Assembly (NCBI GenBank): GCA_947469285.1 | Contig: CANIOW010000015.1 | Span: 1 to 64,000 of the forward strand | Length of the DNA: 64,000 nucleotides | Direction: 5' to 3' | Origin: Gammaproteobacteria bacterium | GTDB taxonomy: Bacteria > Pseudomonadota > Gammaproteobacteria > Steroidobacterales > Steroidobacteraceae | Part shown: positions 1 to 64,000 of the stretch, in pieces | How positions within the stretch are numbered: position 1 is the first letter of the stretch | How the letters are laid out: each line of letters starts with the position of its first letter | Translations under genes and position numbers: made by a program | Notes under the pieces: generated by a model | Seen by the model: only the letters and a program-made list of their open reading frames with translations | Told to the model about the DNA's origin: nothing | Databases searched by the model: none

Positions 1-186
1 GCCTATGCCGCACCGCATGGTCTGCAACTGGTGTTGGGCGCCAAAAACCTGTTTGACCGCTACCCGGCAGAGAACCCGTACGGGCGACAGCCCGGGTTTC
101 TGGGTGCCATCTACCCGCTCACCTCGCCCTTCGGCTACAACGGCGGTTTTGCCTACCTGCGTCTGGAATGGTCGAGCCGGCATTAG
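1..186 (+). CDS. TonB-dependent receptor, C-terminal end only (partial)
   Basis: The frame is open from the first base to a TAG at 184-186 and encodes the last 61 residues of a protein that begins outside the window. It contains LVLGAKNLFDRYP, the 'xxNLFD' motif of the last strands of TonB-dependent outer-membrane receptors, followed by a final aromatic-rich beta strand (GGFAYLRLEWSSRH). TonB receptors import siderophores, cobalamin or large organic substrates across the outer membrane. The substrate cannot be judged from this fragment. The following 120 bases up to 306 hold no gene that I can see. Confidence 0.8.
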   Translation, partial: AYAAPHGLQLVLGAKNLFDRYPAENPYGRQPGFLGAIYPLTSPFGYNGGFAYLRLEWSSRH

Positions 187-306
187 CCGCCACTGAAGAC
201 AGGGCGAACGTCGGCCCCGTCGGCGATATGTAAGCGGGCGTACATTTTAAAGCCTCCGTTCCGTGTACAACTCAGCGACCCTTCCGATATTCAGGCGGTC
301 GTTGCT

Positions 307-1092
307 ATGCGGGCGTTCGTTTCCCTAAGCTTATTGGGCAGTCTGGCCGTCAGTTCCAGTGCCTTGGTATTCGTGCGCAAGATCGACTGGCAACATCTGT
401 CTATCGACCTGTTTTTCGCCGTCGTGTCACTGGTCGGTTACCAAAGCCTCCTGGGACTGGGGCACTTTCGCGATCAGGGCCTGCTGTTCTTCCACAACGG
501 ATGGCGCATTGACATCAGCCACCTAGGCTTGCCAGTTCAAGTCTTAGGCTTTGTGGGTTTCATGCTGGTGGCGAGCCACACGAATTACTGGGTTCATCGC
601 GTTTTCCATACGCAACCATTTCTGTGGCGGTTGCACAAATTTCACCACAGCCAGACCCGCTTCACTGGCCTGAGCAACTACCGGGCGCATCCTGCGGAGA
701 TAGTGCTGTCGGGCTACTTCAACGCGTTCGCCTTGGCCTTGTTGTTTCCTTTTACCAATGAATACGCGAAGTTCTATGGCTACTTCATTTTCGTGATGGG
801 CATCTTCACCCATTCCAATCTGCGAACGAACCTTGGATTTTTAGAAAAAGTCTTGGTGTCGCCCATAGCGCACAAAGTGCACCATTCGCTCAACCCGAGG
901 CACCTCGATAAGAACTTCGGGTTCGCGTTTTCCTTCTGGGATGTGCTTTACGGCACTTATCAGCATGTGGAAGTAGCCGACTCGCTAGAGATTGGACTGG
1001 CGGAATATAGGGATCTAACCCCTTTTGGCGCCGCTGCTCGCAGTCTCAGCGAACCCTTACTCGGGGTGGAACGCGAACACCGCCCGGCATAA
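307..1092 (+). CDS. Sterol desaturase / fatty acid hydroxylase family membrane protein
   Basis: A 261-residue integral membrane protein with hydrophobic segments near residues 1-20, 30-50, 75-95 and 135-165. It carries the di-iron histidine boxes of the fatty acid hydroxylase superfamily: HRVFH (about 98-102), HKFHHS (about 110-115) and HKVHHS (about 194-199). Enzymes of this family use oxygen to hydroxylate or desaturate lipids such as sterols, fatty acids or ceramide-like chains at the cytoplasmic membrane. The exact substrate is not readable from the sequence. It stands between the end of a TonB receptor and a quinohemoprotein dehydrogenase on the same strand, so it may belong to an oxidative catabolic group, but the spacing does not prove an operon. 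Confidence 0.85.
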   Translation: MRAFVSLSLLGSLAVSSSALVFVRKIDWQHLSIDLFFAVVSLVGYQSLLGLGHFRDQGLLFFHNGWRIDISHLGLPVQVLGFVGFMLVASHTNYWVHRVFHTQPFLWRLHKFHHSQTRFTGLSNYRAHPAEIVLSGYFNAFALALLFPFTNEYAKFYGYFIFVMGIFTHSNLRTNLGFLEKVLVSPIAHKVHHSLNPRHLDKNFGFAFSFWDVLYGTYQHVEVADSLEIGLAEYRDLTPFGAAARSLSEPLLGVEREHRPA

Positions 1093-1206
1093 TCCACTGC
1101 CTGGGTGCTACTCTGGGTCGCGACTACCGTCGTGAACCCACCTCTCGCCCGTTCCGACACGCTACCGCCGGTCTGGGCGCCCGCAGCAGCAACCTCTGGT
1201 AAACCG

Positions 1207-3459
1207 ATGCGCCTGCCACGCCAAGCTGGGTTATGGGTTTCACGCTGCGTGGTTGCATGCGCCATCGGTTTAGGTCTGGCCGTTGCCGCCTGCTCCCACG
1301 ACCCCGCAGCCACGCAGCAGCCTGCAGCCCTTGACGTGGCCACTCCTGCCGGGCGGCTGGACGCCACGCGTCTGGCGCAGGCCGCAGCGGAGCCCGGCGA
1401 GTGGTTCACCAGCGGGCGCGACGGCAGCGGCACCTACCATTCGCCGCTCACGCAGATAGACGCCACCAATGTCAGCCAACTCGGGCTGGCGTGGCAGTTC
1501 GCGCTGGACACCCGGCGGGGCTTGCAAGCAACGCCCATCGTGATTGATGGGGTGATGTATGCGGCCGGCAATTGGGGGCGCGTCTACGCGCTCGACGCAC
1601 GCACCGGCCGCGAACGGTGGCGCTTTGTGCCGCCCGTGGACGGTGCCTGGGCGCGGTATGCCTGCTGCGACGTGGTGAACCGTGGCCTGGCCGTGTGGCA
1701 GGGGCGGGTTTATGTGGGCAGCACCGACGGTTGGCTGCACGCACTGGATGCGCGCACCGGCGCCGTCCTATGGCGTGTCGACACACTCATAGGCCGGGAA
1801 CACCACACGCCGTATACGGTCAGTGGCGCGCCGCTGATCGCCGGAGAGGTGGTAGTCATCGGCAATGGGGGGGCAGATTTCGGTGTGCGCGGCTATGTCA
1901 CGGCCTATGACTTAACCACCGGGGCACAGCAATGGCGGTTTTTCACGGTGCCGCGCGACCCGAAGCTGGGGCCACAAGACCAGCCGCATCTGGAGGCGGC
2001 GGCAAAAACCTGGGACCCGCACAGCGCCTGGAGCGCGGGTGGTGGCGGCACGGTGTGGGACGGCATGGCCTATGACCCCGACTTGAAGCTGGTGTATCTC
2101 GGCACCGGCAACCCGTCGCCCTACGACCCCAAGCAACGTAGCCCCAGTGGCGGTGACAATCTCTATGTCAGCTCCATTGTCGCGGTGCATGCAGAGACTG
2201 GCGCGCTCGCCTGGCACTACCAGGAGGTGCCAGGCGACGGCTGGGACTACACCGCCACCATGAAGATGGTCTTCGCCGATCTGCAATGGGGCGGGCGCAA
2301 GCGCAAGGTGCTGATGCAGGCACCGAAGAACGGCTTCTTCTACGTGCTGGACCGCGCCACCGGCGAACTGCTGTCGGCTCGTAACTATGTTTTCGTGAAC
2401 TGGACCCGCGGTATCGACCCGAAGACCGGACGGCCGCTACCCAACCCCGCGGCCGACTATGGCACCGGGCCCAAGCTGGTGTTTCCGTCGATGGCCGGTG
2501 GGCACAACTGGCAGCCCATGTCCTTCAGCGCGAAAACCGGTCTGGTGTATATCCCGGTCATCGACATGCCCATGGTGTTTGTGGACACCCGCCATCGGCC
2601 TGCCGGGATGCTGGACGGCACGTTCACCACGGCCGGGCTGGTGCCTGCGGGCTACGACCCCGCAGCGCTGCGCTCCATGTTCGGCCCACTACCGACGCTG
2701 GAAGCACTGGTGCGGGCAGCAGGACCCGGTGCCCACACGGGCATGCGTGGGGAACTGCGCGCTTGGGACCCGGTGCGACAGCGCGTGGTGTGGTCACAGC
2801 CGTCCTATAGCTTCTGGGATGGCGGTGTCATGTCGACCGATGGCGGCTTGGTGTTCCGTGGCGATGCTGCCGGCTTCCTGAATGTCTATGCGGCGGCCGA
2901 TGGCCAGTGGTTACGCCGAATAGACGTGGGCACGGCGATGATGGCGGCCCCCATGACCTACGCGATTGGGAATGAACAGTACGTAGCGTTCATGGCCGGC
3001 TATGGCGGTGGCGGCGGCACCAGCTTTCCGCCGGGCAGCGCGCCTGACCTTTATGGCAACCAAGGACGCATCGTGGCGCTGAAGCTGGGAGGCGGTGCCA
3101 TTCCGAAGCCACCGCGGGTGGTGGACCGCCCGTTCGTGAAGCCGCCAGCACTGGCTGCTAACTTGGCGGCCAACCCGGCCACCCTCGAACACGGCGCCGT
3201 GCTTTATAACCGCTACTGCGGGCGTTGCCACGTGTTTGGCCACGGCATGCTGTCCGACCTGCGCCATCTCTCCGCGGCAACCCACCAGTTATTCCCCGCG
3301 ATTGTGCTGCAAGGCGCTTATGCCGCAAAAGGGATGGGAAATTTCAGTGACGTACTTTCGCCCAAGGACGCTGATGCTATTCATCAATACCTGATCAGCG
3401 AAGCGGCTATCGCCTATGCGGCCGAGCAGCGTACGTTGCAGACTGGATCGCGGCGCTAA
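1207..3459 (+). CDS. PQQ-dependent quinohemoprotein alcohol dehydrogenase, lipoprotein
   Basis: A pyrroloquinoline-quinone dehydrogenase of the methanol/ethanol type with a C-terminal cytochrome c domain. The open frame extends upstream to a GTG at 1105, but ATG 1207 gives 750 residues with a clean lipoprotein signal (AVAAC, Cys29), so I prefer it. Visible marks are repeated tryptophan-docking propeller blades such as ALDARTGRERW and ALDARTGAVLW, the vicinal Cys153-Cys154 pair that stacks on PQQ, the GDGWDY segment near the catalytic aspartate, and the haem c site CGRCH at 671-675 with a likely Met ligand near 710. It would oxidise an alcohol in the periplasm and pass electrons to the respiratory chain. 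The lipid anchor is less usual, since these enzymes are generally soluble periplasmic proteins. The substrate is unknown. Confidence 0.88.
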   Translation: MRLPRQAGLWVSRCVVACAIGLGLAVAACSHDPAATQQPAALDVATPAGRLDATRLAQAAAEPGEWFTSGRDGSGTYHSPLTQIDATNVSQLGLAWQFALDTRRGLQATPIVIDGVMYAAGNWGRVYALDARTGRERWRFVPPVDGAWARYACCDVVNRGLAVWQGRVYVGSTDGWLHALDARTGAVLWRVDTLIGREHHTPYTVSGAPLIAGEVVVIGNGGADFGVRGYVTAYDLTTGAQQWRFFTVPRDPKLGPQDQPHLEAAAKTWDPHSAWSAGGGGTVWDGMAYDPDLKLVYLGTGNPSPYDPKQRSPSGGDNLYVSSIVAVHAETGALAWHYQEVPGDGWDYTATMKMVFADLQWGGRKRKVLMQAPKNGFFYVLDRATGELLSARNYVFVNWTRGIDPKTGRPLPNPAADYGTGPKLVFPSMAGGHNWQPMSFSAKTGLVYIPVIDMPMVFVDTRHRPAGMLDGTFTTAGLVPAGYDPAALRSMFGPLPTLEALVRAAGPGAHTGMRGELRAWDPVRQRVVWSQPSYSFWDGGVMSTDGGLVFRGDAAGFLNVYAAADGQWLRRIDVGTAMMAAPMTYAIGNEQYVAFMAGYGGGGGTSFPPGSAPDLYGNQGRIVALKLGGGAIPKPPRVVDRPFVKPPALAANLAANPATLEHGAVLYNRYCGRCHVFGHGMLSDLRHLSAATHQLFPAIVLQGAYAAKGMGNFSDVLSPKDADAIHQYLISEAAIAYAAEQRTLQTGSRR

Positions 3460-3520
3460 CCTAACCGGCTGCGAGCCGCTCGAACGACAAGGGTTCAACC
3501 ATTCCTGCAGTGGCAAGGAA

Positions 3521-3596
3521 TGGTGGCCGGGGTCGGAATCGAACCAACGACACGCGGATTTTCAATCCGCTGCTCTACCAACTGAGCTACCCGGCC
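3521..3596 (-). tRNA. tRNA-Phe (GAA)
   Basis: On the minus strand a complete cloverleaf can be folded. The 7-bp acceptor stem is GGCCGGG/CCCGGCC, the D arm is GCTC-GAGC, the anticodon stem is GCGGA/TCCGC with loop TTGAAAA (anticodon GAA), and the T arm is GTTGG-TTCGATT-CCGAC. The discriminator is A and the CCA end is encoded at 3521-3523. It stands alone between the quinohemoprotein gene and yggX. Confidence 0.97.
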
Positions 3597-3638
3597 ACTC
3601 GGGCTTAACAGCCATTGTCGCGGTTGGCGCCGCTTAGG

Positions 3639-3926
3639 TCAAGATTGTGGCGGGCTTGGCGGTGGCGGCACGAACTCTGCGGGCGCCGCGGAACCTGCCC
3701 CAAAGAGAAACTTTTCCATCTCGGTCACCAGAAACTTGCGCGCCTTCGGGTCGATGGGCGTCAGACGGTATTCATTCAGCAGCATGGTCTGGTGGGCCAC
3801 CCACCGCGCCCAGCCTTCTTTAGACACGCTGGCGTAGATGCGCTGGCCCAGCTCACCCGGATACGGCACGTAGTCCATCCCTTCGGCTTCCACGCCCAAG
3901 ACTGCACAATTCACCATCCGGGTCAT
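3639..3926 (-). CDS. yggX: Probable Fe(2+)-trafficking / oxidative damage protection protein YggX
   Basis: A 95-residue soluble protein that matches YggX from start to end: N-terminal MVNC with the conserved Cys, [19 protein letters not shown], the [17 protein letters not shown] core and the EMEKFLF end. YggX proteins help protect iron-sulphur clusters and iron pools from oxidants. Here the C-terminus carries an extra Ala/Pro-rich tail of about 17 residues that the usual 90-residue family members lack. Its start overlaps the stop of mutY by ATGA (3923-3926), so the two are translationally coupled. The pairing is logical because MutY carries an iron-sulphur cluster, and asmA-mutY-yggX is a known gammaproteobacterial gene order. 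Confidence 0.95.
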
Positions 3927-5176
3927 GTCCTCTCTCCTAAAGCTTCGTCACTGCTGAAAATGCCCGCTGCCGTGGCGTCCGCCACCGCCTCGATCAGGCG
4001 TTCGATCGGGGCAGGCAAGCCTACACGGGTCTTGGCAGCCGTAGTGCGCCGCATCGGGTACCACCTCCCATTAGGTTCAGCCCCCGTGAGCGGGGGGACG
4101 CTCGCCGCCTGGCGCGGCGCCGATGCCGATGCCGACGCCGGTGCCGACACCGGCAGCACCCAGGGCACCAACTCAAGATCGTAGTGGGTGAACGAATGCA
4201 ACACCGTGGGCCAGACGCGGGCTAAGGCGGGCTGTGCACTGGCAAATCCATGGAGCTCAGCAGCCGCGGTCAGGTCCGCAAACTCGGGGAAACTCCACAG
4301 CCCGCCCCAAATACCCTTGGCGGGGCGCGCTTCCAACCAAACCGCGTCCTGGCTCACCGCCACCAGCACCACCACCCGCCGCACGCGGCGGGCGCGCTTC
4401 GCCGCGGGACGGCGCGTTGGCAGTTCGGCCTGCCGCTGGCTTAGGTAGGCCACGCAGTCCGCCTGCAGCGGACACAGCGCGCAGGCCGGCCGCGCGCGGG
4501 TACACAGCGTAGCGCCCAGGTCCATGATGGCCTGCGTGTAGTCAGCATTGCGCCCTTGCGGCGTACAGGCCTCTGCCAAACGCCACAGTTCGCGCTCCAC
4601 GGCCGGCAGGCCAGGAAAACCCTCCAGGCCCGCCCAGCGCGTGAGCACGCGTTTGACGTTGCCATCGAGGATGGTGTGTCGCGCATCATGCGCCAGCGAC
4701 AAGATGGCGGCGGCCGTCGAGCGGCCAATACCCGGCAAAGCTTGCAGCCCGTCGAGGGTCTCGGGAAAGACGCCAGCACCTTCACGCACCACCGCTTGTG
4801 CCGCCGCATGCAGGTTGCGCGCACGGGCGTAGTACCCCAGTCCAGCCCAGCCATGCAGCACCGCGTCGAGCGGCGCCGCGGCCAGCGTCTGCACTTCGGG
4901 GAATTGTGCGGTGAAGCGCAGGAAATAGGGCGTGGCGGTAGACACCTGCGTTTGCTGCAGCATCACCTCCGACAGCCACACACGGTAAGGGGTGCGTTGC
5001 TGCTGCCAGGGCAGCGTCTTGCGGCCATGGACGTCCCACCAGGCCAGTAACCGTGGTGCGAAAGTCGTCGGCGCATAGGCCGAGGTATGGCCCGGGGTAT
5101 GGCCCGGGGTATAGCCCGAGGTATCGGCCGCGCCCTGCGGCAACGCGTCGCCGTGAAGGCTGCTGCGCCGCTTCAC
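3923..5176 (-). CDS. mutY: A/G-specific adenine DNA glycosylase MutY
   Basis: Removes adenine mispaired with 8-oxoguanine or guanine. The catalytic Glu is in [11 protein letters not shown] (about E70), the helix-hairpin-helix is [13 protein letters not shown] with catalytic Asp in LDGNVKR (about D171), and the 4Fe-4S loop is C-x6-C-x2-C-x5-C (about 225, 232, 235, 241). The C-terminal third is the Nudix-like 8-oxoG recognition domain, with FTHYDLEL near 345-355. I chose GTG 5176 because it overlaps the TGA of the upstream asmA-like gene (GTGA), giving 417 residues. The first 35 or so residues have no counterpart in ordinary MutY (about 350 residues) and are encoded by a 12-base tandem repeat. 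The open frame continues to 5320, but only inside the upstream gene. Confidence 0.95.
5084..5131. repeat. 12-base tandem repeat, about four copies, in the mutY 5' end
   Basis: On the plus strand the unit GGTATGGCCCGG occurs at 5084-5095 and exactly again at 5096-5107. It is followed by two diverged copies at 5108-5119 (GGTATAGCCCGA) and 5120-5131 (GGTATCGGCCGC). On the coding strand of mutY the unit gives TPGH-type repeats ([11 protein letters not shown]) in the non-conserved N-terminal extension. Twelve bases keep the frame, so copy-number change would only lengthen or shorten this tail. Confidence 0.8.
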
Positions 5177-6159
5177 GGTGACGATGTCATGGCGCCGGCT
5201 TGCAGTCCCTGCGCACCGGTTCGCAACCGCAGCTGCACCGCGTGCAGTTCCATGCCTCCCAGCTGCAAGCGAGCCACTTGCAGCTGCCCGTCCAGCGGCC
5301 AGGCATCGGCTGCCTGCCACGGAATTGTGAACGGCGGCTCGCGTGGGTCGATGGGGGGCAAGTAACGGTCCAGGTTGAGCCTATCGACCCGAAAATCGAA
5401 GTGCCAGGGGACGGCGGCCGTGGCCGCCACGGACGACGGAGCCATGGCCGCGACAGCGGCCGGCCGTGACATCTCACCGGCCAACTGGCTACCATCGAGC
5501 TGCCCACGGACCTCGTGGCACTGCCAACCGGCGTCGCTGACCATGCAGCGCGCATGGCCCTGCATGGCCGTAAAGGCGGCAGGGTCGGTGGTGGGCGGCA
5601 AGGCCACGCCCAACCGCGGCAGCGCTTCCCGCAGATTCACCGGCTCTACCGTTAGCCGCAGCTGCCAACGCTCGGGCGTCCAGGCCATTTCATCGACGCG
5701 CACATGCAGTGGACCCCGGGCCAGCTCCACCTGCACGCCCGCCCATGGCACGACAGTCCACGGCGCCGGCGCGGCTGGATCGCTGCGCCACACGCGCCAG
5801 AGACGCCCGATATGCCAGGCCGTTTCCCCTGCGGCCTGCGGACCAAGACCCGTGGCCACGCGCAGGCGGTCCAGCTGCCAGGGGCGGCCCGCCGCCGGCG
5901 TTGCCGTAAGACCCGTGAGTTCGCAGGTGAGCGCGTCGCGCCAGGTGTAGTCGAACCCACGCAACTGCACGGGCATTCCCAGACGCCGCGCGAGCTCGGC
6001 CTCGACACGCGGGCGCAACTGCGCCGGCTGCAGCGACCAGGCGAGCATCGCCATGGCCGACAGCGCCAGCAGCGACACCGCCAGCAAGCACCAGCGGCAG
6101 ACAGCCCAAAAAATTTCGGAACGGCGCATGAGCAGCATCACCCTCGAACGGTGAGGCAT
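5173..6159 (-). CDS. AsmA-family protein, N-terminal half only
   Basis: A 328-residue protein with one N-terminal membrane segment (about residues 15-42). An AsmA-type start follows (PAQLRPRVEAELARRLGMPVQL), and later comes DRLNLDRYLPP, the hallmark of the AsmA N-terminal domain. AsmA proteins are inner-membrane-anchored periplasmic proteins of the bridge-like lipid transfer superfamily and are normally 600-750 residues. Here the frame ends just after the 'LDGQLQVARLQLGGMELHAVQLRLRT' region (about 295-320), where full-length AsmA would continue with its second half. The gene overlaps mutY by GTGA, as in the classical asmA-mutY order, so it is probably the genuine but shortened orthologue. The start could also be at an internal ATG (MLLMRRSE or MRRSE). 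Confidence 0.75.
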   Translation of the reverse strand: MPHRSRVMLLMRRSEIFWAVCRWCLLAVSLLALSAMAMLAWSLQPAQLRPRVEAELARRLGMPVQLRGFDYTWRDALTCELTGLTATPAAGRPWQLDRLRVATGLGPQAAGETAWHIGRLWRVWRSDPAAPAPWTVVPWAGVQVELARGPLHVRVDEMAWTPERWQLRLTVEPVNLREALPRLGVALPPTTDPAAFTAMQGHARCMVSDAGWQCHEVRGQLDGSQLAGEMSRPAAVAAMAPSSVAATAAVPWHFDFRVDRLNLDRYLPPIDPREPPFTIPWQAADAWPLDGQLQVARLQLGGMELHAVQLRLRTGAQGLQAGAMTSSP

Positions 6160-6219
6160 TCTACGCAGGAGCCGCCGTGGCCGGCAGCGGTGTGGAGGGT
6201 CGGTGCGTGAACCGACCTC

Positions 6220-7179
6220 TTAGCTGCGCAGTGTGACCCGGTTACGCCCACCCAGTTTGCTCTGGTAGAGCGCCAGGTCTGCGCGGGCCAGCAGCACCGG
6301 ATGCTCGGGCGTGTCTGCACCACGACGCCCCCCCGTGACCCCAAAACTGGCCGTAAATGGCACCGGCGTGCCGTCCACCGCGCGTACCAGCAGGTCTGAC
6401 ACGCCCAGCCGTAATTTTTCTGCGAGCTTCACCGCGCCGTCGGCGTCGGTTTCTGGGAGCACGATGACAAACTCTTCGCCGCCATAGCGAGCGCACCAAT
6501 CAATGCCCGTACGAGTACCTTGCTGCAGATGCTGCGCGAACTCGCGTAGCACCTCATCTCCTACCAGATGTCCCCAAGTGTCGTTAACTGCTTTGAAGGC
6601 ATCGAGGTCACACATCAGCACCGACAAAGGCCGACCGAAGCGCCGCGCCCGCTCGACCTCACCTGGCAATTCCTGCATGAGATAGCGCCGGTTGTACATG
6701 CCCGTGAGCGAATCGGTAATCGACAGGCGTTCCGTCTCGGCTTTCGCGGCCTGCAAGCCAGCCTCGAGCGCCAAGACGCGACGGGAGGTGAGGAGCCGCG
6801 CCAGCAGCAGGGGCTTCTGCACTGGCTGAGTTAAGCAGTCGTCTACGCCAGCCGCGAGCGCCGCGAGCAATTGCTCTTCCGTGAGCAGCGAAGACAGCAA
6901 CACAATGTACACATAGCCACCGAAGGCATGGCCGCGCACTTCGCGGCACAAAGCGACACCATCCATGCCGGCCATATTCCAAGCCGCTAGCAGCAACGGA
7001 AAATGGCGCTGCTCAAGTGCTGCCAAAGCGGCCACCCCACTGCCCACTTCCACGACCTCGTGTCCCGCCTCGCGGAGCAGGCCCGCAATGAGGGTTCTCG
7101 CCGCTGGTTCATCATGGACGAGCAAGATGGCGGGGGGTTCAGAAGCCAACAAGGTGAGGAGTGTCATGCGGGCAAGCAT
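6220..7179 (-). CDS. Diguanylate cyclase with degenerate receiver domain (REC-GGDEF)
   Basis: A 319-residue protein: a CheY-like receiver at about 17-130, a short helical linker, and a GGDEF domain at about 152-319 with GGEEF at 233-237 and the upstream DLDAFKAVND. The cyclase domain looks active and would make c-di-GMP. The inhibitory I-site is absent: the position for the RxxD arginine is Thr in TGID. The receiver is fold-intact but lacks key residues. The phosphoacceptor Asp is Ala66 (LLLAAWNMAGMDG), the acidic pair is His22-Asp23, and the conserved Lys is Gln118 (LTQPV). It therefore cannot be phosphorylated in the ordinary way. It is the last gene of a four-gene minus-strand signalling cluster. 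Confidence 0.9.
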   Translation of the reverse strand: MLARMTLLTLLASEPPAILLVHDEPAARTLIAGLLREAGHEVVEVGSGVAALAALEQRHFPLLLAAWNMAGMDGVALCREVRGHAFGGYVYIVLLSSLLTEEQLLAALAAGVDDCLTQPVQKPLLLARLLTSRRVLALEAGLQAAKAETERLSITDSLTGMYNRRYLMQELPGEVERARRFGRPLSVLMCDLDAFKAVNDTWGHLVGDEVLREFAQHLQQGTRTGIDWCARYGGEEFVIVLPETDADGAVKLAEKLRLGVSDLLVRAVDGTPVPFTASFGVTGGRRGADTPEHPVLLARADLALYQSKLGGRNRVTLRS

Positions 7180-7220
7180 AGCAGCGCCTCTCGCCGCAAA
7201 ACCGGAGTTGCGTCACGCTC

Positions 7221-7910
7221 TCAGGGAGGGGACTCGCGACCCGAGACCCAGTTCACCGCATACTGCACCAGCTGCGCTCCGGTGCCGAGTCCTAGCTTGC
7301 GTTTAATGCGTTGCCGGTGCGACTCTACGGTCTTCACGGATAGATTCAAGGTGTCCGCCAGCTGGCGCGTGGAGAGGCCCTTACCGATGAGCTGCAGTAC
7401 CTGCAATTCGCGGTTACTGAGGCTTTCAATAGGGCTAGCAGCGACGCGTGACCCGCCCGCTGCGAATTTTTGGATCATGGCATTGCCAACGGCCTCACTG
7501 ACGTAAATACCCCCCTCGAGCACACGACGCAGCGCCAACAGGAACTGGTCGCTAGCCGCCTGCTTCATGATGTAGCCGTTGGCCCCCGCCCCCAGCATGC
7601 GCTCGGCATATAGGGTTTCGTCATGCATCGACAGCACCAGCAACGGCATCGACGGATAATGCGCGCGGGTGTCTTTCACCAGCTCGATGCCATCGCCTTG
7701 CTTGAGGGAGATGTCGATCACTACCACATCTGGGTGCAGCTCACGGATGGCGGTCTTGGCATCGCGAACGCTATCTGCCTCGCCGCATACCGAAAAACCC
7801 GCTTCCTGCTCGATGAGCCGCCGCAGCCCTTGACGGACAATGGGGTGGTCATCCGCGATGAATACCCGGTGATGGGGGTTCGCGACCGAACTGTGGGTAG
7901 TGGTCATCAT
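7221..7910 (-). CDS. NarL/FixJ-family response regulator (first of two)
   Basis: A 229-residue response regulator. The receiver at about 14-135 has the acidic pair (FIADDHP), phosphoacceptor Asp66 (VVVIDISL) and Lys in GYIMKQ. The C-terminal LuxR-type helix-turn-helix at about 160-225 contains LSNRELQVLQLIGKGLSTRQLADTLNLSVKTVESHRQRIKRKL. It is a transcription factor activated by phosphorylation. The start codon is preceded by TAGGAG. It lies between the GGDEF gene and a close paralogue, which shares the stretch LVLSMHDETLYAERM around the signalling face. Both probably serve the adjacent hybrid kinase, or one may be a connector. Confidence 0.93.
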   Translation of the reverse strand: MMTTTHSSVANPHHRVFIADDHPIVRQGLRRLIEQEAGFSVCGEADSVRDAKTAIRELHPDVVVIDISLKQGDGIELVKDTRAHYPSMPLLVLSMHDETLYAERMLGAGANGYIMKQAASDQFLLALRRVLEGGIYVSEAVGNAMIQKFAAGGSRVAASPIESLSNRELQVLQLIGKGLSTRQLADTLNLSVKTVESHRQRIKRKLGLGTGAQLVQYAVNWVSGRESPP

Positions 7911-8024
7911 GGTAGCTCCTAGCTAAGCAACGCCCCTGTGCGGCCGTTCAAGGACTGAACCCGGAGCCCTAATGTACTGAAAATAGAGCGGCTTTAGCGT
8001 CCGTAAAACCCTTAAAATAACTGG

Positions 8025-8708
8025 CTAATGCGTATCCTCGGACCAGCGGACGGCATAACGCACGAGGTCACCAGGCGAGTCCAGGCCGAGCTTTTCGCGC
8101 ATATTGCGGCGGTGTGAATCTACCGTCTTGGCGCTCATGCCAAGCTCCGCGGCAATTTCTTGCGTACCCAGACCGCGCGCCACAGCACGCAACACCGCAT
8201 GTTCGCGCTCGGTCAGCCGGTCGGCGGCGCCCGCTCGTACGACGGACCGCTCACGCTGGCGGGCCAACTTACCAAACAAGCGGCTGCCGACAGCGGCACT
8301 CAAAAAATGCTCGCCAGCGGCCACCTTGCGCAGCGCACCCAAGAGCACCTCCGCTTTTTCCTGCTTCATCACATAACCATGGGCGCCCATGGCGATCAGG
8401 CGCTCGGCATAGAGCATTTCATCATGCATGGATAACACCAAAATACGCACTGCTGGGTGCTGCTCACGCAGCTGGCGGACCACTTCCATCCCATCGTCAC
8501 GGCCCAAGGTGAGATCGAGCACCACCATATCGGGTGCCAAGCGCTCCACGGCCGCCAGCGCGCTTGCCGCTCCGTCCGCTTCGCCGCATACCGTGAAGTC
8601 CGTTTCGCCAGAGAGCAACTGCAGCAGCCCCTCGCGCATGAGCGGGTGATCATCTACCACCAAAATGCGCGGCTTGCGGCCAGCGGAGAGTCCTTGATGC
8701 GAAGTCAT
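8025..8708 (-). CDS. NarL/FixJ-family response regulator (second of two)
   Basis: A 227-residue paralogue of the regulator just downstream. The receiver at about 13-135 has VVDDHP and phosphoacceptor Asp65 (MVVLDLTLG), SMHDEMLYAERL and the Lys in GYVMKQ. The LuxR helix-turn-helix at about 160-222 contains LTEREHAVLRAVARGLGTQEIAAELGMSAKTVDSHRRNM. It follows the hybrid kinase gene by 42 bases on the same strand, making it the most direct partner. The recognition helices of the two paralogues differ (SVKTVESHRQRI versus SAKTVDSHRRNM), so they probably bind related but not identical sites. The 114-base gap to the first regulator may carry a separate promoter, which I could not define. Confidence 0.93.
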   Translation of the reverse strand: MTSHQGLSAGRKPRILVVDDHPLMREGLLQLLSGETDFTVCGEADGAASALAAVERLAPDMVVLDLTLGRDDGMEVVRQLREQHPAVRILVLSMHDEMLYAERLIAMGAHGYVMKQEKAEVLLGALRKVAAGEHFLSAAVGSRLFGKLARQRERSVVRAGAADRLTEREHAVLRAVARGLGTQEIAAELGMSAKTVDSHRRNMREKLGLDSPGDLVRYAVRWSEDTH

Positions 8709-8750
8709 AGCGCCTCCCGATCCTTGGGAACCAAATCATGCTGAATATCT

Positions 8751-11138
8751 TTATTCTTGACCCAGTTCCGCACGCAACGCAAACAGCGTGGGCGTTATCA
8801 CCAGTAACAACTGCCGCGCGTGTTCAACCGCCGCCTGCCTATCGTGCAAGCGGCAGGCTTCGTCGAGCCGCGCTGCGTTGGCTTGTAGTTCATGCGCGCC
8901 AAAGGTGGCTGCGCTGCCCTTGATGACATGACTTTCGCGCCGGATAGCGAGCAGATCCTGTGGGGCCAGCGCCTCTTGGATCAGTGCGGCGCGCCGCTCG
9001 AGTTCACTACAAAAAATACGGATCATGCGCGGCAACCGCTCTGTGCCTACCGCTAGTCCCAAGCGTTGCAACACGGCCCTATTCAGTATGTTCAGAACCT
9101 GGCCCGTGTGCGCCCCGTCCCTGGCGCTATTGGCTGAGTGCACTCCAGAGAGCGAAGCCGCCGTCGCTACCGCGGTTTCGCCGCGACCCCAGCGAAATAC
9201 GGTAGAAAACAATTCGTCCCCGTCGATAGGCTTGCTCAGGTAGTCATCGAAACCAGCGGCCAGAAACTCGGCGCGCGCTTCACGCGCTGCATGCGCTGTC
9301 ATGGCTATCACCGGGAGGCGCGCTGCCAAAACGCCCCCGTCACGAATCATCCGTAGCGCCGTCACACCGTCCATTTCCGGCATATCGATATCCATCAAGA
9401 CCACGTCGTGTCCCAGCGTTCGTGCTGAATCGACGGCCTCCAGGCCATTGGTGACCACCTCCACTTCGCAGCCGCGACGACGCAGCAATTCGGCCAGCAC
9501 TAGGCGGTTCGACTGACTGTCCTCGGCCAGTAGGACGCGCAAACGTTGCGCCGTCTGCTGGCCGTACAACGGCTGGAACTGCGGCCTCGGTCGAGCCAGC
9601 GGCGCAGCGCTGCGCGTGGCGCCTGCCGGCAACAGGCAGTGCTGCAGGTCATTGAGTAATAGCGGAGTGGTTAGCCAATAATCAACACCCGGCGCTGGTG
9701 ACCGCTCCGCCAGGTGCATGCCGCCATTTTGCACGGCGGCCACCGGCACGGCGTCCGCCCGGCAACGCTGCAGCAACAGTGGCAGCGGGCCGCTCAAGTG
9801 CTCAGCGCGAAAATCGCACAGGAGCAGATGGTAGGGCGCGCCTTTGGCTGCCTTGAGGCACTCGAGCGCCTCCGCCACCGTCGCGGCGTGCTGCACCTGC
9901 GCCCCCCACCCAGCGTACTGCTGTCCCACATGCTTGGCGAGAAACCCGTCAGCCAGCAACAGAACACGCCGTCCGGCTAAATCACCGTCCGGCCCAGCAA
10001 GCGAAGAGGCGGAGCCGTCCACTTCATTGGCGGGCAGGTAGGGCAATTCCACGGAGAATTGGCAACCTTGTCCGGGGACGCTCGCCACCCTAATGCGCCC
10101 GCCGAGGCAATCGACCAGTCGCTTACAGACCGCCAGACCCAGCCCAATGCCGCTGGCACCGTTTAACCGTCCTGGATTGAAATCTGCAAATTCATCAAAC
10201 ACTAGCTGCTGCTTTTCCAGCGACAGACCAGGACCATTGTCGGCCACTGCAAACTGCAGCCAGTTTGGCGCAGCCATCTCCAGACGCAGCAGCACTTCTC
10301 CCTCGGGCGCGGCCTTAATTGCGTTGCCGATTAGATTCAACAGTATCTGACGCAGCGGGTTGCGCCCCATTCGCACCCAGCGTGGCACGGCAGGATCCAG
10401 CTCAATCGCCAGCTCCACCCGGTACTGCCGCACCCGCGACGCCAGAACATGCACCACACTGTCCAGCAGGCGACAGGGCTCGAAGTCCACCAGCTCCACC
10501 TCGAGATGGCCGGCTTCGATCTTGGCGAAATCGAGGACTTCATCTACCAAGGCAGTCAGGAGGTCGGCGGACTGCTGACCAATACGCACCAGCCGCAAGG
10601 CTTCTCGGTCTAGGGCCGAATCCTCCAGCAGCTGCAACGCGCCAACGAGCGCGGACAAGGGTGTCCGCACTTCGTGGCTCATGGCCGCCACAAACGCGCT
10701 CTTGGCTCTGCTTGCTGCCTCTGCGCGATGGCAGGCGTCTTGCAACTCTTGTTCCGCCTGCCGGCGGGAAGTGATGTCGCGCAAATAGGCGACGAACAGA
10801 TGTTCCCCACCGTATTCGACCGTGGTGATCGCCAGCTCTACGATGAACTGCAAGCCAGCACGGTTCACCACCGGCAATTCCTGGCGGCGGCCCACGATCG
10901 TCGACGCCTGCCCTGGCCGAAAACCCGCCATCAATAACACGTGTATGTCGCGCATCGCCGGTGGCACGATCAGTTCATAAAACCGCCGACCCAATACCTC
11001 CGCGCGGGTCCAGCCGAAGGTCTGTTCGGCCGCGGGGTTGAACTCGAGGATGTGACCGTTACGGTCCGTGCAGATGATGCAATCGAGCGAACTAGCAATC
11101 AAAACCGACATTAATTCGGGGGCGGAAGTATTGCTCAT
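8751..11138 (-). CDS. PAS hybrid sensor histidine kinase with receiver and HPt domains
   Basis: A 795-residue kinase without membrane segments, so it senses a cytoplasmic signal. A PAS domain lies at about 8-125 (LDCIICTDRNGHILEFNPAAEQTFG). The dimerisation/phosphoacceptor region has His155 in SHEVRTP, and the ATPase domain runs about 260-375 with DNGPGLS and GIGLGLAVCK. Next comes a receiver-like segment without a normal active site (about 395-510, LLLCDFRAEHLSG). A complete receiver (about 530-655, VVLMDIDMPEMDG) and a C-terminal HPt domain (HVIKGSAATFGA, about 740-752) follow. The architecture allows a His-Asp-His-Asp relay to the NarL-type regulators encoded downstream. Two receiver segments, one degenerate, recall BarA/ArcB/EvgS-type hybrids. 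Confidence 0.93.
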   Translation of the reverse strand: MSNTSAPELMSVLIASSLDCIICTDRNGHILEFNPAAEQTFGWTRAEVLGRRFYELIVPPAMRDIHVLLMAGFRPGQASTIVGRRQELPVVNRAGLQFIVELAITTVEYGGEHLFVAYLRDITSRRQAEQELQDACHRAEAASRAKSAFVAAMSHEVRTPLSALVGALQLLEDSALDREALRLVRIGQQSADLLTALVDEVLDFAKIEAGHLEVELVDFEPCRLLDSVVHVLASRVRQYRVELAIELDPAVPRWVRMGRNPLRQILLNLIGNAIKAAPEGEVLLRLEMAAPNWLQFAVADNGPGLSLEKQQLVFDEFADFNPGRLNGASGIGLGLAVCKRLVDCLGGRIRVASVPGQGCQFSVELPYLPANEVDGSASSLAGPDGDLAGRRVLLLADGFLAKHVGQQYAGWGAQVQHAATVAEALECLKAAKGAPYHLLLCDFRAEHLSGPLPLLLQRCRADAVPVAAVQNGGMHLAERSPAPGVDYWLTTPLLLNDLQHCLLPAGATRSAAPLARPRPQFQPLYGQQTAQRLRVLLAEDSQSNRLVLAELLRRRGCEVEVVTNGLEAVDSARTLGHDVVLMDIDMPEMDGVTALRMIRDGGVLAARLPVIAMTAHAAREARAEFLAAGFDDYLSKPIDGDELFSTVFRWGRGETAVATAASLSGVHSANSARDGAHTGQVLNILNRAVLQRLGLAVGTERLPRMIRIFCSELERRAALIQEALAPQDLLAIRRESHVIKGSAATFGAHELQANAARLDEACRLHDRQAAVEHARQLLLVITPTLFALRAELGQE

Positions 11139-11222
11139 ACTTCAAGTATGCCGCCTCAACTACGCCAGCGGCTTTTTTGCAGTGCACTTCATATGGCAAT
11201 AATGCCGGCACGCAAGAGGCAG

Positions 11223-11248
11223 GCAGTGCCGCCCATTGGCGGCACTGC
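11223..11248 (-). terminator. Hairpin after the binding-lipoprotein gene
   Basis: A perfect 11-bp stem, GCAGTGCCGCC (11223-11233) and GGCGGCACTGC (11238-11248), with a CATT loop. It lies 20 bases beyond the stop of the lipoprotein gene that ends at 11269 on the minus strand. There is no strong U-run, so it may act as a 3' stabiliser or a weak intrinsic terminator. Confidence 0.6.
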
Positions 11249-11268
11249 GCAGCTATAGGTCTAGCAGT

Positions 11269-12060
11269 TTACTCGCGCACCAGCGCCGAGATACCACCGG
11301 TGTAGTAAGAGTCAGAGAACAGCACCGACTTCTTGCGCTCTTCGGTAATCGTGATGCAGGCGCCGATCATGTCGACCTTCCCGGCGATCAACGCCGGAAT
11401 CATGGCACCAAAGTCCATGTTGACGACCTCAAGCGTACGGTTGAGCTTGGCCGCCACACGTGTGGCGAACTCTACGTCCATGCCCACCACGTGCTGGGAC
11501 GCGTCCACAAACGAGAACGGCTCCGTCACCGAGGCGGTGCCAAAACGCAACACGCCGCCGCTGCCATCGCCCGCCGGCAGCACCGGCATCGCCTTCGGGT
11601 CACCCTGCGCCGGCAGCCAGCGATCCATCATTTGCTGGTAAGTACCGTCCGCACGGGCATCGCGCACCACCGCGTCGATCGCCTCTTTCAACACCTGGTC
11701 ACCCAGACGCACGGCAAAGCCGTATTCATCGACCGTGATGGGCTGTGCAATGACTTTCAGCCCCGGGTTCTTACCGGCGATGTTCCGCAAAATGGGTTCG
11801 TCGTAAGCCGCGGCATCCGCTTTGCCGGCCTTCACCGCCATGGCCGAGTCGAGCACCGTATTAAAGTACTTGAACTTCGCCTTCGGCAGCTTCGACAGCA
11901 CCAACTGGTCCGCCACGGTCCCGGTCGGCACGGCAAATTCTTTGCCGTCGAGCTGGTCGAACGAAGTGATTTTGGCACGCTCCGAGCCGCAGCCTGCCAG
12001 CAGCGACAATCCCGCGAACAGTGCACAAAGGGCAGTCAGCCTAGCTTGACGAATGTTCAT
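11269..12060 (-). CDS. Periplasmic amino-acid-type solute-binding lipoprotein with permuted lobes
   Basis: A 263-residue lipoprotein (signal LSLLAGC, Cys24) of the SBP_bac_3 / amino-acid binding family, but the segments are in reversed order. Residues about 31-149 read like the usual C-terminal half: FDQLDGKEFAVPTGT, ADAAAYDEP, NPGLKVIAQPITVDEYGFAVRLGD, ADGTYQQMMDRW. Residues about 170-263 read like the usual N-terminal half: LRFGTASVTEPFSFVD, VVGMDVEFATRVAAKL, DFGAMIPALIAGKVDMI, ITITEERKKSVLFSDSYY. A Gly/Pro/Ala linker joins them. Both halves keep ligand-site motifs, including the TITEER arginine. ATG 12060 follows AAGG and fits the signal peptide. No permease or ATPase gene is adjacent. It lies 56 bases after tRNA-Gly and may be read through from it. 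Confidence 0.85.
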   Translation of the reverse strand: MNIRQARLTALCALFAGLSLLAGCGSERAKITSFDQLDGKEFAVPTGTVADQLVLSKLPKAKFKYFNTVLDSAMAVKAGKADAAAYDEPILRNIAGKNPGLKVIAQPITVDEYGFAVRLGDQVLKEAIDAVVRDARADGTYQQMMDRWLPAQGDPKAMPVLPAGDGSGGVLRFGTASVTEPFSFVDASQHVVGMDVEFATRVAAKLNRTLEVVNMDFGAMIPALIAGKVDMIGACITITEERKKSVLFSDSYYTGGISALVRE

Positions 12061-12116
12061 AGTGACCTTGTAGTTGGTAATTTCATGCCACCTGCACCAG
12101 GTGACAGCAGAAAAAA

Positions 12117-12190
12117 TGGAGCGGGTGATGGGAATCGAACCCACGCTAGTAGCTTGGGAAGCTACAGTTCTACCATTGAACTACACCCGC
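12117..12190 (-). tRNA. tRNA-Gly (CCC)
   Basis: The minus strand folds into a cloverleaf with acceptor stem GCGGGTG/CACCCGC, D arm GTTC-GAAC, anticodon stem GTAGC/GCTAC with loop TTCCCAA (anticodon CCC), T arm GTGGG-TTCGATT-CCCAT and discriminator T. The CCA end is encoded (12117-12119). It lies between the amidohydrolase gene and the binding-lipoprotein gene, all on the same strand. Confidence 0.97.
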
Positions 12191-12230
12191 GCGCGGCGTC
12201 AGTTTAAGCCCTGCGCCGGCGTGGTGCAAT

Positions 12231-13598
12231 TTACTGTGCGGGTGGTCCGGGCGGCCAGCGCACCACCTCGCCCCCCTTGACCACCGCCGCGGGCTGTTCA
12301 AGACGGGTGATATCCATGAGCGGGTCGCCTTCTACCGCCAGCAGGTCGCCGTAGTGGCCAGGCGTCAGCTGACCCACCCGGTCCGACCAGCCCATGAAAC
12401 CGGCGGCCACCGAAGTGGCCGCCTGAATGGCCTGCATCGGCGTCATGCCACGTTCCACCATCACGCGGAACTGGCGGGCGTTCAACCCGTGCGGATAGAC
12501 CGCCGCATCGGTGGCAAATACCACCGGCACGCCCAGCTGCACCGCGCGCGTGAAAGCGCGGCGCTGCACCTCGGTGGTGTCGATATTCTTCTGCAAAAAC
12601 TCAGCCGGCCAGCCCTGCCGCCGGCCTTCGGTGTCGATATAGTCGCCGTTGTAAATATCCATCGCGAGCGCCACGTGATGCTCGCGCGCCAACAGCAGAC
12701 CTTCCTCGTCGATGAACGAGGCATGCTCGATGGTGTCGGCACCGGCCAGGATGGCGTCTTTCACCGACTGCGCCCCATGGGCATGCGCTGCGAGCCGCCG
12801 ACCATTGGCATGGGCCACCCGGGCCACGGCGGCAAGCTCCTCGGGTTTCATTTCAGGCGACCCTGGCACCCCGCCCAGCGCCAGCACGGCGCCGGAAGCG
12901 ATGACCTTGAGCAGGTCCGCGCCCTGGTCGATGAGCCTCTGCGCCTTGACCGCAAACTCTTCCGGTCCGCGCGCCACGCCCATCCGCAGGCGGGACAAAG
13001 GGGTTTTCGCTTCGCGTGCTGGAAACCCCGGGAGCAGCATGTCGCCGCCACCGCCGGCGATCGTCAGAAAAGCGATCGCTACCTGCATGCGCGGACCGGG
13101 GGTATGACCGGCATTAATATCGTCACGTAGCTCCCGATCTAAACCGCCCACATAGGCACCCACGTCCCGCGCAGTGGTAAACCCGGCCTCCAGCATCGCC
13201 TTGGCATTTTGTCGGGCGAAGACGTAGTGCTCTTCTGGGCTGCGGCGCGGATAGATACTGAAATCTGCGGTGTTCTGTGGAATATCGGTGAGGTGGGTGT
13301 GCAAATCCAGCAGGCCTGGCAGACAAGTGTGTCGCGGCAATTCCAAGCGCTGTGCGGCTCGCGGTAGGTGCAGGTGCCGCCCGACGCTGGCCACCTTGCC
13401 ATCGACCATGAGCACGGTCTGGTCGATGAGCACCACGGGGGACACGCCATCGATGAGCCGTGCGCAGTGCACGGCCAGCACCTGTGACGCAGCCGACTGA
13501 CCGGGGGTGACTGGCAGCGGCGCAGTGACGCAGGCACTGACCAGTAGGCCACCCGTCAACGCGCATAGCCAACGCAGAGCCTGCCTTGAACGTCCCAT
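12231..13598 (-). CDS. Lipoprotein amidohydrolase (imidazolonepropionase/Xaa-Pro dipeptidase-like)
   Basis: A 455-residue metal-dependent hydrolase of the amidohydrolase superfamily (COG1228 type). The N-terminus is a lipoprotein signal (LLVSAC, Cys23), so it is exported and membrane-anchored. The metal-binding HTH motif is in LPGLLDLHTHLTD (about 95-107). Later come the Lys-containing segment GADLLKVIASGA, AHAHG, DTIEHASF and VFATDAAVYPHG with the terminal Asp ligand. ATG 13598 is preceded by AGGGG; an in-frame GTG at 13604 is possible. Relatives hydrolyse cyclic amides, Xaa-Pro dipeptides or organophosphates. It starts 12 bases after the stop of a Rieske oxygenase, so it probably forms an operon with the two oxygenase genes. 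A related exported paralogue is at 31001-32314. Confidence 0.85.
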   Translation of the reverse strand: MGRSRQALRWLCALTGGLLVSACVTAPLPVTPGQSAASQVLAVHCARLIDGVSPVVLIDQTVLMVDGKVASVGRHLHLPRAAQRLELPRHTCLPGLLDLHTHLTDIPQNTADFSIYPRRSPEEHYVFARQNAKAMLEAGFTTARDVGAYVGGLDRELRDDINAGHTPGPRMQVAIAFLTIAGGGGDMLLPGFPAREAKTPLSRLRMGVARGPEEFAVKAQRLIDQGADLLKVIASGAVLALGGVPGSPEMKPEELAAVARVAHANGRRLAAHAHGAQSVKDAILAGADTIEHASFIDEEGLLLAREHHVALAMDIYNGDYIDTEGRRQGWPAEFLQKNIDTTEVQRRAFTRAVQLGVPVVFATDAAVYPHGLNARQFRVMVERGMTPMQAIQAATSVAAGFMGWSDRVGQLTPGHYGDLLAVEGDPLMDITRLEQPAAVVKGGEVVRWPPGPPAQ

Positions 13599-13610
13599 CC
13601 TCACCCCTTT

Positions 13611-14987
13611 TTAGTTCCCAGCCGCCGCCAGATACCGGTCGAGTGTGCGATGGAAGTGCCGCAGCCGCAATTCCTGATAACGACCCAGATGCACCAGCCC
13701 CGTACGGGAGGCCAGCAGCCCGGTCTGTACCTCGGGCATGTTCCCCATGTCCTGGTCGATCACCGCGCCCAAAATAGGCAGCTCGCTGGCGGCGCTCCAC
13801 GGCTCTGCTGCACCCAACCAATGCACCGGCACCGGCGCTGGACGGGCGCCGTTTTTTGGCAGCCGCTTGAGGATCATCACTTCCATCACGCAAGCGTCCA
13901 CCTGCCGACCCTGTGGCCGCCAGCGGTAAATGATGTTGGGAGCGAAACCACCCCAAGGCGAAAAATTCGGAAACACGTTATACACCAGCGCGTCGAGCAC
14001 CTCCGCGTCAGTCACCTGCGCGTAGTCACCGACAAAAGAGCGGGCAAACGCGCGACGATTCAGCTCACCGAGCGCAGCCCGTGGCGTGGCGGCGTTGGAA
14101 GGAGCCTGCACCCCCGGGGAGCGCCACAGCGCCAGCATTTGCTGCAACACTTCCGCGTCGGAGACCCCTGACTGTCCGAGATGGGGACTGGGGGCCGCAA
14201 AGGCAGTGAGATTGCGGTTCACGTGATCGCCGAATACATCGTACTGCGAGTTAGCGTCGGCGATGACTGGCAGTATCTGTGGATGCGTCGCAATGACGTG
14301 ATAGCTCTCCATAAACGCCTCCTGCGCGACTTTCCAGTTGCAGGGGATCACTTTCGCTACATGCACGGCTTTCCAGCAGTCTTCGAGTCGCCAACGAGCG
14401 AAGTGCGCCGGCAGAACCCCTAGATATTCCGCGAGCGGCGGCGCCCCAGGATCCATGTTCAAAAACACGAAGCCTCCCCAAGTGGCCACCCGCGCTTCAG
14501 GCAAGCGCATGTCCTCGTCTTTCAGCTGCGGAAAGTCCCACCGACACGGGATGGACAGCAAACCGCCCTCAAGGCCCCAGCGAAACCCGTGATATTTACA
14601 GTGCAGATGCTCCAGTCCGCGTGCGTCCGCGTCGAGCAGGCGCCGACCGCGGTGCAGACAGCTATTGGCATAGGCGCGCAGTTCGCCGGTGGCCGTGCGT
14701 ACCACCACCCACGAGTAGCCGACAATGTCGTACACCACCGCATCACCCGCTGACAGCAGCTCTTCCTCGCGACAGACCATTTGCCAGACCCGCGGCCACA
14801 TCCGCGTTACTTCGAGGTCGAAAAAAGCCTGCCCGGTGTAACGAGTGGCGTCCAGTGTGGCCATGCCGAGATCGGGCTGCGATTGCGCGCGCAGTACACC
14901 CGGGACCGGATGACTATCGACATCCAGATAGTCCTGGTAGCTCGGCCCCTGGCTGCGGCCACGGGGGATGCTGACACCCGCGATCAT
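13611..14987 (-). CDS. Rieske aromatic ring-hydroxylating oxygenase alpha subunit (second gene of pair)
   Basis: A 458-residue Rieske non-haem iron oxygenase. The 2Fe-2S site is C110-x-H112 (NSCLHRGRRL) with C130-x2-H133 (LHCKYHGF). The mononuclear iron site has its histidines in ESYHVIATH (about 220-230) after CNWKVAQEAF, and a likely Asp in DQDMGNMPEVQ near the C-terminus. Such enzymes dioxygenate, hydroxylate or dealkylate organic substrates and need an electron-transfer partner. Its ATG overlaps the stop of the upstream Rieske gene (ATGA, 14984-14987). The two alpha subunits are clearly different proteins, not a recent duplicate. No beta subunit or reductase lies nearby. An internal start (MATLDATRY) is possible. 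Confidence 0.9.
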   Translation of the reverse strand: MIAGVSIPRGRSQGPSYQDYLDVDSHPVPGVLRAQSQPDLGMATLDATRYTGQAFFDLEVTRMWPRVWQMVCREEELLSAGDAVVYDIVGYSWVVVRTATGELRAYANSCLHRGRRLLDADARGLEHLHCKYHGFRWGLEGGLLSIPCRWDFPQLKDEDMRLPEARVATWGGFVFLNMDPGAPPLAEYLGVLPAHFARWRLEDCWKAVHVAKVIPCNWKVAQEAFMESYHVIATHPQILPVIADANSQYDVFGDHVNRNLTAFAAPSPHLGQSGVSDAEVLQQMLALWRSPGVQAPSNAATPRAALGELNRRAFARSFVGDYAQVTDAEVLDALVYNVFPNFSPWGGFAPNIIYRWRPQGRQVDACVMEVMILKRLPKNGARPAPVPVHWLGAAEPWSAASELPILGAVIDQDMGNMPEVQTGLLASRTGLVHLGRYQELRLRHFHRTLDRYLAAAGN

Positions 14988-16225
14988 ACTGCCGCCCCAC
15001 GATTGACCAGCACGCCCTCAAGCGGGGCCTGCCACGGCCCGAGTACGGGCTCGACGCGCAACGCCGCCGGAATTCGTTCAACACCGATCCGCCGGTCAAG
15101 CTGCTCGTGCCAGTGATAAATGCGTCGTTCCTGATAGGACAGCACCATGCCGGCGAAACCACGGGCTTCCACCGACTCTTGGATACGCGGCGCGAACTGC
15201 ACATCCTCTTCGAGGATGCGCTCGAAATTACTAATGCGAGTCGGCCACTGTTCGTGGCCTTGTGAACCTTCTGGCGCAAACCAGTGCACATCCACCTCCA
15301 TGGTGCGGTCGGTCTTCGGCCAGAAGGTGATGAATGGAATGCCCGTAGAACAAGGCGGTGTGACCAGATTCGGAAACATCAGGTAGGACGGATTTTGCGT
15401 GGTAAACAATGGTTCGGCCGTGGCTATTTCCGGCATCCCCTTGGCGCCTGGGTCACGCCACTCCGGGTTTCGATGCGGCGTGACCATCATGGAATTGCCG
15501 TTATCCCAAAGCTCGGCATGGGTGCCACGCGAATCCAGAAAACGATCCACCGTCCCGGGATGAATAGACTTGAGATGGTAAGTCTCAAGAAAGGCATCGA
15601 TCAGCACCTTGACGTTGCAAGCCACTTCGAACGAGGCACTGGTGATATGCCGCAGGGTGTCGATACCGAGATTCGCCCAATGACTTGCCAACGGCTGTAT
15701 GGCGGTGGCCAAAGGTGCGGCCTGCGCATCCTCGTTGATAAAGACCCAACGACCGAATTGCTCGCAGCGCACCGGTGTCAGCCCCAGACACTCGGTATCC
15801 AGGCCGACAAAATCACGCCGCTCACGCACGCTGTTCAGGCGTCCGTCTAAGCCATAGGTCCACCCATGGTAGCGACAGAAGAAACCCTTGGTTTCACCAG
15901 CGGCCTTTTCCACCAAGGGCGCGCCGCGGTGACGGCAGGCGTTATAGAAGGCGCGGATGCGCCCATCGTTACCGCGGGTGAGGACGATAGGCGAGCCCGT
16001 CTTGCGAAACAGGCGGAAACTCCCCGGGCGCGGGAGTTCATCTTCATGCAAGGCGTACAACCAAGAGCGCTTCCAGAGATATTCGCGCTCCAGCGCCAGA
16101 AACGCGGGGTCGGTGTAGCGTCCTGCTGGAATTAGCGGCAACCTTGGAAACCCTGCCGGCGGTGTGGCGCGCAGACGCTCTTGCTCCATGCCTGACCACA
16201 ACGCATTTTCAATCACCAGATCCAT
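14984..16225 (-). CDS. Rieske aromatic ring-hydroxylating oxygenase alpha subunit (first gene of pair)
   Basis: A 413-residue Rieske oxygenase: the cluster site is C97-x-H99 (NACRHRGAPLV) and C117-x2-H120 (FFCRYHGWTYGLDG). The catalytic iron site is in VLIDAFLETYHLKSIHPG (about 208-225) with Asp in EEDVQFAPRIQ near 345. The RHGAPLV/YHGWTY pattern is that of the glycine-betaine, carnitine and phenylpropionate oxygenase group, so dealkylation or hydroxylation are both possible. It is the first gene of a three-gene minus-strand unit: Rieske, Rieske (ATGA overlap), amidohydrolase. It is divergent from trmB across a 128-base gap where the promoter must lie. The substrate is unknown. Confidence 0.9.
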   Translation of the reverse strand: MDLVIENALWSGMEQERLRATPPAGFPRLPLIPAGRYTDPAFLALEREYLWKRSWLYALHEDELPRPGSFRLFRKTGSPIVLTRGNDGRIRAFYNACRHRGAPLVEKAAGETKGFFCRYHGWTYGLDGRLNSVRERRDFVGLDTECLGLTPVRCEQFGRWVFINEDAQAAPLATAIQPLASHWANLGIDTLRHITSASFEVACNVKVLIDAFLETYHLKSIHPGTVDRFLDSRGTHAELWDNGNSMMVTPHRNPEWRDPGAKGMPEIATAEPLFTTQNPSYLMFPNLVTPPCSTGIPFITFWPKTDRTMEVDVHWFAPEGSQGHEQWPTRISNFERILEEDVQFAPRIQESVEARGFAGMVLSYQERRIYHWHEQLDRRIGVERIPAALRVEPVLGPWQAPLEGVLVNRGAAV

Positions 16226-16353
16226 GCCATTCTCCGTGGGTTAAACAGTAGCGAGCAGCGTCGCCCGGCAACGCGCCAGAGGAAAGTCCGTACATGTCGA
16301 AAGCCACTGCGGCAATGCGCGACAATAGCGGCCTGTGACCGCCGGAAACTCCC

Positions 16354-17112
16354 ATGACTGACCTCCCCGCCCCGCCCGCTACTGCGTCCACCCCGGCACC
16401 GGACTACCCGGCCATCCGCTCGTTTGTGAAACGTGGTGGACGCGCTACGCCCGCGCAACTACGCGCCATCAGCGCCGACTGGCCACGCTTTGGCGTGGAA
16501 CCGACCTGTGGCCCCACCAGCGCCAGCGGCTCGCCGCCGACCACGACACCACTGGACTTCACGGCCTTGTTCGGCCGCACGGCCCCGGTCACGCTGGAGA
16601 TTGGTTTTGGCGACGGCGAACAGCTGGCCACACTGGCCGCCTTGCATCCGGAGCGCGACTACCTCGGGGCGGAAGTGCATGAACCGGGCGTCGGCCATCT
16701 GCTGCTGCGAATGGCGGCGCTAGGGCTCACCAATGTCCGGATCGCACGGCATGATGCGGTCGAACTGCTGCGCTACCAGATCGCACCGGGCACGCTAGAG
16801 GAGGTGTTGGTGTACTTTCCCGACCCGTGGCACAAGAAGCGCCACCATAAACGCCGACTCATCCAACCCGAGTTCGTGACCGGTATCGTGGAACGCTTGC
16901 GGGTTGGTGGCGTGCTACGGCTGGCAACCGACTGGGAGCACTACGCCTTACACATGCTGGAAGTACTGAACGCGCAGCCACAGCTGGTCAACCAGTCAAC
17001 AGACGGCGCCTTTATCCCGCGCCCGCCAGAACGGCCGGTGACCAAATTTGAGCGACGTGGGCACCGGCTCGGTCATGGCACCTGGGATTTGGCCTTCGAA
17101 CGCCGGCGCTGA
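16354..17112 (+). CDS. trmB: tRNA (guanine-N7-)-methyltransferase TrmB
   Basis: A 252-residue SAM-dependent methyltransferase that makes m7G46 in tRNA. The SAM-binding segment is LEIGFGDGEQLATLA (about 80-94), followed by LGAEVHEPGVGHLL, the conserved VYFPDPWHKKRHHKRRLIQ (about 152-170) and LATDWEHYA. The first 60 or so residues are a variable basic N-terminal extension. The gene is alone on the plus strand between two minus-strand blocks. Confidence 0.96.
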   Translation: MTDLPAPPATASTPAPDYPAIRSFVKRGGRATPAQLRAISADWPRFGVEPTCGPTSASGSPPTTTPLDFTALFGRTAPVTLEIGFGDGEQLATLAALHPERDYLGAEVHEPGVGHLLLRMAALGLTNVRIARHDAVELLRYQIAPGTLEEVLVYFPDPWHKKRHHKRRLIQPEFVTGIVERLRVGGVLRLATDWEHYALHMLEVLNAQPQLVNQSTDGAFIPRPPERPVTKFERRGHRLGHGTWDLAFERRR

Positions 17113-17121
17113 AACCGCGCG

Positions 17122-17481
17122 TTATTCCGCGGCTAAGGCCAGCAGCAGCACGTTGCCATCGGCATCGACCGTAATCGGCAAAGACTGCAGCGCGCGGCCG
17201 GCGCAGGGGCCCGCCACACATTCGCCATCGCTGAAGCGAAATAGCGCCCCATGCGAGGCGCAACGCAACCACAAACCGTCCGGAGTGGTGAACTTGCCTA
17301 CCGGCAAGTCGAGCCGGTGACCGGCGTGCGGGCATCGATTCACATAGGCCTGTAAGGCGCCTGCACGCTGCACCAGCACGCCACGCAACGGCCAGTCCCC
17401 TTCCCCCACCGTAAAAGGCACTGCGCCATCTAGCGGCAAGGCTGCACGCCGCACTAGCACCTGTGGCAGAGCGGTAGTCAT
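17122..17481 (-). CDS. Small Rieske [2Fe-2S] ferredoxin-like protein
   Basis: A 119-residue soluble protein with one Rieske domain: CPH at 50-52 and CASH at 74-77, spaced as in Rieske ferredoxins (C-x-H-x21-C-x2-H). ATG 17481 is the start because the upstream open frame lies inside the permease gene. It follows the AmpG-type permease by 17 bases, at the end of an xthA-ampG-Rieske run. Such proteins can carry electrons to Rieske oxygenases. Two oxygenase alpha subunits without a ferredoxin lie 1.1 kb away, so it is a candidate partner, though this is inference from proximity. It might equally be a stand-alone redox protein. Confidence 0.85.
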   Translation of the reverse strand: MTTALPQVLVRRAALPLDGAVPFTVGEGDWPLRGVLVQRAGALQAYVNRCPHAGHRLDLPVGKFTTPDGLWLRCASHGALFRFSDGECVAGPCAGRALQSLPITVDADGNVLLLALAAE

Positions 17482-17498
17482 CTGCGCCCCGGCCTGCG

Positions 17499-18827
17499 TC
17501 AAGCCGCCGGGTCGAGCGCGCGCAGGCGCGTGCGCTGCCACCAGACCAGGGCAATACCGGGCAAGGCGGTGAAGAAGGTGACCACGAAAAACTTCGCCCA
17601 GCCCAGTGCCGGCAGGTCCACCACCAGCCACACCTGACCCAACAGGGTGCCACTAAAGCGCCCGCCATCGACGAGCACCGCGGCCAATGGCCCGAGGAAG
17701 GTACGTGCTACCGCCGACAACGCCGACAGCAAGGCAAACTGCGCTGCCGAGAAACGCACGTCGCACAGTGCCATCACCAGCGCACCAAAGGCCGTGGCCC
17801 CCATGCCGCCGGCAAAATTATCCACGCCCACGGCCAGAATCATCACCGGAAAGCTATGCCCCACCGTTGCCAGCCAAGCGTAAAGCAGGTTGGTCACCGC
17901 CTGTGCCAGACCAAACACCAGCAGCGAGCGCAGCAATCCAAGATACACAAACAGCACGCCACCAAACACGGTCCCGGTGAGGGTCGCTACCAGGTTGACG
18001 GTCTTGGCCACCGCGCCCACTTCCGCCACCGTGAAGCCGGCGCCTTTGATCAGAAAGGCGGTGTTGAGCGTCAGCGCAAAGGCATCGCCGAATTTGTACA
18101 GCACAATGAGCGCCAATAATGAGCAGGCGCCAGGGCGTGAAAAAAACTCCTGCCATGGCCCGGTGATGGCCAAGGCCAGTGAGCTTGGCGGCCGCACCAC
18201 GCGCTCGGGTTCGGGTGCGTACCAGGTCAATACGATCCCTGCCAGCGTGAGTGCTGCCAGCAGCAACCACGTGGTCTGCCACCCAGCATTGCCGGCCAGC
18301 ACCAGCGCCAAGCCACCGGAAACGATAGCGGCTGTTCGCCAGCCCAGCTGCGTGGCGGTGCTGCCCAATCCACGCTCTTCCGGGCGTAGTGTGTCGGTGC
18401 GCCAGGCGTCGATGACAATGTCCTGCGACGCTGAAAACAACGCGATCAGGAAACCGCCGACAGCGAACGCTTGGAGGCCCGTGGAAGGCTGTTGAAAGGC
18501 GACCCAGGCAATGGTGAGCGCCAGCAACAACTGAAACAGTGTGATCCAGCCACGGCGACGCCCCAGCCAGGGCAGGGCGAACCGGTCCAGCACCGGCGCC
18601 CACAAGAACTTGAAGGTATACGGCATAGACACGAGCGTCAGCAGACCAATGGATTTGAGGTCCACGCCCGCTTCGCTCATCCACGCCTGTAGCGTGCCTT
18701 GCGAGAGATTGAAGGGCAGTCCTGAAGCAAACCCCAGCGTCGTCGCACCGAGCACCCGTGGATTGGACACCGCGTCACGCAACCGCCGCCAACGGCTCGG
18801 GCCCATTTCAGTAGGCAACGGCGTCAT
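17499..18827 (-). CDS. AmpG-family muropeptide permease (MFS)
   Basis: A 442-residue major facilitator with about twelve hydrophobic segments. The AmpG signatures are at the start: GFASGLPFNLSQGTLQAWM (about 32-50), SMPYTFKFLWAPVLDR and SQDIVIDAWRTDTL. AmpG imports anhydro-muropeptides across the inner membrane for cell-wall recycling and, in some species, beta-lactamase induction. Its ATG overlaps the stop of xthA (ATGA, 18824-18827), so the two are coupled. Similarity to AmpG is clear at family level, but no other recycling gene is visible here. Confidence 0.85.
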   Translation of the reverse strand: MTPLPTEMGPSRWRRLRDAVSNPRVLGATTLGFASGLPFNLSQGTLQAWMSEAGVDLKSIGLLTLVSMPYTFKFLWAPVLDRFALPWLGRRRGWITLFQLLLALTIAWVAFQQPSTGLQAFAVGGFLIALFSASQDIVIDAWRTDTLRPEERGLGSTATQLGWRTAAIVSGGLALVLAGNAGWQTTWLLLAALTLAGIVLTWYAPEPERVVRPPSSLALAITGPWQEFFSRPGACSLLALIVLYKFGDAFALTLNTAFLIKGAGFTVAEVGAVAKTVNLVATLTGTVFGGVLFVYLGLLRSLLVFGLAQAVTNLLYAWLATVGHSFPVMILAVGVDNFAGGMGATAFGALVMALCDVRFSAAQFALLSALSAVARTFLGPLAAVLVDGGRFSGTLLGQVWLVVDLPALGWAKFFVVTFFTALPGIALVWWQRTRLRALDPAA

Positions 18828-19615
18828 GCCGCGACTCCCGAGTCACACGGGAAGTCGTAGTCCATCACCAGCGGCGCATGGTCCGAAAAACGCTGGTCTT
18901 TGTAGATACTGGCAGCGCGAGCGGTGGCGCCGATGCCAGGCGTGGCGATCTGGTAGTCAATCCGCCAGCCCACATTCTTTGCCCAAGACTGCCCACGGTT
19001 GGACCACCAGGTGTATTGCTCGGCGGCAGCATTCACCCGGCGAAACGCATCGACGAATCCCACCGGCCCGAACACCTCATCCAGCCAAGCGCGTTCTTCC
19101 GGCAGGAAGCCCGAGTTCTTCTGGTTGGACTTCCAATTCTTTAGATCCACCGCTTGATGGGCAATATTCCAGTCGCCACACAGCACATATTCACGGCCAC
19201 TGGCGCGCATCTCGCGCAACACTGGCAGGAAGGCCGCCAGAAAACGGAACTTCGAGGCCTGTCGTTCCGGCCCGGAAGAGCCGGAAGGCAAGTACAGCGA
19301 CACCACTGACAAATTGCCGAACCGGGATTCGAGATAACGCCCTTCGCCGTCGAACTCCGCCACCCCAAAGCCCCGACGCACCTCATCCGGTGCGCGGCGC
19401 GAAAACACCGCGGTGCCGCTGTACCCTTTTTTCTCAGCGTCGTAGTAGTGACAGTGCCAGCCGGCGGGGCGAAAATCCGCGTGCTCAAGCTGGTGCTCCT
19501 GGGCCTTGGTCTCCTGCAGACACACCACATCTGCCGCCTGGCCGGGCAACCAGTCGAACAGCCCTTTGGTGCGGGCCGAGCGAATACCGTTACAGTTCAG
19601 GGTCAAAATACGCAT
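18824..19615 (-). CDS. xthA: Exodeoxyribonuclease III
   Basis: A 263-residue apurinic/apyrimidinic endonuclease/exonuclease of the ExoIII family. It has MRILTLNCNGIRSA at the start, LQETKAQ with the metal-binding Glu, SLYLPSGS, GDWNIAH with catalytic Asp and Asn, and the C-terminal SDHAPLVMDY with the catalytic His. ATG 19615 is chosen because homology begins there; an upstream ATG would add seven residues. It acts with the MutM and MutY glycosylases, also encoded in this window, in base-excision repair. It is divergent from pyrE, with 50 bases between. Confidence 0.95.
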   Translation of the reverse strand: MRILTLNCNGIRSARTKGLFDWLPGQAADVVCLQETKAQEHQLEHADFRPAGWHCHYYDAEKKGYSGTAVFSRRAPDEVRRGFGVAEFDGEGRYLESRFGNLSVVSLYLPSGSSGPERQASKFRFLAAFLPVLREMRASGREYVLCGDWNIAHQAVDLKNWKSNQKNSGFLPEERAWLDEVFGPVGFVDAFRRVNAAAEQYTWWSNRGQSWAKNVGWRIDYQIATPGIGATARAASIYKDQRFSDHAPLVMDYDFPCDSGVAA

Positions 19616-19665
19616 TTGTGAAATAATACAGGTCACATCGGCCGCCAGTACTGTAAAAACGCACC

Positions 19666-20328
19666 ATGAGCACGCCCAGCTACAAGAGCGATTTCATCCA
19701 CCTCTGCCTCGCGCAGTCGGTGCTGCGTTTCGGCAGCTTCACTCTAAAGAGCGGCCGCCAGAGCCCCTATTTCTTCAATGCCGGCTTGTTCAGCAGCGGG
19801 AAGGCCATCGCGGCGCTCGGCCGCGCCTATGCCGCTGCCATTGTCCAAGCGCGCACCGCCGGGCAACTGCCGTTCGACCTGCTATTTGGCCCGGCCTACA
19901 AGGGCATTCCCCTGGTGACCGCCACCGCCGCTGCGCTGTCCGACCACCACGGGCTCGACCTGCCATTTTGCTTCAACCGCAAGGAAGCCAAGGACCACGG
20001 CGAAGGTGGCGCCATCGTCGGCGCCCCACTGGTGGGCCGGGTGCTGATCGTTGACGATGTCATGACCGCCGGCACCGCCATCCGCGAATCGGTCACCCTG
20101 ATCCAAGCCGCCGGCGCCACGCCCGCCGGCGTGGTCATCGCTTTGGACCGGCAAGAGCGCGGCAGCGGCACCACTTCCGCCGTGCAAGAAGTGGAGTCGC
20201 AAGGACTCCCAGTGATCAGCATTTTAACCCTGGCCGATCTCATCGCCGAACTGCGGAGCGGTCGTTTGCCCGCCCCCCCGGAGGCCTTAGCGGCCATGGA
20301 GGCTTATCGTGAGCACTATGGCATCTAA
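19666..20328 (+). CDS. pyrE: Orotate phosphoribosyltransferase
   Basis: A 220-residue pyrimidine biosynthesis enzyme that joins orotate and PRPP to give orotidine monophosphate. [14 protein letters not shown] is the orotate-binding start, [12 protein letters not shown] the flexible catalytic loop, and [13 protein letters not shown] (about 124-136) the PRPP-binding motif. Position opposite xthA is common in gammaproteobacteria. Its end overlaps the start of the next gene by 11-20 bases, depending on which start is used. Confidence 0.97.
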
Positions 20329-21085
20329 GCCCGTTAGCCGCCGTTGGGTGGGAATAGCCTCCGCCAGCTTGACCTGTGTGCTGTTGCAAGGCAGCCCTTG
20401 GTTGGTGACCGCCGCAGTCGCCGCCAACGATACCGCCAGCCGCACCATGTACCGCTGGCGCGACCGGGACGGCCACCTGCGCACCGGTGACAGCGTGCCC
20501 CCCGAATACGCCACGCAGGATGCGGAAATCCTGAACTCGCGCGGCGTCGTGATCGGCCTACGCGAAGGTGCACGCTCCCCGGCACAACGCGCTGAAGTGA
20601 AGCACCGTCAAGCAGTGGCCGCTGCCGCGACCGAAGCGGTGACCGTGCAACATCAGCGCGACCAGAACTTGCTGGCCACCTACCTCACGGTGCGAGAAAT
20701 CAATGAATTGCGCGACCGTCGCTTGGACCTCATCGAGGGTCAGATCCGCGTCTCCACCCAATACCTGGAAAGCCTGCGCAGCCGCTTAGCGGGGCTGGAA
20801 GCCAGCGCGCATAACTTCAGCCCGTATAACGGGCGCACCACCGGACCGGCATTGCCGCCAGGCCTCGCAGAAGACCTCGTGCGCACCATGAACGACGTGC
20901 AGACGCAAGAACGCAACCTGACCACCAAGCGGCTGGAATTTACGCGGGTACGCGACGCTTTCAGCCGCGACATCGCACGGTTTCAGGCATTGAAGCGGGT
21001 GGAAAGCGACTATGGGCCCGGTGGCTACCTCCGTATGCCCCCCGAAAACCCCACCCCGATGCGGGCCGAAACCCCACCACGCTGA
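20318..21085 (+). CDS. Exported DUF4124-like protein of unknown function
   Basis: A 255-residue protein from ATG 20318 (an in-frame GTG at 20309 would add three residues). It has a signal peptide ending about AVAA, then [22 protein letters not shown] (about 45-66), which resembles the short beta domain of DUF4124 proteins. The rest is mostly charged alpha-helix, probably coiled coil (about 90-235), with a disordered Pro-rich end. It is probably periplasmic. It overlaps pyrE, so translation is likely coupled, but no functional link is evident. Confidence 0.7.
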
Positions 21086-21106
21086 GCGCAGTCAGGCTGA
21101 GCGCGG

Positions 21107-21565
21107 TCAGCGGCCGGTATGGCCGAAGCCGCCGGCGCCGCGGTCGGTCGCACTGAATTCCTGCACCACCTCCAGCGCCACCTGCACCACCGGCACCACC
21201 ACCAGCTGCGCAATGCGCTCGCCCGGTGCCACCGTAAAGGGCGCACTGCCACGGTTCCAGCAAGACACCATCAGCGGGCCTTGGTAGTCCGAATCGATCA
21301 GACCCACCAGGTTACCCAACACGATGCCGTGCTTATGCCCCAGCCCCGAGCGCGGCAAGATCACGGCGGCCAGTCCGCTATCTTCCAGCCAGATCGATAA
21401 ACCCGTGGGCAACAGGTGAGTGGCCCCCGGCTCGATCACGAGCGGCTGTTCCACCATGGCCCGCAGATCCAACCCGGCGCTGCCAGGTGTGGCATAGGCC
21501 GGCAACGGAAATTCCGTTCCCAGTCGCGGGTCGAGCACGCGGACTTTTAAGGACCGCGCGTTCAT
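21107..21565 (-). CDS. dut: Deoxyuridine 5'-triphosphate nucleotidohydrolase (dUTPase)
   Basis: A 152-residue trimeric-type dUTPase that converts dUTP to dUMP. All five motifs can be seen: AGLDLRA (1), [11 protein letters not shown] (2), [11 protein letters not shown] (3), RIAQLVV (4) and the Gly-rich end [10 protein letters not shown] (5). The start is ATG 21565, which overlaps the coaBC stop (ATGA). coaBC-dut is the standard proteobacterial pairing. Confidence 0.97.
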
Positions 21566-22815
21566 GGCGCACCCCGCAGAGCAGCCTGCATCCGCGTGTC
21601 GATCAGCTGCACCAGCGCGGTCGCCAGCGTTTGTTTGTCCTGCAGCGCCAGACTTTCGCCACCGCCAGCCCACAGCACCAGCAATTCGTTGTCGTCGCGG
21701 TCGAAGGCTTTGCCGCTGCCCACCTGGTTGGCCGCGATCAGGTCCAGCTGCTTACGCACCAGTTTGTCACGCGCATGTGTTTCAAGGTCGCAGGTTTCGG
21801 CGGCGAAGCCTACCGTGAACGGTCGACGCTCGAGCGGCAGTGCCGCCACCGAAGCGAGGATGTCCGGCACACGCGTGAGCTGCAGCGCCATGGTTGCAGC
21901 ACCCTTTTTGATCTTCTGCTGGGCACAGCAGTCCGGGCGATAATCGGCCACCGCGGCGGCGGCGATAAAGACATCGGCCCCATCGATCATGCGGTGCACC
22001 GCGTCGAACATTTCCTGCGCACTTTCCACGTCGATACGCTGTACGCCCGGTGGCGTGGCCATCGCCACCGGACCGGAGACGATGATGACTTCCGCGCCAG
22101 CCTGCTGCGCCGCTGCCGCTACCGCATACCCCATCTTGCCGCTGGAGCGGTTAGTGATAAACCGCACCGGGTCGATGGGTTCGCGAGTGGGGCCGGCGGT
22201 AATGACGACCCGACGCCCAGCCCAAAACCGCGGCCGCGGTGCGAGTGGGGAGGCGGCCGACCACACCGCCGCGGCGAGTGCTTCTGCTTCCACCATGCGC
22301 CCCGGGCCGGTCTCACCGCAGGCCTGCAGGCCGGCGGCGGGACCGTGCACCACGATGCCGCGCTGGCGTAGCTTGGCCATGTTGTCCTGGGTGGCAGCGT
22401 GCTGCCACATCAGCCGGTTCATGGCCGGCGCCACGTGCACGGGACGGTCGGTGGCCAGCAGCAAGGTGGTCAGCAAGTCGTCCGCCCGCCCCTGCGCCAT
22501 GCGCGCCAGCAAGTCGGCGCTGGCGGGCGCCACCACAATGACCTCGGCCCAGCGCGCCAGCTCGATATGGCCCATGGCGGCCTCGGCCGTGGCGTCCCAC
22601 AAACTGTCGCGCACCGGACGTCCGGACAGGGCTTGAAAGGTGAGCGGCGTGATGAATTCACGCGCGCCGGCGGTCATGACCACTTGCACCTGCGCGCCCC
22701 GCAAGACGAACTGCCGCACCAACTCTGCGGCCTTATAGGCGGCAATACCACCACTGACGCCCACCAGAATGCGGACGGGGCGGGGAATAGCAGGAGCAGT
22801 AGTCAAGTCTTGCAT
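21562..22815 (-). CDS. coaBC: Phosphopantothenoylcysteine decarboxylase/phosphopantothenate-cysteine ligase
   Basis: A 417-residue bifunctional coenzyme A enzyme. The N-terminal flavin decarboxylase has [19 protein letters not shown] (about 15-33), the Ser/His region and APAMNRLMW (about 125-133). The C-terminal ligase begins about residue 200 with [20 protein letters not shown] and [11 protein letters not shown] 22815 is chosen since the homology starts about 15 residues later and further upstream sequence is not conserved. It is divergent from radC across about 195 bases that hold no gene but must contain both promoters. Confidence 0.97.
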
Positions 22816-23010
22816 GGCGTGATTGTTATCCCCCAGCGTCTGCGCTGCAAATGGTGTAGCGAGGATTCTACGGTGCAATGCCCCGAAAAGCGCCCACGCG
22901 CCCAGGGAGCAATCAGTATCGCCGCATACCCGACTGTTATGTCACGGCGCACCGTCCTTGGTCACGCGCAAGCTCAGGTTCCCCCCCCTGCTGCCGTGGG
23001 CACCCTGCCG

Positions 23011-23688
23011 ATGACCCTCAATGCCTGGCCCTTGGCGGACCGTCCCCGCGAAAAACTGCTCGCCCGTGGCGCCGGGGCGCTGAGCGAAACGGAACTGCTG
23101 GCCGTGGTACTCGGGCATGGTCGTCCGGGCACCAATGCCTTAGCGCTGGCGCGCGAGATGCTGACCGGCTTTGGCTCGCTGCGCGCCCTACTGACTGCCC
23201 CGGTCACGGCGGTGTGCGCTCATGCCGGGGTAGGCACCACGCGCTACGCCCAGCTGCAGGCGGCGTTAGAACTGGCCCGGCGGCACCACCTGGAGGCGTT
23301 GCGGGAAGGCCCACTGCTGGCCAGCCCGCGCGCCGCACGCGACTACCTCCGTGCCCAGCTGCGCGATCGGGAGCACGAAGTGTTCTGCTGCCTGTATCTG
23401 GACAACCGCCACCGCCTCATCGCCTTCGAGGAGCTGTTCCGCGGCACCATCGACGGCGCCAGCGTCCATCCGCGCGAGGTGGTCAAAAGCGCTCTCGCCC
23501 GGCAAGCCGCCGCGGTCATCCTCGCCCACAACCACCCCTCCGGCGTGGCAGAGCCCAGCCGCGCCGACGAAGTCATCACCCTGCGTCTGCGGGATGCCTT
23601 GGCGCTCGTGGACATCCGCGTGGTGGACCACCTGATCGTTGGCGGCACCGACTGCGCCAGCCTCGCCGAGCGCGGGCTGCTCCCTTAA
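23011..23688 (+). CDS. radC: RadC family protein (JAB/MPN domain)
   Basis: A 225-residue protein with an N-terminal helix-hairpin-helix-like region (ETELLAVVLGHGRPG, HAGVGTTRYAQLQAAL) and a C-terminal JAMM metalloprotease-like domain. The metal motif HNHPSGVAEPSRAD is at about 175-188. RadC was once linked to DNA repair, but its function remains uncertain. ATG 23011 matches the family's usual length (about 222). An in-frame ATG at 22939 would add a non-conserved extension. The genomic position opposite coaBC and upstream of rpmB-rpmG is conserved in proteobacteria. Confidence 0.94.
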   Translation: MTLNAWPLADRPREKLLARGAGALSETELLAVVLGHGRPGTNALALAREMLTGFGSLRALLTAPVTAVCAHAGVGTTRYAQLQAALELARRHHLEALREGPLLASPRAARDYLRAQLRDREHEVFCCLYLDNRHRLIAFEELFRGTIDGASVHPREVVKSALARQAAAVILAHNHPSGVAEPSRADEVITLRLRDALALVDIRVVDHLIVGGTDCASLAERGLLP

Positions 23689-23812
23689 AGCGCCAGAACC
23701 CCCCGAAAACAGGAAAAAGCTCGAATGGTTTCAACAGCTTGGGGCGCCAGCACTCACCGCGCTTGCCCTCTGGCGAGGTTTTTGGCCTAATACGCGGCTC
23801 TTGAATCGCCCT

Positions 23813-23826
23813 CGACCGATCGGTCG
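23813..23826. promoter_or_regulatory. Perfect 14-base palindrome in the rpmB leader
   Basis: CGACCGATCGGTCG is a perfect self-complementary sequence 28 bases upstream of the rpmB start, flanked by CCCT and GGGG that extend the pairing imperfectly. It could be a leader hairpin, a protein-binding site or the tail of a radC terminator. TAATAC at 23789-23794 could be the -10 of an rpmB promoter, but its best -35 match (TTGCCC) is 19 bases away. Confidence 0.4.
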
Positions 23827-23853
23827 GGGCCGCGCAGGTACGAGGAATTTCCC

Positions 23854-24090
23854 ATGTCCCGAGTCTGTCAGGTCACCGGTAAGCGCCCAGCCACGGGCAA
23901 CACCGTGTCCCATGCCAATAATCGCAAGCGCCGCCGCTTCCTGCCGAACCTGCACGAGCAGCGTTTTTGGCTGGAAACTGAAAAGCGCTGGGTGACGCTC
24001 CGCGTCTCCTCCCACGGCCTGCGCACCGTCGAAAAGCGCGGCATTGAAGTCGTCGTCGCCGAATTGCGCGCCGCCGGCCAGAAAATCTAA
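23854..24090 (+). CDS. rpmB: 50S ribosomal protein L28
   Basis: A 78-residue basic protein: [16 protein letters not shown] at the start and [17 protein letters not shown] in the middle are diagnostic of L28. It is a component of the large ribosomal subunit. It is followed after 11 bases by rpmG, the usual rpmBG operon, with a ribosome-binding GAGGAA upstream. Confidence 0.98.
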
Positions 24091-24101
24091 GGTAAGCCGC
24101 C

Positions 24102-24257
24102 ATGCGTGACAAAATCAAACTGCTGTCCACTGCGGGCACGGGCCACTTCTACACCACCACCAAGAACAAGCGCTTGCATCCTGAAAAGATGGAAGTGTCC
24201 AAGTTCGACCCGCGCGCGCGCAAGCACGTGACGTACAAAGAAGCCAAGATCAAGTAA
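24102..24257 (+). CDS. rpmG: 50S ribosomal protein L33
   Basis: A 51-residue basic protein ([17 protein letters not shown]..., ending KEAKIK) matching L33 across its length. GGTAAG lies before its ATG. This version lacks the zinc-binding CxxC pairs, so it is the zinc-independent type. It is the second gene of rpmBG and is followed by a strong hairpin terminator. Confidence 0.98.
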
Positions 24258-24303
24258 TCCGGCCCACCCGGATGCGGCCAGCCCCCTGCGCGGGCCGGTT
24301 CCA

Positions 24304-24327
24304 ACAGCCCGCCTCTTGGCGGGCTGT
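24304..24327. terminator. Intrinsic terminator between rpmG and the desaturase gene
   Basis: A perfect 10-bp stem, ACAGCCCGCC (24304-24313) and GGCGGGCTGT (24318-24327), closes on a TCTT loop and is followed by GTCGTTT. It lies between two convergent genes and can serve both, rpmG on the plus strand and the desaturase on the minus strand. Confidence 0.8.
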
Positions 24328-24333
24328 GTCGTT

Positions 24334-25542
24334 TCAGGCCACCATTCCCGCTACCTGATAGCCGCGCAGCCGTTCGGCAAAGGCACGCAGCGACTCAATG
24401 CCACTGGCCTCCGCTTGCTGCATCCACTCGCGCAGATGCGCCACCAGCTTGTCGTTCTGCCCGAGGCGGCCGCTCCACAGCGTCGCCAGCCGGTCGCGAA
24501 ACTCGTGCACCGTGCGCAACTCCACACTACGCGCCAGCAGCTCCTCCAGACGCTGCCGCGCAGCGCTATCGAGCATCATGGGGTGACGCACCAGCAAATG
24601 CCGCATGCGTCGATTGAACTCCCCGGCGCGACGACGCGCCTCGGCATTCAGAGTCGGCAGGGTGACGCGTTGCGTGTAGTCACGCAGCACATCCAGACGG
24701 GTGGCGATTAAGGCTTTCACCAGCTCCAAATCCACCTGCGCCCGCGCCGCGGTGGTGGTTGGGCGTGGCGCCACGCGACGCACCTTGGCCAGCCCCAGCG
24801 CAGAGAACACACACAAGGCCGCCCAACCGATGTCGATCTCCCAGGGCCGCAACGCAAACTTGGCGGACGACGGAAAGGCGTGGTGATTATTGTGCAGCTC
24901 TTCGCCGCCCACCAACAACCCCCAGGGCAGCACATTGCGTGCTGCATTGTCGCATTCGAAGTTGCGGTACCCGATGGCATGCCCCACGCCATTAATGACC
25001 CCGGCCGCGATGAGTGGCATGGTGATCAGCACTACCGCCAACATGATGATGCCCACCGCGCCAAACAGCAGCAACTGCGTCAGGATCATGAGCACGATGC
25101 CAAGATTACGCCGGCGATACACCTGCCGCTCCACCCAGTCATCGGGAGTGCCATGTCCGTACTTCGCCGTCACCGCAGGGTCGAAGGCTGCTTCACGATA
25201 GACCTCTGCTCCCTCCAGCAAAATCTTCTTCAAGCCATATTGCACCGGACTGTGCGGGTCGCCCGCCACATCAGAGTACGCATGGTGCTTGCGATGCACC
25301 GCTACCCACTCACGCGTCACCATGCCCGAGGTGAACCAGATCCAGAAGCGCGCGAGGTGACGCAGCGCTGGGTGCAGGTCGACCGCACGGTGAGCAGCGT
25401 CACGATGCAGATACAGCGTGACGCTGAACATGGACAACTGCACGCAGCCGAACGTGATGAGCACGTACTGCCACGCCGTCAGGGCGTGCGCGAGACCGTA
25501 GACCCAAGGGCTCATCAGAAAGGAGTGCAAGGCATTGAACAT
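24334..25542 (-). CDS. Acyl-CoA (delta-9 type) fatty acid desaturase
   Basis: A 402-residue membrane enzyme with paired hydrophobic segments near 20-50 and 155-190. It has the three histidine boxes of stearoyl-CoA-type desaturases: HRDAAH (about 46-51), HRKHH (about 83-87) and HNNHH (about 218-222). It introduces a cis double bond into acyl chains and so tunes membrane fluidity. The C-terminal 130 residues after the last box are charged and helical and are longer than in minimal bacterial members. Convergent with rpmG. Confidence 0.92.
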   Translation of the reverse strand: MFNALHSFLMSPWVYGLAHALTAWQYVLITFGCVQLSMFSVTLYLHRDAAHRAVDLHPALRHLARFWIWFTSGMVTREWVAVHRKHHAYSDVAGDPHSPVQYGLKKILLEGAEVYREAAFDPAVTAKYGHGTPDDWVERQVYRRRNLGIVLMILTQLLLFGAVGIIMLAVVLITMPLIAAGVINGVGHAIGYRNFECDNAARNVLPWGLLVGGEELHNNHHAFPSSAKFALRPWEIDIGWAALCVFSALGLAKVRRVAPRPTTTAARAQVDLELVKALIATRLDVLRDYTQRVTLPTLNAEARRRAGEFNRRMRHLLVRHPMMLDSAARQRLEELLARSVELRTVHEFRDRLATLWSGRLGQNDKLVAHLREWMQQAEASGIESLRAFAERLRGYQVAGMVA

Positions 25543-25684
25543 AGTGGCTCCAGCAAACGGGTGTCCCCTGCACTATAACTGCCCACCCCGCTGCGGGCAG
25601 CAAATACTTGGCGGGAGCGGTCGCGTGCCCACCAGGCAACTGGAATAGCGCTCAGCATGGCGCGGGCTTGGCTAGAATGGCGCC

Positions 25685-26500
25685 ATGCCCGAACTGCCCG
25701 AAGTAGAAACCACCCGCCGCGGCATTGCACCAGCGCTGGAAGGCGCCACGCTCACCGCGGTGGTGGTGCGTGAGCGACGCCTGCGCTGGGCACTGCCGGC
25801 AGGCTTCGAGTCCGCCGTGCGCGGACAACACATCCAACACGTCGGTCGCCGCGCCAAATACCTGCTGTTCACTGGCCAAGGCGGCACCTTGCTCGCGCAC
25901 CTGGGCATGTCGGGCAGTTTTCGCGTGCTGCCACCCGGCACGCCCCTGCTTGCCCATGACCACGTGGACTTTTTAACCGACCGCGGTCAGCTGTTGCGCT
26001 TCAACGATCCACGCCGCTTCGGCAGCCTGCACTGGGTGACTGGAGCGGTAGCAGAGCACCCTTTGCTCAGGCACTTGGGGCCCGAACCGCTGTCTGCAGC
26101 CTTCACCACCGAATGGCTCTGGAACGCCTCGCGCTCCCGACGCATTGGAGTGAAGCCCTTTTTAATGAACCAGACCGTGGTGGTGGGCGTGGGCAACATC
26201 TACGCCAGCGAAGCGCTGTTCCGCGCCGGCATCAGTCCTACGCGGGCGGCCTGCCGGGTGAAGCGTCTGGAGATGGCGCGGCTGGTGGACTGTATCCGTG
26301 AAGTGCTCACCGAAGCCATTGAAGTGGGCGGCACCACACTGCGCGACTACGTCAACACCGAAGGCAAGCCCGGATATTTCCGCCAGCAGCTGTTTGTCTA
26401 CGAGCGTGCCGGCGAGCCCTGCCGCCGCTGCAGCGCCGTGGTACGCCAATGCGTCCAGGCCCAGCGCTCAACCTACTGGTGCCCGCATTGCCAGCGTTAG
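25685..26500 (+). CDS. mutM: Formamidopyrimidine-DNA glycosylase
   Basis: A 271-residue enzyme that excises 8-oxoguanine and formamidopyrimidines. The catalytic N-terminus MPELPEVETTRRGI supplies Pro2 and Glu3. A catalytic lysine lies in GRRAKYLL, the helix-two-turn-helix contains MNQTVVVGVGNIYASEALF (about 160-178), and the C-terminal zinc finger is C-x2-C-x16-C-x2-C. It completes, with mutY, the GO repair system in this window. Convergent with coaD, 22 bases apart. Confidence 0.98.
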   Translation: MPELPEVETTRRGIAPALEGATLTAVVVRERRLRWALPAGFESAVRGQHIQHVGRRAKYLLFTGQGGTLLAHLGMSGSFRVLPPGTPLLAHDHVDFLTDRGQLLRFNDPRRFGSLHWVTGAVAEHPLLRHLGPEPLSAAFTTEWLWNASRSRRIGVKPFLMNQTVVVGVGNIYASEALFRAGISPTRAACRVKRLEMARLVDCIREVLTEAIEVGGTTLRDYVNTEGKPGYFRQQLFVYERAGEPCRRCSAVVRQCVQAQRSTYWCPHCQR

Positions 26501-26522
26501 CGGCGCAGTAGCCGCTAGCCGT

Positions 26523-27020
26523 TCACACCAAGGCGCAACGCGCGCGCAATTCCGTGTTCACCAACGGATGCACAAACTGGCTGGTGTCGCCGTGCAGCAC
26601 GGCAATTTCGCGCACCAGCGTCGAGGAAATAAAACTGAATTGTTCCTGCGGTGTCAGGAACACTGTTTCCACTTCACGCGATAGATGCCGCGACATGTTG
26701 GCCAGCTGGAATTCGAATTCAAAATCCGACACCGCGCGCAGCCCGCGCATCACCACCCCACAGCCGTGTTCCAAGGCCACCTCGACCGTCAGGCCCTTGT
26801 AGCCGATCACTTCGACATTCTCGATCTTCAAGTCTGCAAACACGCTGCGCACCATCTCGACGCGTTTTTCCAGCGGAAACATCGGCGCCTTGTTGGTGTT
26901 GGCAGCAATAGCGACCACCACCCGATCAAAAATACCGGCAGCACGGCGCACCAGGTCGGTGTGGCCGTGAGTGATGGGATCGAAGGTGCCCGGATACAGG
27001 GCGTTGCGCTTGGTGTTCAT
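26523..27020 (-). CDS. coaD: Phosphopantetheine adenylyltransferase
   Basis: A 165-residue nucleotidyltransferase for the fourth step of coenzyme A synthesis. It has the HxGH motif in [18 protein letters not shown] (about 7-24), [16 protein letters not shown] (about 91-106) and the [10 protein letters not shown] signature (about 130-139). It lies 24 bases downstream of rsmD; rsmD-coaD is a widespread pairing. Confidence 0.97.
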
Positions 27021-27044
27021 GGAGTGCTGTTCACGTGGCAGTGT

Positions 27045-27689
27045 TCATGTTGCGGTACTCATGTTTGTGGACGGGTCCCAACGCACGAGATAAAAGCCGA
27101 CTTCCCCGGCACGCCCTTCATGCCAAGGCATGAAGCCTGGCGGCAGAGATGGCGCTCCACGTGACGCGGCACGCTCGAGGTACACCCAACCGCCGGCGGC
27201 CAACCAGCCGCGGCTGGCGAGAAGTGTACACAACTCTGCTTCGCGGCCGTCAGCGAACGGAGGGTCGAGAAAGACGCCGTCGAACAAGGTGGCCCCACCC
27301 TGCAAATAGCGGTAGCCGTCAGTCTGGACGATGGCGGTGGCCGCCACGCAAGCCGGGCCCAGCGCCGTGACGGTGGCCCGCAACTGCGCGGTGACCGCGC
27401 CATTGCTTTCCACCAGCACCGCCGCCGCCGCGCCCCGCGACAGCGCTTCGAGCCCCAGCGCCCCGCTCCCGGCAAACAGATCCAGCACCCGCACCCCACT
27501 CCAGCGGCCCTGCAACCAGTTGAAGAGCGTTTCACGAATACGGTCCGGGGTTGGGCGCAGGCCCTCAGCGACCGGAAAAGCCAAGCGCCGCCCACGCCAG
27601 GCGCCGCCGATAATGCGCACCGACTGGCGTGCAGCGCCCTGTGTGGCGGTGGCGGGAACAGGCTTACTGGCAGGTTTTCTCACGGGCAT
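27045..27689 (-). CDS. rsmD: 16S rRNA (guanine966-N2)-methyltransferase RsmD
   Basis: A 214-residue SAM-dependent methyltransferase. It has RIIGGAWRGRRLAFP near the start, RPTPDRIRETLFNWL (about 45-59), the SAM motif VLDLFAGSGALGLEALSRGA (about 67-86) and the catalytic DPPF (about 142-145). ATG 27689 is chosen over the open frame to 27737 because the family begins there. It modifies G966 of small-subunit rRNA. Upstream of coaD in the usual order. Confidence 0.95.
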   Translation of the reverse strand: MPVRKPASKPVPATATQGAARQSVRIIGGAWRGRRLAFPVAEGLRPTPDRIRETLFNWLQGRWSGVRVLDLFAGSGALGLEALSRGAAAAVLVESNGAVTAQLRATVTALGPACVAATAIVQTDGYRYLQGGATLFDGVFLDPPFADGREAELCTLLASRGWLAAGGWVYLERAASRGAPSLPPGFMPWHEGRAGEVGFYLVRWDPSTNMSTAT

Positions 27690-27789
27690 CCTTAGCAGTC
27701 TGGCGGTTAGTGTCGCACCCGCGCCAGCGCTCGCCAATGCCCAGACGCCATCCTGAGTCTAAGCGACTCGCTCTGCGGTAAAATGTCGC

Positions 27790-29985
27790 ATGACTCCATC
27801 TATCCACCTGTTCCGTCGTGCCCGTTGGCTGCCCTGTGGCACAGCGGCCCTGTGCGCCGTGCTTGCGTCCACGGTCCGGGCGGAACTGCCGCCACCGACC
27901 CTGGAAGTCGACGAGATATTGGTCACCGCCCAAAAGCGCAGTGAGCGCCTGCAGGATGTCCCCATCTCCGTGGTCGCCCTTTCCGGCGAACACCTGCAGA
28001 GCCTGTTCGCCGCGGGTGACGATGTGCTCGCGCTGGCCACCCGGGTCCCCGGTCTCTACGCAGAATCGTCCAATGGCCGCGCCGCACCCCGCTTCTACCT
28101 GCGGGGCCTTGGCAACAGCGACTTCGACATCGCCGCCTCGCAACCGGTGTCGGTCATCATGGACGAGGTGGTGCTGGAGAATGTCGTGCTGAAAAGCACG
28201 CCGATCTTCGACCTCGAGCGGGTCGAAGTGCTCCGTGGTCCGCAGGGCACCTTATTCGGCCGCAACACCACCGCTGGCATCCTCAAGTTTGACACCCGCA
28301 AACCCAGCGACCCGCTGACTGCTCGCGCCACCGCCACCTATGGCCGTTTCAATACCGCCACCTTCGATGGCGGCATAGGGGGCGCGCTGGTGCCCGGCAA
28401 GCTAGCAGCCCGCGCCTCGCTGTTAGTACAGCATCGCGATCACTGGATTAACAACAGCTACACGCACCGCAATGACGTACTCGGCGGCCATGACGAAGTG
28501 GCGGCGCGCTTGCAACTGCTGCTCACGCCCACCGACGACCTGAGCGCCTTGCTCAATATCCATAGCCGTTCACTGGCTGGCACCGGCCCGGTGTTCCGGG
28601 CCAACATCCTCAGCGTCGGCAGCCACAATCTAAACAGCAACTATCAGCCAAAGACGGTGGCCTTCGACGGCGGCGGCAACAACCCACAGGTGTTTGACGG
28701 CTGGGGTAGCTCGGCGAAAGTGGACTATGACCTGGGCGCGCTCACACTCACCTCGGTGACCGCTTACGAGACGACGCACGGCCATTCCCGTGCCGATATT
28801 GATGGGGGTAACCAGTTCTTCGGCCCTGGCTTCATTCCGTTTCCTGCCGACACCACCGACAGCATCGAACACCTAGGCCAGTTCACCCAAGAATTCCGTC
28901 TCGCCAGTAACACCACTTCACCCTTCTCCTGGCAAGCGGGGGCCTACTACTTCGATGCCGCCGTGTTGGTCAAAACGGATCCGGGTTTTGCTGCGCCCAC
29001 CACGCTGCAGCACGACAATACCGCCTGGGCGGTGTTTGGCCAGGGCAGCTACCGGGTCAATGCAGCGCTCGTGCTGAATGCCGGCGCACGCTTTACCGAC
29101 GACCGCAAAACCATGCGCGTGGTCACTTCCCCCAACGCCCAACCCGCGGTTCAGGTGGCGGACCAGCAAGTCAGCTGGGATATCAGCGCGCTCTACACAC
29201 TGGCGCCGACGATCAACGTGTACGCCAAAGTGGCCCGTGGCTTTCGCGGCCCAACCATCCAAGGCCGCGACGTCGCGTTCTTCAGCCCGCCCTCGACCGC
29301 CACCTCCGAGACCGTGGTGTCTTATGAAGCGGGCATGAAGAGCCTGCTCTTTCAGCGCCGACTGCGCCTGAACGCGGCAGTGTTCGCCTACACGCTGCGC
29401 CACCCACAGTTCAGTGCCGTCGGCGGCGGTGGCAATGCCATTCAATTGCTGAATGCCAACCAAGGCCAAGCCTATGGCTTCGAACTAGACAGCGAGTGGG
29501 TGGCATCGGAAAACCTGCTGCTCACTTTGGGCTACAGCTACAACCACACCCAAATCAAAGACCGCGCGCTGGCCGTGGCGGTCTGCGCCCAGTGCACCGT
29601 CACTGACCCGTTGAACGGCAATGGCCGTGCGCTGATCAACGGCAACCCGTTTCCGCAGGCACCGCGCACCCTGTTCACTACCACGGCACGCTACAGTGTG
29701 CCGCTGGGAGCGGCGGGCGAATGGTTCGCCTACACCGACTGGAGCGTCCAAGGCGCCACCAACCTCTTCCTGTATGAATCGAAAGAATTCAATACCCGCG
29801 GCAACTTTGAGGGCGGATTGAAATTGGGCTATGCGCGCCGCAACGGCGCCTGGGAGGTCGCCCTATTCGCCCGCAACCTGACCAACGAGCGCAACCTGAA
29901 AGGTGGCATCGACTTCAACAACAATACCGGCTTCGTCAATGACCCGCGTATCGTTGGCGTGTCATTCAGTACCGCGCTGCGCTAG
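27790..29985 (+). CDS. TonB-dependent outer-membrane receptor
   Basis: A 731-residue outer-membrane protein with signal peptide (to about residue 32, TVRA). The TonB-box-like EVDEILVTAQKRSE is followed by the plug domain (about 50-165: RFYLRGLGNSDF, LERVEVLRGPQGTLFGRNTTAG) and a 22-strand barrel to the end (FARNLTNER, VGVSFSTALR). 'VTAQKR..LQDVPISV' is typical of the receptor family that is expanded in sphingomonads and steroid or plant-polymer degraders rather than of siderophore receptors. It is convergent with a homocysteine methyltransferase gene and close to an exported amidohydrolase gene, so import of an organic substrate is likely but not proven. Confidence 0.93.
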   Translation: MTPSIHLFRRARWLPCGTAALCAVLASTVRAELPPPTLEVDEILVTAQKRSERLQDVPISVVALSGEHLQSLFAAGDDVLALATRVPGLYAESSNGRAAPRFYLRGLGNSDFDIAASQPVSVIMDEVVLENVVLKSTPIFDLERVEVLRGPQGTLFGRNTTAGILKFDTRKPSDPLTARATATYGRFNTATFDGGIGGALVPGKLAARASLLVQHRDHWINNSYTHRNDVLGGHDEVAARLQLLLTPTDDLSALLNIHSRSLAGTGPVFRANILSVGSHNLNSNYQPKTVAFDGGGNNPQVFDGWGSSAKVDYDLGALTLTSVTAYETTHGHSRADIDGGNQFFGPGFIPFPADTTDSIEHLGQFTQEFRLASNTTSPFSWQAGAYYFDAAVLVKTDPGFAAPTTLQHDNTAWAVFGQGSYRVNAALVLNAGARFTDDRKTMRVVTSPNAQPAVQVADQQVSWDISALYTLAPTINVYAKVARGFRGPTIQGRDVAFFSPPSTATSETVVSYEAGMKSLLFQRRLRLNAAVFAYTLRHPQFSAVGGGGNAIQLLNANQGQAYGFELDSEWVASENLLLTLGYSYNHTQIKDRALAVAVCAQCTVTDPLNGNGRALINGNPFPQAPRTLFTTTARYSVPLGAAGEWFAYTDWSVQGATNLFLYESKEFNTRGNFEGGLKLGYARRNGAWEVALFARNLTNERNLKGGIDFNNNTGFVNDPRIVGVSFSTALR

Positions 29986-29987
29986 AC

Positions 29988-30015
29988 CGGCCATGCCGCA
30001 GGCGCGGCATGGCCG
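29988..30015. terminator. Bidirectional hairpin terminator
   Basis: A perfect 12-bp stem, CGGCCATGCCGC (29988-29999) and GCGGCATGGCCG (30004-30015), closes on loop AGGC three bases after the TonB receptor stop and just beyond the stop of the convergent methyltransferase gene. There is no U-run. Confidence 0.65.
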
Positions 30016-30029
30016 CACAGTTGGCCGCT

Positions 30030-30932
30030 TCAAGCTTCCCTAAGCGCCTGCTGCAACTTTTCGATATGCTCCGGCCCGATACCGCAGCATCCCCCCACGA
30101 TCGACGCGCCGCGGCGGACCCATTCACGCGCCCAGCGCAGATACCCAGCGGGGTCCAGATCGCTACGAATATCGCTGAGGTTTTCATTGGCGGCCGCTGC
30201 GGCGGTCATCGGCGGGAAAGCATTCGCATAAACCCCTACCCTTAGCTCAGCGTTACAGGCCGCGAGCGTTTCCACCGCCACCGAGACTGCCGCGCTCATC
30301 ACTTCAGGCTGACTGCAATTGAACAGCACCGCCGCCGCACCCAAGCGTGCCGCCGCACGCACCGCCTCGGCGACGCTCTCACCGGAGCGCAGACTGGGCG
30401 TGGCCCCATACGCGCCGTCATCCGACAGCGTGTAGGAAATCCAGAGCGGCTTGCCGTCAGCGCCAATCACTTCACGCAGAAGTTCTGCCTCGGCTATCGT
30501 ACTGAGGGTTTCACCCTGCCAGTGATCCACCCACGGGCGCAGCGCTTCGACCAACACCGCCAGCAGCGGGCGGGCAGCGGCGAGATCGAACAGGTCGGGC
30601 CGGTAAGAACCGCACACCGGCGGTAGCGAGCCCGCCACGCGGACCGTGTGTGGCGCGTGGTCGGCCGCTGCTCGTGCCAACTGGCCGGCGAGCGTGGCCA
30701 GCCGAGCCGCCTCCCTCGCATGGCGCTCGGCGCCAAGATGGAACGGCACCAGCGCGTAGCTGTTGGTCGTGATGACATCAGCGCCGGCCGCCACATAAGC
30801 CGCGTGCACACGCTGCACGTACTCTGGCGCTTCAATGAGGGCAAGCGCAGACCACTCCGGTTGACGAAATGGCGCGCCGAGGCGTTTCAATTCGCGACCG
30901 GTGCCGCCGTCAAGGATAGTCAGAGGGAACAT
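30030..30932 (-). CDS. Homocysteine S-methyltransferase family protein
   Basis: A 300-residue barrel enzyme. It begins with LDGGTGRELKRLG and has TNSYALVPFHLG, then the zinc-binding cysteines in FNCSQPEVM (about 204) and GGCCGIGPEHI (about 278-279). Family members (MmuM, BHMT, MHT) methylate homocysteine with S-methylmethionine, betaine or related donors. ATG 30932 is used because homology starts at MFPLTILDGGTG; the open frame continues upstream without conserved sequence. It follows the amidohydrolase gene by 68 bases on the same strand. The methyl donor cannot be assigned from sequence. Confidence 0.87.
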   Translation of the reverse strand: MFPLTILDGGTGRELKRLGAPFRQPEWSALALIEAPEYVQRVHAAYVAAGADVITTNSYALVPFHLGAERHAREAARLATLAGQLARAAADHAPHTVRVAGSLPPVCGSYRPDLFDLAAARPLLAVLVEALRPWVDHWQGETLSTIAEAELLREVIGADGKPLWISYTLSDDGAYGATPSLRSGESVAEAVRAAARLGAAAVLFNCSQPEVMSAAVSVAVETLAACNAELRVGVYANAFPPMTAAAAANENLSDIRSDLDPAGYLRWAREWVRRGASIVGGCCGIGPEHIEKLQQALREA

Positions 30933-31000
30933 ATCAGTCTCTACCGTGAGGCCAGCACCGAGCAGGCTGTTGATACCGGGTGGCGATGCTGGCGAAGCGG

Positions 31001-32314
31001 CTAATGGCTGCCCTTCACCCACTCACCCCCCTTGATGACGACCGCGACCCGCTCGAGCACGCGGATATCTTGTAGCGGATCGCCGTCGACGGCGATCAGG
31101 TCTGCATAGCCGCCCACCGCAATCACCCCCAACTCGCCCTCGCGCCCCAGCGCTTTGGCTGCATTGAGCGTGGCGGCCTGAATCGCCTGCAGCGGGGTCA
31201 TGCCCCATTGCACCATCTTGGCGAACTGTCGACCATTCGTGCCATGCGGATAGACGCCGGCATCGGAACCAAACACCATCGGCACGCCAGCGCGCACCGC
31301 TCGCTGGAACGTCTGGCGCTGTTGCAAGCCAATCGCTTTTTCCTTGTCGAGACTTTCCTGTTCAGTACCGTTGGCAGTGCCCGTGGCCAGAATGTAGTCG
31401 TCGTTATAGATGTCCATGGAAAACCAGGTCTGGTGTGCCACCGCCAGCTTCAAGGTGGCGTCGCTCGCGAGGCTGGCGTGTTCGATGGTGTCGATCCCGG
31501 CCAGGATCGCGGTACGGATACCCTCATCGCCGTGCGCGTGCGCTGCCACTTTCAGATGGAGCATGTGCGCCTCTTCAGCAATGGCTTGCATCTCTGCGAA
31601 GGTCAGCTGTTGCCCGCCCACGCTGTCACCCAACGAGAACACCCCACCGGTGGCGCAAATTTTAATCACTTGTGCGCCGTACTTGTGTAGCCAGCGCACC
31701 TTGGCGCGCGCTTCATCGGGAGAATTGATCACCGACGGCAGCGTTTTGTCGAACGACGGCGGCAGCGAATTATCGTCGCAGTGCCCGCCGGTCGCTCCTA
31801 TCGCCCAGGTCGCGGTGACCACACGGGGCCCCGGCACCCAGCCGTCATCGATGGCCTGGCGCAAGCCCACGTCCTGAAAGTCATTAGCACCGACGTTGCG
31901 TACGGTAGTAAAGCCTGCCTCCAACGTCACTTTGGCATTGGCAACCCCGACCGCCGACCAGAAACTGTCGGAGTAGCGCAGCCCGCGATAGCCACCTATT
32001 TCAGCCAGGCTGGTCAGGTGGACGTGCATGTCGATGAGACCGGGCAGCAAAGTGCGTTCACCCAGATCCACCACCCGGGCGTTGCTGGCCAGTGGTGCGG
32101 CGCCAAATGCGGCCACCGCCACAATGCGCCCGTCAGTGACCGTGACCAGCGGCCTGGCGATCACCGCTCCGGTACGGACATCGAGCATGCGCGCCGCGGT
32201 GTAGTACACCGTGCTGCTCGCCCCAGTGGCGGCCGCAACGCCTGCCCCAAGGTCTGCACCGGCGACCGCCGGCCAACCAAACGCAAGCGCTATACCAGCC
32301 AGTAGATGCCGCAT
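31001..32314 (-). CDS. Periplasmic amidohydrolase (imidazolonepropionase/Xaa-Pro dipeptidase-like)
   Basis: A 437-residue metal-dependent hydrolase with a Sec signal (WPAVAGA) and no lipobox, so it is probably soluble in the periplasm. The metal motif is HVH in LPGLIDMHVHLTS (about 94-106). YGAQVIKICATGGVFS supplies the bridging-lysine region, and AHAHGDEGI, DTIEHASL and FGSDAGVYPHGTNGRQF complete the set. It resembles the lipoprotein amidohydrolase at 12231-13598, including DIYNDDYI versus DIYNGDYI. It is read before the homocysteine methyltransferase gene. It could release amino acids from small peptides or cyclic amides imported by the neighbouring TonB receptor; this is inference. Confidence 0.86.
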   Translation of the reverse strand: MRHLLAGIALAFGWPAVAGADLGAGVAAATGASSTVYYTAARMLDVRTGAVIARPLVTVTDGRIVAVAAFGAAPLASNARVVDLGERTLLPGLIDMHVHLTSLAEIGGYRGLRYSDSFWSAVGVANAKVTLEAGFTTVRNVGANDFQDVGLRQAIDDGWVPGPRVVTATWAIGATGGHCDDNSLPPSFDKTLPSVINSPDEARAKVRWLHKYGAQVIKICATGGVFSLGDSVGGQQLTFAEMQAIAEEAHMLHLKVAAHAHGDEGIRTAILAGIDTIEHASLASDATLKLAVAHQTWFSMDIYNDDYILATGTANGTEQESLDKEKAIGLQQRQTFQRAVRAGVPMVFGSDAGVYPHGTNGRQFAKMVQWGMTPLQAIQAATLNAAKALGREGELGVIAVGGYADLIAVDGDPLQDIRVLERVAVVIKGGEWVKGSH

Positions 32315-32432
32315 GGGATTCCCCTTGTTGATGGCGAAGGACGGGAAGGCTCAGAATACAGTAGGCCGCCCACCCACAGTGCAGTGGACGGTCGCCGTTA
32401 TTCAATCCCGTCTGGCGAGGGAGTTTCCCAGC

Positions 32433-32921
32433 ATGCGCATACCCCTGCAGTTCGACGCCAGCCGCCATTTCAGCTCGCCCCTTGGTCCCATTTCCCTGTT
32501 TGCGCGCGACCACGCCATCGTGGCGCTAAAGATCGGCGGAGAACGCGCCCGCAACGTCGGGGCTGCCGCCATCCTGACCACCGCGCAGACCCAGCTGGAA
32601 CATTATTTCGCCGGCACCGCCACGGTGCTGGATTTTGCGGTAACGGCAGTCGGTACGGACTTTCAGCAGCGGGTCTGGGCAGAAATCGCCAAGCTCGGTT
32701 TTGGCCAGACCACCAGCTATGCGCAGCTTGCCCGGCAGCTCGGCACACCTCTGGCGAGCCGTGCGGTCGGCGGGGCGGTAGGCGCCAACCCGCTGCCGTT
32801 GGTCATTGGCTGCCACCGAGTGCTCGGCGCCTCCGGCAAGATCACCGGCTACAGTGGTGGCGAGGGGCTGCCAACCAAGCGTTGGCTCCTGCAGCTCGAA
32901 GGTATCGCGATTAAAGAATGA
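32433..32921 (+). CDS. ogt: Methylated-DNA--protein-cysteine methyltransferase
   Basis: A 162-residue suicide repair enzyme that removes O6-alkyl groups from guanine. It has FQQRVWAEIAKLGFGQTTSYAQLA (about 77-100), the ASRAVGGAVGANPLP helix and asparagine hinge, and the acceptor Cys127 in IGCHRV. The residue before the active-site Cys is Gly rather than the usual Pro (PCHRV), but Cys, His and Arg are kept. ATG 32433 gives the usual length. The symbol ogt is chosen because there is no Ada regulatory domain. Confidence 0.92.
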   Translation: MRIPLQFDASRHFSSPLGPISLFARDHAIVALKIGGERARNVGAAAILTTAQTQLEHYFAGTATVLDFAVTAVGTDFQQRVWAEIAKLGFGQTTSYAQLARQLGTPLASRAVGGAVGANPLPLVIGCHRVLGASGKITGYSGGEGLPTKRWLLQLEGIAIKE

Positions 32922-32975
32922 AGCGGGCGGCGGATACCAGCTCGGGCGGACGGTGGGATGCGTTACCATTCCGTG

Positions 32976-33938
32976 ATGAGCGCGACCGACCCCATCACCG
33001 GCAAGACAGCCGCAGCAACCGGCGGCCTACGCGGCTTTTTTCGTAAGCTCGGCGCGCGCATCGGCGGCGGCTTCCTCGGTGATCTGCTCGGCCGACAGAT
33101 TGACGCCGCCCTGCTGGAGGAACTGGAGTCGCGCCTCCTGACCGCCGATGTGGGCGTGGCCGCCACCCAAGCCTTGCTCGGGGACCTGCACCAGCAGGTG
33201 GCGCGCAAGGAACTCAAGGACGAGGCAGCGCTACTTCAGGCACTGCGTGTGCGCATGCTGGCGCTACTGAAAGGCAGCGCCAGGCCCCTCGTGCTCGACC
33301 CCACACGCCACCCCAACGTGGTGCTGGTCGTGGGCGTCAACGGCTCGGGTAAAACCACCACCATCGGCAAGCTGGCGCGTCGTTATGTCCGCGAAGGCCG
33401 CAAGGTGATGCTGGTCGCTGGCGACACCTTTCGCGCTGCTGCCGTCGAACAACTGCAAGCCTGGGCAGACCGCAACGATGTCCCGTGCGTCGCACAATCC
33501 ACCGGCGCGGACCCAGCTGCCGTGGTCTTCGATGGGCTGGCCGCTGCACAAGCGCGCCGCATGGATGTGCTGCTCGCCGACACGGCTGGCCGCCTGCATG
33601 TGCAAGCGCACCTCATGGAAGAGTTGAAAAAAATTAAACGGGTGCTCGGCAAAGCCGACCCCAGCGCGCCACATGAAGTGCTGCTGGTCTTAGATGGCAG
33701 CCAGGGCCAGAACGCACTGGCACAGGCGCGCACGTTTCATGCCGCGCTGGGTGTCACCGGGATTGTGCTGACCAAGCTCGACGGCTCAGCCAAAGGTGGC
33801 ATCCTGTTCGCCCTAGCTCAGGAGCTGGCACTACCGGTACGGTTCATCGGGCTTGGCGAGGCGGTCGACGATTTGGCGCCCTTCGACGCCGAAGCCTTTG
33901 TGGAGGGCCTGCTGGGCCTGGGAGGCACGACCCCATGA
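32976..33938 (+). CDS. ftsY: Signal recognition particle receptor FtsY
   Basis: A 320-residue NG-domain GTPase that docks SRP-ribosome complexes on the membrane. It has GVNGSGKTTTIGKLA (G1, about 120-134), DTFRAAAVEQL, DTAGR (G3), TKLDGSAKGG (G4) and FIGLGEAVDDLAPFD at the end. ATG 32976 is preferred; ATG 32958 would add six residues. The long acidic A domain of the E. coli protein (497 residues) is absent, as in many other bacteria. Its stop overlaps ftsE by ATGA, the classical ftsYEX arrangement. Confidence 0.97.
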   Translation: MSATDPITGKTAAATGGLRGFFRKLGARIGGGFLGDLLGRQIDAALLEELESRLLTADVGVAATQALLGDLHQQVARKELKDEAALLQALRVRMLALLKGSARPLVLDPTRHPNVVLVVGVNGSGKTTTIGKLARRYVREGRKVMLVAGDTFRAAAVEQLQAWADRNDVPCVAQSTGADPAAVVFDGLAAAQARRMDVLLADTAGRLHVQAHLMEELKKIKRVLGKADPSAPHEVLLVLDGSQGQNALAQARTFHAALGVTGIVLTKLDGSAKGGILFALAQELALPVRFIGLGEAVDDLAPFDAEAFVEGLLGLGGTTP

Positions 33939-34627
33939 TCCGCTTCGAAACGGTGACCAAGCGCTATGCGAACGGCCGCGAGGCCCTGGCCGCGGCCAGC
34001 TTTCACGTCAGCCCGGGCGAAATGGTGTTCCTGACCGGGCACAGTGGCGCTGGCAAAAGCACGCTACTGAAACTGGTGGCCGCCATCGAACGGCCCACCC
34101 GCGGCACCGTCATCATCAACCGGCAATCCGTGTCAGCTCTGTCACGCTCGGCGGTGGCTGCGTTCCGCCGCCGGATCGGCATGGTGTTCCAAGACCACAA
34201 ACTGCTGTATGACCGGCCCGTGTTCGACAACGTGGCCCTGCCACTGGTGGTTGATGGCGTCTCGCGGCGTGAAGTTGATAAACGCGTGCGCGCAGCACTG
34301 GATCAGGTCGGCCTACTCGGCCGCGAGACGGGTTTCCCGATGGAGTTGTCTACCGGCGAACAACAGCGGGTAGGCATCGCGCGCGCGGTGGTGTCCCGAC
34401 CCACCATCCTCATCGCCGACGAACCCACCGGCAATCTTGACCCCGACCTCGCGGTCGACGTGATGGCGATTTTCCAGCGCTTTAATGCGGTGGGGACCAC
34501 GGTGCTGATCGCCACGCACGACGTGCATCTCATCGAACGCTTCCCGGTGCGGCGTCTGCATCTCGGTCAAGGCCGGGTACTGCGCGATGAACCGGCTGCG
34601 GCGCTGGGAGACTCGCATGGCGGATGA
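33935..34627 (+). CDS. ftsE: Cell division ATP-binding protein FtsE
   Basis: A 230-residue ABC ATPase with Walker A GHSGAGKST (about 35-43), Q-loop VFQDHKLL, signature LSTGEQQRVGIARA (about 138-151), Walker B ILIADEPTGNLD and the switch His in IATHD. With FtsX it controls septal peptidoglycan hydrolases at the division site. Starts inside the ftsY stop (ATGA) and overlaps ftsX by 11 bases. Confidence 0.98.
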   Translation: MIRFETVTKRYANGREALAAASFHVSPGEMVFLTGHSGAGKSTLLKLVAAIERPTRGTVIINRQSVSALSRSAVAAFRRRIGMVFQDHKLLYDRPVFDNVALPLVVDGVSRREVDKRVRAALDQVGLLGRETGFPMELSTGEQQRVGIARAVVSRPTILIADEPTGNLDPDLAVDVMAIFQRFNAVGTTVLIATHDVHLIERFPVRRLHLGQGRVLRDEPAAALGDSHGG

Positions 34628-35582
34628 AGGTTTGTCGGTCACGCGTCGACCCTTTCGGGCGCGGCTTGACGGCTGGCTGGAGCGCCATGCCCAGGTGTGC
34701 GTGGGCACGCTCGGCCGGTTGTATGCGCGCCCGATAGCCACCCTGCTCATCTGGACCGTCATCGGTGTGGCGCTGGCCTTGCCGGCCCTGCTGCAGGTCA
34801 CAGTGCGAAATCTGGAAGCGGCTGGCCCTGGCCAGGGGCGTGCTTATGCCATCGACGTGTTCCTGAAGCCCGTGTTGGGGGTACCGCAGGCGCGGCAGGT
34901 GGCAGACCGTTTGCGCGAACGTGACGATGTGGCTCGCGTGGAGCTGATCACGGCCGAAGAGGGTCTGGCCGAATTCCGTCTGCGCTCGGGGTTTGGCGAG
35001 GCTCTCGATGCGCTCACCGACAACCCCTTGCCCGCCACCTTGATCATCTCGCCCTCACCCAACAGCACCACCCCCGCGGCACTCGCTCACCTGCGCGACG
35101 CCCTTCAGGCATTGCCGGAAGTGGACCAGGTGGTGGCAGACATGCAGTGGGCCGAACGGTTACAAGCCCTACTCGCCGCCGCCAAACGCATCAGTAATGG
35201 CGCCGGCTTGCTGCTGGCACTGGCGGTACTGCTGGTGGTTGGCCAAGTCGTCCGCGGAGACATCGAAACGCGACGCGCCGAGATCGAGGTGTCAAAACTG
35301 CTCGGCGCCAGTGACGGATTCGTACGCCGACCATTCCTGTACACCGGCTTTTGGTACGGGTTTGGAGGTGGAATGCTGGCGCTGCTGCTGGTCCTGGGGG
35401 CCGTGGCCTGGGTATCGCCCACGGTGGTCCGCCTGGCGGCCCTCTATGGCAGCAACTTCCGTATGCTGGGGCTGCCCATTAGCGGCTACCTGAGCCTGGT
35501 GGCCAGCGGCGCCGTGCTGGGATGGCTGGGCAGCGGCTTTGCCGCCACTTGGCGGCTGCGGCAAATCGAGCCCGGTCTTTAA
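34617..35582 (+). CDS. ftsX: Cell division protein FtsX
   Basis: A 321-residue inner-membrane partner of FtsE with four membrane segments (about residues 45-65, 190-215, 240-265 and 285-310). The large periplasmic loop between the first two contains VFLKPVLGVPQARQVADRL. ATG 34617 is preferred over ATG 34587 because GGGAG sits six to ten bases before it and the overlap with ftsE shrinks to 11 bases. FtsEX transmits ATP-driven conformational signals to cell-wall amidase activators. Confidence 0.94.
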   Translation: MADEGLSVTRRPFRARLDGWLERHAQVCVGTLGRLYARPIATLLIWTVIGVALALPALLQVTVRNLEAAGPGQGRAYAIDVFLKPVLGVPQARQVADRLRERDDVARVELITAEEGLAEFRLRSGFGEALDALTDNPLPATLIISPSPNSTTPAALAHLRDALQALPEVDQVVADMQWAERLQALLAAAKRISNGAGLLLALAVLLVVGQVVRGDIETRRAEIEVSKLLGASDGFVRRPFLYTGFWYGFGGGMLALLLVLGAVAWVSPTVVRLAALYGSNFRMLGLPISGYLSLVASGAVLGWLGSGFAATWRLRQIEPGL

Positions 35583-35615
35583 ATTCGGTCCATTTGGGCG
35601 GAACCAAACCGGGGG

Positions 35616-35642
35616 TTAGCACTCCAAACAGACGAGTGCTAA
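35616..35642. promoter_or_regulatory. CIRCE element (HrcA operator) upstream of rpoH
   Basis: TTAGCACTC (35616-35624), a 9-base spacer, and GAGTGCTAA (35634-35642) form the exact consensus CIRCE inverted repeat TTAGCACTC-N9-GAGTGCTAA with no mismatch. It ends 28 bases before the rpoH start codon, between ftsX and rpoH. CIRCE is bound by the repressor HrcA, classically at groESL and dnaK operons, and can also act in the mRNA leader. hrcA is not in this window. Confidence 0.95.
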
Positions 35643-35670
35643 ACTGGTTTTACCCAAGGAGGGACGTCAC

Positions 35671-36573
35671 ATGACCACCACCGCCGTTGCTCTGAGCCCG
35701 CTCCCCGTCGCCCCCGGCCTACCGCCGGCCGTGGTGTTGCGGGGCCCGATAGGCTCGCTGGATGCCTACATCGATGCCGTCAGCAAAGTCCCCGTGCTGA
35801 CGCGCGAAGCCGAACTCGCTCTGGCCCGCCAGCTGCGCGATGGTGGCGACTTAGCCGCCGCCCGCCAGCTGGTGTACTCGCACCTGCGCTTCGTGGTGCA
35901 CATTGCCCGCGGCTACAACGGCTATGGCCTGCCGCTGGCGGACCTGGTGCAGGAAGGCAATGTCGGGCTCATGAAAGCCGTCAAGCGCTTCAACCCAGAT
36001 GTTGGTGTACGACTGGTGTCGTTCGCGGTTCACTGGATTCGTGCCGAAATTCACGAATACGTGCTGCGTAACTGGCGCCTGGTGAAGGTGGCCACCACCA
36101 AAGCCCAGCGCAAGTTGTTCTTTAATCTGCGTAAGACCAAGAAGTCGCTGTCTTGGCTGACGGCCGAAGAAACAGCGGCCGTGGCCCGCGACCTGAACGT
36201 GGACCCGGCCGAAGTCACCGAAATGGAGAAGCGTCTCTCGGCACGCGACGTGGCATTCGACCCGATGCCCGATGCGGATGATGAAGACGGCAACTACTCG
36301 CCGGCCACCTACCTGCCCGCCCCAGACGCAGACCCGGCTATCGCCGTGGAACGCGAAGAAAGCGAGAGCGACACCACCACACGCCTAAAAGCCGCGGTGG
36401 CTGGGCTGGATGCACGCAGTCGCGACATCCTGCTGCGCCGTTTTTTGGCGGAGGATAAAGCAACCCTCCATGAACTGGCCGCCGAGCATGGTGTTTCTGC
36501 CGAACGGGTCCGGCAGATCGAAGCCAATGCGCTGAAAAAGCTCCGCAAAGTGCTTGGGGAAGACACACTGTAA
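35671..36573 (+). CDS. rpoH: RNA polymerase heat-shock sigma factor RpoH (sigma-32)
   Basis: A 300-residue group 3 sigma factor. Region 2 has [39 protein letters not shown] (about 90-128), followed by the diagnostic RpoH box [10 protein letters not shown] (about 144-153). Region 4 helix-turn-helix is at the C-terminus ([27 protein letters not shown]). A strong AAGGAGG lies eight bases before the ATG. Translation and stability of sigma-32 are heat-controlled in E. coli; here a perfect CIRCE site in the leader points to added repression by HrcA. The gene follows ftsYEX as in most gammaproteobacteria. Confidence 0.97.
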
Positions 36574-36627
36574 AGCAGGCGGGCGCAGTACGGTACGCTA
36601 CGCCCCTTCCTTCGTTGGAGCCGACCC

Positions 36628-37797
36628 ATGGCCCTTGCCCCCGACCCACTCGACCTGTTTGATGTCCGCAGCCTGCTCACCGACGATGAGCGTCTGATAC
36701 AAGACAGCGTGGCCCGCTTCGTCGACGAACGGGTGCTGCCGAGCATTCGCGGGCACTTCGAGCGGCACACGTTTCCCCGCGAACTGATCCCAGAAGTGGC
36801 CGCCCTCGGTCTGTTTGGCTGTTCCCTCGACGGCTATGGCTGCGCCGGCCTGAACGCCATCGCCTACGGCGTCATCTGTCAGGAACTCGAACGTGGCGAT
36901 TCTGGCCTGCGCAGCTTCGTGTCCGTCCAGAGCAGCCTGTGTATGTACCCCATCCACGCCTATGGCAGCGAAGCGCAGCGCCAGCACTATCTGCCCCGCA
37001 TGGCGCAGGGTGAACTCATCGGCTGTTTCGGGCTGACGGAATCCCATGGCGGGTCGGACCCGGGCAATATGAAAACGCAAGCCAAGCGCCGCGGCAGCGA
37101 CTGGGTGCTGAACGGCAGCAAGATGTGGATTACCAATTCACCCATCGCCGACCTGGCGGTCATCTGGGCGATGACTGATGAAGGCATCCGCGGGTTTCTG
37201 GTGGAACGGGGCACCCCAGGCTTCGTGACCCAGGAAATCGAGAACAAGTTCTCCCTGCGCGCCTCGATCACTGGCGCGGTGTTTCTGGACGACGTGGTAG
37301 TGCCTGCCGAGCAGCTGCTGCCGGGGACCACGGTGGGTTTAAAGGCCCCGCTCAGCTGTCTGAATCAGGCACGCTATGGCATCACCTGGGGTGTCATCGG
37401 CGCCGCACGTGCCTGCTTGGACGAAGTCCTGCGCTACAGTGCCGAGCGTAGCTTGTTTAACCGACCACTGGCCGCGAACCAGGCCGTGCAAATCCGGCTC
37501 GCCGAAATGGCGCGCAAAATCACCACGGCCCAACTGCTGTCGCTACAACTGGGACGGCTTAAAGATGCTGGCCGCATGACGCCCACTCAGGTATCCCTGG
37601 CGAAGTGGAACAATTGCCGCATGGCCATTGATATCGCCCGCGACGCGCGCGACCTATTGGGAGGCGCCGGCATTAGTGCGGAGTACGTGCCTATCCGGCA
37701 CGCGCTTAACCTCGAAAGCGTCATCACTTACGAGGGGACCGAGACCATTCATCAGCTCACCGTCGGTCGCGCGCTCACCGGGATCAATGCCTTTTAA
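36628..37797 (+). CDS. gcdH: Glutaryl-CoA dehydrogenase
   Basis: A 389-residue flavin acyl-CoA dehydrogenase of the glutaryl-CoA branch. The signatures are LRSFVSVQSSL (about 90-100), YGSEAQRQHYLPRMAQGELIGCFGLTESHGGSDPGNM (FAD site) and the catalytic Glu in ITYEGTETIHQLTVGRALTG (about 365-384). It oxidises and decarboxylates glutaryl-CoA to crotonyl-CoA in lysine, tryptophan and aromatic degradation. GGAG precedes the ATG. It stands alone between rpoH and the PEP-CTERM-like gene. Confidence 0.93.
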   Translation: MALAPDPLDLFDVRSLLTDDERLIQDSVARFVDERVLPSIRGHFERHTFPRELIPEVAALGLFGCSLDGYGCAGLNAIAYGVICQELERGDSGLRSFVSVQSSLCMYPIHAYGSEAQRQHYLPRMAQGELIGCFGLTESHGGSDPGNMKTQAKRRGSDWVLNGSKMWITNSPIADLAVIWAMTDEGIRGFLVERGTPGFVTQEIENKFSLRASITGAVFLDDVVVPAEQLLPGTTVGLKAPLSCLNQARYGITWGVIGAARACLDEVLRYSAERSLFNRPLAANQAVQIRLAEMARKITTAQLLSLQLGRLKDAGRMTPTQVSLAKWNNCRMAIDIARDARDLLGGAGISAEYVPIRHALNLESVITYEGTETIHQLTVGRALTGINAF

Positions 37798-37893
37798 GGC
37801 AAACGTCGGTTTTTTTACCAGTTCGACTGCATCTCCACCGCCAAAACGCCGGCCCGAGCAACAACCTACTGATTTAAATAGGTATTAAGGCGG

Positions 37894-37910
37894 CGGCATG
37901 CCCTATGCAT
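37894..37910 (+). promoter_or_regulatory. Possible sigma-54 (-24/-12) promoter
   Basis: CGGCATGCCCTATGCAT has GG (37895-37896) and GC (37907-37908) exactly ten bases apart, as in the sigma-54 consensus TGGCACG-N4-TTGCA, with three mismatches. It lies 50 bases before the small PEP-CTERM-like gene. Some PEP-CTERM systems are known to be driven by RpoN with PrsR-type activators, which makes the match more credible. I see no activator site. Confidence 0.45.
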
Positions 37911-37959
37911 AGTGAGTGGAAACACTAACTATTATCACAATGCAACTGGGGGCAAGGTC

Positions 37960-38178
37960 ATGAGCAGAGGCGCGCGCAAAACCACACATTGGGTCGACAG
38001 GCTCACCGCCAGCCTGATGATCAGCCTCGTGGCCAGCGCCGCCCAAGCCGAAGCCCCACTGGGATCGGTCTTCGGCAACGCCGTGAACAGCGACCTGCCA
38101 GAAGCCGGCTCCCTCGCGGTGGTGGGCATGGGCTTGCTGGTGCTCAGCGTGTTCGCCAGCCGCCGCCGCGGCCCTTGA
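37960..38178 (+). CDS. Tiny PEP-CTERM-like exported protein
   Basis: A 72-residue protein with three parts. An N-terminal signal peptide spans about 1-30, ending AAQA. The mature stretch is only about 16 residues (EAPLGSVFGNAVNSDL). The tripartite C-terminal sorting signal is LPEAGS (46-51), one hydrophobic helix (about 52-66) and RRR (68-70). That tail matches the PEP-CTERM layout recognised by exosortase (usually PEP; here PEA). GGGGGCAAGG precedes ATG 37960; an in-frame upstream start at 37912 is less likely. Almost nothing remains for a folded domain, so it may be a peptide precursor, a surface anchor or a degenerate family member. No exosortase gene is in the window. Confidence 0.65.
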   Translation: MSRGARKTTHWVDRLTASLMISLVASAAQAEAPLGSVFGNAVNSDLPEAGSLAVVGMGLLVLSVFASRRRGP

Positions 38179-38189
38179 ACCGCAGCACG

Positions 38190-44139
<5,950 letters not shown>

Positions 44140-44241
44140 CGGTCTTTCCCCTGAAAACGGACGCGTACCGTACCAGAAGCGACCTCAGGGGTCATGCTGC
44201 GCAGCAGCATCTATGCTGCATGACAGCAAGTCACGCTCGCC

Positions 44242-45048
44242 TTACGGGGCGATGAGCAAGCACCCCTCGCCGGTCTCACGGATGCTGGCGCACAAGGTCT
44301 TGGCCTGCTCAGGCGTCAGGTGGGCGACCGTCAAACGGTAAAAGACCTGGCCCGGCGGCGGCACCACCACCACCGGCTGTAACCCACTCAAGGCACGAGG
44401 CGCCCGCTGCCGCAGGTGCTGCCAATGGGACTCAGCGGCCGCCGCCCCATGGCGAAATACCCCGAGCTGCACCCCCCAGCGACCGCTCGGCGCCCGCGGT
44501 GACCGCACCACCGCAGGTTTGGCAGGCGCAGGCTGGGTGAGCACGGGCTTCGCTCGCGCGGGCACTGGCTGGGTGGGCACCGGCTTCGCGGGCGTGCGCA
44601 CAATACGGTTAGACATGGGCGGCGGCGGCCGTGTGGCCTCCGGCGCTACCGGCGCGGTGAGCGTCTCAGCGGGTGGCGATCCCTCCTCGGCTGGCAGTTG
44701 CTCCAGCTTCAGGTTGGCGATGCGCACCAGCGCCTCATTGGCAAAGCGCCCCTGTGGATAGCCACGCAGATACCGCTGGTAGGCCGGCAGGCTGTTGCTC
44801 AGCTCCGTGCGCTGCCATTCACGGTCCTCATGCAATTCCATCAGCCGCTGACGGGCTTTGCTCAGTTCAGCGCTGTCAGGGTGCTCGCGGAGAAAGTCTT
44901 CCCAGCCAATGACTGTGTCGGTCTGCCGCGCGCGCTTGTAAGCCTGCTCATCACGCGTGGTGCAGGCGCCGAGCGCCAACAACAGCCAGCAACCCAGGAA
45001 GCAGGCAGTCGCTTGAGACCGGCGGTGGAACTGGCTATGGAGATTCAT
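44242..45048 (-). CDS. SPOR-domain lipoprotein
   Basis: A 268-residue lipoprotein (LLLALGAC, Cys29). Charged helical repeats at about 35-115 have the look of a TPR-like region (WEDFLREHPDSAELSKARQRL, YQRYLRGYPQGRFANEALVRI). A Pro/Ala/Lys-rich linker with TQPVPARAKP-type repeats follows (about 125-185), then a C-terminal SPOR domain (about 188-265, WGVQLGVFRHGAAAAESHWQHL). SPOR domains bind denuded peptidoglycan at the septum, so a role at the division site is likely. It follows the YheT-type hydrolase by 34 bases. Confidence 0.82.
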   Translation of the reverse strand: MNLHSQFHRRSQATACFLGCWLLLALGACTTRDEQAYKRARQTDTVIGWEDFLREHPDSAELSKARQRLMELHEDREWQRTELSNSLPAYQRYLRGYPQGRFANEALVRIANLKLEQLPAEEGSPPAETLTAPVAPEATRPPPPMSNRIVRTPAKPVPTQPVPARAKPVLTQPAPAKPAVVRSPRAPSGRWGVQLGVFRHGAAAAESHWQHLRQRAPRALSGLQPVVVVPPPGQVFYRLTVAHLTPEQAKTLCASIRETGEGCLLIAP

Positions 45049-45082
45049 GTAGCCATAGTAGCGTTTGCTGCCTGCAGCGCAA

Positions 45083-46078
45083 TCAAGACCGCGCCGTCAT
45101 GTCGCGCTCCAGTTCGGCCAGCACCTCGCCGTCCACCCAACCACGACCATTGAGTGTCTCGAGAAAGCCGCAGTGGCCTCCCTGAGGCGTTGGCGTAACC
45201 CGCAACTGCGGCGTAGCGCGCAGACGCAGCAGGTCTTGCGCAGGAATGATGGGATCGTCGAGCGCTGTGATCAGGCGACACGGAACTTGCAGCTGATCCA
45301 GACAACCATAGACCAGCGCATACCCCTGCAAATATGCGGCTAGTGAAGGAAATTCCGTGTACTGCAGCACGAGCTGCTCGGTCATCGGGGTCAACCGTCG
45401 ATCGCGCAGCAGTCCGGCAAAATTGTAGCGCCCAGGGAAAGCCTGCGCCTTCAGCTGCAATGATCGCGCCCACTTCTGAATGAAGTAATGCCGGTAGATC
45501 CACAGCCCGCCTTCCAGCGCCGCCAAGGTACTGGCAGCATCCAGCACCGGACAAATGGCTATCGCCTGACGCAAGCGCAGACCAGCGGCAGGTGCACTGG
45601 CGGCGATCCGCAGCGCAAAGTTACCCCCGAGCGAATATCCGACCAGGGTCAGCAGCCGATCAGGCGCCAGCGACTGGACGCCGCAAACCGCATTCACCAC
45701 TTCGCCCAAACGGCAGCTGTGGAACAGCTCTTCGTTCAGATGATGGGTATCACCATGGTCACGCATGTTCAGCCGGAACACGTCATGGCCTGCGGCCCAG
45801 AGCCTAGCGGCGAGCGACAACACATAGCTGGAGCTGGCACTGCCCTCCCAGCCATGGTGGATGAGCACCAAGTGCCGCGCTGGCACCGGCTGCTGCGCAT
45901 GAAATCCCTGTAAACGGACGCCGTCACCGCAGTCCAGCAACACTTCGCGGCTCGCCGCCAGTACTGCCGCGGCCGTCACGGCCACTCGCCGCGCCCGTAC
46001 CGGTAACGACGGCAACATGCTTTGCAGATGGGGATGCCGCAACCAGCGTGGCGGCTTGAAGGGCTTCGCAGAAGACAT
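45083..46078 (-). CDS. YheT-family alpha/beta hydrolase
   Basis: A 331-residue serine hydrolase. PFKPPRWLRHPHLQSMLPSL at the start is typical of the YheT/ABHD1 family. HHGWEGSASSSYVLS supplies the oxyanion region, the nucleophile is Ser in VGYSLGGNFA (about 150-159), and the acid and base appear in TALDDPIIPAQDLL and GGHCGFLE. Substrates are probably acyl esters but are unknown. It starts 10 bases after the saccharopine-dehydrogenase-like gene, so the two are probably co-transcribed. Confidence 0.88.
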   Translation of the reverse strand: MSSAKPFKPPRWLRHPHLQSMLPSLPVRARRVAVTAAAVLAASREVLLDCGDGVRLQGFHAQQPVPARHLVLIHHGWEGSASSSYVLSLAARLWAAGHDVFRLNMRDHGDTHHLNEELFHSCRLGEVVNAVCGVQSLAPDRLLTLVGYSLGGNFALRIAASAPAAGLRLRQAIAICPVLDAASTLAALEGGLWIYRHYFIQKWARSLQLKAQAFPGRYNFAGLLRDRRLTPMTEQLVLQYTEFPSLAAYLQGYALVYGCLDQLQVPCRLITALDDPIIPAQDLLRLRATPQLRVTPTPQGGHCGFLETLNGRGWVDGEVLAELERDMTARS

Positions 46079-46088
46079 AGAGTTCAGT

Positions 46089-47189
46089 TCACCCGCCGTG
46101 CGTGCCGGCAGCCACCACGGTCAGCCGCACTGCTTCGCTACCCGCCAGTGACGCGGCATAGTCCGCACCCATCAACCGCGAGGGGGTGGTGGCGCCTGGC
46201 ACGGGCACCGGACCGCGCAGCAGCCGTTCGACCATGCCAAGAGCGGCCAGCACCGTCACCGTATAACCGTTAGCGACCACCAGATGCCCGGTGACCACCT
46301 GCCCGGCAGCATCCCGCACTTCGCCCCAGAGATAACTTTTAGTATTGGCCCGCTGCGCAGCGGTGGGCCCGGGAGGTTGTGCATCAATGCGTTTCTTCAT
46401 GAAGTTCTGCACCACGCCAAGGCGGAGCAGCGGGCGCAACCAATTCATGCGCGCCAGCGCTTTTTCACGCGCTGGCGACATCGGCAGATAGACTTCGATG
46501 TCGGGAATACCGGTAGAGAAATAAGCCGTGCTGACATCTCCCCAGGGGATAGTCACCGCATGCAGTGGTCCGGAGCCATCGCCGAAGTCGATCTTGCGCG
46601 ATCGGTAGGCCAGCGGCACCGGCGTGATGACCCCCGCACGCCGCACGCGCCCGCCATACCCAAAGCCTTCGGCCATGGTCTTGGCGGTGCCGCGGCTGAA
46701 ACCCCCACCGCCCATGAAGCCAAGCGCAAGGTGGGTGGCCGCGGGCAGCGCCGCCTTGAGGCTGGCGGCCAGACAGTCCGAGGGCACCACATCGAAACCC
46801 ACACCGGGGCACACCACGATACCGGCAGCCCGTGCGGCGGCATCCAGTGCATGGGCCCGCTCGAACACGTCGATCTCGCCGGTGATGTCTAAATAATGGG
46901 CCCGCGCCGCCAGACAGGCCTGCACCATCGCGGTGGAGGTCGCGGAAAACGGGCCCGCGCAATGCAGCACCAGCGTCATACCCACGAGCGCGTCCGCCGG
47001 CACGGCTGGAGCGACGGCAAACACCCGCCACTGGAGTCCCAGTTCGGCCGCCAAGCCTTGCACCTTGGCCGCATCGCGCCCAGCCAGAACAGGCCGCAGG
47101 CCGCGGCGCACCGCTTCCCGGGCCATCAGCTCGCCGGTGTAGCCGGTAGCGCCGTAGATCATCCAAGCCGAGGGTGGGGCGTCAGACAT
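46089..47189 (-). CDS. Saccharopine dehydrogenase-like NAD(P)-binding oxidoreductase
   Basis: A 366-residue protein with an N-terminal Rossmann fold: WMIYGATGYTGELMAREAVRRG (about 9-30), LAGRDAAKVQGLA and TLVLHCAGPFS, as in the saccharopine dehydrogenase-like (trans-acting enoyl reductase) group. Later sequence contains GVGFDVVPSDCLAASL and the GGFSRGTAKTM region seen in the family. ATG 47189 is used, as the frame upstream is not conserved. It could reduce a lipid or polyketide intermediate as in mycobacterial relatives, but the substrate is not known. It heads the run to the YheT hydrolase and SPOR genes. Confidence 0.85.
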   Translation of the reverse strand: MSDAPPSAWMIYGATGYTGELMAREAVRRGLRPVLAGRDAAKVQGLAAELGLQWRVFAVAPAVPADALVGMTLVLHCAGPFSATSTAMVQACLAARAHYLDITGEIDVFERAHALDAAARAAGIVVCPGVGFDVVPSDCLAASLKAALPAATHLALGFMGGGGFSRGTAKTMAEGFGYGGRVRRAGVITPVPLAYRSRKIDFGDGSGPLHAVTIPWGDVSTAYFSTGIPDIEVYLPMSPAREKALARMNWLRPLLRLGVVQNFMKKRIDAQPPGPTAAQRANTKSYLWGEVRDAAGQVVTGHLVVANGYTVTVLAALGMVERLLRGPVPVPGATTPSRLMGADYAASLAGSEAVRLTVVAAGTHGG

Positions 47190-47233
47190 AGACAGACTCC
47201 AGCGACCCGAGCGGCCGCGCATTGCCTACCAGT

Positions 47234-47294
47234 TTAGCCGAACCCGGCTAACGCCCGCGCTGCCGTTGACAGTCTGCTCTGCCTCACCCTAAAT
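47234..47294 (+). promoter_or_regulatory. Possible promoter and inverted repeat before ydbH
   Basis: TTGACA (47266-47271) is followed after 17 bases by CTAAAT (47289-47294), a sigma-70 pattern with a perfect -35 and a poor -10. Upstream, TTAGCCG-AACC-CGGCTAA (47234-47251) is a perfect inverted repeat. The start codon at 47303 is so close that the leader would be very short, which weakens the promoter call. Confidence 0.3.
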
Positions 47295-47302
47295 GGAGCT
47301 CG

Positions 47303-49423
47303 ATGCTCGCGCGATTCCCCCACCTCCGCCCTATGGCACTGCTCTGGCTGCTCCTGTGGCCAGCCCCGCCGGCACAGGCCGCCACCGCCGAACTGCAGTT
47401 CGCCTATCTTCGCGGCAATGGCTGGCAGGCAGAGCAAGTGCGCGTGCTGCTGCAGGTAGACCGCCAGCACCGACCCACGCTGCACCTGCAGGCGGCCAGA
47501 CTCGAATTACCAGGCGGCCTCGGCACCGTCACCAACATGGCATTGGACTGTCCGCGGCTAGTGACCGGCGCTGGCACCTATGCCTGCCGGCACGCGCGCA
47601 TACGGGGGCAGTTCAGCGAACTTGGCGCACAAACGCTGGTGACGGACTTTCGCTATGACCAGCCCCATGGCACCCTCGAACTTGCCGTGGACGGCCTACG
47701 GATAGCCGGGGCGCAAGCGCAACTGCAAGTGCATGCCGCACTCCCGGGCTGGCGCATCGACGCCAGCTTGCACGAGGCAGACTTACCCGCCGTGCGCGCG
47801 GCGCTCGCGCCATGGATCCAGTGGCCGGCGGGAACCTGGAGTGGGCGTGCCACGGTTGCTGCCACGCTGGCGGGTGTCGGCGCCCAACTCCTACAGCTGC
47901 AGGCCCGTGTCCGCCTGGCCAACCTGGGCTATGCCAGCGATGACAACCTCTTGGCCGCAGAACGCCTCGAGGCAGAGCTCGAGTTCGACTATGCGCCAGC
48001 TGCACCAGCCACGGGAGGTGAAGCCAGCGTCATGGCCACCCTCAAAGCTCACCGCGGCCAGCTGTATATCGACCCGGTCTATCTGGACGTGGCAGCGGCA
48101 CCGTTCACGCTGACCGTGACTGGGCGCCAGCGTAATAACAGCACGCGGCTCCAGGCCGCCTCGCTGCACTTCGCACAGCCAGGGGTACTGACCGCATCCG
48201 GCCGGGGTGAACTAGAGCTGGGCAGCGGCGCCTTGCTGCACCAACTGCAACTGCAGCTCGAGGAAGTGGTGGTACCACGTGCCTGGCCGCTCTATGTCGC
48301 TCCTTTTCTGGCAACCACCGATTTCAAAAACTTGTCCGCCAGCGGCGGCCTGAGCGGACAGATCAACGTGACCGACGGGGCCATCTCACGCCTAGATCTC
48401 CAGCTGCAAGCGCTCTCCGTGGATGAACCGGAAGGCGCGCTGGCCTTGCAGGCCGTGGAGGGCGCTGTGCGCTGGTCGACCGACGATGCGGCCTTGATGG
48501 CGGCCACAGAAGCCCCCGCGCCGCTGGATGCCACCAGCCGACTGCGCTTTGCTGGCGGACGGCTTTACGGACTGCCTTTCGGTGCCAGCGAGCTGCAGCT
48601 GCTGGCCGGGGGGCGCGGCCTGCGCCTACTCGCCCCGGTCACCATTCCCGTGCTCGACGGCGGCCTGCGCATTGATACGTTTCGCTTGCGTCATGCCGGA
48701 GAGCCGGCGATGTGGTTACGTCTCGATGCGGAAGTCCTGCCCATCGACATGGCCGCCCTGTGCAAAGTCTTCGGCTGGCCGGTGTTCGGCGGCACGCTGG
48801 CTGGGCGCATCCCAAAGGCGGCACTGGAAAACGGCGTCCTCACGCTCGGCGGCAATCTCGAGGCACGGGTCTTCGACGGCAGCGTCACCGTCAGCCGCCT
48901 GCACCTGCAGGATCCGCTCGGCCGCTTCCCACAACTGCAAGCCGACCTGCACCTGCAGGCCCTGGACCTCGCCCTGCTGACCAACACCTTCGAGTTCGGC
49001 CATATCAGCGGGCGGTTGTCTGGCGAGGTACTGGATTTGCAGCTGTTCGACTGGCAACCGGTGGCCTTTGACGCGCGGCTGAGCACACCTCTTGGCGACC
49101 ACGGGCCGCGACGCATCACCCCCCAGGCGGTCCAGAATCTATCGAGCCTTGGCGGTGGCAGCGGTATTACCTCGGCCCTGTCGGGCGGGTTTCTAAGATT
49201 CTTCAAGGAATTTCGCTACCGGCAACTGGGCATCGCCTGTCGGCTACAACAAGATGTCTGTCTCATGGGTGGTGTTGCCCCCGCGCCCGGTGGCTACTAT
49301 TTGATCCAGGGCGCCGGCTTTCCACGCGTCAATCTCATCGGCTCGCAAGGCCGCGTCGCGTGGAGCAAACTACTCAGGCAGCTACAACGGTTGAGCGAAG
49401 GTGCACCCATGAGTGTGCAGTAA
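47303..49423 (+). CDS. YdbH-family intermembrane lipid transport protein
   Basis: A 706-residue protein with a signal or anchor segment (about 8-27), then repeated beta-strand units rich in LxLxAxxL patterns. The C-terminal YdbH domain includes ISGRLSGEVLDLQLFDWQPVAFDARLSTP (about 575-600) and the QNLSSLGGGSG...FKEFRYRQLGIAC...PGGYYLIQG end. The family belongs to the AsmA-like bridge proteins that, with TamB and YhdP, move phospholipids between the membranes. GGAG precedes the ATG. It is followed by a ydbL-type lipoprotein gene, as in the ydbH-ynbE-ydbL operon. Confidence 0.85.
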   Translation: MLARFPHLRPMALLWLLLWPAPPAQAATAELQFAYLRGNGWQAEQVRVLLQVDRQHRPTLHLQAARLELPGGLGTVTNMALDCPRLVTGAGTYACRHARIRGQFSELGAQTLVTDFRYDQPHGTLELAVDGLRIAGAQAQLQVHAALPGWRIDASLHEADLPAVRAALAPWIQWPAGTWSGRATVAATLAGVGAQLLQLQARVRLANLGYASDDNLLAAERLEAELEFDYAPAAPATGGEASVMATLKAHRGQLYIDPVYLDVAAAPFTLTVTGRQRNNSTRLQAASLHFAQPGVLTASGRGELELGSGALLHQLQLQLEEVVVPRAWPLYVAPFLATTDFKNLSASGGLSGQINVTDGAISRLDLQLQALSVDEPEGALALQAVEGAVRWSTDDAALMAATEAPAPLDATSRLRFAGGRLYGLPFGASELQLLAGGRGLRLLAPVTIPVLDGGLRIDTFRLRHAGEPAMWLRLDAEVLPIDMAALCKVFGWPVFGGTLAGRIPKAALENGVLTLGGNLEARVFDGSVTVSRLHLQDPLGRFPQLQADLHLQALDLALLTNTFEFGHISGRLSGEVLDLQLFDWQPVAFDARLSTPLGDHGPRRITPQAVQNLSSLGGGSGITSALSGGFLRFFKEFRYRQLGIACRLQQDVCLMGGVAPAPGGYYLIQGAGFPRVNLIGSQGRVAWSKLLRQLQRLSEGAPMSVQ

Positions 49424-49502
49424 ACTTACCGTCAGCTCGTTCAGCGCTGGTTCAGCCGCTACGGGCTTCACTGCTCTCTACCGTCTTTTGAAGGAACGCC
49501 CC

Positions 49503-50147
49503 ATGCTGCTGCCCCACCTGCCAAAACGTCTCACCCTGTCGTTGTTCGCCGCCGTAGCGCTGCTGGCGGGCTGCATCAACATCACCATCAATTTCCCGAG
49601 TGCCGAGGCGGAACAGGCCGCAGACCGCATCGTCGAACAGGTCTATGGCAAAGACTCGGTGCCAGCACCTACGCCAGCAGCTACGCCTGCGACAGCACCT
49701 ACGCCAGCGCCTGCGCCGGTGCGCGCGCCGGGCGCCCGGCTCAGTCTGCTAGACCGCACGCTGACCCTGCTCGTGCCAGCCGCTCAGGCGCAATCCGGCG
49801 CCGATCTCAACATCTCTACGCCGGCCATACGCGTGCTTATCACCGCGTTGGAAGCACGCCATTCAATACTGGCTCGCTACTACACCGCAGGGTCTGTTGG
49901 CTTGACGGATGATGGACTCATCGCGCTGCGTGATATTGCGCTGGTGCCGCTGCCAGAACGCAACGCCGTACGTAAGCTCGTCGCCGACGAAAATGCCGAC
50001 CGGCAGATGCTGTATGCGGAAATTGCGCGCGCCAACCAGCATGACGAGTGGGTGGTCGATATCCGCACCACCTTCGCCGCACGCTGGGCCGCCAAAGCGC
50101 AAGCCGGCTGGTGGGTGCGCCGTGCCGGCACCTGGGAGCAGCGCTGA
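49503..50147 (+). CDS. DUF1318 (YdbL-type) lipoprotein, possible YnbE-YdbL composite
   Basis: A 214-residue lipoprotein: signal LLAGC (Cys24) followed by INITINFPSAEAEQAADRIVEQVYG. Next comes a Pro/Ala/Thr-rich linker (about 52-77) encoded by imperfect repeats, and then LTLLVPAAQAQS (about 88-99), which looks like an internalised signal-peptide end. The rest is a YdbL-like domain (STPAIRVLITALEARHSIL, GLTDDGLIALRD, ending in a Trp-rich stretch). In E. coli YnbE (outer-membrane lipoprotein) and YdbL (periplasmic) are separate partners of YdbH. Here a single lipoprotein follows ydbH. ATG 49503 is preceded by GAAGGAA. Confidence 0.78.
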   Translation: MLLPHLPKRLTLSLFAAVALLAGCINITINFPSAEAEQAADRIVEQVYGKDSVPAPTPAATPATAPTPAPAPVRAPGARLSLLDRTLTLLVPAAQAQSGADLNISTPAIRVLITALEARHSILARYYTAGSVGLTDDGLIALRDIALVPLPERNAVRKLVADENADRQMLYAEIARANQHDEWVVDIRTTFAARWAAKAQAGWWVRRAGTWEQR

Positions 50148-50155
50148 AGCGCTGC

Positions 50156-50944
50156 TTAGTCGCGCACGCCAGTACCACGCTTCAGCAGCACATAGGCCAG
50201 CGCGAAGAGCACACCTACCGTGGCCACCATCAAGCTCCAGGCCACGGTCAGGTTGACATCCGAGCGGCTATAAAAGCCGTAGCGGAAAGTATTCACCATG
50301 TAGAGCACCGGGTTTGCATGTGACAGCGACTGCGCCCAGCCCGGCAGGACGGTGATGCTGTAGAACACGCCACCGAAGTAGGTGAGCGGCGTCAATACGA
50401 ACGTTGGGAACCAGTTGATCTGATCAAAGGTTTTAGCGAACACCGCATTGATGAAGCCACCCAGTGCAAAGGTGAGCGAGGTGAGCACCACCGAGGCCAC
50501 CACCAACCAGGGGTGATCGACACGGATGTGGGTGAACAGCAAGGTCACGACCGTTACCAGCGCGCCGACCAGCAACCCGCGAATGAGGCCACCGCCCAAA
50601 TAGCCCAGCAGAATGAGTGATGGCGGCAGCGGCGCTACCAGCAGCTCCTCGATATGCTTGCCGAACTTTGCGCCGAAGAAACTCGACACCACATTGCCAT
50701 AAGAGGTGGTGATGACCGCCATCATGATCAGCCCGGGCGCGATGAACTGCATGTAGGGAATGCCATCGAACGACCCGACCCGTGCGCCGATGAGCCCACC
50801 GAAAATAATAAAATACAAGGTCGAGGTCATGGCCGGCGGCACCAGGGTTTGTCCCCAGATGCGGATAATGCGGTCGTATTCGCGGCGCAGAATGGTCATA
50901 AAACCAATCAGGTTTTCGGTGGCGCGTGAAGCAGCAACTTTCAT
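50156..50944 (-). CDS. yadH: ABC-2 type transporter permease (YadH-like)
   Basis: A 262-residue permease with six hydrophobic segments and the ABC-2 signature in the second half (LTPLTYFGGVFYSITVLPGW, about 185-204). The N-terminal FMTILRREYDRIIRIWGQTLVPP is typical of YadH. It pairs with the ATPase gene, whose stop overlaps its start (ATGA, 50941-50944). The YadGH exporter's substrate is not established. Confidence 0.9.
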   Translation of the reverse strand: MKVAASRATENLIGFMTILRREYDRIIRIWGQTLVPPAMTSTLYFIIFGGLIGARVGSFDGIPYMQFIAPGLIMMAVITTSYGNVVSSFFGAKFGKHIEELLVAPLPPSLILLGYLGGGLIRGLLVGALVTVVTLLFTHIRVDHPWLVVASVVLTSLTFALGGFINAVFAKTFDQINWFPTFVLTPLTYFGGVFYSITVLPGWAQSLSHANPVLYMVNTFRYGFYSRSDVNLTVAWSLMVATVGVLFALAYVLLKRGTGVRD

Positions 50945-51885
50945 GGGACACTCCCGGTGGCGCCAGGCGCCTCCTGGCTGACCAGCCGCATGAACAGTTC
51001 CTCCAGCCGGTTCACCTTGTTGCGCATCGACATGACGCGCAGGCCCGCCGCTGAGAGAACCGCAAACACAGCATTCAGGTCCTGATCTTTATTCAGTTCG
51101 ACTTCCAGTGTCACTGGGTCGATTTGCTTCACTCCCATGGCTGGCAGCGCCGGCACAGCCGCCGCTGGGTCATGCAGATTCAGCACAAACACTTCGGACT
51201 GCAAGCGCCGCAGCACATTTGGCATGGTGTCATGCATAGCGATGTGGCCACGATCGATAATGGCAATATTGCGACAGAGACTTTCCGCCTCTTCGAGATA
51301 ATGCGTGGTCAGAATGATGGTGGTTCCGGCCGCATTAATTTCGGTCAGAAATTCCCACATGGAACGGCGGATTTCGATGTCAACGCCGGCTGTCGGCTCA
51401 TCGAGAATGAGGAGCCGTGGTTCATGCACCAGTGCGCGCGCGATCATCAGGCGCCGCTTCATGCCGCCAGACAAGCTGCGCGCCATCGACTTGCGCCGGT
51501 CCCACAACTGCATCTGGCGCAGATATTTTTCGGTTCGCTCACGCGCCAGACGTCGCGGAATGCCGTAGAAGCCCGCTTGGTTTTCGACGATAGCCTGCGG
51601 CGTCTCAAACATATTGAAGTTCATTTCCTGCGGAATCAGACCGATGCAGGATTTAGCCCGTTCGAGCTCCAGGTCAGTGTCGATACCAAACACCGACACA
51701 TGACCGGCGGTTTTGTTCACCAGCGAGGTGACAATCCCGATGGTGGTGGTCTTGCCGGCACCGTTTGGCCCCAACAGGGCGAAGAAGTCACCCTCCTCCA
51801 CATCCAGATCAATGCCCTTGAGGGCTTGGTTTCCATTCTTGTAGGTCTTGGTCAGACCGCGCAGAGAGAGAGCGAGCATTGGCAT
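50941..51885 (-). CDS. yadG: ABC transporter ATP-binding protein (YadG-like)
   Basis: A 314-residue ATPase: Walker A GPNGAGKTTT (about 38-47), LIPQEMNFNMFETP, signature LSGGMKRRLMIARAL (about 140-154), Walker B LLILDEPTAGVD and switch LTTHYLEEAE. The C-terminal 70 residues form the extra domain seen in ABC-2 systems. Upstream of yadH with a four-base overlap. Confidence 0.92.
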   Translation of the reverse strand: MPMLALSLRGLTKTYKNGNQALKGIDLDVEEGDFFALLGPNGAGKTTTIGIVTSLVNKTAGHVSVFGIDTDLELERAKSCIGLIPQEMNFNMFETPQAIVENQAGFYGIPRRLARERTEKYLRQMQLWDRRKSMARSLSGGMKRRLMIARALVHEPRLLILDEPTAGVDIEIRRSMWEFLTEINAAGTTIILTTHYLEEAESLCRNIAIIDRGHIAMHDTMPNVLRRLQSEVFVLNLHDPAAAVPALPAMGVKQIDPVTLEVELNKDQDLNAVFAVLSAAGLRVMSMRNKVNRLEELFMRLVSQEAPGATGSVP

Positions 51886-51936
51886 CCGGGGGCAGTGAAG
51901 AGACGGGGGAGAGGGTAGCCCCCCTGCCCCGCTCCA

Positions 51937-52728
51937 TCAACCTCGGATATCCGCGCGCAGGCCCCGGCGGCGCACCATGGCCGGACGCAACCCGTCCGTC
52001 GCCAGCAATTGCCAGCCTAAATGGCGGGCCGCCGCCAGCGCGGCCGGGTCGTTGCGCTCGACCGCCCCCAACAACTGCGGCCAGAGTCGCGGGTGGCCGG
52101 CCCAGCGCGCCTGCAACACCCCCTCCGCCGCCACGGCTGCCGCGTCGAGGGCGCCCAGGCGCATGGTCGACCACAGGGACTGAACGGCGGGCGTCATCCC
52201 CAAGGTGAGCGCCGCTGCCAAATCGCCACGCTGCGCCAAATGCCAGGCCAGCACCACCGCCTCGCGCACCCAGCGGGTGGTATCGCCCGTCACCCGCGAT
52301 TCAGCCACCACCGGTGGCGAGCGCAGGGCCGTAGACCAAAACAGCGCATCGCCAAACCGCAGGTCAAACAACGCAAAATGAGCGCCGGCCAGTCGGTGGC
52401 GTTCCGGCCCCAGCAGGCGCAGCACGCGACGCCCGCCGTCTAGCGGCAAACCAAACACCGCCGGTTGGGTGCGCTCGTCCGCCCCCTCGCCCAGCGTGCC
52501 GACCCGCGCCGCCAGCCGTTCGATAAAGCCGGCATTCGCCTCGACCAGCGCTTGCGCCACGCTGTCGTCCAACAGACTCGCCGCCTGCCAAGTCCCGGCC
52601 CCCGCCGCCGACCCCTGCGTGGCCGCTGTCGGCCAGTCGGCGCCATCCCGCACCGCCCGCCCCAACCGGGTGCCCCCTAAGCTGGTACCGCCGGGTACCG
52701 CGCCGTCCTCTTGCCGCTGCATTTCCAT
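51937..52728 (-). CDS. Unknown protein, 263 residues
   Basis: I do not recognise this protein. It is soluble-looking, Ala/Leu/Arg-rich and mostly helical in its second half, for example WHLAQRGDLAAALTLGM, LDAAAVAAEGVLQARW and AVERNDPAALAAARHLGWQLL. It has no signal peptide, membrane segment or clear catalytic motif. AAGGAGAG lies a few bases before ATG 52728, which argues that it is real. It is divergent from the FlhC-like regulator gene across 194 bases that include an inverted repeat, so it is a candidate target of that regulator; this is inference. Confidence 0.6.
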   Translation of the reverse strand: MEMQRQEDGAVPGGTSLGGTRLGRAVRDGADWPTAATQGSAAGAGTWQAASLLDDSVAQALVEANAGFIERLAARVGTLGEGADERTQPAVFGLPLDGGRRVLRLLGPERHRLAGAHFALFDLRFGDALFWSTALRSPPVVAESRVTGDTTRWVREAVVLAWHLAQRGDLAAALTLGMTPAVQSLWSTMRLGALDAAAVAAEGVLQARWAGHPRLWPQLLGAVERNDPAALAAARHLGWQLLATDGLRPAMVRRRGLRADIRG

Positions 52729-52816
52729 GTGCTCTCCTTGCTATTTCAGCGTGTGTGACCTGCCCTAACCGCCCGGAACTGTCCTTTTTTGCCTGCTTTG
52801 CGCCGATAGGGTGGCT

Positions 52817-52846
52817 TTACCATGACCGATTTTCTAGTTATGGTAA
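52817..52846. promoter_or_regulatory. Inverted repeat in the divergent FlhC-like promoter region
   Basis: TTACCAT (52817-52823) and ATGGTAA (52840-52846) are perfect inverted copies with 16 bases between. They lie in an AT-rich patch, unlike the surrounding GC-rich DNA, between the unknown gene at 52728 and the FlhC-like gene at 52923. Length and symmetry fit an operator or a promoter-adjacent hairpin. Confidence 0.45.
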
Positions 52847-52922
52847 TTGGGTTATTTATACCAAATCAGGCCGACAGTGCCAATCCGGCCTCCCAATTGA
52901 CGGCAATGAATGGAGAACACCC

Positions 52923-53471
52923 ATGAGGATTACCGACGATCGCTATACCCGTGACCGCCTCAAGCTGGATCTGGCTTTGCGCCTCATCCGCCATGAAGCC
53001 CGCACCTGCACCATCCGCCAGATCACCACTCTGAGCGGCGATCGCATCCGCAAGCTCTACCGCGCCTACGTGGCCCATGACAGCGACACGCAGGTGCGCC
53101 GCCACCGTGGAAAATCCCCGAGCCAGCCCGCCTGGTTTTTGCGGAACGCCGAGACCCGCCGCCAAGCGGCAGTGCTTGGCGGTCTGTTCGGGCTGTGTGG
53201 CCTGCTCGAAACCACCACGGAACCGGCGGTCGTGTCATTGCGTTGGGGCGCCTTGTTCTGCAGCGCGTTTGAAACCTACCTGCGGGCGCATAGCGACCCC
53301 TGTATTTCCCTCGAGCATGCGTGGTGTCTGCTGCTGGCTTTGCGGCGGCAACAAGAGCTGCATTTCGCCCAGTGCCCACGCTGTGAAACTCTGGGTCTCA
53401 TCGACCGCCTCAAGCCGGCCACGGCCGCCTGCGGCTGGTGCGCGCCACTGCGGCAGGCAGTCGCCGCCTGA
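52923..53471 (+). CDS. Orphan FlhC-like transcriptional regulator
   Basis: A 182-residue protein aligned by eye with FlhC. It has the N-terminal helices LALRLIRHEARTCTIRQITTLSGDRIRKLYRAY (about 16-48), the middle LEHAWCLLLALRRQQELHF and the C-terminal zinc-binding cysteines C-x2-C-x15-C-x2-C (CPRCETL...ACGWC). FlhC normally acts with FlhD as the flagellar master regulator FlhD4C2. No flhD and no flagellar gene is in this window. It may have been recruited to another regulon or may work with a distant partner. GGAG precedes the ATG. Confidence 0.75.
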   Translation: MRITDDRYTRDRLKLDLALRLIRHEARTCTIRQITTLSGDRIRKLYRAYVAHDSDTQVRRHRGKSPSQPAWFLRNAETRRQAAVLGGLFGLCGLLETTTEPAVVSLRWGALFCSAFETYLRAHSDPCISLEHAWCLLLALRRQQELHFAQCPRCETLGLIDRLKPATAACGWCAPLRQAVAA

Positions 53472-53521
53472 GGCCTGGCACCCGCGGGGAGAGCCGGGTG
53501 CAGGTGGCGTACACTGAAGCC

Positions 53522-54463
53522 ATGCACTCCCCGCGTCCGAATGTATTTTCCGGCCCCTATATCGACCGTCGTACCGAGGCACGAAAAGACGCCGCCGCGC
53601 TGGCCGCCGCGCTGGCGGACCCGGACACCCAACTGGTGCCGGTGTGGCGTCAATACAGCTTGATACGCCACTTGCCACAACCCCAGGCGGTGTTATTGCC
53701 GGGCCAGCACACGCTTCGCGCCTACTGCGAAGACGAGGCCTTCATCTACCTCGGAGAATTCCGCGGCCGCGCCACCTTTGCGGTGGAGCTGACTGAACCT
53801 GCCGATGCCCAGCACGCAGCGGCACGCCACACGCCACTCGCAGCGGAAGCGGAATTCGCCGACTTGCGGGCGCTGGGTGCGCTGCTACCGACCGACGAAG
53901 CTGGGCTGCTCGCCTATGCACGCGGGCTGGTCTACTGGCGCAGCAAACACCGCTACTGCGGCGCTTGCGGCAGCCCCATGCGCCCACGCGATGCTGGCCA
54001 TGTCATGACCTGCGTCGCACCGGCATGCGGCCAACAAAGCTTCCCGCGAATCGACCCGGCCATCATCGTGCTGATCACCGACGGCGAGCGCGCACTGCTG
54101 GGGCGTCAGGCCAGTTGGCCGGCCGGGCGTTTCAGCACGCTGGCCGGTTTTGTCGAGCCTGGCGAAAGCCTCGAGGATGCGGTGACCCGCGAGATGTACG
54201 AAGAAGCCGGCATCAGCGTTACTGATATCCGCTATCACTCCTCGCAGCCCTGGCCTTTCCCTTCCTCGCTGATGCTGGGTTTCACGGCCCGCGCTTTGAA
54301 TAACGTGATCGCACTCAACGATGCCGAACTGGAAGATGCCCGCTGGTTCAGTCGCGCTGCAGTCCTGCGCGGTGAGGTGGGCCTGCCGCCCCCCACCTCC
54401 GTGTCCTTCCGGCTGATCGAGCACTGGCTTGGCGACGCTGCGAGCGCGTCCACGCGCGCATGA
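53522..54463 (+). CDS. nudC: NAD(+) diphosphatase NudC
   Basis: A 313-residue Nudix hydrolase. It has the N-terminal NUDIX-like domain, the zinc ribbon CGACGSPMRPRDAGHVMTCVAPACG (about 150-175), the Nudix box GFVEPGESLEDAVTREMYEEAG (about 215-236) and the NudC-specific SQPWPFPSSLM (about 249-259). It cleaves NADH/NAD and can decap NAD-capped RNA. Its stop overlaps the next gene by ATGA. Confidence 0.95.
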   Translation: MHSPRPNVFSGPYIDRRTEARKDAAALAAALADPDTQLVPVWRQYSLIRHLPQPQAVLLPGQHTLRAYCEDEAFIYLGEFRGRATFAVELTEPADAQHAAARHTPLAAEAEFADLRALGALLPTDEAGLLAYARGLVYWRSKHRYCGACGSPMRPRDAGHVMTCVAPACGQQSFPRIDPAIIVLITDGERALLGRQASWPAGRFSTLAGFVEPGESLEDAVTREMYEEAGISVTDIRYHSSQPWPFPSSLMLGFTARALNNVIALNDAELEDARWFSRAAVLRGEVGLPPPTSVSFRLIEHWLGDAASASTRA

Positions 54464-55224
54464 TCGACCTGGTACTGGTCTTAGCGGCCGCTTTTGCCGC
54501 GGGCCTCATCGACGCGATGGTGGGTGGCGGCGGACTGATCCAGCTCCCCACGTTGCTCGCCACACAACCGCAGCTACCACCGGCATTCCTGCTCGGCACC
54601 AGCAAATTCAGCGGCCTGTTTGGCACCCTCAGCGCCCTGTGGCGCTATGCGCGCAGCGTCCGCGTGCCATGGGCCGTGGTACTGCCAGGCTGTGTGCTGG
54701 CCGCACTCGCTTCACTGGGGGGCGCCGCCACCGTCAGCCACGTACCGCAGCAGGTGTTCCGCCCACTGGTCCCGTGCATGCTGAGCGCCGTGTTGGTCTA
54801 CACCCTCCTGCGGCGCGATTTCGGACAACGCCATCGACCGCTGCCGTTGACCCGGTCACGGCAGGCGCTCGCCTTCGGCGGCATGCTCCTCATCGGTTTT
54901 TACGACGGCTTCTTCGGCCCCGGAACGGGCAGTTTCCTGATGATTTTGTTCATTCGCGTGCTCGGCTACGACTTCCTGCACGCCTCGGTCAGTGCACGGG
55001 CGGTCAACGCCGCCACCAATCTCGCCGCACTGGCTTGGTTCCTGCCCCGTGGCGAGTGGCTCCCCGGCATCGCCGTCAGTATGGCGGTGCTGAATATCAC
55101 CGGCGCGCAGATCGGTACCCGTCTGGCCTTACGCCATGGCGCTGGCTTCATCCGCGTGGTCTTTATCGTCGTGGTGGCCACACTGATCGCAAAGACCAGT
55201 CTGGATGCCGCGCGTCTTCTATAA
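54460..55224 (+). CDS. TauE/SafE family permease
   Basis: A 254-residue membrane protein with about eight hydrophobic segments and the paired Gly-rich motifs of the family: DAMVGGGGLIQLPTLL (about 18-33) and GFYDGFFGPGTGSFLMILFI (about 146-165). Family members export or import sulphite, sulphoacetate or other organosulphur anions; the substrate here is unknown. It overlaps nudC by four bases, and tamA starts within a few bases of its end. Confidence 0.88.
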   Translation: MIDLVLVLAAAFAAGLIDAMVGGGGLIQLPTLLATQPQLPPAFLLGTSKFSGLFGTLSALWRYARSVRVPWAVVLPGCVLAALASLGGAATVSHVPQQVFRPLVPCMLSAVLVYTLLRRDFGQRHRPLPLTRSRQALAFGGMLLIGFYDGFFGPGTGSFLMILFIRVLGYDFLHASVSARAVNAATNLAALAWFLPRGEWLPGIAVSMAVLNITGAQIGTRLALRHGAGFIRVVFIVVVATLIAKTSLDAARLL

Positions 55225-55231
55225 TCCCCGC

Positions 55232-57124
55232 ATGCGCTCTTCTGCCTTTGGCTGGCGCGCCCTGCTGCCCCGCGGCACCGCGCGCGCACTCCCTGCACTG
55301 CGTAACCTCGCGGTGGCCGCACTGGCGGGCATGGCGCTGCTCCTGACCGCGCCCACCACTCGCGCAGCAATCCGGCTGGAGGTCACCGCCGCCGAAGGCG
55401 CTCTGCCGGCGGCCGCCAAGGCCAACGTCCTGATCTACCTCAGCCTCAGCCGCTACCGTACGCGCGACGACCTGGACCCATTACTGGTAGAGCGACTGCA
55501 GGCCAGGGCCGCGCGCGAAGCGCAAGCGGCCCTGCGCCCGTTCGGCTTTTATCGGGCCACGGCGGCGGCCTATGTGCGCCCGGTCGAGGGCAGTGGCGGC
55601 CAGCATTGGACGGCACGCGTGCGCGTGGTCCCCGGGCCACGCGTCCGCTGGGCCTCGGCGACGGTGCGCATCACCGGACCAGGCGCCGAGGAGTCCTACT
55701 TCAAGGACGCTGTCAGCCGCCACCCCTTGCCCCTTGGCGCGCCGCTGGAACACGCCACCTACGACGCGCTCAAAGGCGACCTGCAGCGCCTAGCTGCCAG
55801 CCTCGGCTATCTGGAGGCCCGCTTCACGCGTGCCGAACTCACCATCGATCCGGTGGCGCTCACCGCCAGCGCAGCCGTAGAACTGGACACCGGTCCGCGC
55901 TACCACTTCGGCGCCGTCAGCCTGCAACAGGAGGTGCTTGAACCCACGTTGGTGCGCCGTTTCATCCGCTGGCACGAGGGCGATCCGTTCGATGCGGCAC
56001 TGCTGCTGGGCACCCAGTTCGTACTGGATGATTCACTGTATTTCGCCGGCGTCGAAGTGGTGCCTGGCGAGCCGGACCAGGCCACGCGGAGCATTCCCGT
56101 CACCCTGCAACTGACCGCCGCGCGCCGGCGGCGTTATGCCTTGTCCATCGGGTATGCCACCGACACCGCTGGCCGCGCCACCGCGCGCTGGGAGAACCAT
56201 CGCTTGAATCCCCACGGTCACCGGGCGCGTGCCAATCTGCAATGGGGCACCGTCTCACGCGATATCGGCATGGTGTACAGCCTGCCCGTCGGTGACCCGG
56301 CGCTCGAAGAAGTCTCTGCCACCTTCGGCCTAGAAGAGGCGCGGCTCGCCGATGCACGAACCGCGGCGATGGCGCTGGGCGCCACCCTCACTCAGGTGCG
56401 CGGCGCGTGGCAGCAAGTGTTGGGCTTGACCGCCAACCGCAGCAGTTCGCGGTCCGGCGACACCCGCACCACCGACACCCTGATCGTGCCCTCGCTCCGC
56501 TTGGCATCAGCCCCTCGAGGGCTGGCCCGCGCCGCGATGGCGGGCGGAGGCCGGCCGTGGATGGGCACGGCCGGCGGCGGTTCCACGGGTGCCTTGCTCG
56601 GCGAAGGTCTGCAGGCGGAACTCGAAGGCAGTGCCGCCGCACTGGGTTCAGGCAGTGGCTTCCTGCGGCTGCGCATACGTGATGAGCAACATCATTCGCT
56701 CGGCACGCAGTGGCGCTGGATCTGGCGCGCGGAGCTCGGCACCACCTTGGTCAAGGACTTCGACCGCTTGCCAGTGCAATACCGTTTCTTCGCCGGCGGC
56801 GACCGCAGTGTGCGTGGGTTTGCCATGAATGACTTAGGTCCCCGCGACGCACAAGGGCTGCGCACTGGCGGCAAACATCTGTTCGCCGCCAGCGTTGAAT
56901 TCGAACGCGCCCTGCCAGGCCAGTTCGCGGTGGCGGCCTTTGTCGACACCGGCAACGCCTTCAACTCCGCACACGCGGGCTTCGCCACCGCCGTGGGCGT
57001 CGGCGTGCGTTACCGCCTGCCCGTGATCAGCATCGGCATCGACTTGGCGCAGGCCATCCGCGTGCCCAATGGCAGCGCCTTACCAGGGCCGCGCATCCAT
57101 CTCAGCCTCGTGCCGGTACTTTAA
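55232..57124 (+). CDS. tamA: Translocation and assembly module outer-membrane protein TamA
   Basis: A 630-residue Omp85-family protein with an N-terminal hydrophobic export segment, POTRA-type repeats (about 45-290, including LDTGPRYHFGAVSL) and a C-terminal 16-strand barrel. The family signatures FFAGGDRSVRGFAMNDLGP (about 520-538) and the final VRYRLPVISIGIDLAQAI strands are present. It works with TamB in outer-membrane protein assembly and lipid transfer. An upstream ATG (55205) would overlap the permease gene; ATG 55232 is preferred. tamB begins two bases after the stop. Confidence 0.92.
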   Translation: MRSSAFGWRALLPRGTARALPALRNLAVAALAGMALLLTAPTTRAAIRLEVTAAEGALPAAAKANVLIYLSLSRYRTRDDLDPLLVERLQARAAREAQAALRPFGFYRATAAAYVRPVEGSGGQHWTARVRVVPGPRVRWASATVRITGPGAEESYFKDAVSRHPLPLGAPLEHATYDALKGDLQRLAASLGYLEARFTRAELTIDPVALTASAAVELDTGPRYHFGAVSLQQEVLEPTLVRRFIRWHEGDPFDAALLLGTQFVLDDSLYFAGVEVVPGEPDQATRSIPVTLQLTAARRRRYALSIGYATDTAGRATARWENHRLNPHGHRARANLQWGTVSRDIGMVYSLPVGDPALEEVSATFGLEEARLADARTAAMALGATLTQVRGAWQQVLGLTANRSSSRSGDTRTTDTLIVPSLRLASAPRGLARAAMAGGGRPWMGTAGGGSTGALLGEGLQAELEGSAAALGSGSGFLRLRIRDEQHHSLGTQWRWIWRAELGTTLVKDFDRLPVQYRFFAGGDRSVRGFAMNDLGPRDAQGLRTGGKHLFAASVEFERALPGQFAVAAFVDTGNAFNSAHAGFATAVGVGVRYRLPVISIGIDLAQAIRVPNGSALPGPRIHLSLVPVL

Positions 57125-57126
57125 GC

Positions 57127-60100
57127 ATGGCAGCAGGCTTCACCCACGGCTGGTTACACCTCGGGTGGCGGCAGCCGTGGCGCTGGCTGCGTGGTCTGCT
57201 GCTACTCGTGCTGCTGCTAGCGGCACTGCTGGCGCTTAGCGTGTGGTGGCTGGCCAGCCAGCCGCACGGTCTACAACGCGCGCTGCAGTTCGCCGATGGC
57301 CTCGGCGGTGTGCGGCTGGAGGCCCGTGACGTGGAGGGCTCCGTGGCAGGGCCGTTCCGGATTGGGCAGCTGGTGGTCCATCATCCGCAAGGACAGGTGC
57401 GGCTGGAAAATCTGCAAGGTGAGCTGCGGCTGGCCTCGCTGTGGTACGGCACCCTCACCGTACACCGCCTGCGCATTGCCGCGCTGGAAGTCCGCACGCT
57501 GCCGGTGACGCAACCGCCAACGCCGCCGGGCTTTCTGCCCGCTTGGCTGCGGGTGGCCGTGGACACGGCACAGGTGCAGCAGACCCGGATCATCGACGCC
57601 GGCAAGACGCTCACCCTCGGACCACTGGCACTCCGCGGCAGCTTGTCGCGCTGGCGATTGCTGCTGCAGCACTTCTCGGCCACGGGGCAAGGCTGGCAGG
57701 CACAGGGCACGGCGCGGCTTGAGGCCACGGCGCCACTGCTGTTCAGTACCACGCTCACAGCGGCCCTGTCAGGCGACCTCGCCGGCGCACCGGTCAGCCT
57801 CGGGGGGACCCTCGGTGGCACTCTGGGGGATGCCGCGAGTGGCGCTTTCCCGCGGCTGCACTTCCAGCTGGCGAGCCTGCGCCCCGCGGGCATCAGCGCC
57901 AGCGGTACGCTCGACCTGCCCCCTGCCGGCCTGCGCATGCGCAGCCAGCTGCAACTGCGGCAAACCGACCTCGGTCCGTGGGGGCTGGCAGCCGCTGGCG
58001 CCCTCACCGCCGACTGGGAAGTGCGAGCGCAGCAGCAAGCCCCCGCGCTGCAGTTCAGTGTGCGTGGTCCGCTTTCCAGCAGCGTGCTGAACACCGTGGG
58101 CCTGGGCCGCTGGGTGGCCAACGTGCAGGCCACGCTCACGCCACAAGCGCTTGCTTTCGGTCCGTCCGCGCTCGAATCGGCAACCTTCGGTCGACTGACC
58201 TTTTCCGGACCAGTGGGGCGTGTGGATGGCCTGAACGTCGCACTACAAGGGGGCTGGCCGGCACTGCGCTGGCCCGCGACGCTGGCCCGGCCTGGCCTCA
58301 CGCTGGAGCAAGGCCAATGGACGCTGCGCGGCCGCGAGCTCCTGACTGTCAGCGCTACCTCCGGCGCGCGCGTGCTGCCCCGTGTGTCATCCCCCCACAC
58401 CGCCGCCGTGTCCGTTCACCCACGCCGCGGACATTTCAGCCTCAAAGCCCTGCTCGCGACCCACCCCTCGACCACGGGCCGACACCGTGCAGACCGACCC
58501 GACTGGCAACTAACGTTGGAGCAGTTCGCGCTGCAAACGGGGACTTCAACCGTGCAGGCCGAGGGCCGCTGGGGACAGCGCCGGCAGCTCCAGTTCACTT
58601 TTAAAATCAACGAGTTGAATGAATGGTTGCCCGGCTATACCGGGCAACTAACCGGCGCCGCCCAGCTGGATGATGCGCAGCTAGCGCAAGCCCAACTGCA
58701 GGCCCGAGCAGTCCACGGGCTAACCTGGCCCGCTGGCGTGGCGCTGGTGGAAGGCAGCGCCAGCACCCAGTTCCAGCTCCGGCAGGCGTCACTGCCAACC
58801 GATTTCGCCGTCACCCTCAACACCGCCACGTGGCATGCGCCGAACGGATCCAGTCGCCTGGACCACGCTGGCGCATTCAAATTGCTACAACCCGTAGCCT
58901 TGCGCGTCAGCCCCACCACCGTGCAATGGGCCGAGGCTTGCTGGCGGCAAGCCAGCGTCACCGCCCACTTGCAACTTTGCAGTACGGGGCACTGGGCGGC
59001 AGCCACTGCCTGGTCCGCTACCGCGCACCTGACCGGCCTGGACCTACCCGACTGGTGGCCCATGCCGCCAGCCGACACCCCTGGACTGCGTCTCGGCTGG
59101 CAAGGCCGCGTGGAAGCCGAACTGCAAGTGCAGCAGGCGAACCCCACGGCACCGCTCACCGGCGAGGCCAAGGCACAACTGCTCGACGGTGGGCTGGGCT
59201 GGGCACGTGGGGACGACCAAGGGCGCGTGGCCCTGGGCAACGGGCGGCTTGAGGCGCGACTGGAAGCCGACCACTGGTCACTCGTGGGGCAGGTCACGGC
59301 CGCGCGGCGCATCGAGGCACGGGGCGAGTTGACCGGACCACGCCCAGATCAAGCTTCAGGCCAAGCTCGAGGTCGCAGCGTAGCGCGCGGTGCAGCGCAC
59401 AGCGTGCCTTGGACCGACTGGCCGGTCAGTGGCCAGGTGACCTTCGCCTTGCCAGCACTCGACTTCGTCACTGCCCTGGTGCCCGAAGTGGACCGCGTTG
59501 CCGGCACGCTCGCGGCCACCCTGCAGGTCAGCGGCGTGCTCGGCACCCCCGAAATACGCGGCCGGCTGGCGCTGGAACACGGCGAAGTGGATGTCTTGGC
59601 CACCAACCTGCTGTTACGCGAAGTTGGAGCGACGCTGGACCTGGCACCCGGCTCGCTGCAGCTGAAAGCCCAGGCGCAAGCCGGCACGGGCACGCTGCAA
59701 GCCGCAGGCTCGCTGCAGTTTGGCGGCGCGGGCACAACCGCCGCGCTGACTGGCTCCGTGCATGTGCTGGGCCACCAGCTGCTGCTGGTGGACATTCCCG
59801 AGGCACGCATTCTCGCTTCGCCGGATCTGACCTTCACGCTCGGCGATCAGACCTTGCAGGTCAACGGCACGGTGACCATCCCCAGCGCACGATTAGCGCC
59901 ACTGGATCTGGCCGGTGCCGCGCTGTCGAGTGCCGACGAACGTCTGGTGGGCGCCAGCGCCCCGCTCGCTGCCAGTTGGCGCGTTGACAGCCGGGTGAAG
60001 CTGGTGCTGGGAGACGAGGTTCGGCTGGAAACCCGTGGCCTCAGCGGCCGTCTCACGGGCAGCATCACCGCGCATGCTCCTCCCAGCGGCGCCACCACCG

Positions 60101-60687
60101 GCACTGGCGAACTGGCCGTGGTGGACGGACGGTTTCGTGCGTACACGCGGGAACTGAACATTGAACGTGGCCGCCTGCTGTTTGCCGGCAGTCTGCTCAC
60201 CGACCCGGGACTGGACCTGCGTGCCTCGAAGAAATTCCCGGGCATGACCACCGCCGGTGTGCTGGTACGTGGCAGCCTGCGCAAACCCCTCACACGCTTC
60301 TTCAGCGACCCGCCACTGTCGCAAAGCGAGATCGCCTCGCTGCTGGTGGTGGGTGGGTCTATTGAAGGCTTCCAGACCAAGTCGAATGTGACTGGCAGCC
60401 CCAGTTCACAGACTGCTCTGGCACAGCAAGGCGGCGCCTTACTGGCTTCACAACTCGGACAGTTCGTAGGGATTGATGAGGTACAACTGGAAAGTGGCAG
60501 CAATGCAGCCGCCTCACTGGTCCTCGGCAAGTACCTGTCACCACGGTTGTATGTCAGCTACGGCGTCGGACTGTCCGAAGCGCTGAACACACTGAAACTG
60601 CGCTACACACTGAACGACCGCTGGGTGCTGAAGACTGAATCGGGGGCACGCCAGAGCCTGGATCTAGAATTCACGCTGGACCGTTAA
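57127..60687 (+). CDS. tamB: Translocation and assembly module inner-membrane protein TamB
   Basis: A 1186-residue AsmA-like bridge protein. It has one N-terminal membrane anchor (about 20-45), long beta-rich repeats, and the conserved C-terminal TamB (DUF490) domain. That domain contains GELAVVDGRFRAYTRELNIERGRLLF, LLVVGGSIEG and VGKYL/VLGKYLSPRLYVSYGVGLSEA near the end. TamB spans the periplasm from the inner membrane to TamA. It follows tamA by two bases and is closed by a strong hairpin at 60687-60716. Confidence 0.94.
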   Translation: MAAGFTHGWLHLGWRQPWRWLRGLLLLVLLLAALLALSVWWLASQPHGLQRALQFADGLGGVRLEARDVEGSVAGPFRIGQLVVHHPQGQVRLENLQGELRLASLWYGTLTVHRLRIAALEVRTLPVTQPPTPPGFLPAWLRVAVDTAQVQQTRIIDAGKTLTLGPLALRGSLSRWRLLLQHFSATGQGWQAQGTARLEATAPLLFSTTLTAALSGDLAGAPVSLGGTLGGTLGDAASGAFPRLHFQLASLRPAGISASGTLDLPPAGLRMRSQLQLRQTDLGPWGLAAAGALTADWEVRAQQQAPALQFSVRGPLSSSVLNTVGLGRWVANVQATLTPQALAFGPSALESATFGRLTFSGPVGRVDGLNVALQGGWPALRWPATLARPGLTLEQGQWTLRGRELLTVSATSGARVLPRVSSPHTAAVSVHPRRGHFSLKALLATHPSTTGRHRADRPDWQLTLEQFALQTGTSTVQAEGRWGQRRQLQFTFKINELNEWLPGYTGQLTGAAQLDDAQLAQAQLQARAVHGLTWPAGVALVEGSASTQFQLRQASLPTDFAVTLNTATWHAPNGSSRLDHAGAFKLLQPVALRVSPTTVQWAEACWRQASVTAHLQLCSTGHWAAATAWSATAHLTGLDLPDWWPMPPADTPGLRLGWQGRVEAELQVQQANPTAPLTGEAKAQLLDGGLGWARGDDQGRVALGNGRLEARLEADHWSLVGQVTAARRIEARGELTGPRPDQASGQARGRSVARGAAHSVPWTDWPVSGQVTFALPALDFVTALVPEVDRVAGTLAATLQVSGVLGTPEIRGRLALEHGEVDVLATNLLLREVGATLDLAPGSLQLKAQAQAGTGTLQAAGSLQFGGAGTTAALTGSVHVLGHQLLLVDIPEARILASPDLTFTLGDQTLQVNGTVTIPSARLAPLDLAGAALSSADERLVGASAPLAASWRVDSRVKLVLGDEVRLETRGLSGRLTGSITAHAPPSGATTGTGELAVVDGRFRAYTRELNIERGRLLFAGSLLTDPGLDLRASKKFPGMTTAGVLVRGSLRKPLTRFFSDPPLSQSEIASLLVVGGSIEGFQTKSNVTGSPSSQTALAQQGGALLASQLGQFVGIDEVQLESGSNAAASLVLGKYLSPRLYVSYGVGLSEALNTLKLRYTLNDRWVLKTESGARQSLDLEFTLDR

Positions 60688-60716
60688 CCCACGCCGTGCA
60701 GCGCTACGGCGTGGGT
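60687..60716. terminator. Hairpin terminator between tamB and rmuC
   Basis: A perfect 11-bp stem, ACCCACGCCGT (60687-60697) and ACGGCGTGGGT (60706-60716), closes on an eight-base loop immediately after the tamB stop and before the convergent rmuC stop. No U-run follows. Confidence 0.7.
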
Positions 60717-60741
60717 CGAGACCGGAGGCTGCCGCCAAGAC

Positions 60742-62253
60742 TCAACTGTCCTCAGCATCCACTGAGCCCGGAGCCGCCAGCTGCAGCAGCGAATCGGGCA
60801 GCTTACGCTTCGCCTTCACGCCGCGGTCGATCATGCTCTGCGCAATGCCGATGGCGTTGCCTTTGCCGCTGGCCAGTTGTCCACGAGCCGTGTCGAAGGT
60901 TTTTTGCAACCGGCTGATGCGCTCACCCAGCTCCTCGAAATTCTCAGCGAAACCGACCAGCTTGTCGTAGAGCTTCTGCCCGGCCTCGGCGATCTCGTCG
61001 GCAAACTCCTTGCGCTTTTGCACCGTCCACAGGCTTTCCACCAGCTTGACCACCACCATCAGGTTGGTGGGCGTAACCAGCACCACCCGGCGGGAATAGG
61101 CTTCTTCGTACAGCACCGGCTCGCGTGACAGCGCTTCCAGCAAAGCGGACTCCACTGGCACGAACATGAGCACGAAGTCGACGGTCTTCAGCTCCGGCAC
61201 GTCCGGGTAGTTGCGCCCTGCCAAACCCTTCACATGCGCCCGCAAGCTGGTCAGATGCAACGCGAACGCTTCTTCGCGCGCGCTTTCGGTACTGGCATTC
61301 ACGTAATCGGTCCAGGATTTATTCGACACCTTGCTGTCGATGATGACCTGACGGCCTTCGGGCAGATGTAGCACCGCATCGAGGAACTGTTGCTCGCCGT
61401 CAGCTCCCTTCACCGGTAGTTGTAGGTCGTATTCCTGCCCCTGCCGCAGACCACTGCGTTCCAAAATGCCCTTGAGAATGGACTCGCCCCAATTGCCGGT
61501 GGTCTTCACGTTCACAGTTAACGCACGGGTGAGGTTGGTGGCTTCCTGCGCCACCTGCTGGTTCAGCGCCGTGAGCCCGACAATCTGCTCCTTGAGCGTG
61601 GCGCGGTCCTTGGCGTCTTCCGAGTGCACGGCATCCACGCGCTGGCGAAACTCGGCGAGGCCCTCGCGGAACGGCGCAATGATGGATTCCATCTTTTCGG
61701 CATTGCTGGCGGTGAAACGCTGGGTTTTTTCTTCCAGCAGCTGGTTGGCCAGATTGGTGAAGCGGTCTTCGAGCTGCTGCTTCTGCTGCTCGATCCAGCC
61801 TTGCTGAGCGGCGATCGTGGTGTGCGCGGCCTCGAGCTTGGCGGCCAGTTCGGTGCGCAGATTCAAGTACTGAGTCTCGAAGCTGTGCGCCGCGTGACGA
61901 TACTGCTCGCGCTCGCGCTGTGCGTCGGCGAGGCGTTTTTCAAAGTCTGCGGCGCGCGCGCCTTCAGCCTCGACGCGCGTGGCCAGACTGGCGCGGACGC
62001 CTTCCGCCACCGTGGCGCCCGCAGCCATTTCAGCGCGGACCCGGTCCAATGCCGTGCTCAGCTCCGCCTGCTTTTGCAGCAGCACAGCCCCCTGCTGCTC
62101 GGCGTTGGCCGTCCACTGGCTTTGCTGTTCAAGCGCCAGCGCGGCTGCCGCGTGGCGTCGCCCGGCCCACAGCGTTGCCAGCAGCAGGCCGCTGGCCAAG
62201 CCCGCCAGCGCGGCCAACAGCGCCACCGCCAAGGTCGTGTCCGTGATGTTCAT
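60742..62253 (-). CDS. rmuC: DNA recombination protein RmuC
   Basis: A 503-residue protein with an N-terminal membrane segment (about 8-28), a long coiled coil (about 40-185, rich in E, Q, A and R) and the RmuC nuclease-like domain (about 190-440). The latter has TGNWGESILKGILERSGLRQGQEYDLQ, VIIDSKVSNKSWTDYV and FMFVPVESALLEAL. RmuC limits recombination at inverted repeats, and the domain resembles PD-(D/E)xK nucleases. ATG 62253 overlaps the truC stop (ATGA), so the two are coupled. Confidence 0.94.
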   Translation of the reverse strand: MNITDTTLAVALLAALAGLASGLLLATLWAGRRHAAAALALEQQSQWTANAEQQGAVLLQKQAELSTALDRVRAEMAAGATVAEGVRASLATRVEAEGARAADFEKRLADAQREREQYRHAAHSFETQYLNLRTELAAKLEAAHTTIAAQQGWIEQQKQQLEDRFTNLANQLLEEKTQRFTASNAEKMESIIAPFREGLAEFRQRVDAVHSEDAKDRATLKEQIVGLTALNQQVAQEATNLTRALTVNVKTTGNWGESILKGILERSGLRQGQEYDLQLPVKGADGEQQFLDAVLHLPEGRQVIIDSKVSNKSWTDYVNASTESAREEAFALHLTSLRAHVKGLAGRNYPDVPELKTVDFVLMFVPVESALLEALSREPVLYEEAYSRRVVLVTPTNLMVVVKLVESLWTVQKRKEFADEIAEAGQKLYDKLVGFAENFEELGERISRLQKTFDTARGQLASGKGNAIGIAQSMIDRGVKAKRKLPDSLLQLAAPGSVDAEDS

Positions 62254-63101
62254 GCGCTTCCGTGGTGTAGAGGGGCGGCGGTGGGCAGCAGCGGTCGCGA
62301 TCCGGTGCTGGTTCCTGCCGCCGTGTCTATTGTGCCGGATGACAGGCTCAGCAACCGAGCCATCTCCCAAGGCTGTTCGAAGCTGGCCGCCGGTGCCGCC
62401 GTCAGGGTTAATAGCTCGCCGGAGCGCGGATGCTGCACCACCAGCTGCGTACACGCCAGGAGCAGCCGCTGACAAGCGAAAGCGCTACGCCATAGCCGGT
62501 TATGCGACCCCACACCATGCGTGGTGTCCCCCACGATGGGATGCCGCAGGTGTTTGAGATGGCGGCGCAACTGGTGCGTTCTACCCGTCAGCGGCACCAG
62601 CTCGACGCGGGCATAGCGGCTGACCGGGTAGCGGTCCGCCTGCAACGGCACCTCGATCCGCGCCAGCGTTCGAAAGTGCGTCACCGCCGTCTGCGGCTCT
62701 TTGTCGTCTTGGGTGAGCGGGTAGTCGATGGTCCCGGCCTCCACCGGCCAACCACGCACAATGGCGAGGTATTCCTTGCCCACGGTATGCGCCGCAAATT
62801 GCGCCCCCAGCGCCGCCGCGTCGGCGGAACTGCGGGCGAACAACAGCACGCCGGAAGTGGCTTTATCGAGTCGGTGCACCGGGAACAGATGCCGTCCGCC
62901 CAGTTGGTCGCGCAGCAACTGCAGCGCGAAGAAGCGCTCCCCTGGATCGAGTCCCGTGCGGTGCACCAGCAACCCGGAGGGTTTATGGACCGCCACCACC
63001 GCTTCATCCTGAAACAGGATGGGCAGTACCGGCGGCGTGGCCAGTACGGGCGCGTCGTTGAGACCGGGGTCCACGGCAGCATGATCAGGGGGGGCTTGCA
63101 T
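62250..63101 (-). CDS. truC: tRNA pseudouridine(65) synthase-like protein TruC
   Basis: A 283-residue RluA-family pseudouridine synthase. VAVHKPSGLLVHR begins the core, the catalytic Asp is in HRLDKATSGVLLFA (about 80-93), then YLAIVRGW, PQTAVTHFRTL, GRTHQLRRHLKHLRHPIVGDTTHG follow. These match TruC more than RluA/C/D, including the spacing before QTAVTHF. The C-terminal 40 residues are a variable tail. ATG 63101 is chosen because the upstream start (63140) would overlap argR and its operator. The start sits beside the ARG boxes, so ArgR may also affect this gene. Confidence 0.88.
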   Translation of the reverse strand: MQAPPDHAAVDPGLNDAPVLATPPVLPILFQDEAVVAVHKPSGLLVHRTGLDPGERFFALQLLRDQLGGRHLFPVHRLDKATSGVLLFARSSADAAALGAQFAAHTVGKEYLAIVRGWPVEAGTIDYPLTQDDKEPQTAVTHFRTLARIEVPLQADRYPVSRYARVELVPLTGRTHQLRRHLKHLRHPIVGDTTHGVGSHNRLWRSAFACQRLLLACTQLVVQHPRSGELLTLTAAPAASFEQPWEMARLLSLSSGTIDTAAGTSTGSRPLLPTAAPLHHGSA

Positions 63102-63102
63102 A

Positions 63103-63141
63103 TTTGGATAATTATGCACTAAAATTGCATCATTATGCATA
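63103..63141. promoter_or_regulatory. Two tandem ARG boxes (ArgR operator) overlapping the argR start
   Basis: Box 1 core TGGATAATTATGCA (63105-63118) and box 2 core TGCATCATTATGCA (63126-63139) fit the ARG-box plan TGNAT-N4-ATNCA. They are spaced exactly 21 bases apart, as in the paired boxes of E. coli operators. Box 2 contains the argR start codon (63135) and lies between truC and argR. This indicates ArgR autorepression and possible effects on truC and argG. Confidence 0.75.
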
Positions 63142-63596
63142 GTGATGCCCGCCGTGACACCCTCAAGCGACTGCTGCGCGAAACCACCGTGCGCCGTCAG
63201 GCGGACCTCGTGCGGCTATTGCAAGGCGAAGGTTTCGGCTGCACCCAGTCCAGCATCAGTCGCGACCTGCGTGAACTGGGCGTGGCCAAATTTGGCGACC
63301 ACTACGCCATGGCCGATGACATGACCGGTGCAGCAGCGGGCCAGGAAACCCCGGCCGCAGCCTTCGCTGCCGTGGTCGGCTTCGTGCGCGAAGTGCTCAC
63401 CGCTGGCGTGGCGCTCACCGTGGTCAAGACCACGCCCGGCACCGCACAAAGCGTGGCGGTGGCCATCGACAACGCGCGCTGGCCAGAAGTGGTTGGCACG
63501 CTCTCCGGCGACGACACCTTGTTCGTGGCCACCGCCGGCGCCACCGAGCAGCAAGCGCTCGTCACCCGGCTCCGCTCCCTATTTTTTAAAGCCTGA
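63135..63596 (+). CDS. argR: Arginine repressor ArgR
   Basis: A 153-residue repressor. The N-terminal winged helix contains VRRQADLVRLLQGEGFGCTQSSISRDLRELGVAK (about 19-52), with the SSISRDLRELG recognition helix. The C-terminal oligomerisation and arginine-binding domain contains VKTTPGTAQSVAVAIDNARW and VGTLSGDDTLFVAT (GD-D motif). The start codon is embedded in an ARG box. argG follows after 17 bases, so the two are probably co-transcribed. Confidence 0.95.
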   Translation: MHSDARRDTLKRLLRETTVRRQADLVRLLQGEGFGCTQSSISRDLRELGVAKFGDHYAMADDMTGAAAGQETPAAAFAAVVGFVREVLTAGVALTVVKTTPGTAQSVAVAIDNARWPEVVGTLSGDDTLFVATAGATEQQALVTRLRSLFFKA

Positions 63597-63613
63597 CCGT
63601 TCCGAGGTTTGTC

Positions 63614-64000
63614 ATGACCCATGCCAGTGGGGCGTCGTCGCCCATTCTTCTCGCTTTCTCCGGTGGGCTCGACACCAGCTTCTGTGTGCCTTGGCTAAAA
63701 GAGACCTATGGCCGTGACGTGGTCACCCTGACCATCGACACCGGCGGTCTGGATGCCGCCGCCGTGGCGGTGCTGGCGCAACGTTCGCAAACCCTGGGCG
63801 CCATCGCGCATCACATTGTCGATGCCAAGGCGGAATATTTTGAGCGTGTGCTGAAATTTCTGGTGATGGGCAATATCCGTCGCGGGCACCTGTACCCCTT
63901 GTGTGTGGGTGCTGAGCGCGTGCTGCAGGCCCAGCTGGTGGCGGAATATGCACGCAAACTTGGCACCAGCACCGTGGCCCACGGCTGCACTGCGGCCGGC
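63614..64000 (+). CDS. argG: Argininosuccinate synthase, N-terminal part (runs off the window)
   Basis: The first 129 residues of ArgG: the P-loop LLAFSGGLDTSFCVPWLKE (about 12-30), TIDTGGLDAAA, then YPLCVGAERVLQAQLVAEYA and VAHGCTAAG at the window edge. It joins citrulline and aspartate in arginine synthesis. The start TIDTGG rather than the common ADVGQ pattern recalls the ArgG of Lysobacterales, where arginine synthesis can pass through acetylcitrulline. The rest of the gene lies outside. Confidence 0.93.
   Translation, partial: MTHASGASSPILLAFSGGLDTSFCVPWLKETYGRDVVTLTIDTGGLDAAAVAVLAQRSQTLGAIAHHIVDAKAEYFERVLKFLVMGNIRRGHLYPLCVGAERVLQAQLVAEYARKLGTSTVAHGCTAAG

Follow-up and report, generated by a model that had tools for sequence, protein, structure and literature searches.

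A perfect CIRCE element overlapping a predicted sigma-E promoter in front of rpoH, where CIRCE sites are common among hrcA-bearing Gammaproteobacteria

What might the operator of the repressor HrcA be doing in front of rpoH, the gene for the heat-shock sigma factor sigma-32? HrcA and its operator CIRCE control the groESL and dnaK operons in bacteria such as Bacillus subtilis, Chlamydia and the rhizobia, and sigma-32 in E. coli is controlled by sigma-E promoters, RNA folding and proteolysis. The window examined here is a stretch of 64,000 nucleotides from contig CANIOW010000015.1 of a member of the Steroidobacteraceae (assembly GCA_947469285.1). A first-pass annotation of its sequence had described a mismatch-free CIRCE 28 bases 5′ of the rpoH start and had proposed that HrcA controls rpoH.

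The repeat is exactly as described, with 28 bp between its end and the ATG at 35671 (Table 1); its arms TTAGCACTC and GAGTGCTAA enclose the spacer CAAACAGAC. The gene order is ftsY-ftsE-ftsX-rpoH, with family scores above the curated cut-offs. No other CIRCE match occurs in the window at up to three mismatches (shuffles give 0.02), and at the composition of the window about 1.3e-5 perfect copies are expected per 3.11 Mb genome. That expectation and the class-wide conservation described below refute a chance palindrome; we found no point in its favor and consider its probability negligible.

Table 1. Features of the ftsX-rpoH region, in coordinates of the window
Feature	Positions	Strand	Basis
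ftsX, upstream neighbor (ORF as listed; true start perhaps further in)	34587..35582	+	TIGR00439, 303.5 bits (cut-off 255)
GGAACCA, predicted sigma-E -35 (GAAC starts 15 bp before CIRCE)	35600..35606	+	GAAC position statistics
CIRCE, predicted HrcA operator, TTAGCACTC-N9-GAGTGCTAA, perfect	35616..35642	+	pattern search, relatives
TCCAA, predicted sigma-E -10 (left arm TC and first spacer bases)	35623..35627	+	spacer A statistics, N16
TGCTAAACT, possible extended -10 of sigma-70 type (right arm and three bases; weak match)	35637..35645	+	T at +3 statistics
AGGAGG, ribosome-binding site	35657..35662	+	read from sequence
rpoH, sigma-32	35671..36573	+	TIGR02392, 391.3 bits (cut-off 323.1)

The presence of hrcA, on which the proposal hung, was confirmed: the genome has one copy (TIGR00331, 320.8 bits against a cut-off of 197.2, with PF01628 also matching), which sits in the cluster hrcA-grpE-dnaK-dnaJ. 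It also has one groES and a single full dnaK, besides a short HSP70 match that scores weakly. Two CIRCE sites were found genome-wide at up to three mismatches, the perfect one at rpoH and one at groES with two mismatches, both in the same arm; no further targets appeared at that threshold. Upstream of hrcA, grpE, dnaK and dnaJ there is no CIRCE, the best candidates having 8–9 mismatches. The expectation that groESL and the dnaK/hrcA genes would carry the operator was thus borne out for groES and not for dnaK or hrcA. The strongest HrcA site predicted in the genome is therefore the one at rpoH, and the hrcA gene itself is without one.

Among named relatives, scanned at the best 80 of the 570 rpoH loci found, CIRCE at up to two mismatches precedes rpoH in 38 loci and is missing from the other 42. 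hrcA was sought in 50 hand-picked loci of this set, 20 with and 30 without the operator, and was found in all 20 genomes of the first kind vs. one of the 30 of the second (L049). The nearest relative among these best 80 (L007, with 87% RpoH identity) has a perfect CIRCE before rpoH; its contig begins 7 bases 5′ of the element, so that the -35 region is not visible. This sequence (CALPVO020000170.1) belongs to a metagenome-assembled genome titled Janthinobacterium lividum, a title that looks wrong, the next matches being Steroidobacter-like and other gammaproteobacterial metagenome-assembled genomes. A genome of the same family (G217) and another of the same order (G067) likewise have CIRCE before rpoH.

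We then turned to a panel of 185 genomes drawn evenly from Gammaproteobacteria, of which 138 have CIRCE (up to two mismatches), 170 have RpoH and 130 have hrcA. The panel holds 172 RpoH places; 150 were listed, leaving the weakest 22 outside, and 149 regions were counted, including that of the source window. The one listed region left out of the count (L143, from G130) failed the peptide motif; its site is perfect, with GAAC 15 bp upstream. CIRCE at up to two mismatches precedes rpoH in 97 of the 112 hrcA-positive regions vs. 9 of the 37 hrcA-negative ones, and sites with 3–4 mismatches add six and one region, respectively. The element is perfect in 60 of the 149. Nine hrcA-positive regions have no site, two of which belong to second RpoH copies (in G082 and G227) whose sister copies have sites with one or three mismatches. 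These two genomes encode two RpoH genes each (L193 and L203; L175 and L207), with a CIRCE or near-CIRCE at one copy only. As for the nine hrcA-negative regions with a site, one genome (G144) has a piece of hrcA at a contig end and five are 62–85% complete; in the remaining three (G066, G178, G185; 97–98% complete) the failure to find hrcA is unexplained. Four genomes of one family (L326-L329; genomes G507, G320, G525 and G616) have mirrored arm changes before rpoH, TTAGCAGTC-N9-GACTGCTAA, a pattern that fits recognition by a dimeric protein. Another genome (G060, L228) has tandem CIRCE-like repeats before rpoH, one perfect and the other with a changed left arm.

Conservation in close relatives, which had been named as a check on the proposal, is therefore seen in L007, G217 and G067 and extends to most hrcA-positive regions of the panel. 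Within the class, genomes that bear hrcA commonly have the rpoH CIRCE, and the named relatives and the panel rule out that it is peculiar to the source genome. Three observations make control of rpoH by HrcA the reading that fits the locus best, namely the hrcA gene, the retention of the repeat in relatives and the second CIRCE at groES; HrcA binding and its effect on expression are predicted.

HrcA control had been set against the sigma-E control known from E. coli, and here the annotation appears to have drawn the wrong opposition, for the two seem to be combined. The sigma-E promoter consensus is GAACTT-N16-TCNNA, and the CIRCE before rpoH in the source genome overlaps GGAACCA-N16-TCCAA, predicted -35 and -10 elements at sigma-E spacing. 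The genome encodes one RpoE above the cut-off (286.7 bits, cut-off 236.15), and its own rpoE gene is preceded by GGAACTT-N16-TCGTA (C10:15323), with equal spacing. The position of the -35 element recurs in the panel: GAAC starts at -16 to -14 relative to CIRCE in 69 of 106 rpoH sites (58 at exactly -15) vs. 1 of 38 groES and hrcA control sites (Fisher 1.4e-12), and the mean at other positions before the 106 is 0.48 per position, the largest being 3. The controls were 40 CIRCEs hand-picked among the matches listed and assigned to their genes by short peptide motif only; two (L282, L289) were unassignable, leaving 27 groES and 11 hrcA sites. When GAAC starts at -15, TC from the left arm falls 16 bases after the -35 hexamer. 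Spacer position 3 is occupied by A in 62 of the 69 rpoH sites that have the -35 vs. 4 of the 38 controls. GAAC is missing from -16 to -14 in 37 of the 106; in ten of these it lies at -32 to -29, from where the sigma-E -10 would fall just 5′ of the operator, and 27 have it at neither position.

The other arm may contribute to a promoter of the usual kind. At rpoH sites the right arm and the three bases that follow give TGCTAANNT, resembling an extended sigma-70 -10. The source genome has TGCTAAACT, a weak form of it, and a standard sigma-70 scan of 35400-35800 returned no promoter. T occupies the third position after CIRCE at 95 of the 106 panel rpoH sites and 37 of the 38 named ones, vs. 2 of 27 groES and 5 of 11 hrcA sites. 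GAAC, the spacer A and this T occur jointly in 55/106 panel sites, 32/38 named sites and 1/38 controls, and the consensus of the 58 sites whose GAAC starts at -15 reads gGAACtt-N9-TTaGCACTCtaA-N6-GAGTGCTAAaAT. Two cultured relatives, Chromatocurvus halotolerans DSM 23344 (L037) and Sediminihaliea albiluteola (L086), have this element along with hrcA. The groES sites of the class (L272-L311) are laid out differently: a conserved CTTGA is found chiefly at -28, and CTATNA or something close to it stands directly 5′ of CIRCE in 23 of 27 vs. 3 of the 106 rpoH sites, so that the groES operator follows CTTGA...CTATNA whereas the rpoH operator overlies GAAC...TCNNA. These signals therefore go with the gene and are not a property of CIRCE itself.

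Promoter letters were also found at loci that have no operator. The distance between GAAC and TG.TA...T is preserved in 18 of the 42 named loci that have no CIRCE, against 0.58 expected from single-base shuffles; the 18 include loci of Pseudomonas, Marinobacter, Gilvimarinus, Marinimicrobium and Thalassolituus. hrcA was not found in any of the 13 of these in which it was sought, and three of the 18 (L041, L073, L078) have a CIRCE-like site left, with 3–4 mismatches. In the panel, 7 of 43 regions without CIRCE keep the letters (0.76 expected by the same shuffles), hrcA being present in some of them. Some lineages have thus retained the promoter letters after the operator was lost.

We infer that the repeat is probably an HrcA operator laid over the core promoter of rpoH, where HrcA would block both sigma-E and sigma-70 RNA polymerase until GroE load releases it. 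The observations behind this are sequence, position, conservation, co-occurrence with hrcA, and promoter-element statistics. In the unstressed cell GroE would keep HrcA active, and HrcA would keep rpoH transcription low by covering the start region together with the sigma-E -10 and the sigma-70-like extended -10. GroE raises the DNA affinity of HrcA in other bacteria, according to excerpts of two papers (PMC6032397; PMC9959188), so GroE load would be expected to release rpoH: when misfolded protein occupies GroE, HrcA would let go of the operator. The freed gene would be open to sigma-70 RNA polymerase, and to sigma-E RNA polymerase as well if the envelope is stressed too, so that the release would be stronger when sigma-E is active. 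Sigma-32, which is presumed to control groESL and hrcA here, would then raise groESL and the dnaK operon, restoring GroE and HrcA in a negative feedback loop.

Other explanations share parts of this evidence. The palindrome might serve mainly as a hairpin in the mRNA leader, for example as a thermometer, and the annotation had suggested that it could affect transcript folding. The full repeat, if transcribed, makes a 9-bp stem, and a leader that includes it folds moderately better than shuffles (z -1.75). The starts, however, are predicted near 35634 for sigma-E and near 35652 for sigma-70, within the right arm or shortly past it, which would leave the complete hairpin out of the mRNA; once the left arm is absent, the leader shows no folding advantage over shuffles (z 0.93 and 0.36); the motif moreover retains DNA-operator letters and tracks hrcA. 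On the predicted starts and the fold scores we rejected the hairpin as the main function, and we regard it as very improbable. The CIRCE might instead be a relic, a former operator that now supplies promoter letters with no effect of HrcA. The persistence of those letters in relatives without CIRCE does indicate that promoter function maintains part of the repeat, and three near-complete genomes retain the site with no hrcA found. Against this, the site tracks hrcA presence and is perfect in 60 of 149 rpoH regions, including letters needless for any promoter element; we think a relic improbable.

It is also possible, though we judge it unlikely, that HrcA represses rpoH as proposed and that the conserved GAAC...TCNNA serves a different ECF sigma factor or sees little use; sigma-E and HrcA would then not act jointly. 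Similar -35 elements may be recognized by other ECF factors, a further RpoE-like match in the genome is weaker (103 bits, under the cut-off), and the 27 rpoH CIRCEs with GAAC at neither position also speak for this. Against it, the form and N16 spacing of the element equal those of the genome's own rpoE promoter and of the element in the E. coli ftsX-rpoH gap.

The locus shares with the classic HrcA/CIRCE systems of Bacillus subtilis, Chlamydia and rhizobia the operator consensus, the hrcA gene and a site at groES (here with two mismatches). It differs from them in its target, which is a sigma-factor gene rather than groESL or dnaK. In E. coli the ftsX-rpoH gap contains GAACTT-N16-TCTGA, which we take to be the sigma-E promoter P3, and it has in common with the source genome the sigma-E element at N16 spacing. 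There is no CIRCE in that gap, and a search of the E. coli control genome with PF01628 (HrcA) gave no hit; TIGR00331 lists E. coli among the controls at a loose E-value of 0.01, a list that does not state which controls pass the cut-off. An evolutionary reading that we neither favor nor disfavor is that the consensus given above was the old default of rpoH in Gammaproteobacteria, about 45 bp combining a sigma-E promoter, a sigma-70 promoter and an HrcA operator, so that one element would sense both envelope stress and GroE load. Where hrcA was lost, as in the lineages of Pseudomonas, the promoter letters would have stayed as the palindrome decayed, and the E. coli layout would be a remnant.

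If combined control is right, many Gammaproteobacteria run HrcA and sigma-32 in series and not merely side by side. A repressor would sit directly on a sigma-E promoter, tying two stress-control systems together there. Such an arrangement offers a testable explanation for the integration of envelope stress and cytosolic folding stress at a single gene, and it points to an E. coli layout that arose after loss of HrcA. The class-wide membership of rpoH and the overlap of sigma-E promoter with CIRCE may be new, the first perhaps being partly in print. Work by Ueki and Lovley from 2007 is said to treat RpoH of Geobacter and may report part of the rpoH-CIRCE pattern.

In the excerpts of the literature on CIRCE, rpoH and HrcA that we found, CIRCE before rpoH appears only in the survey of Rodionov and others 2004 (PMC545781), whose Table 8 gives a perfect predicted CIRCE at -51 before rpoH in Geobacter sulfurreducens, with hrcA in the genome. 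The two cases are alike in the perfect element before rpoH and the presence of hrcA. Geobacter sulfurreducens belongs to another phylum-level group, and the excerpts of that survey describe no sigma-E promoter overlap for it; its hrcA-dnaK and groESL also have CIRCE (PMC545781), whereas hrcA-dnaK of the source genome has none. Excerpts of three further papers (PMC9866376, PMC3224663, PMC2725144) make no mention of HrcA control of rpoH. We found in such excerpts no report of a class-wide rpoH CIRCE or of the sigma-E overlap; the survey by Permina and Gelfand 2003, cited in PMC545781, covers beta-, gamma- and epsilon-proteobacteria and may contain gamma cases, and so may hold the former in part.

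We also sought the composite consensus, at up to two mismatches, in 398 genomes of the phylum. It matched in 18, all in Gammaproteobacteria, with the CIRCE before rpoH in 17 and before clpB in one. Read in gene direction, GAAC is intact in 14 of these, one has CAAC, and three have CIRCE only (L312-L314). In the genome of the clpB case (G122), rpoH is without CIRCE, and the full GAAC/CIRCE composite (L319; G122:C8:47854-47898) stands with zero mismatches before a clpB gene that scores 834 bits to PRK10865 and is cut by the locus end.
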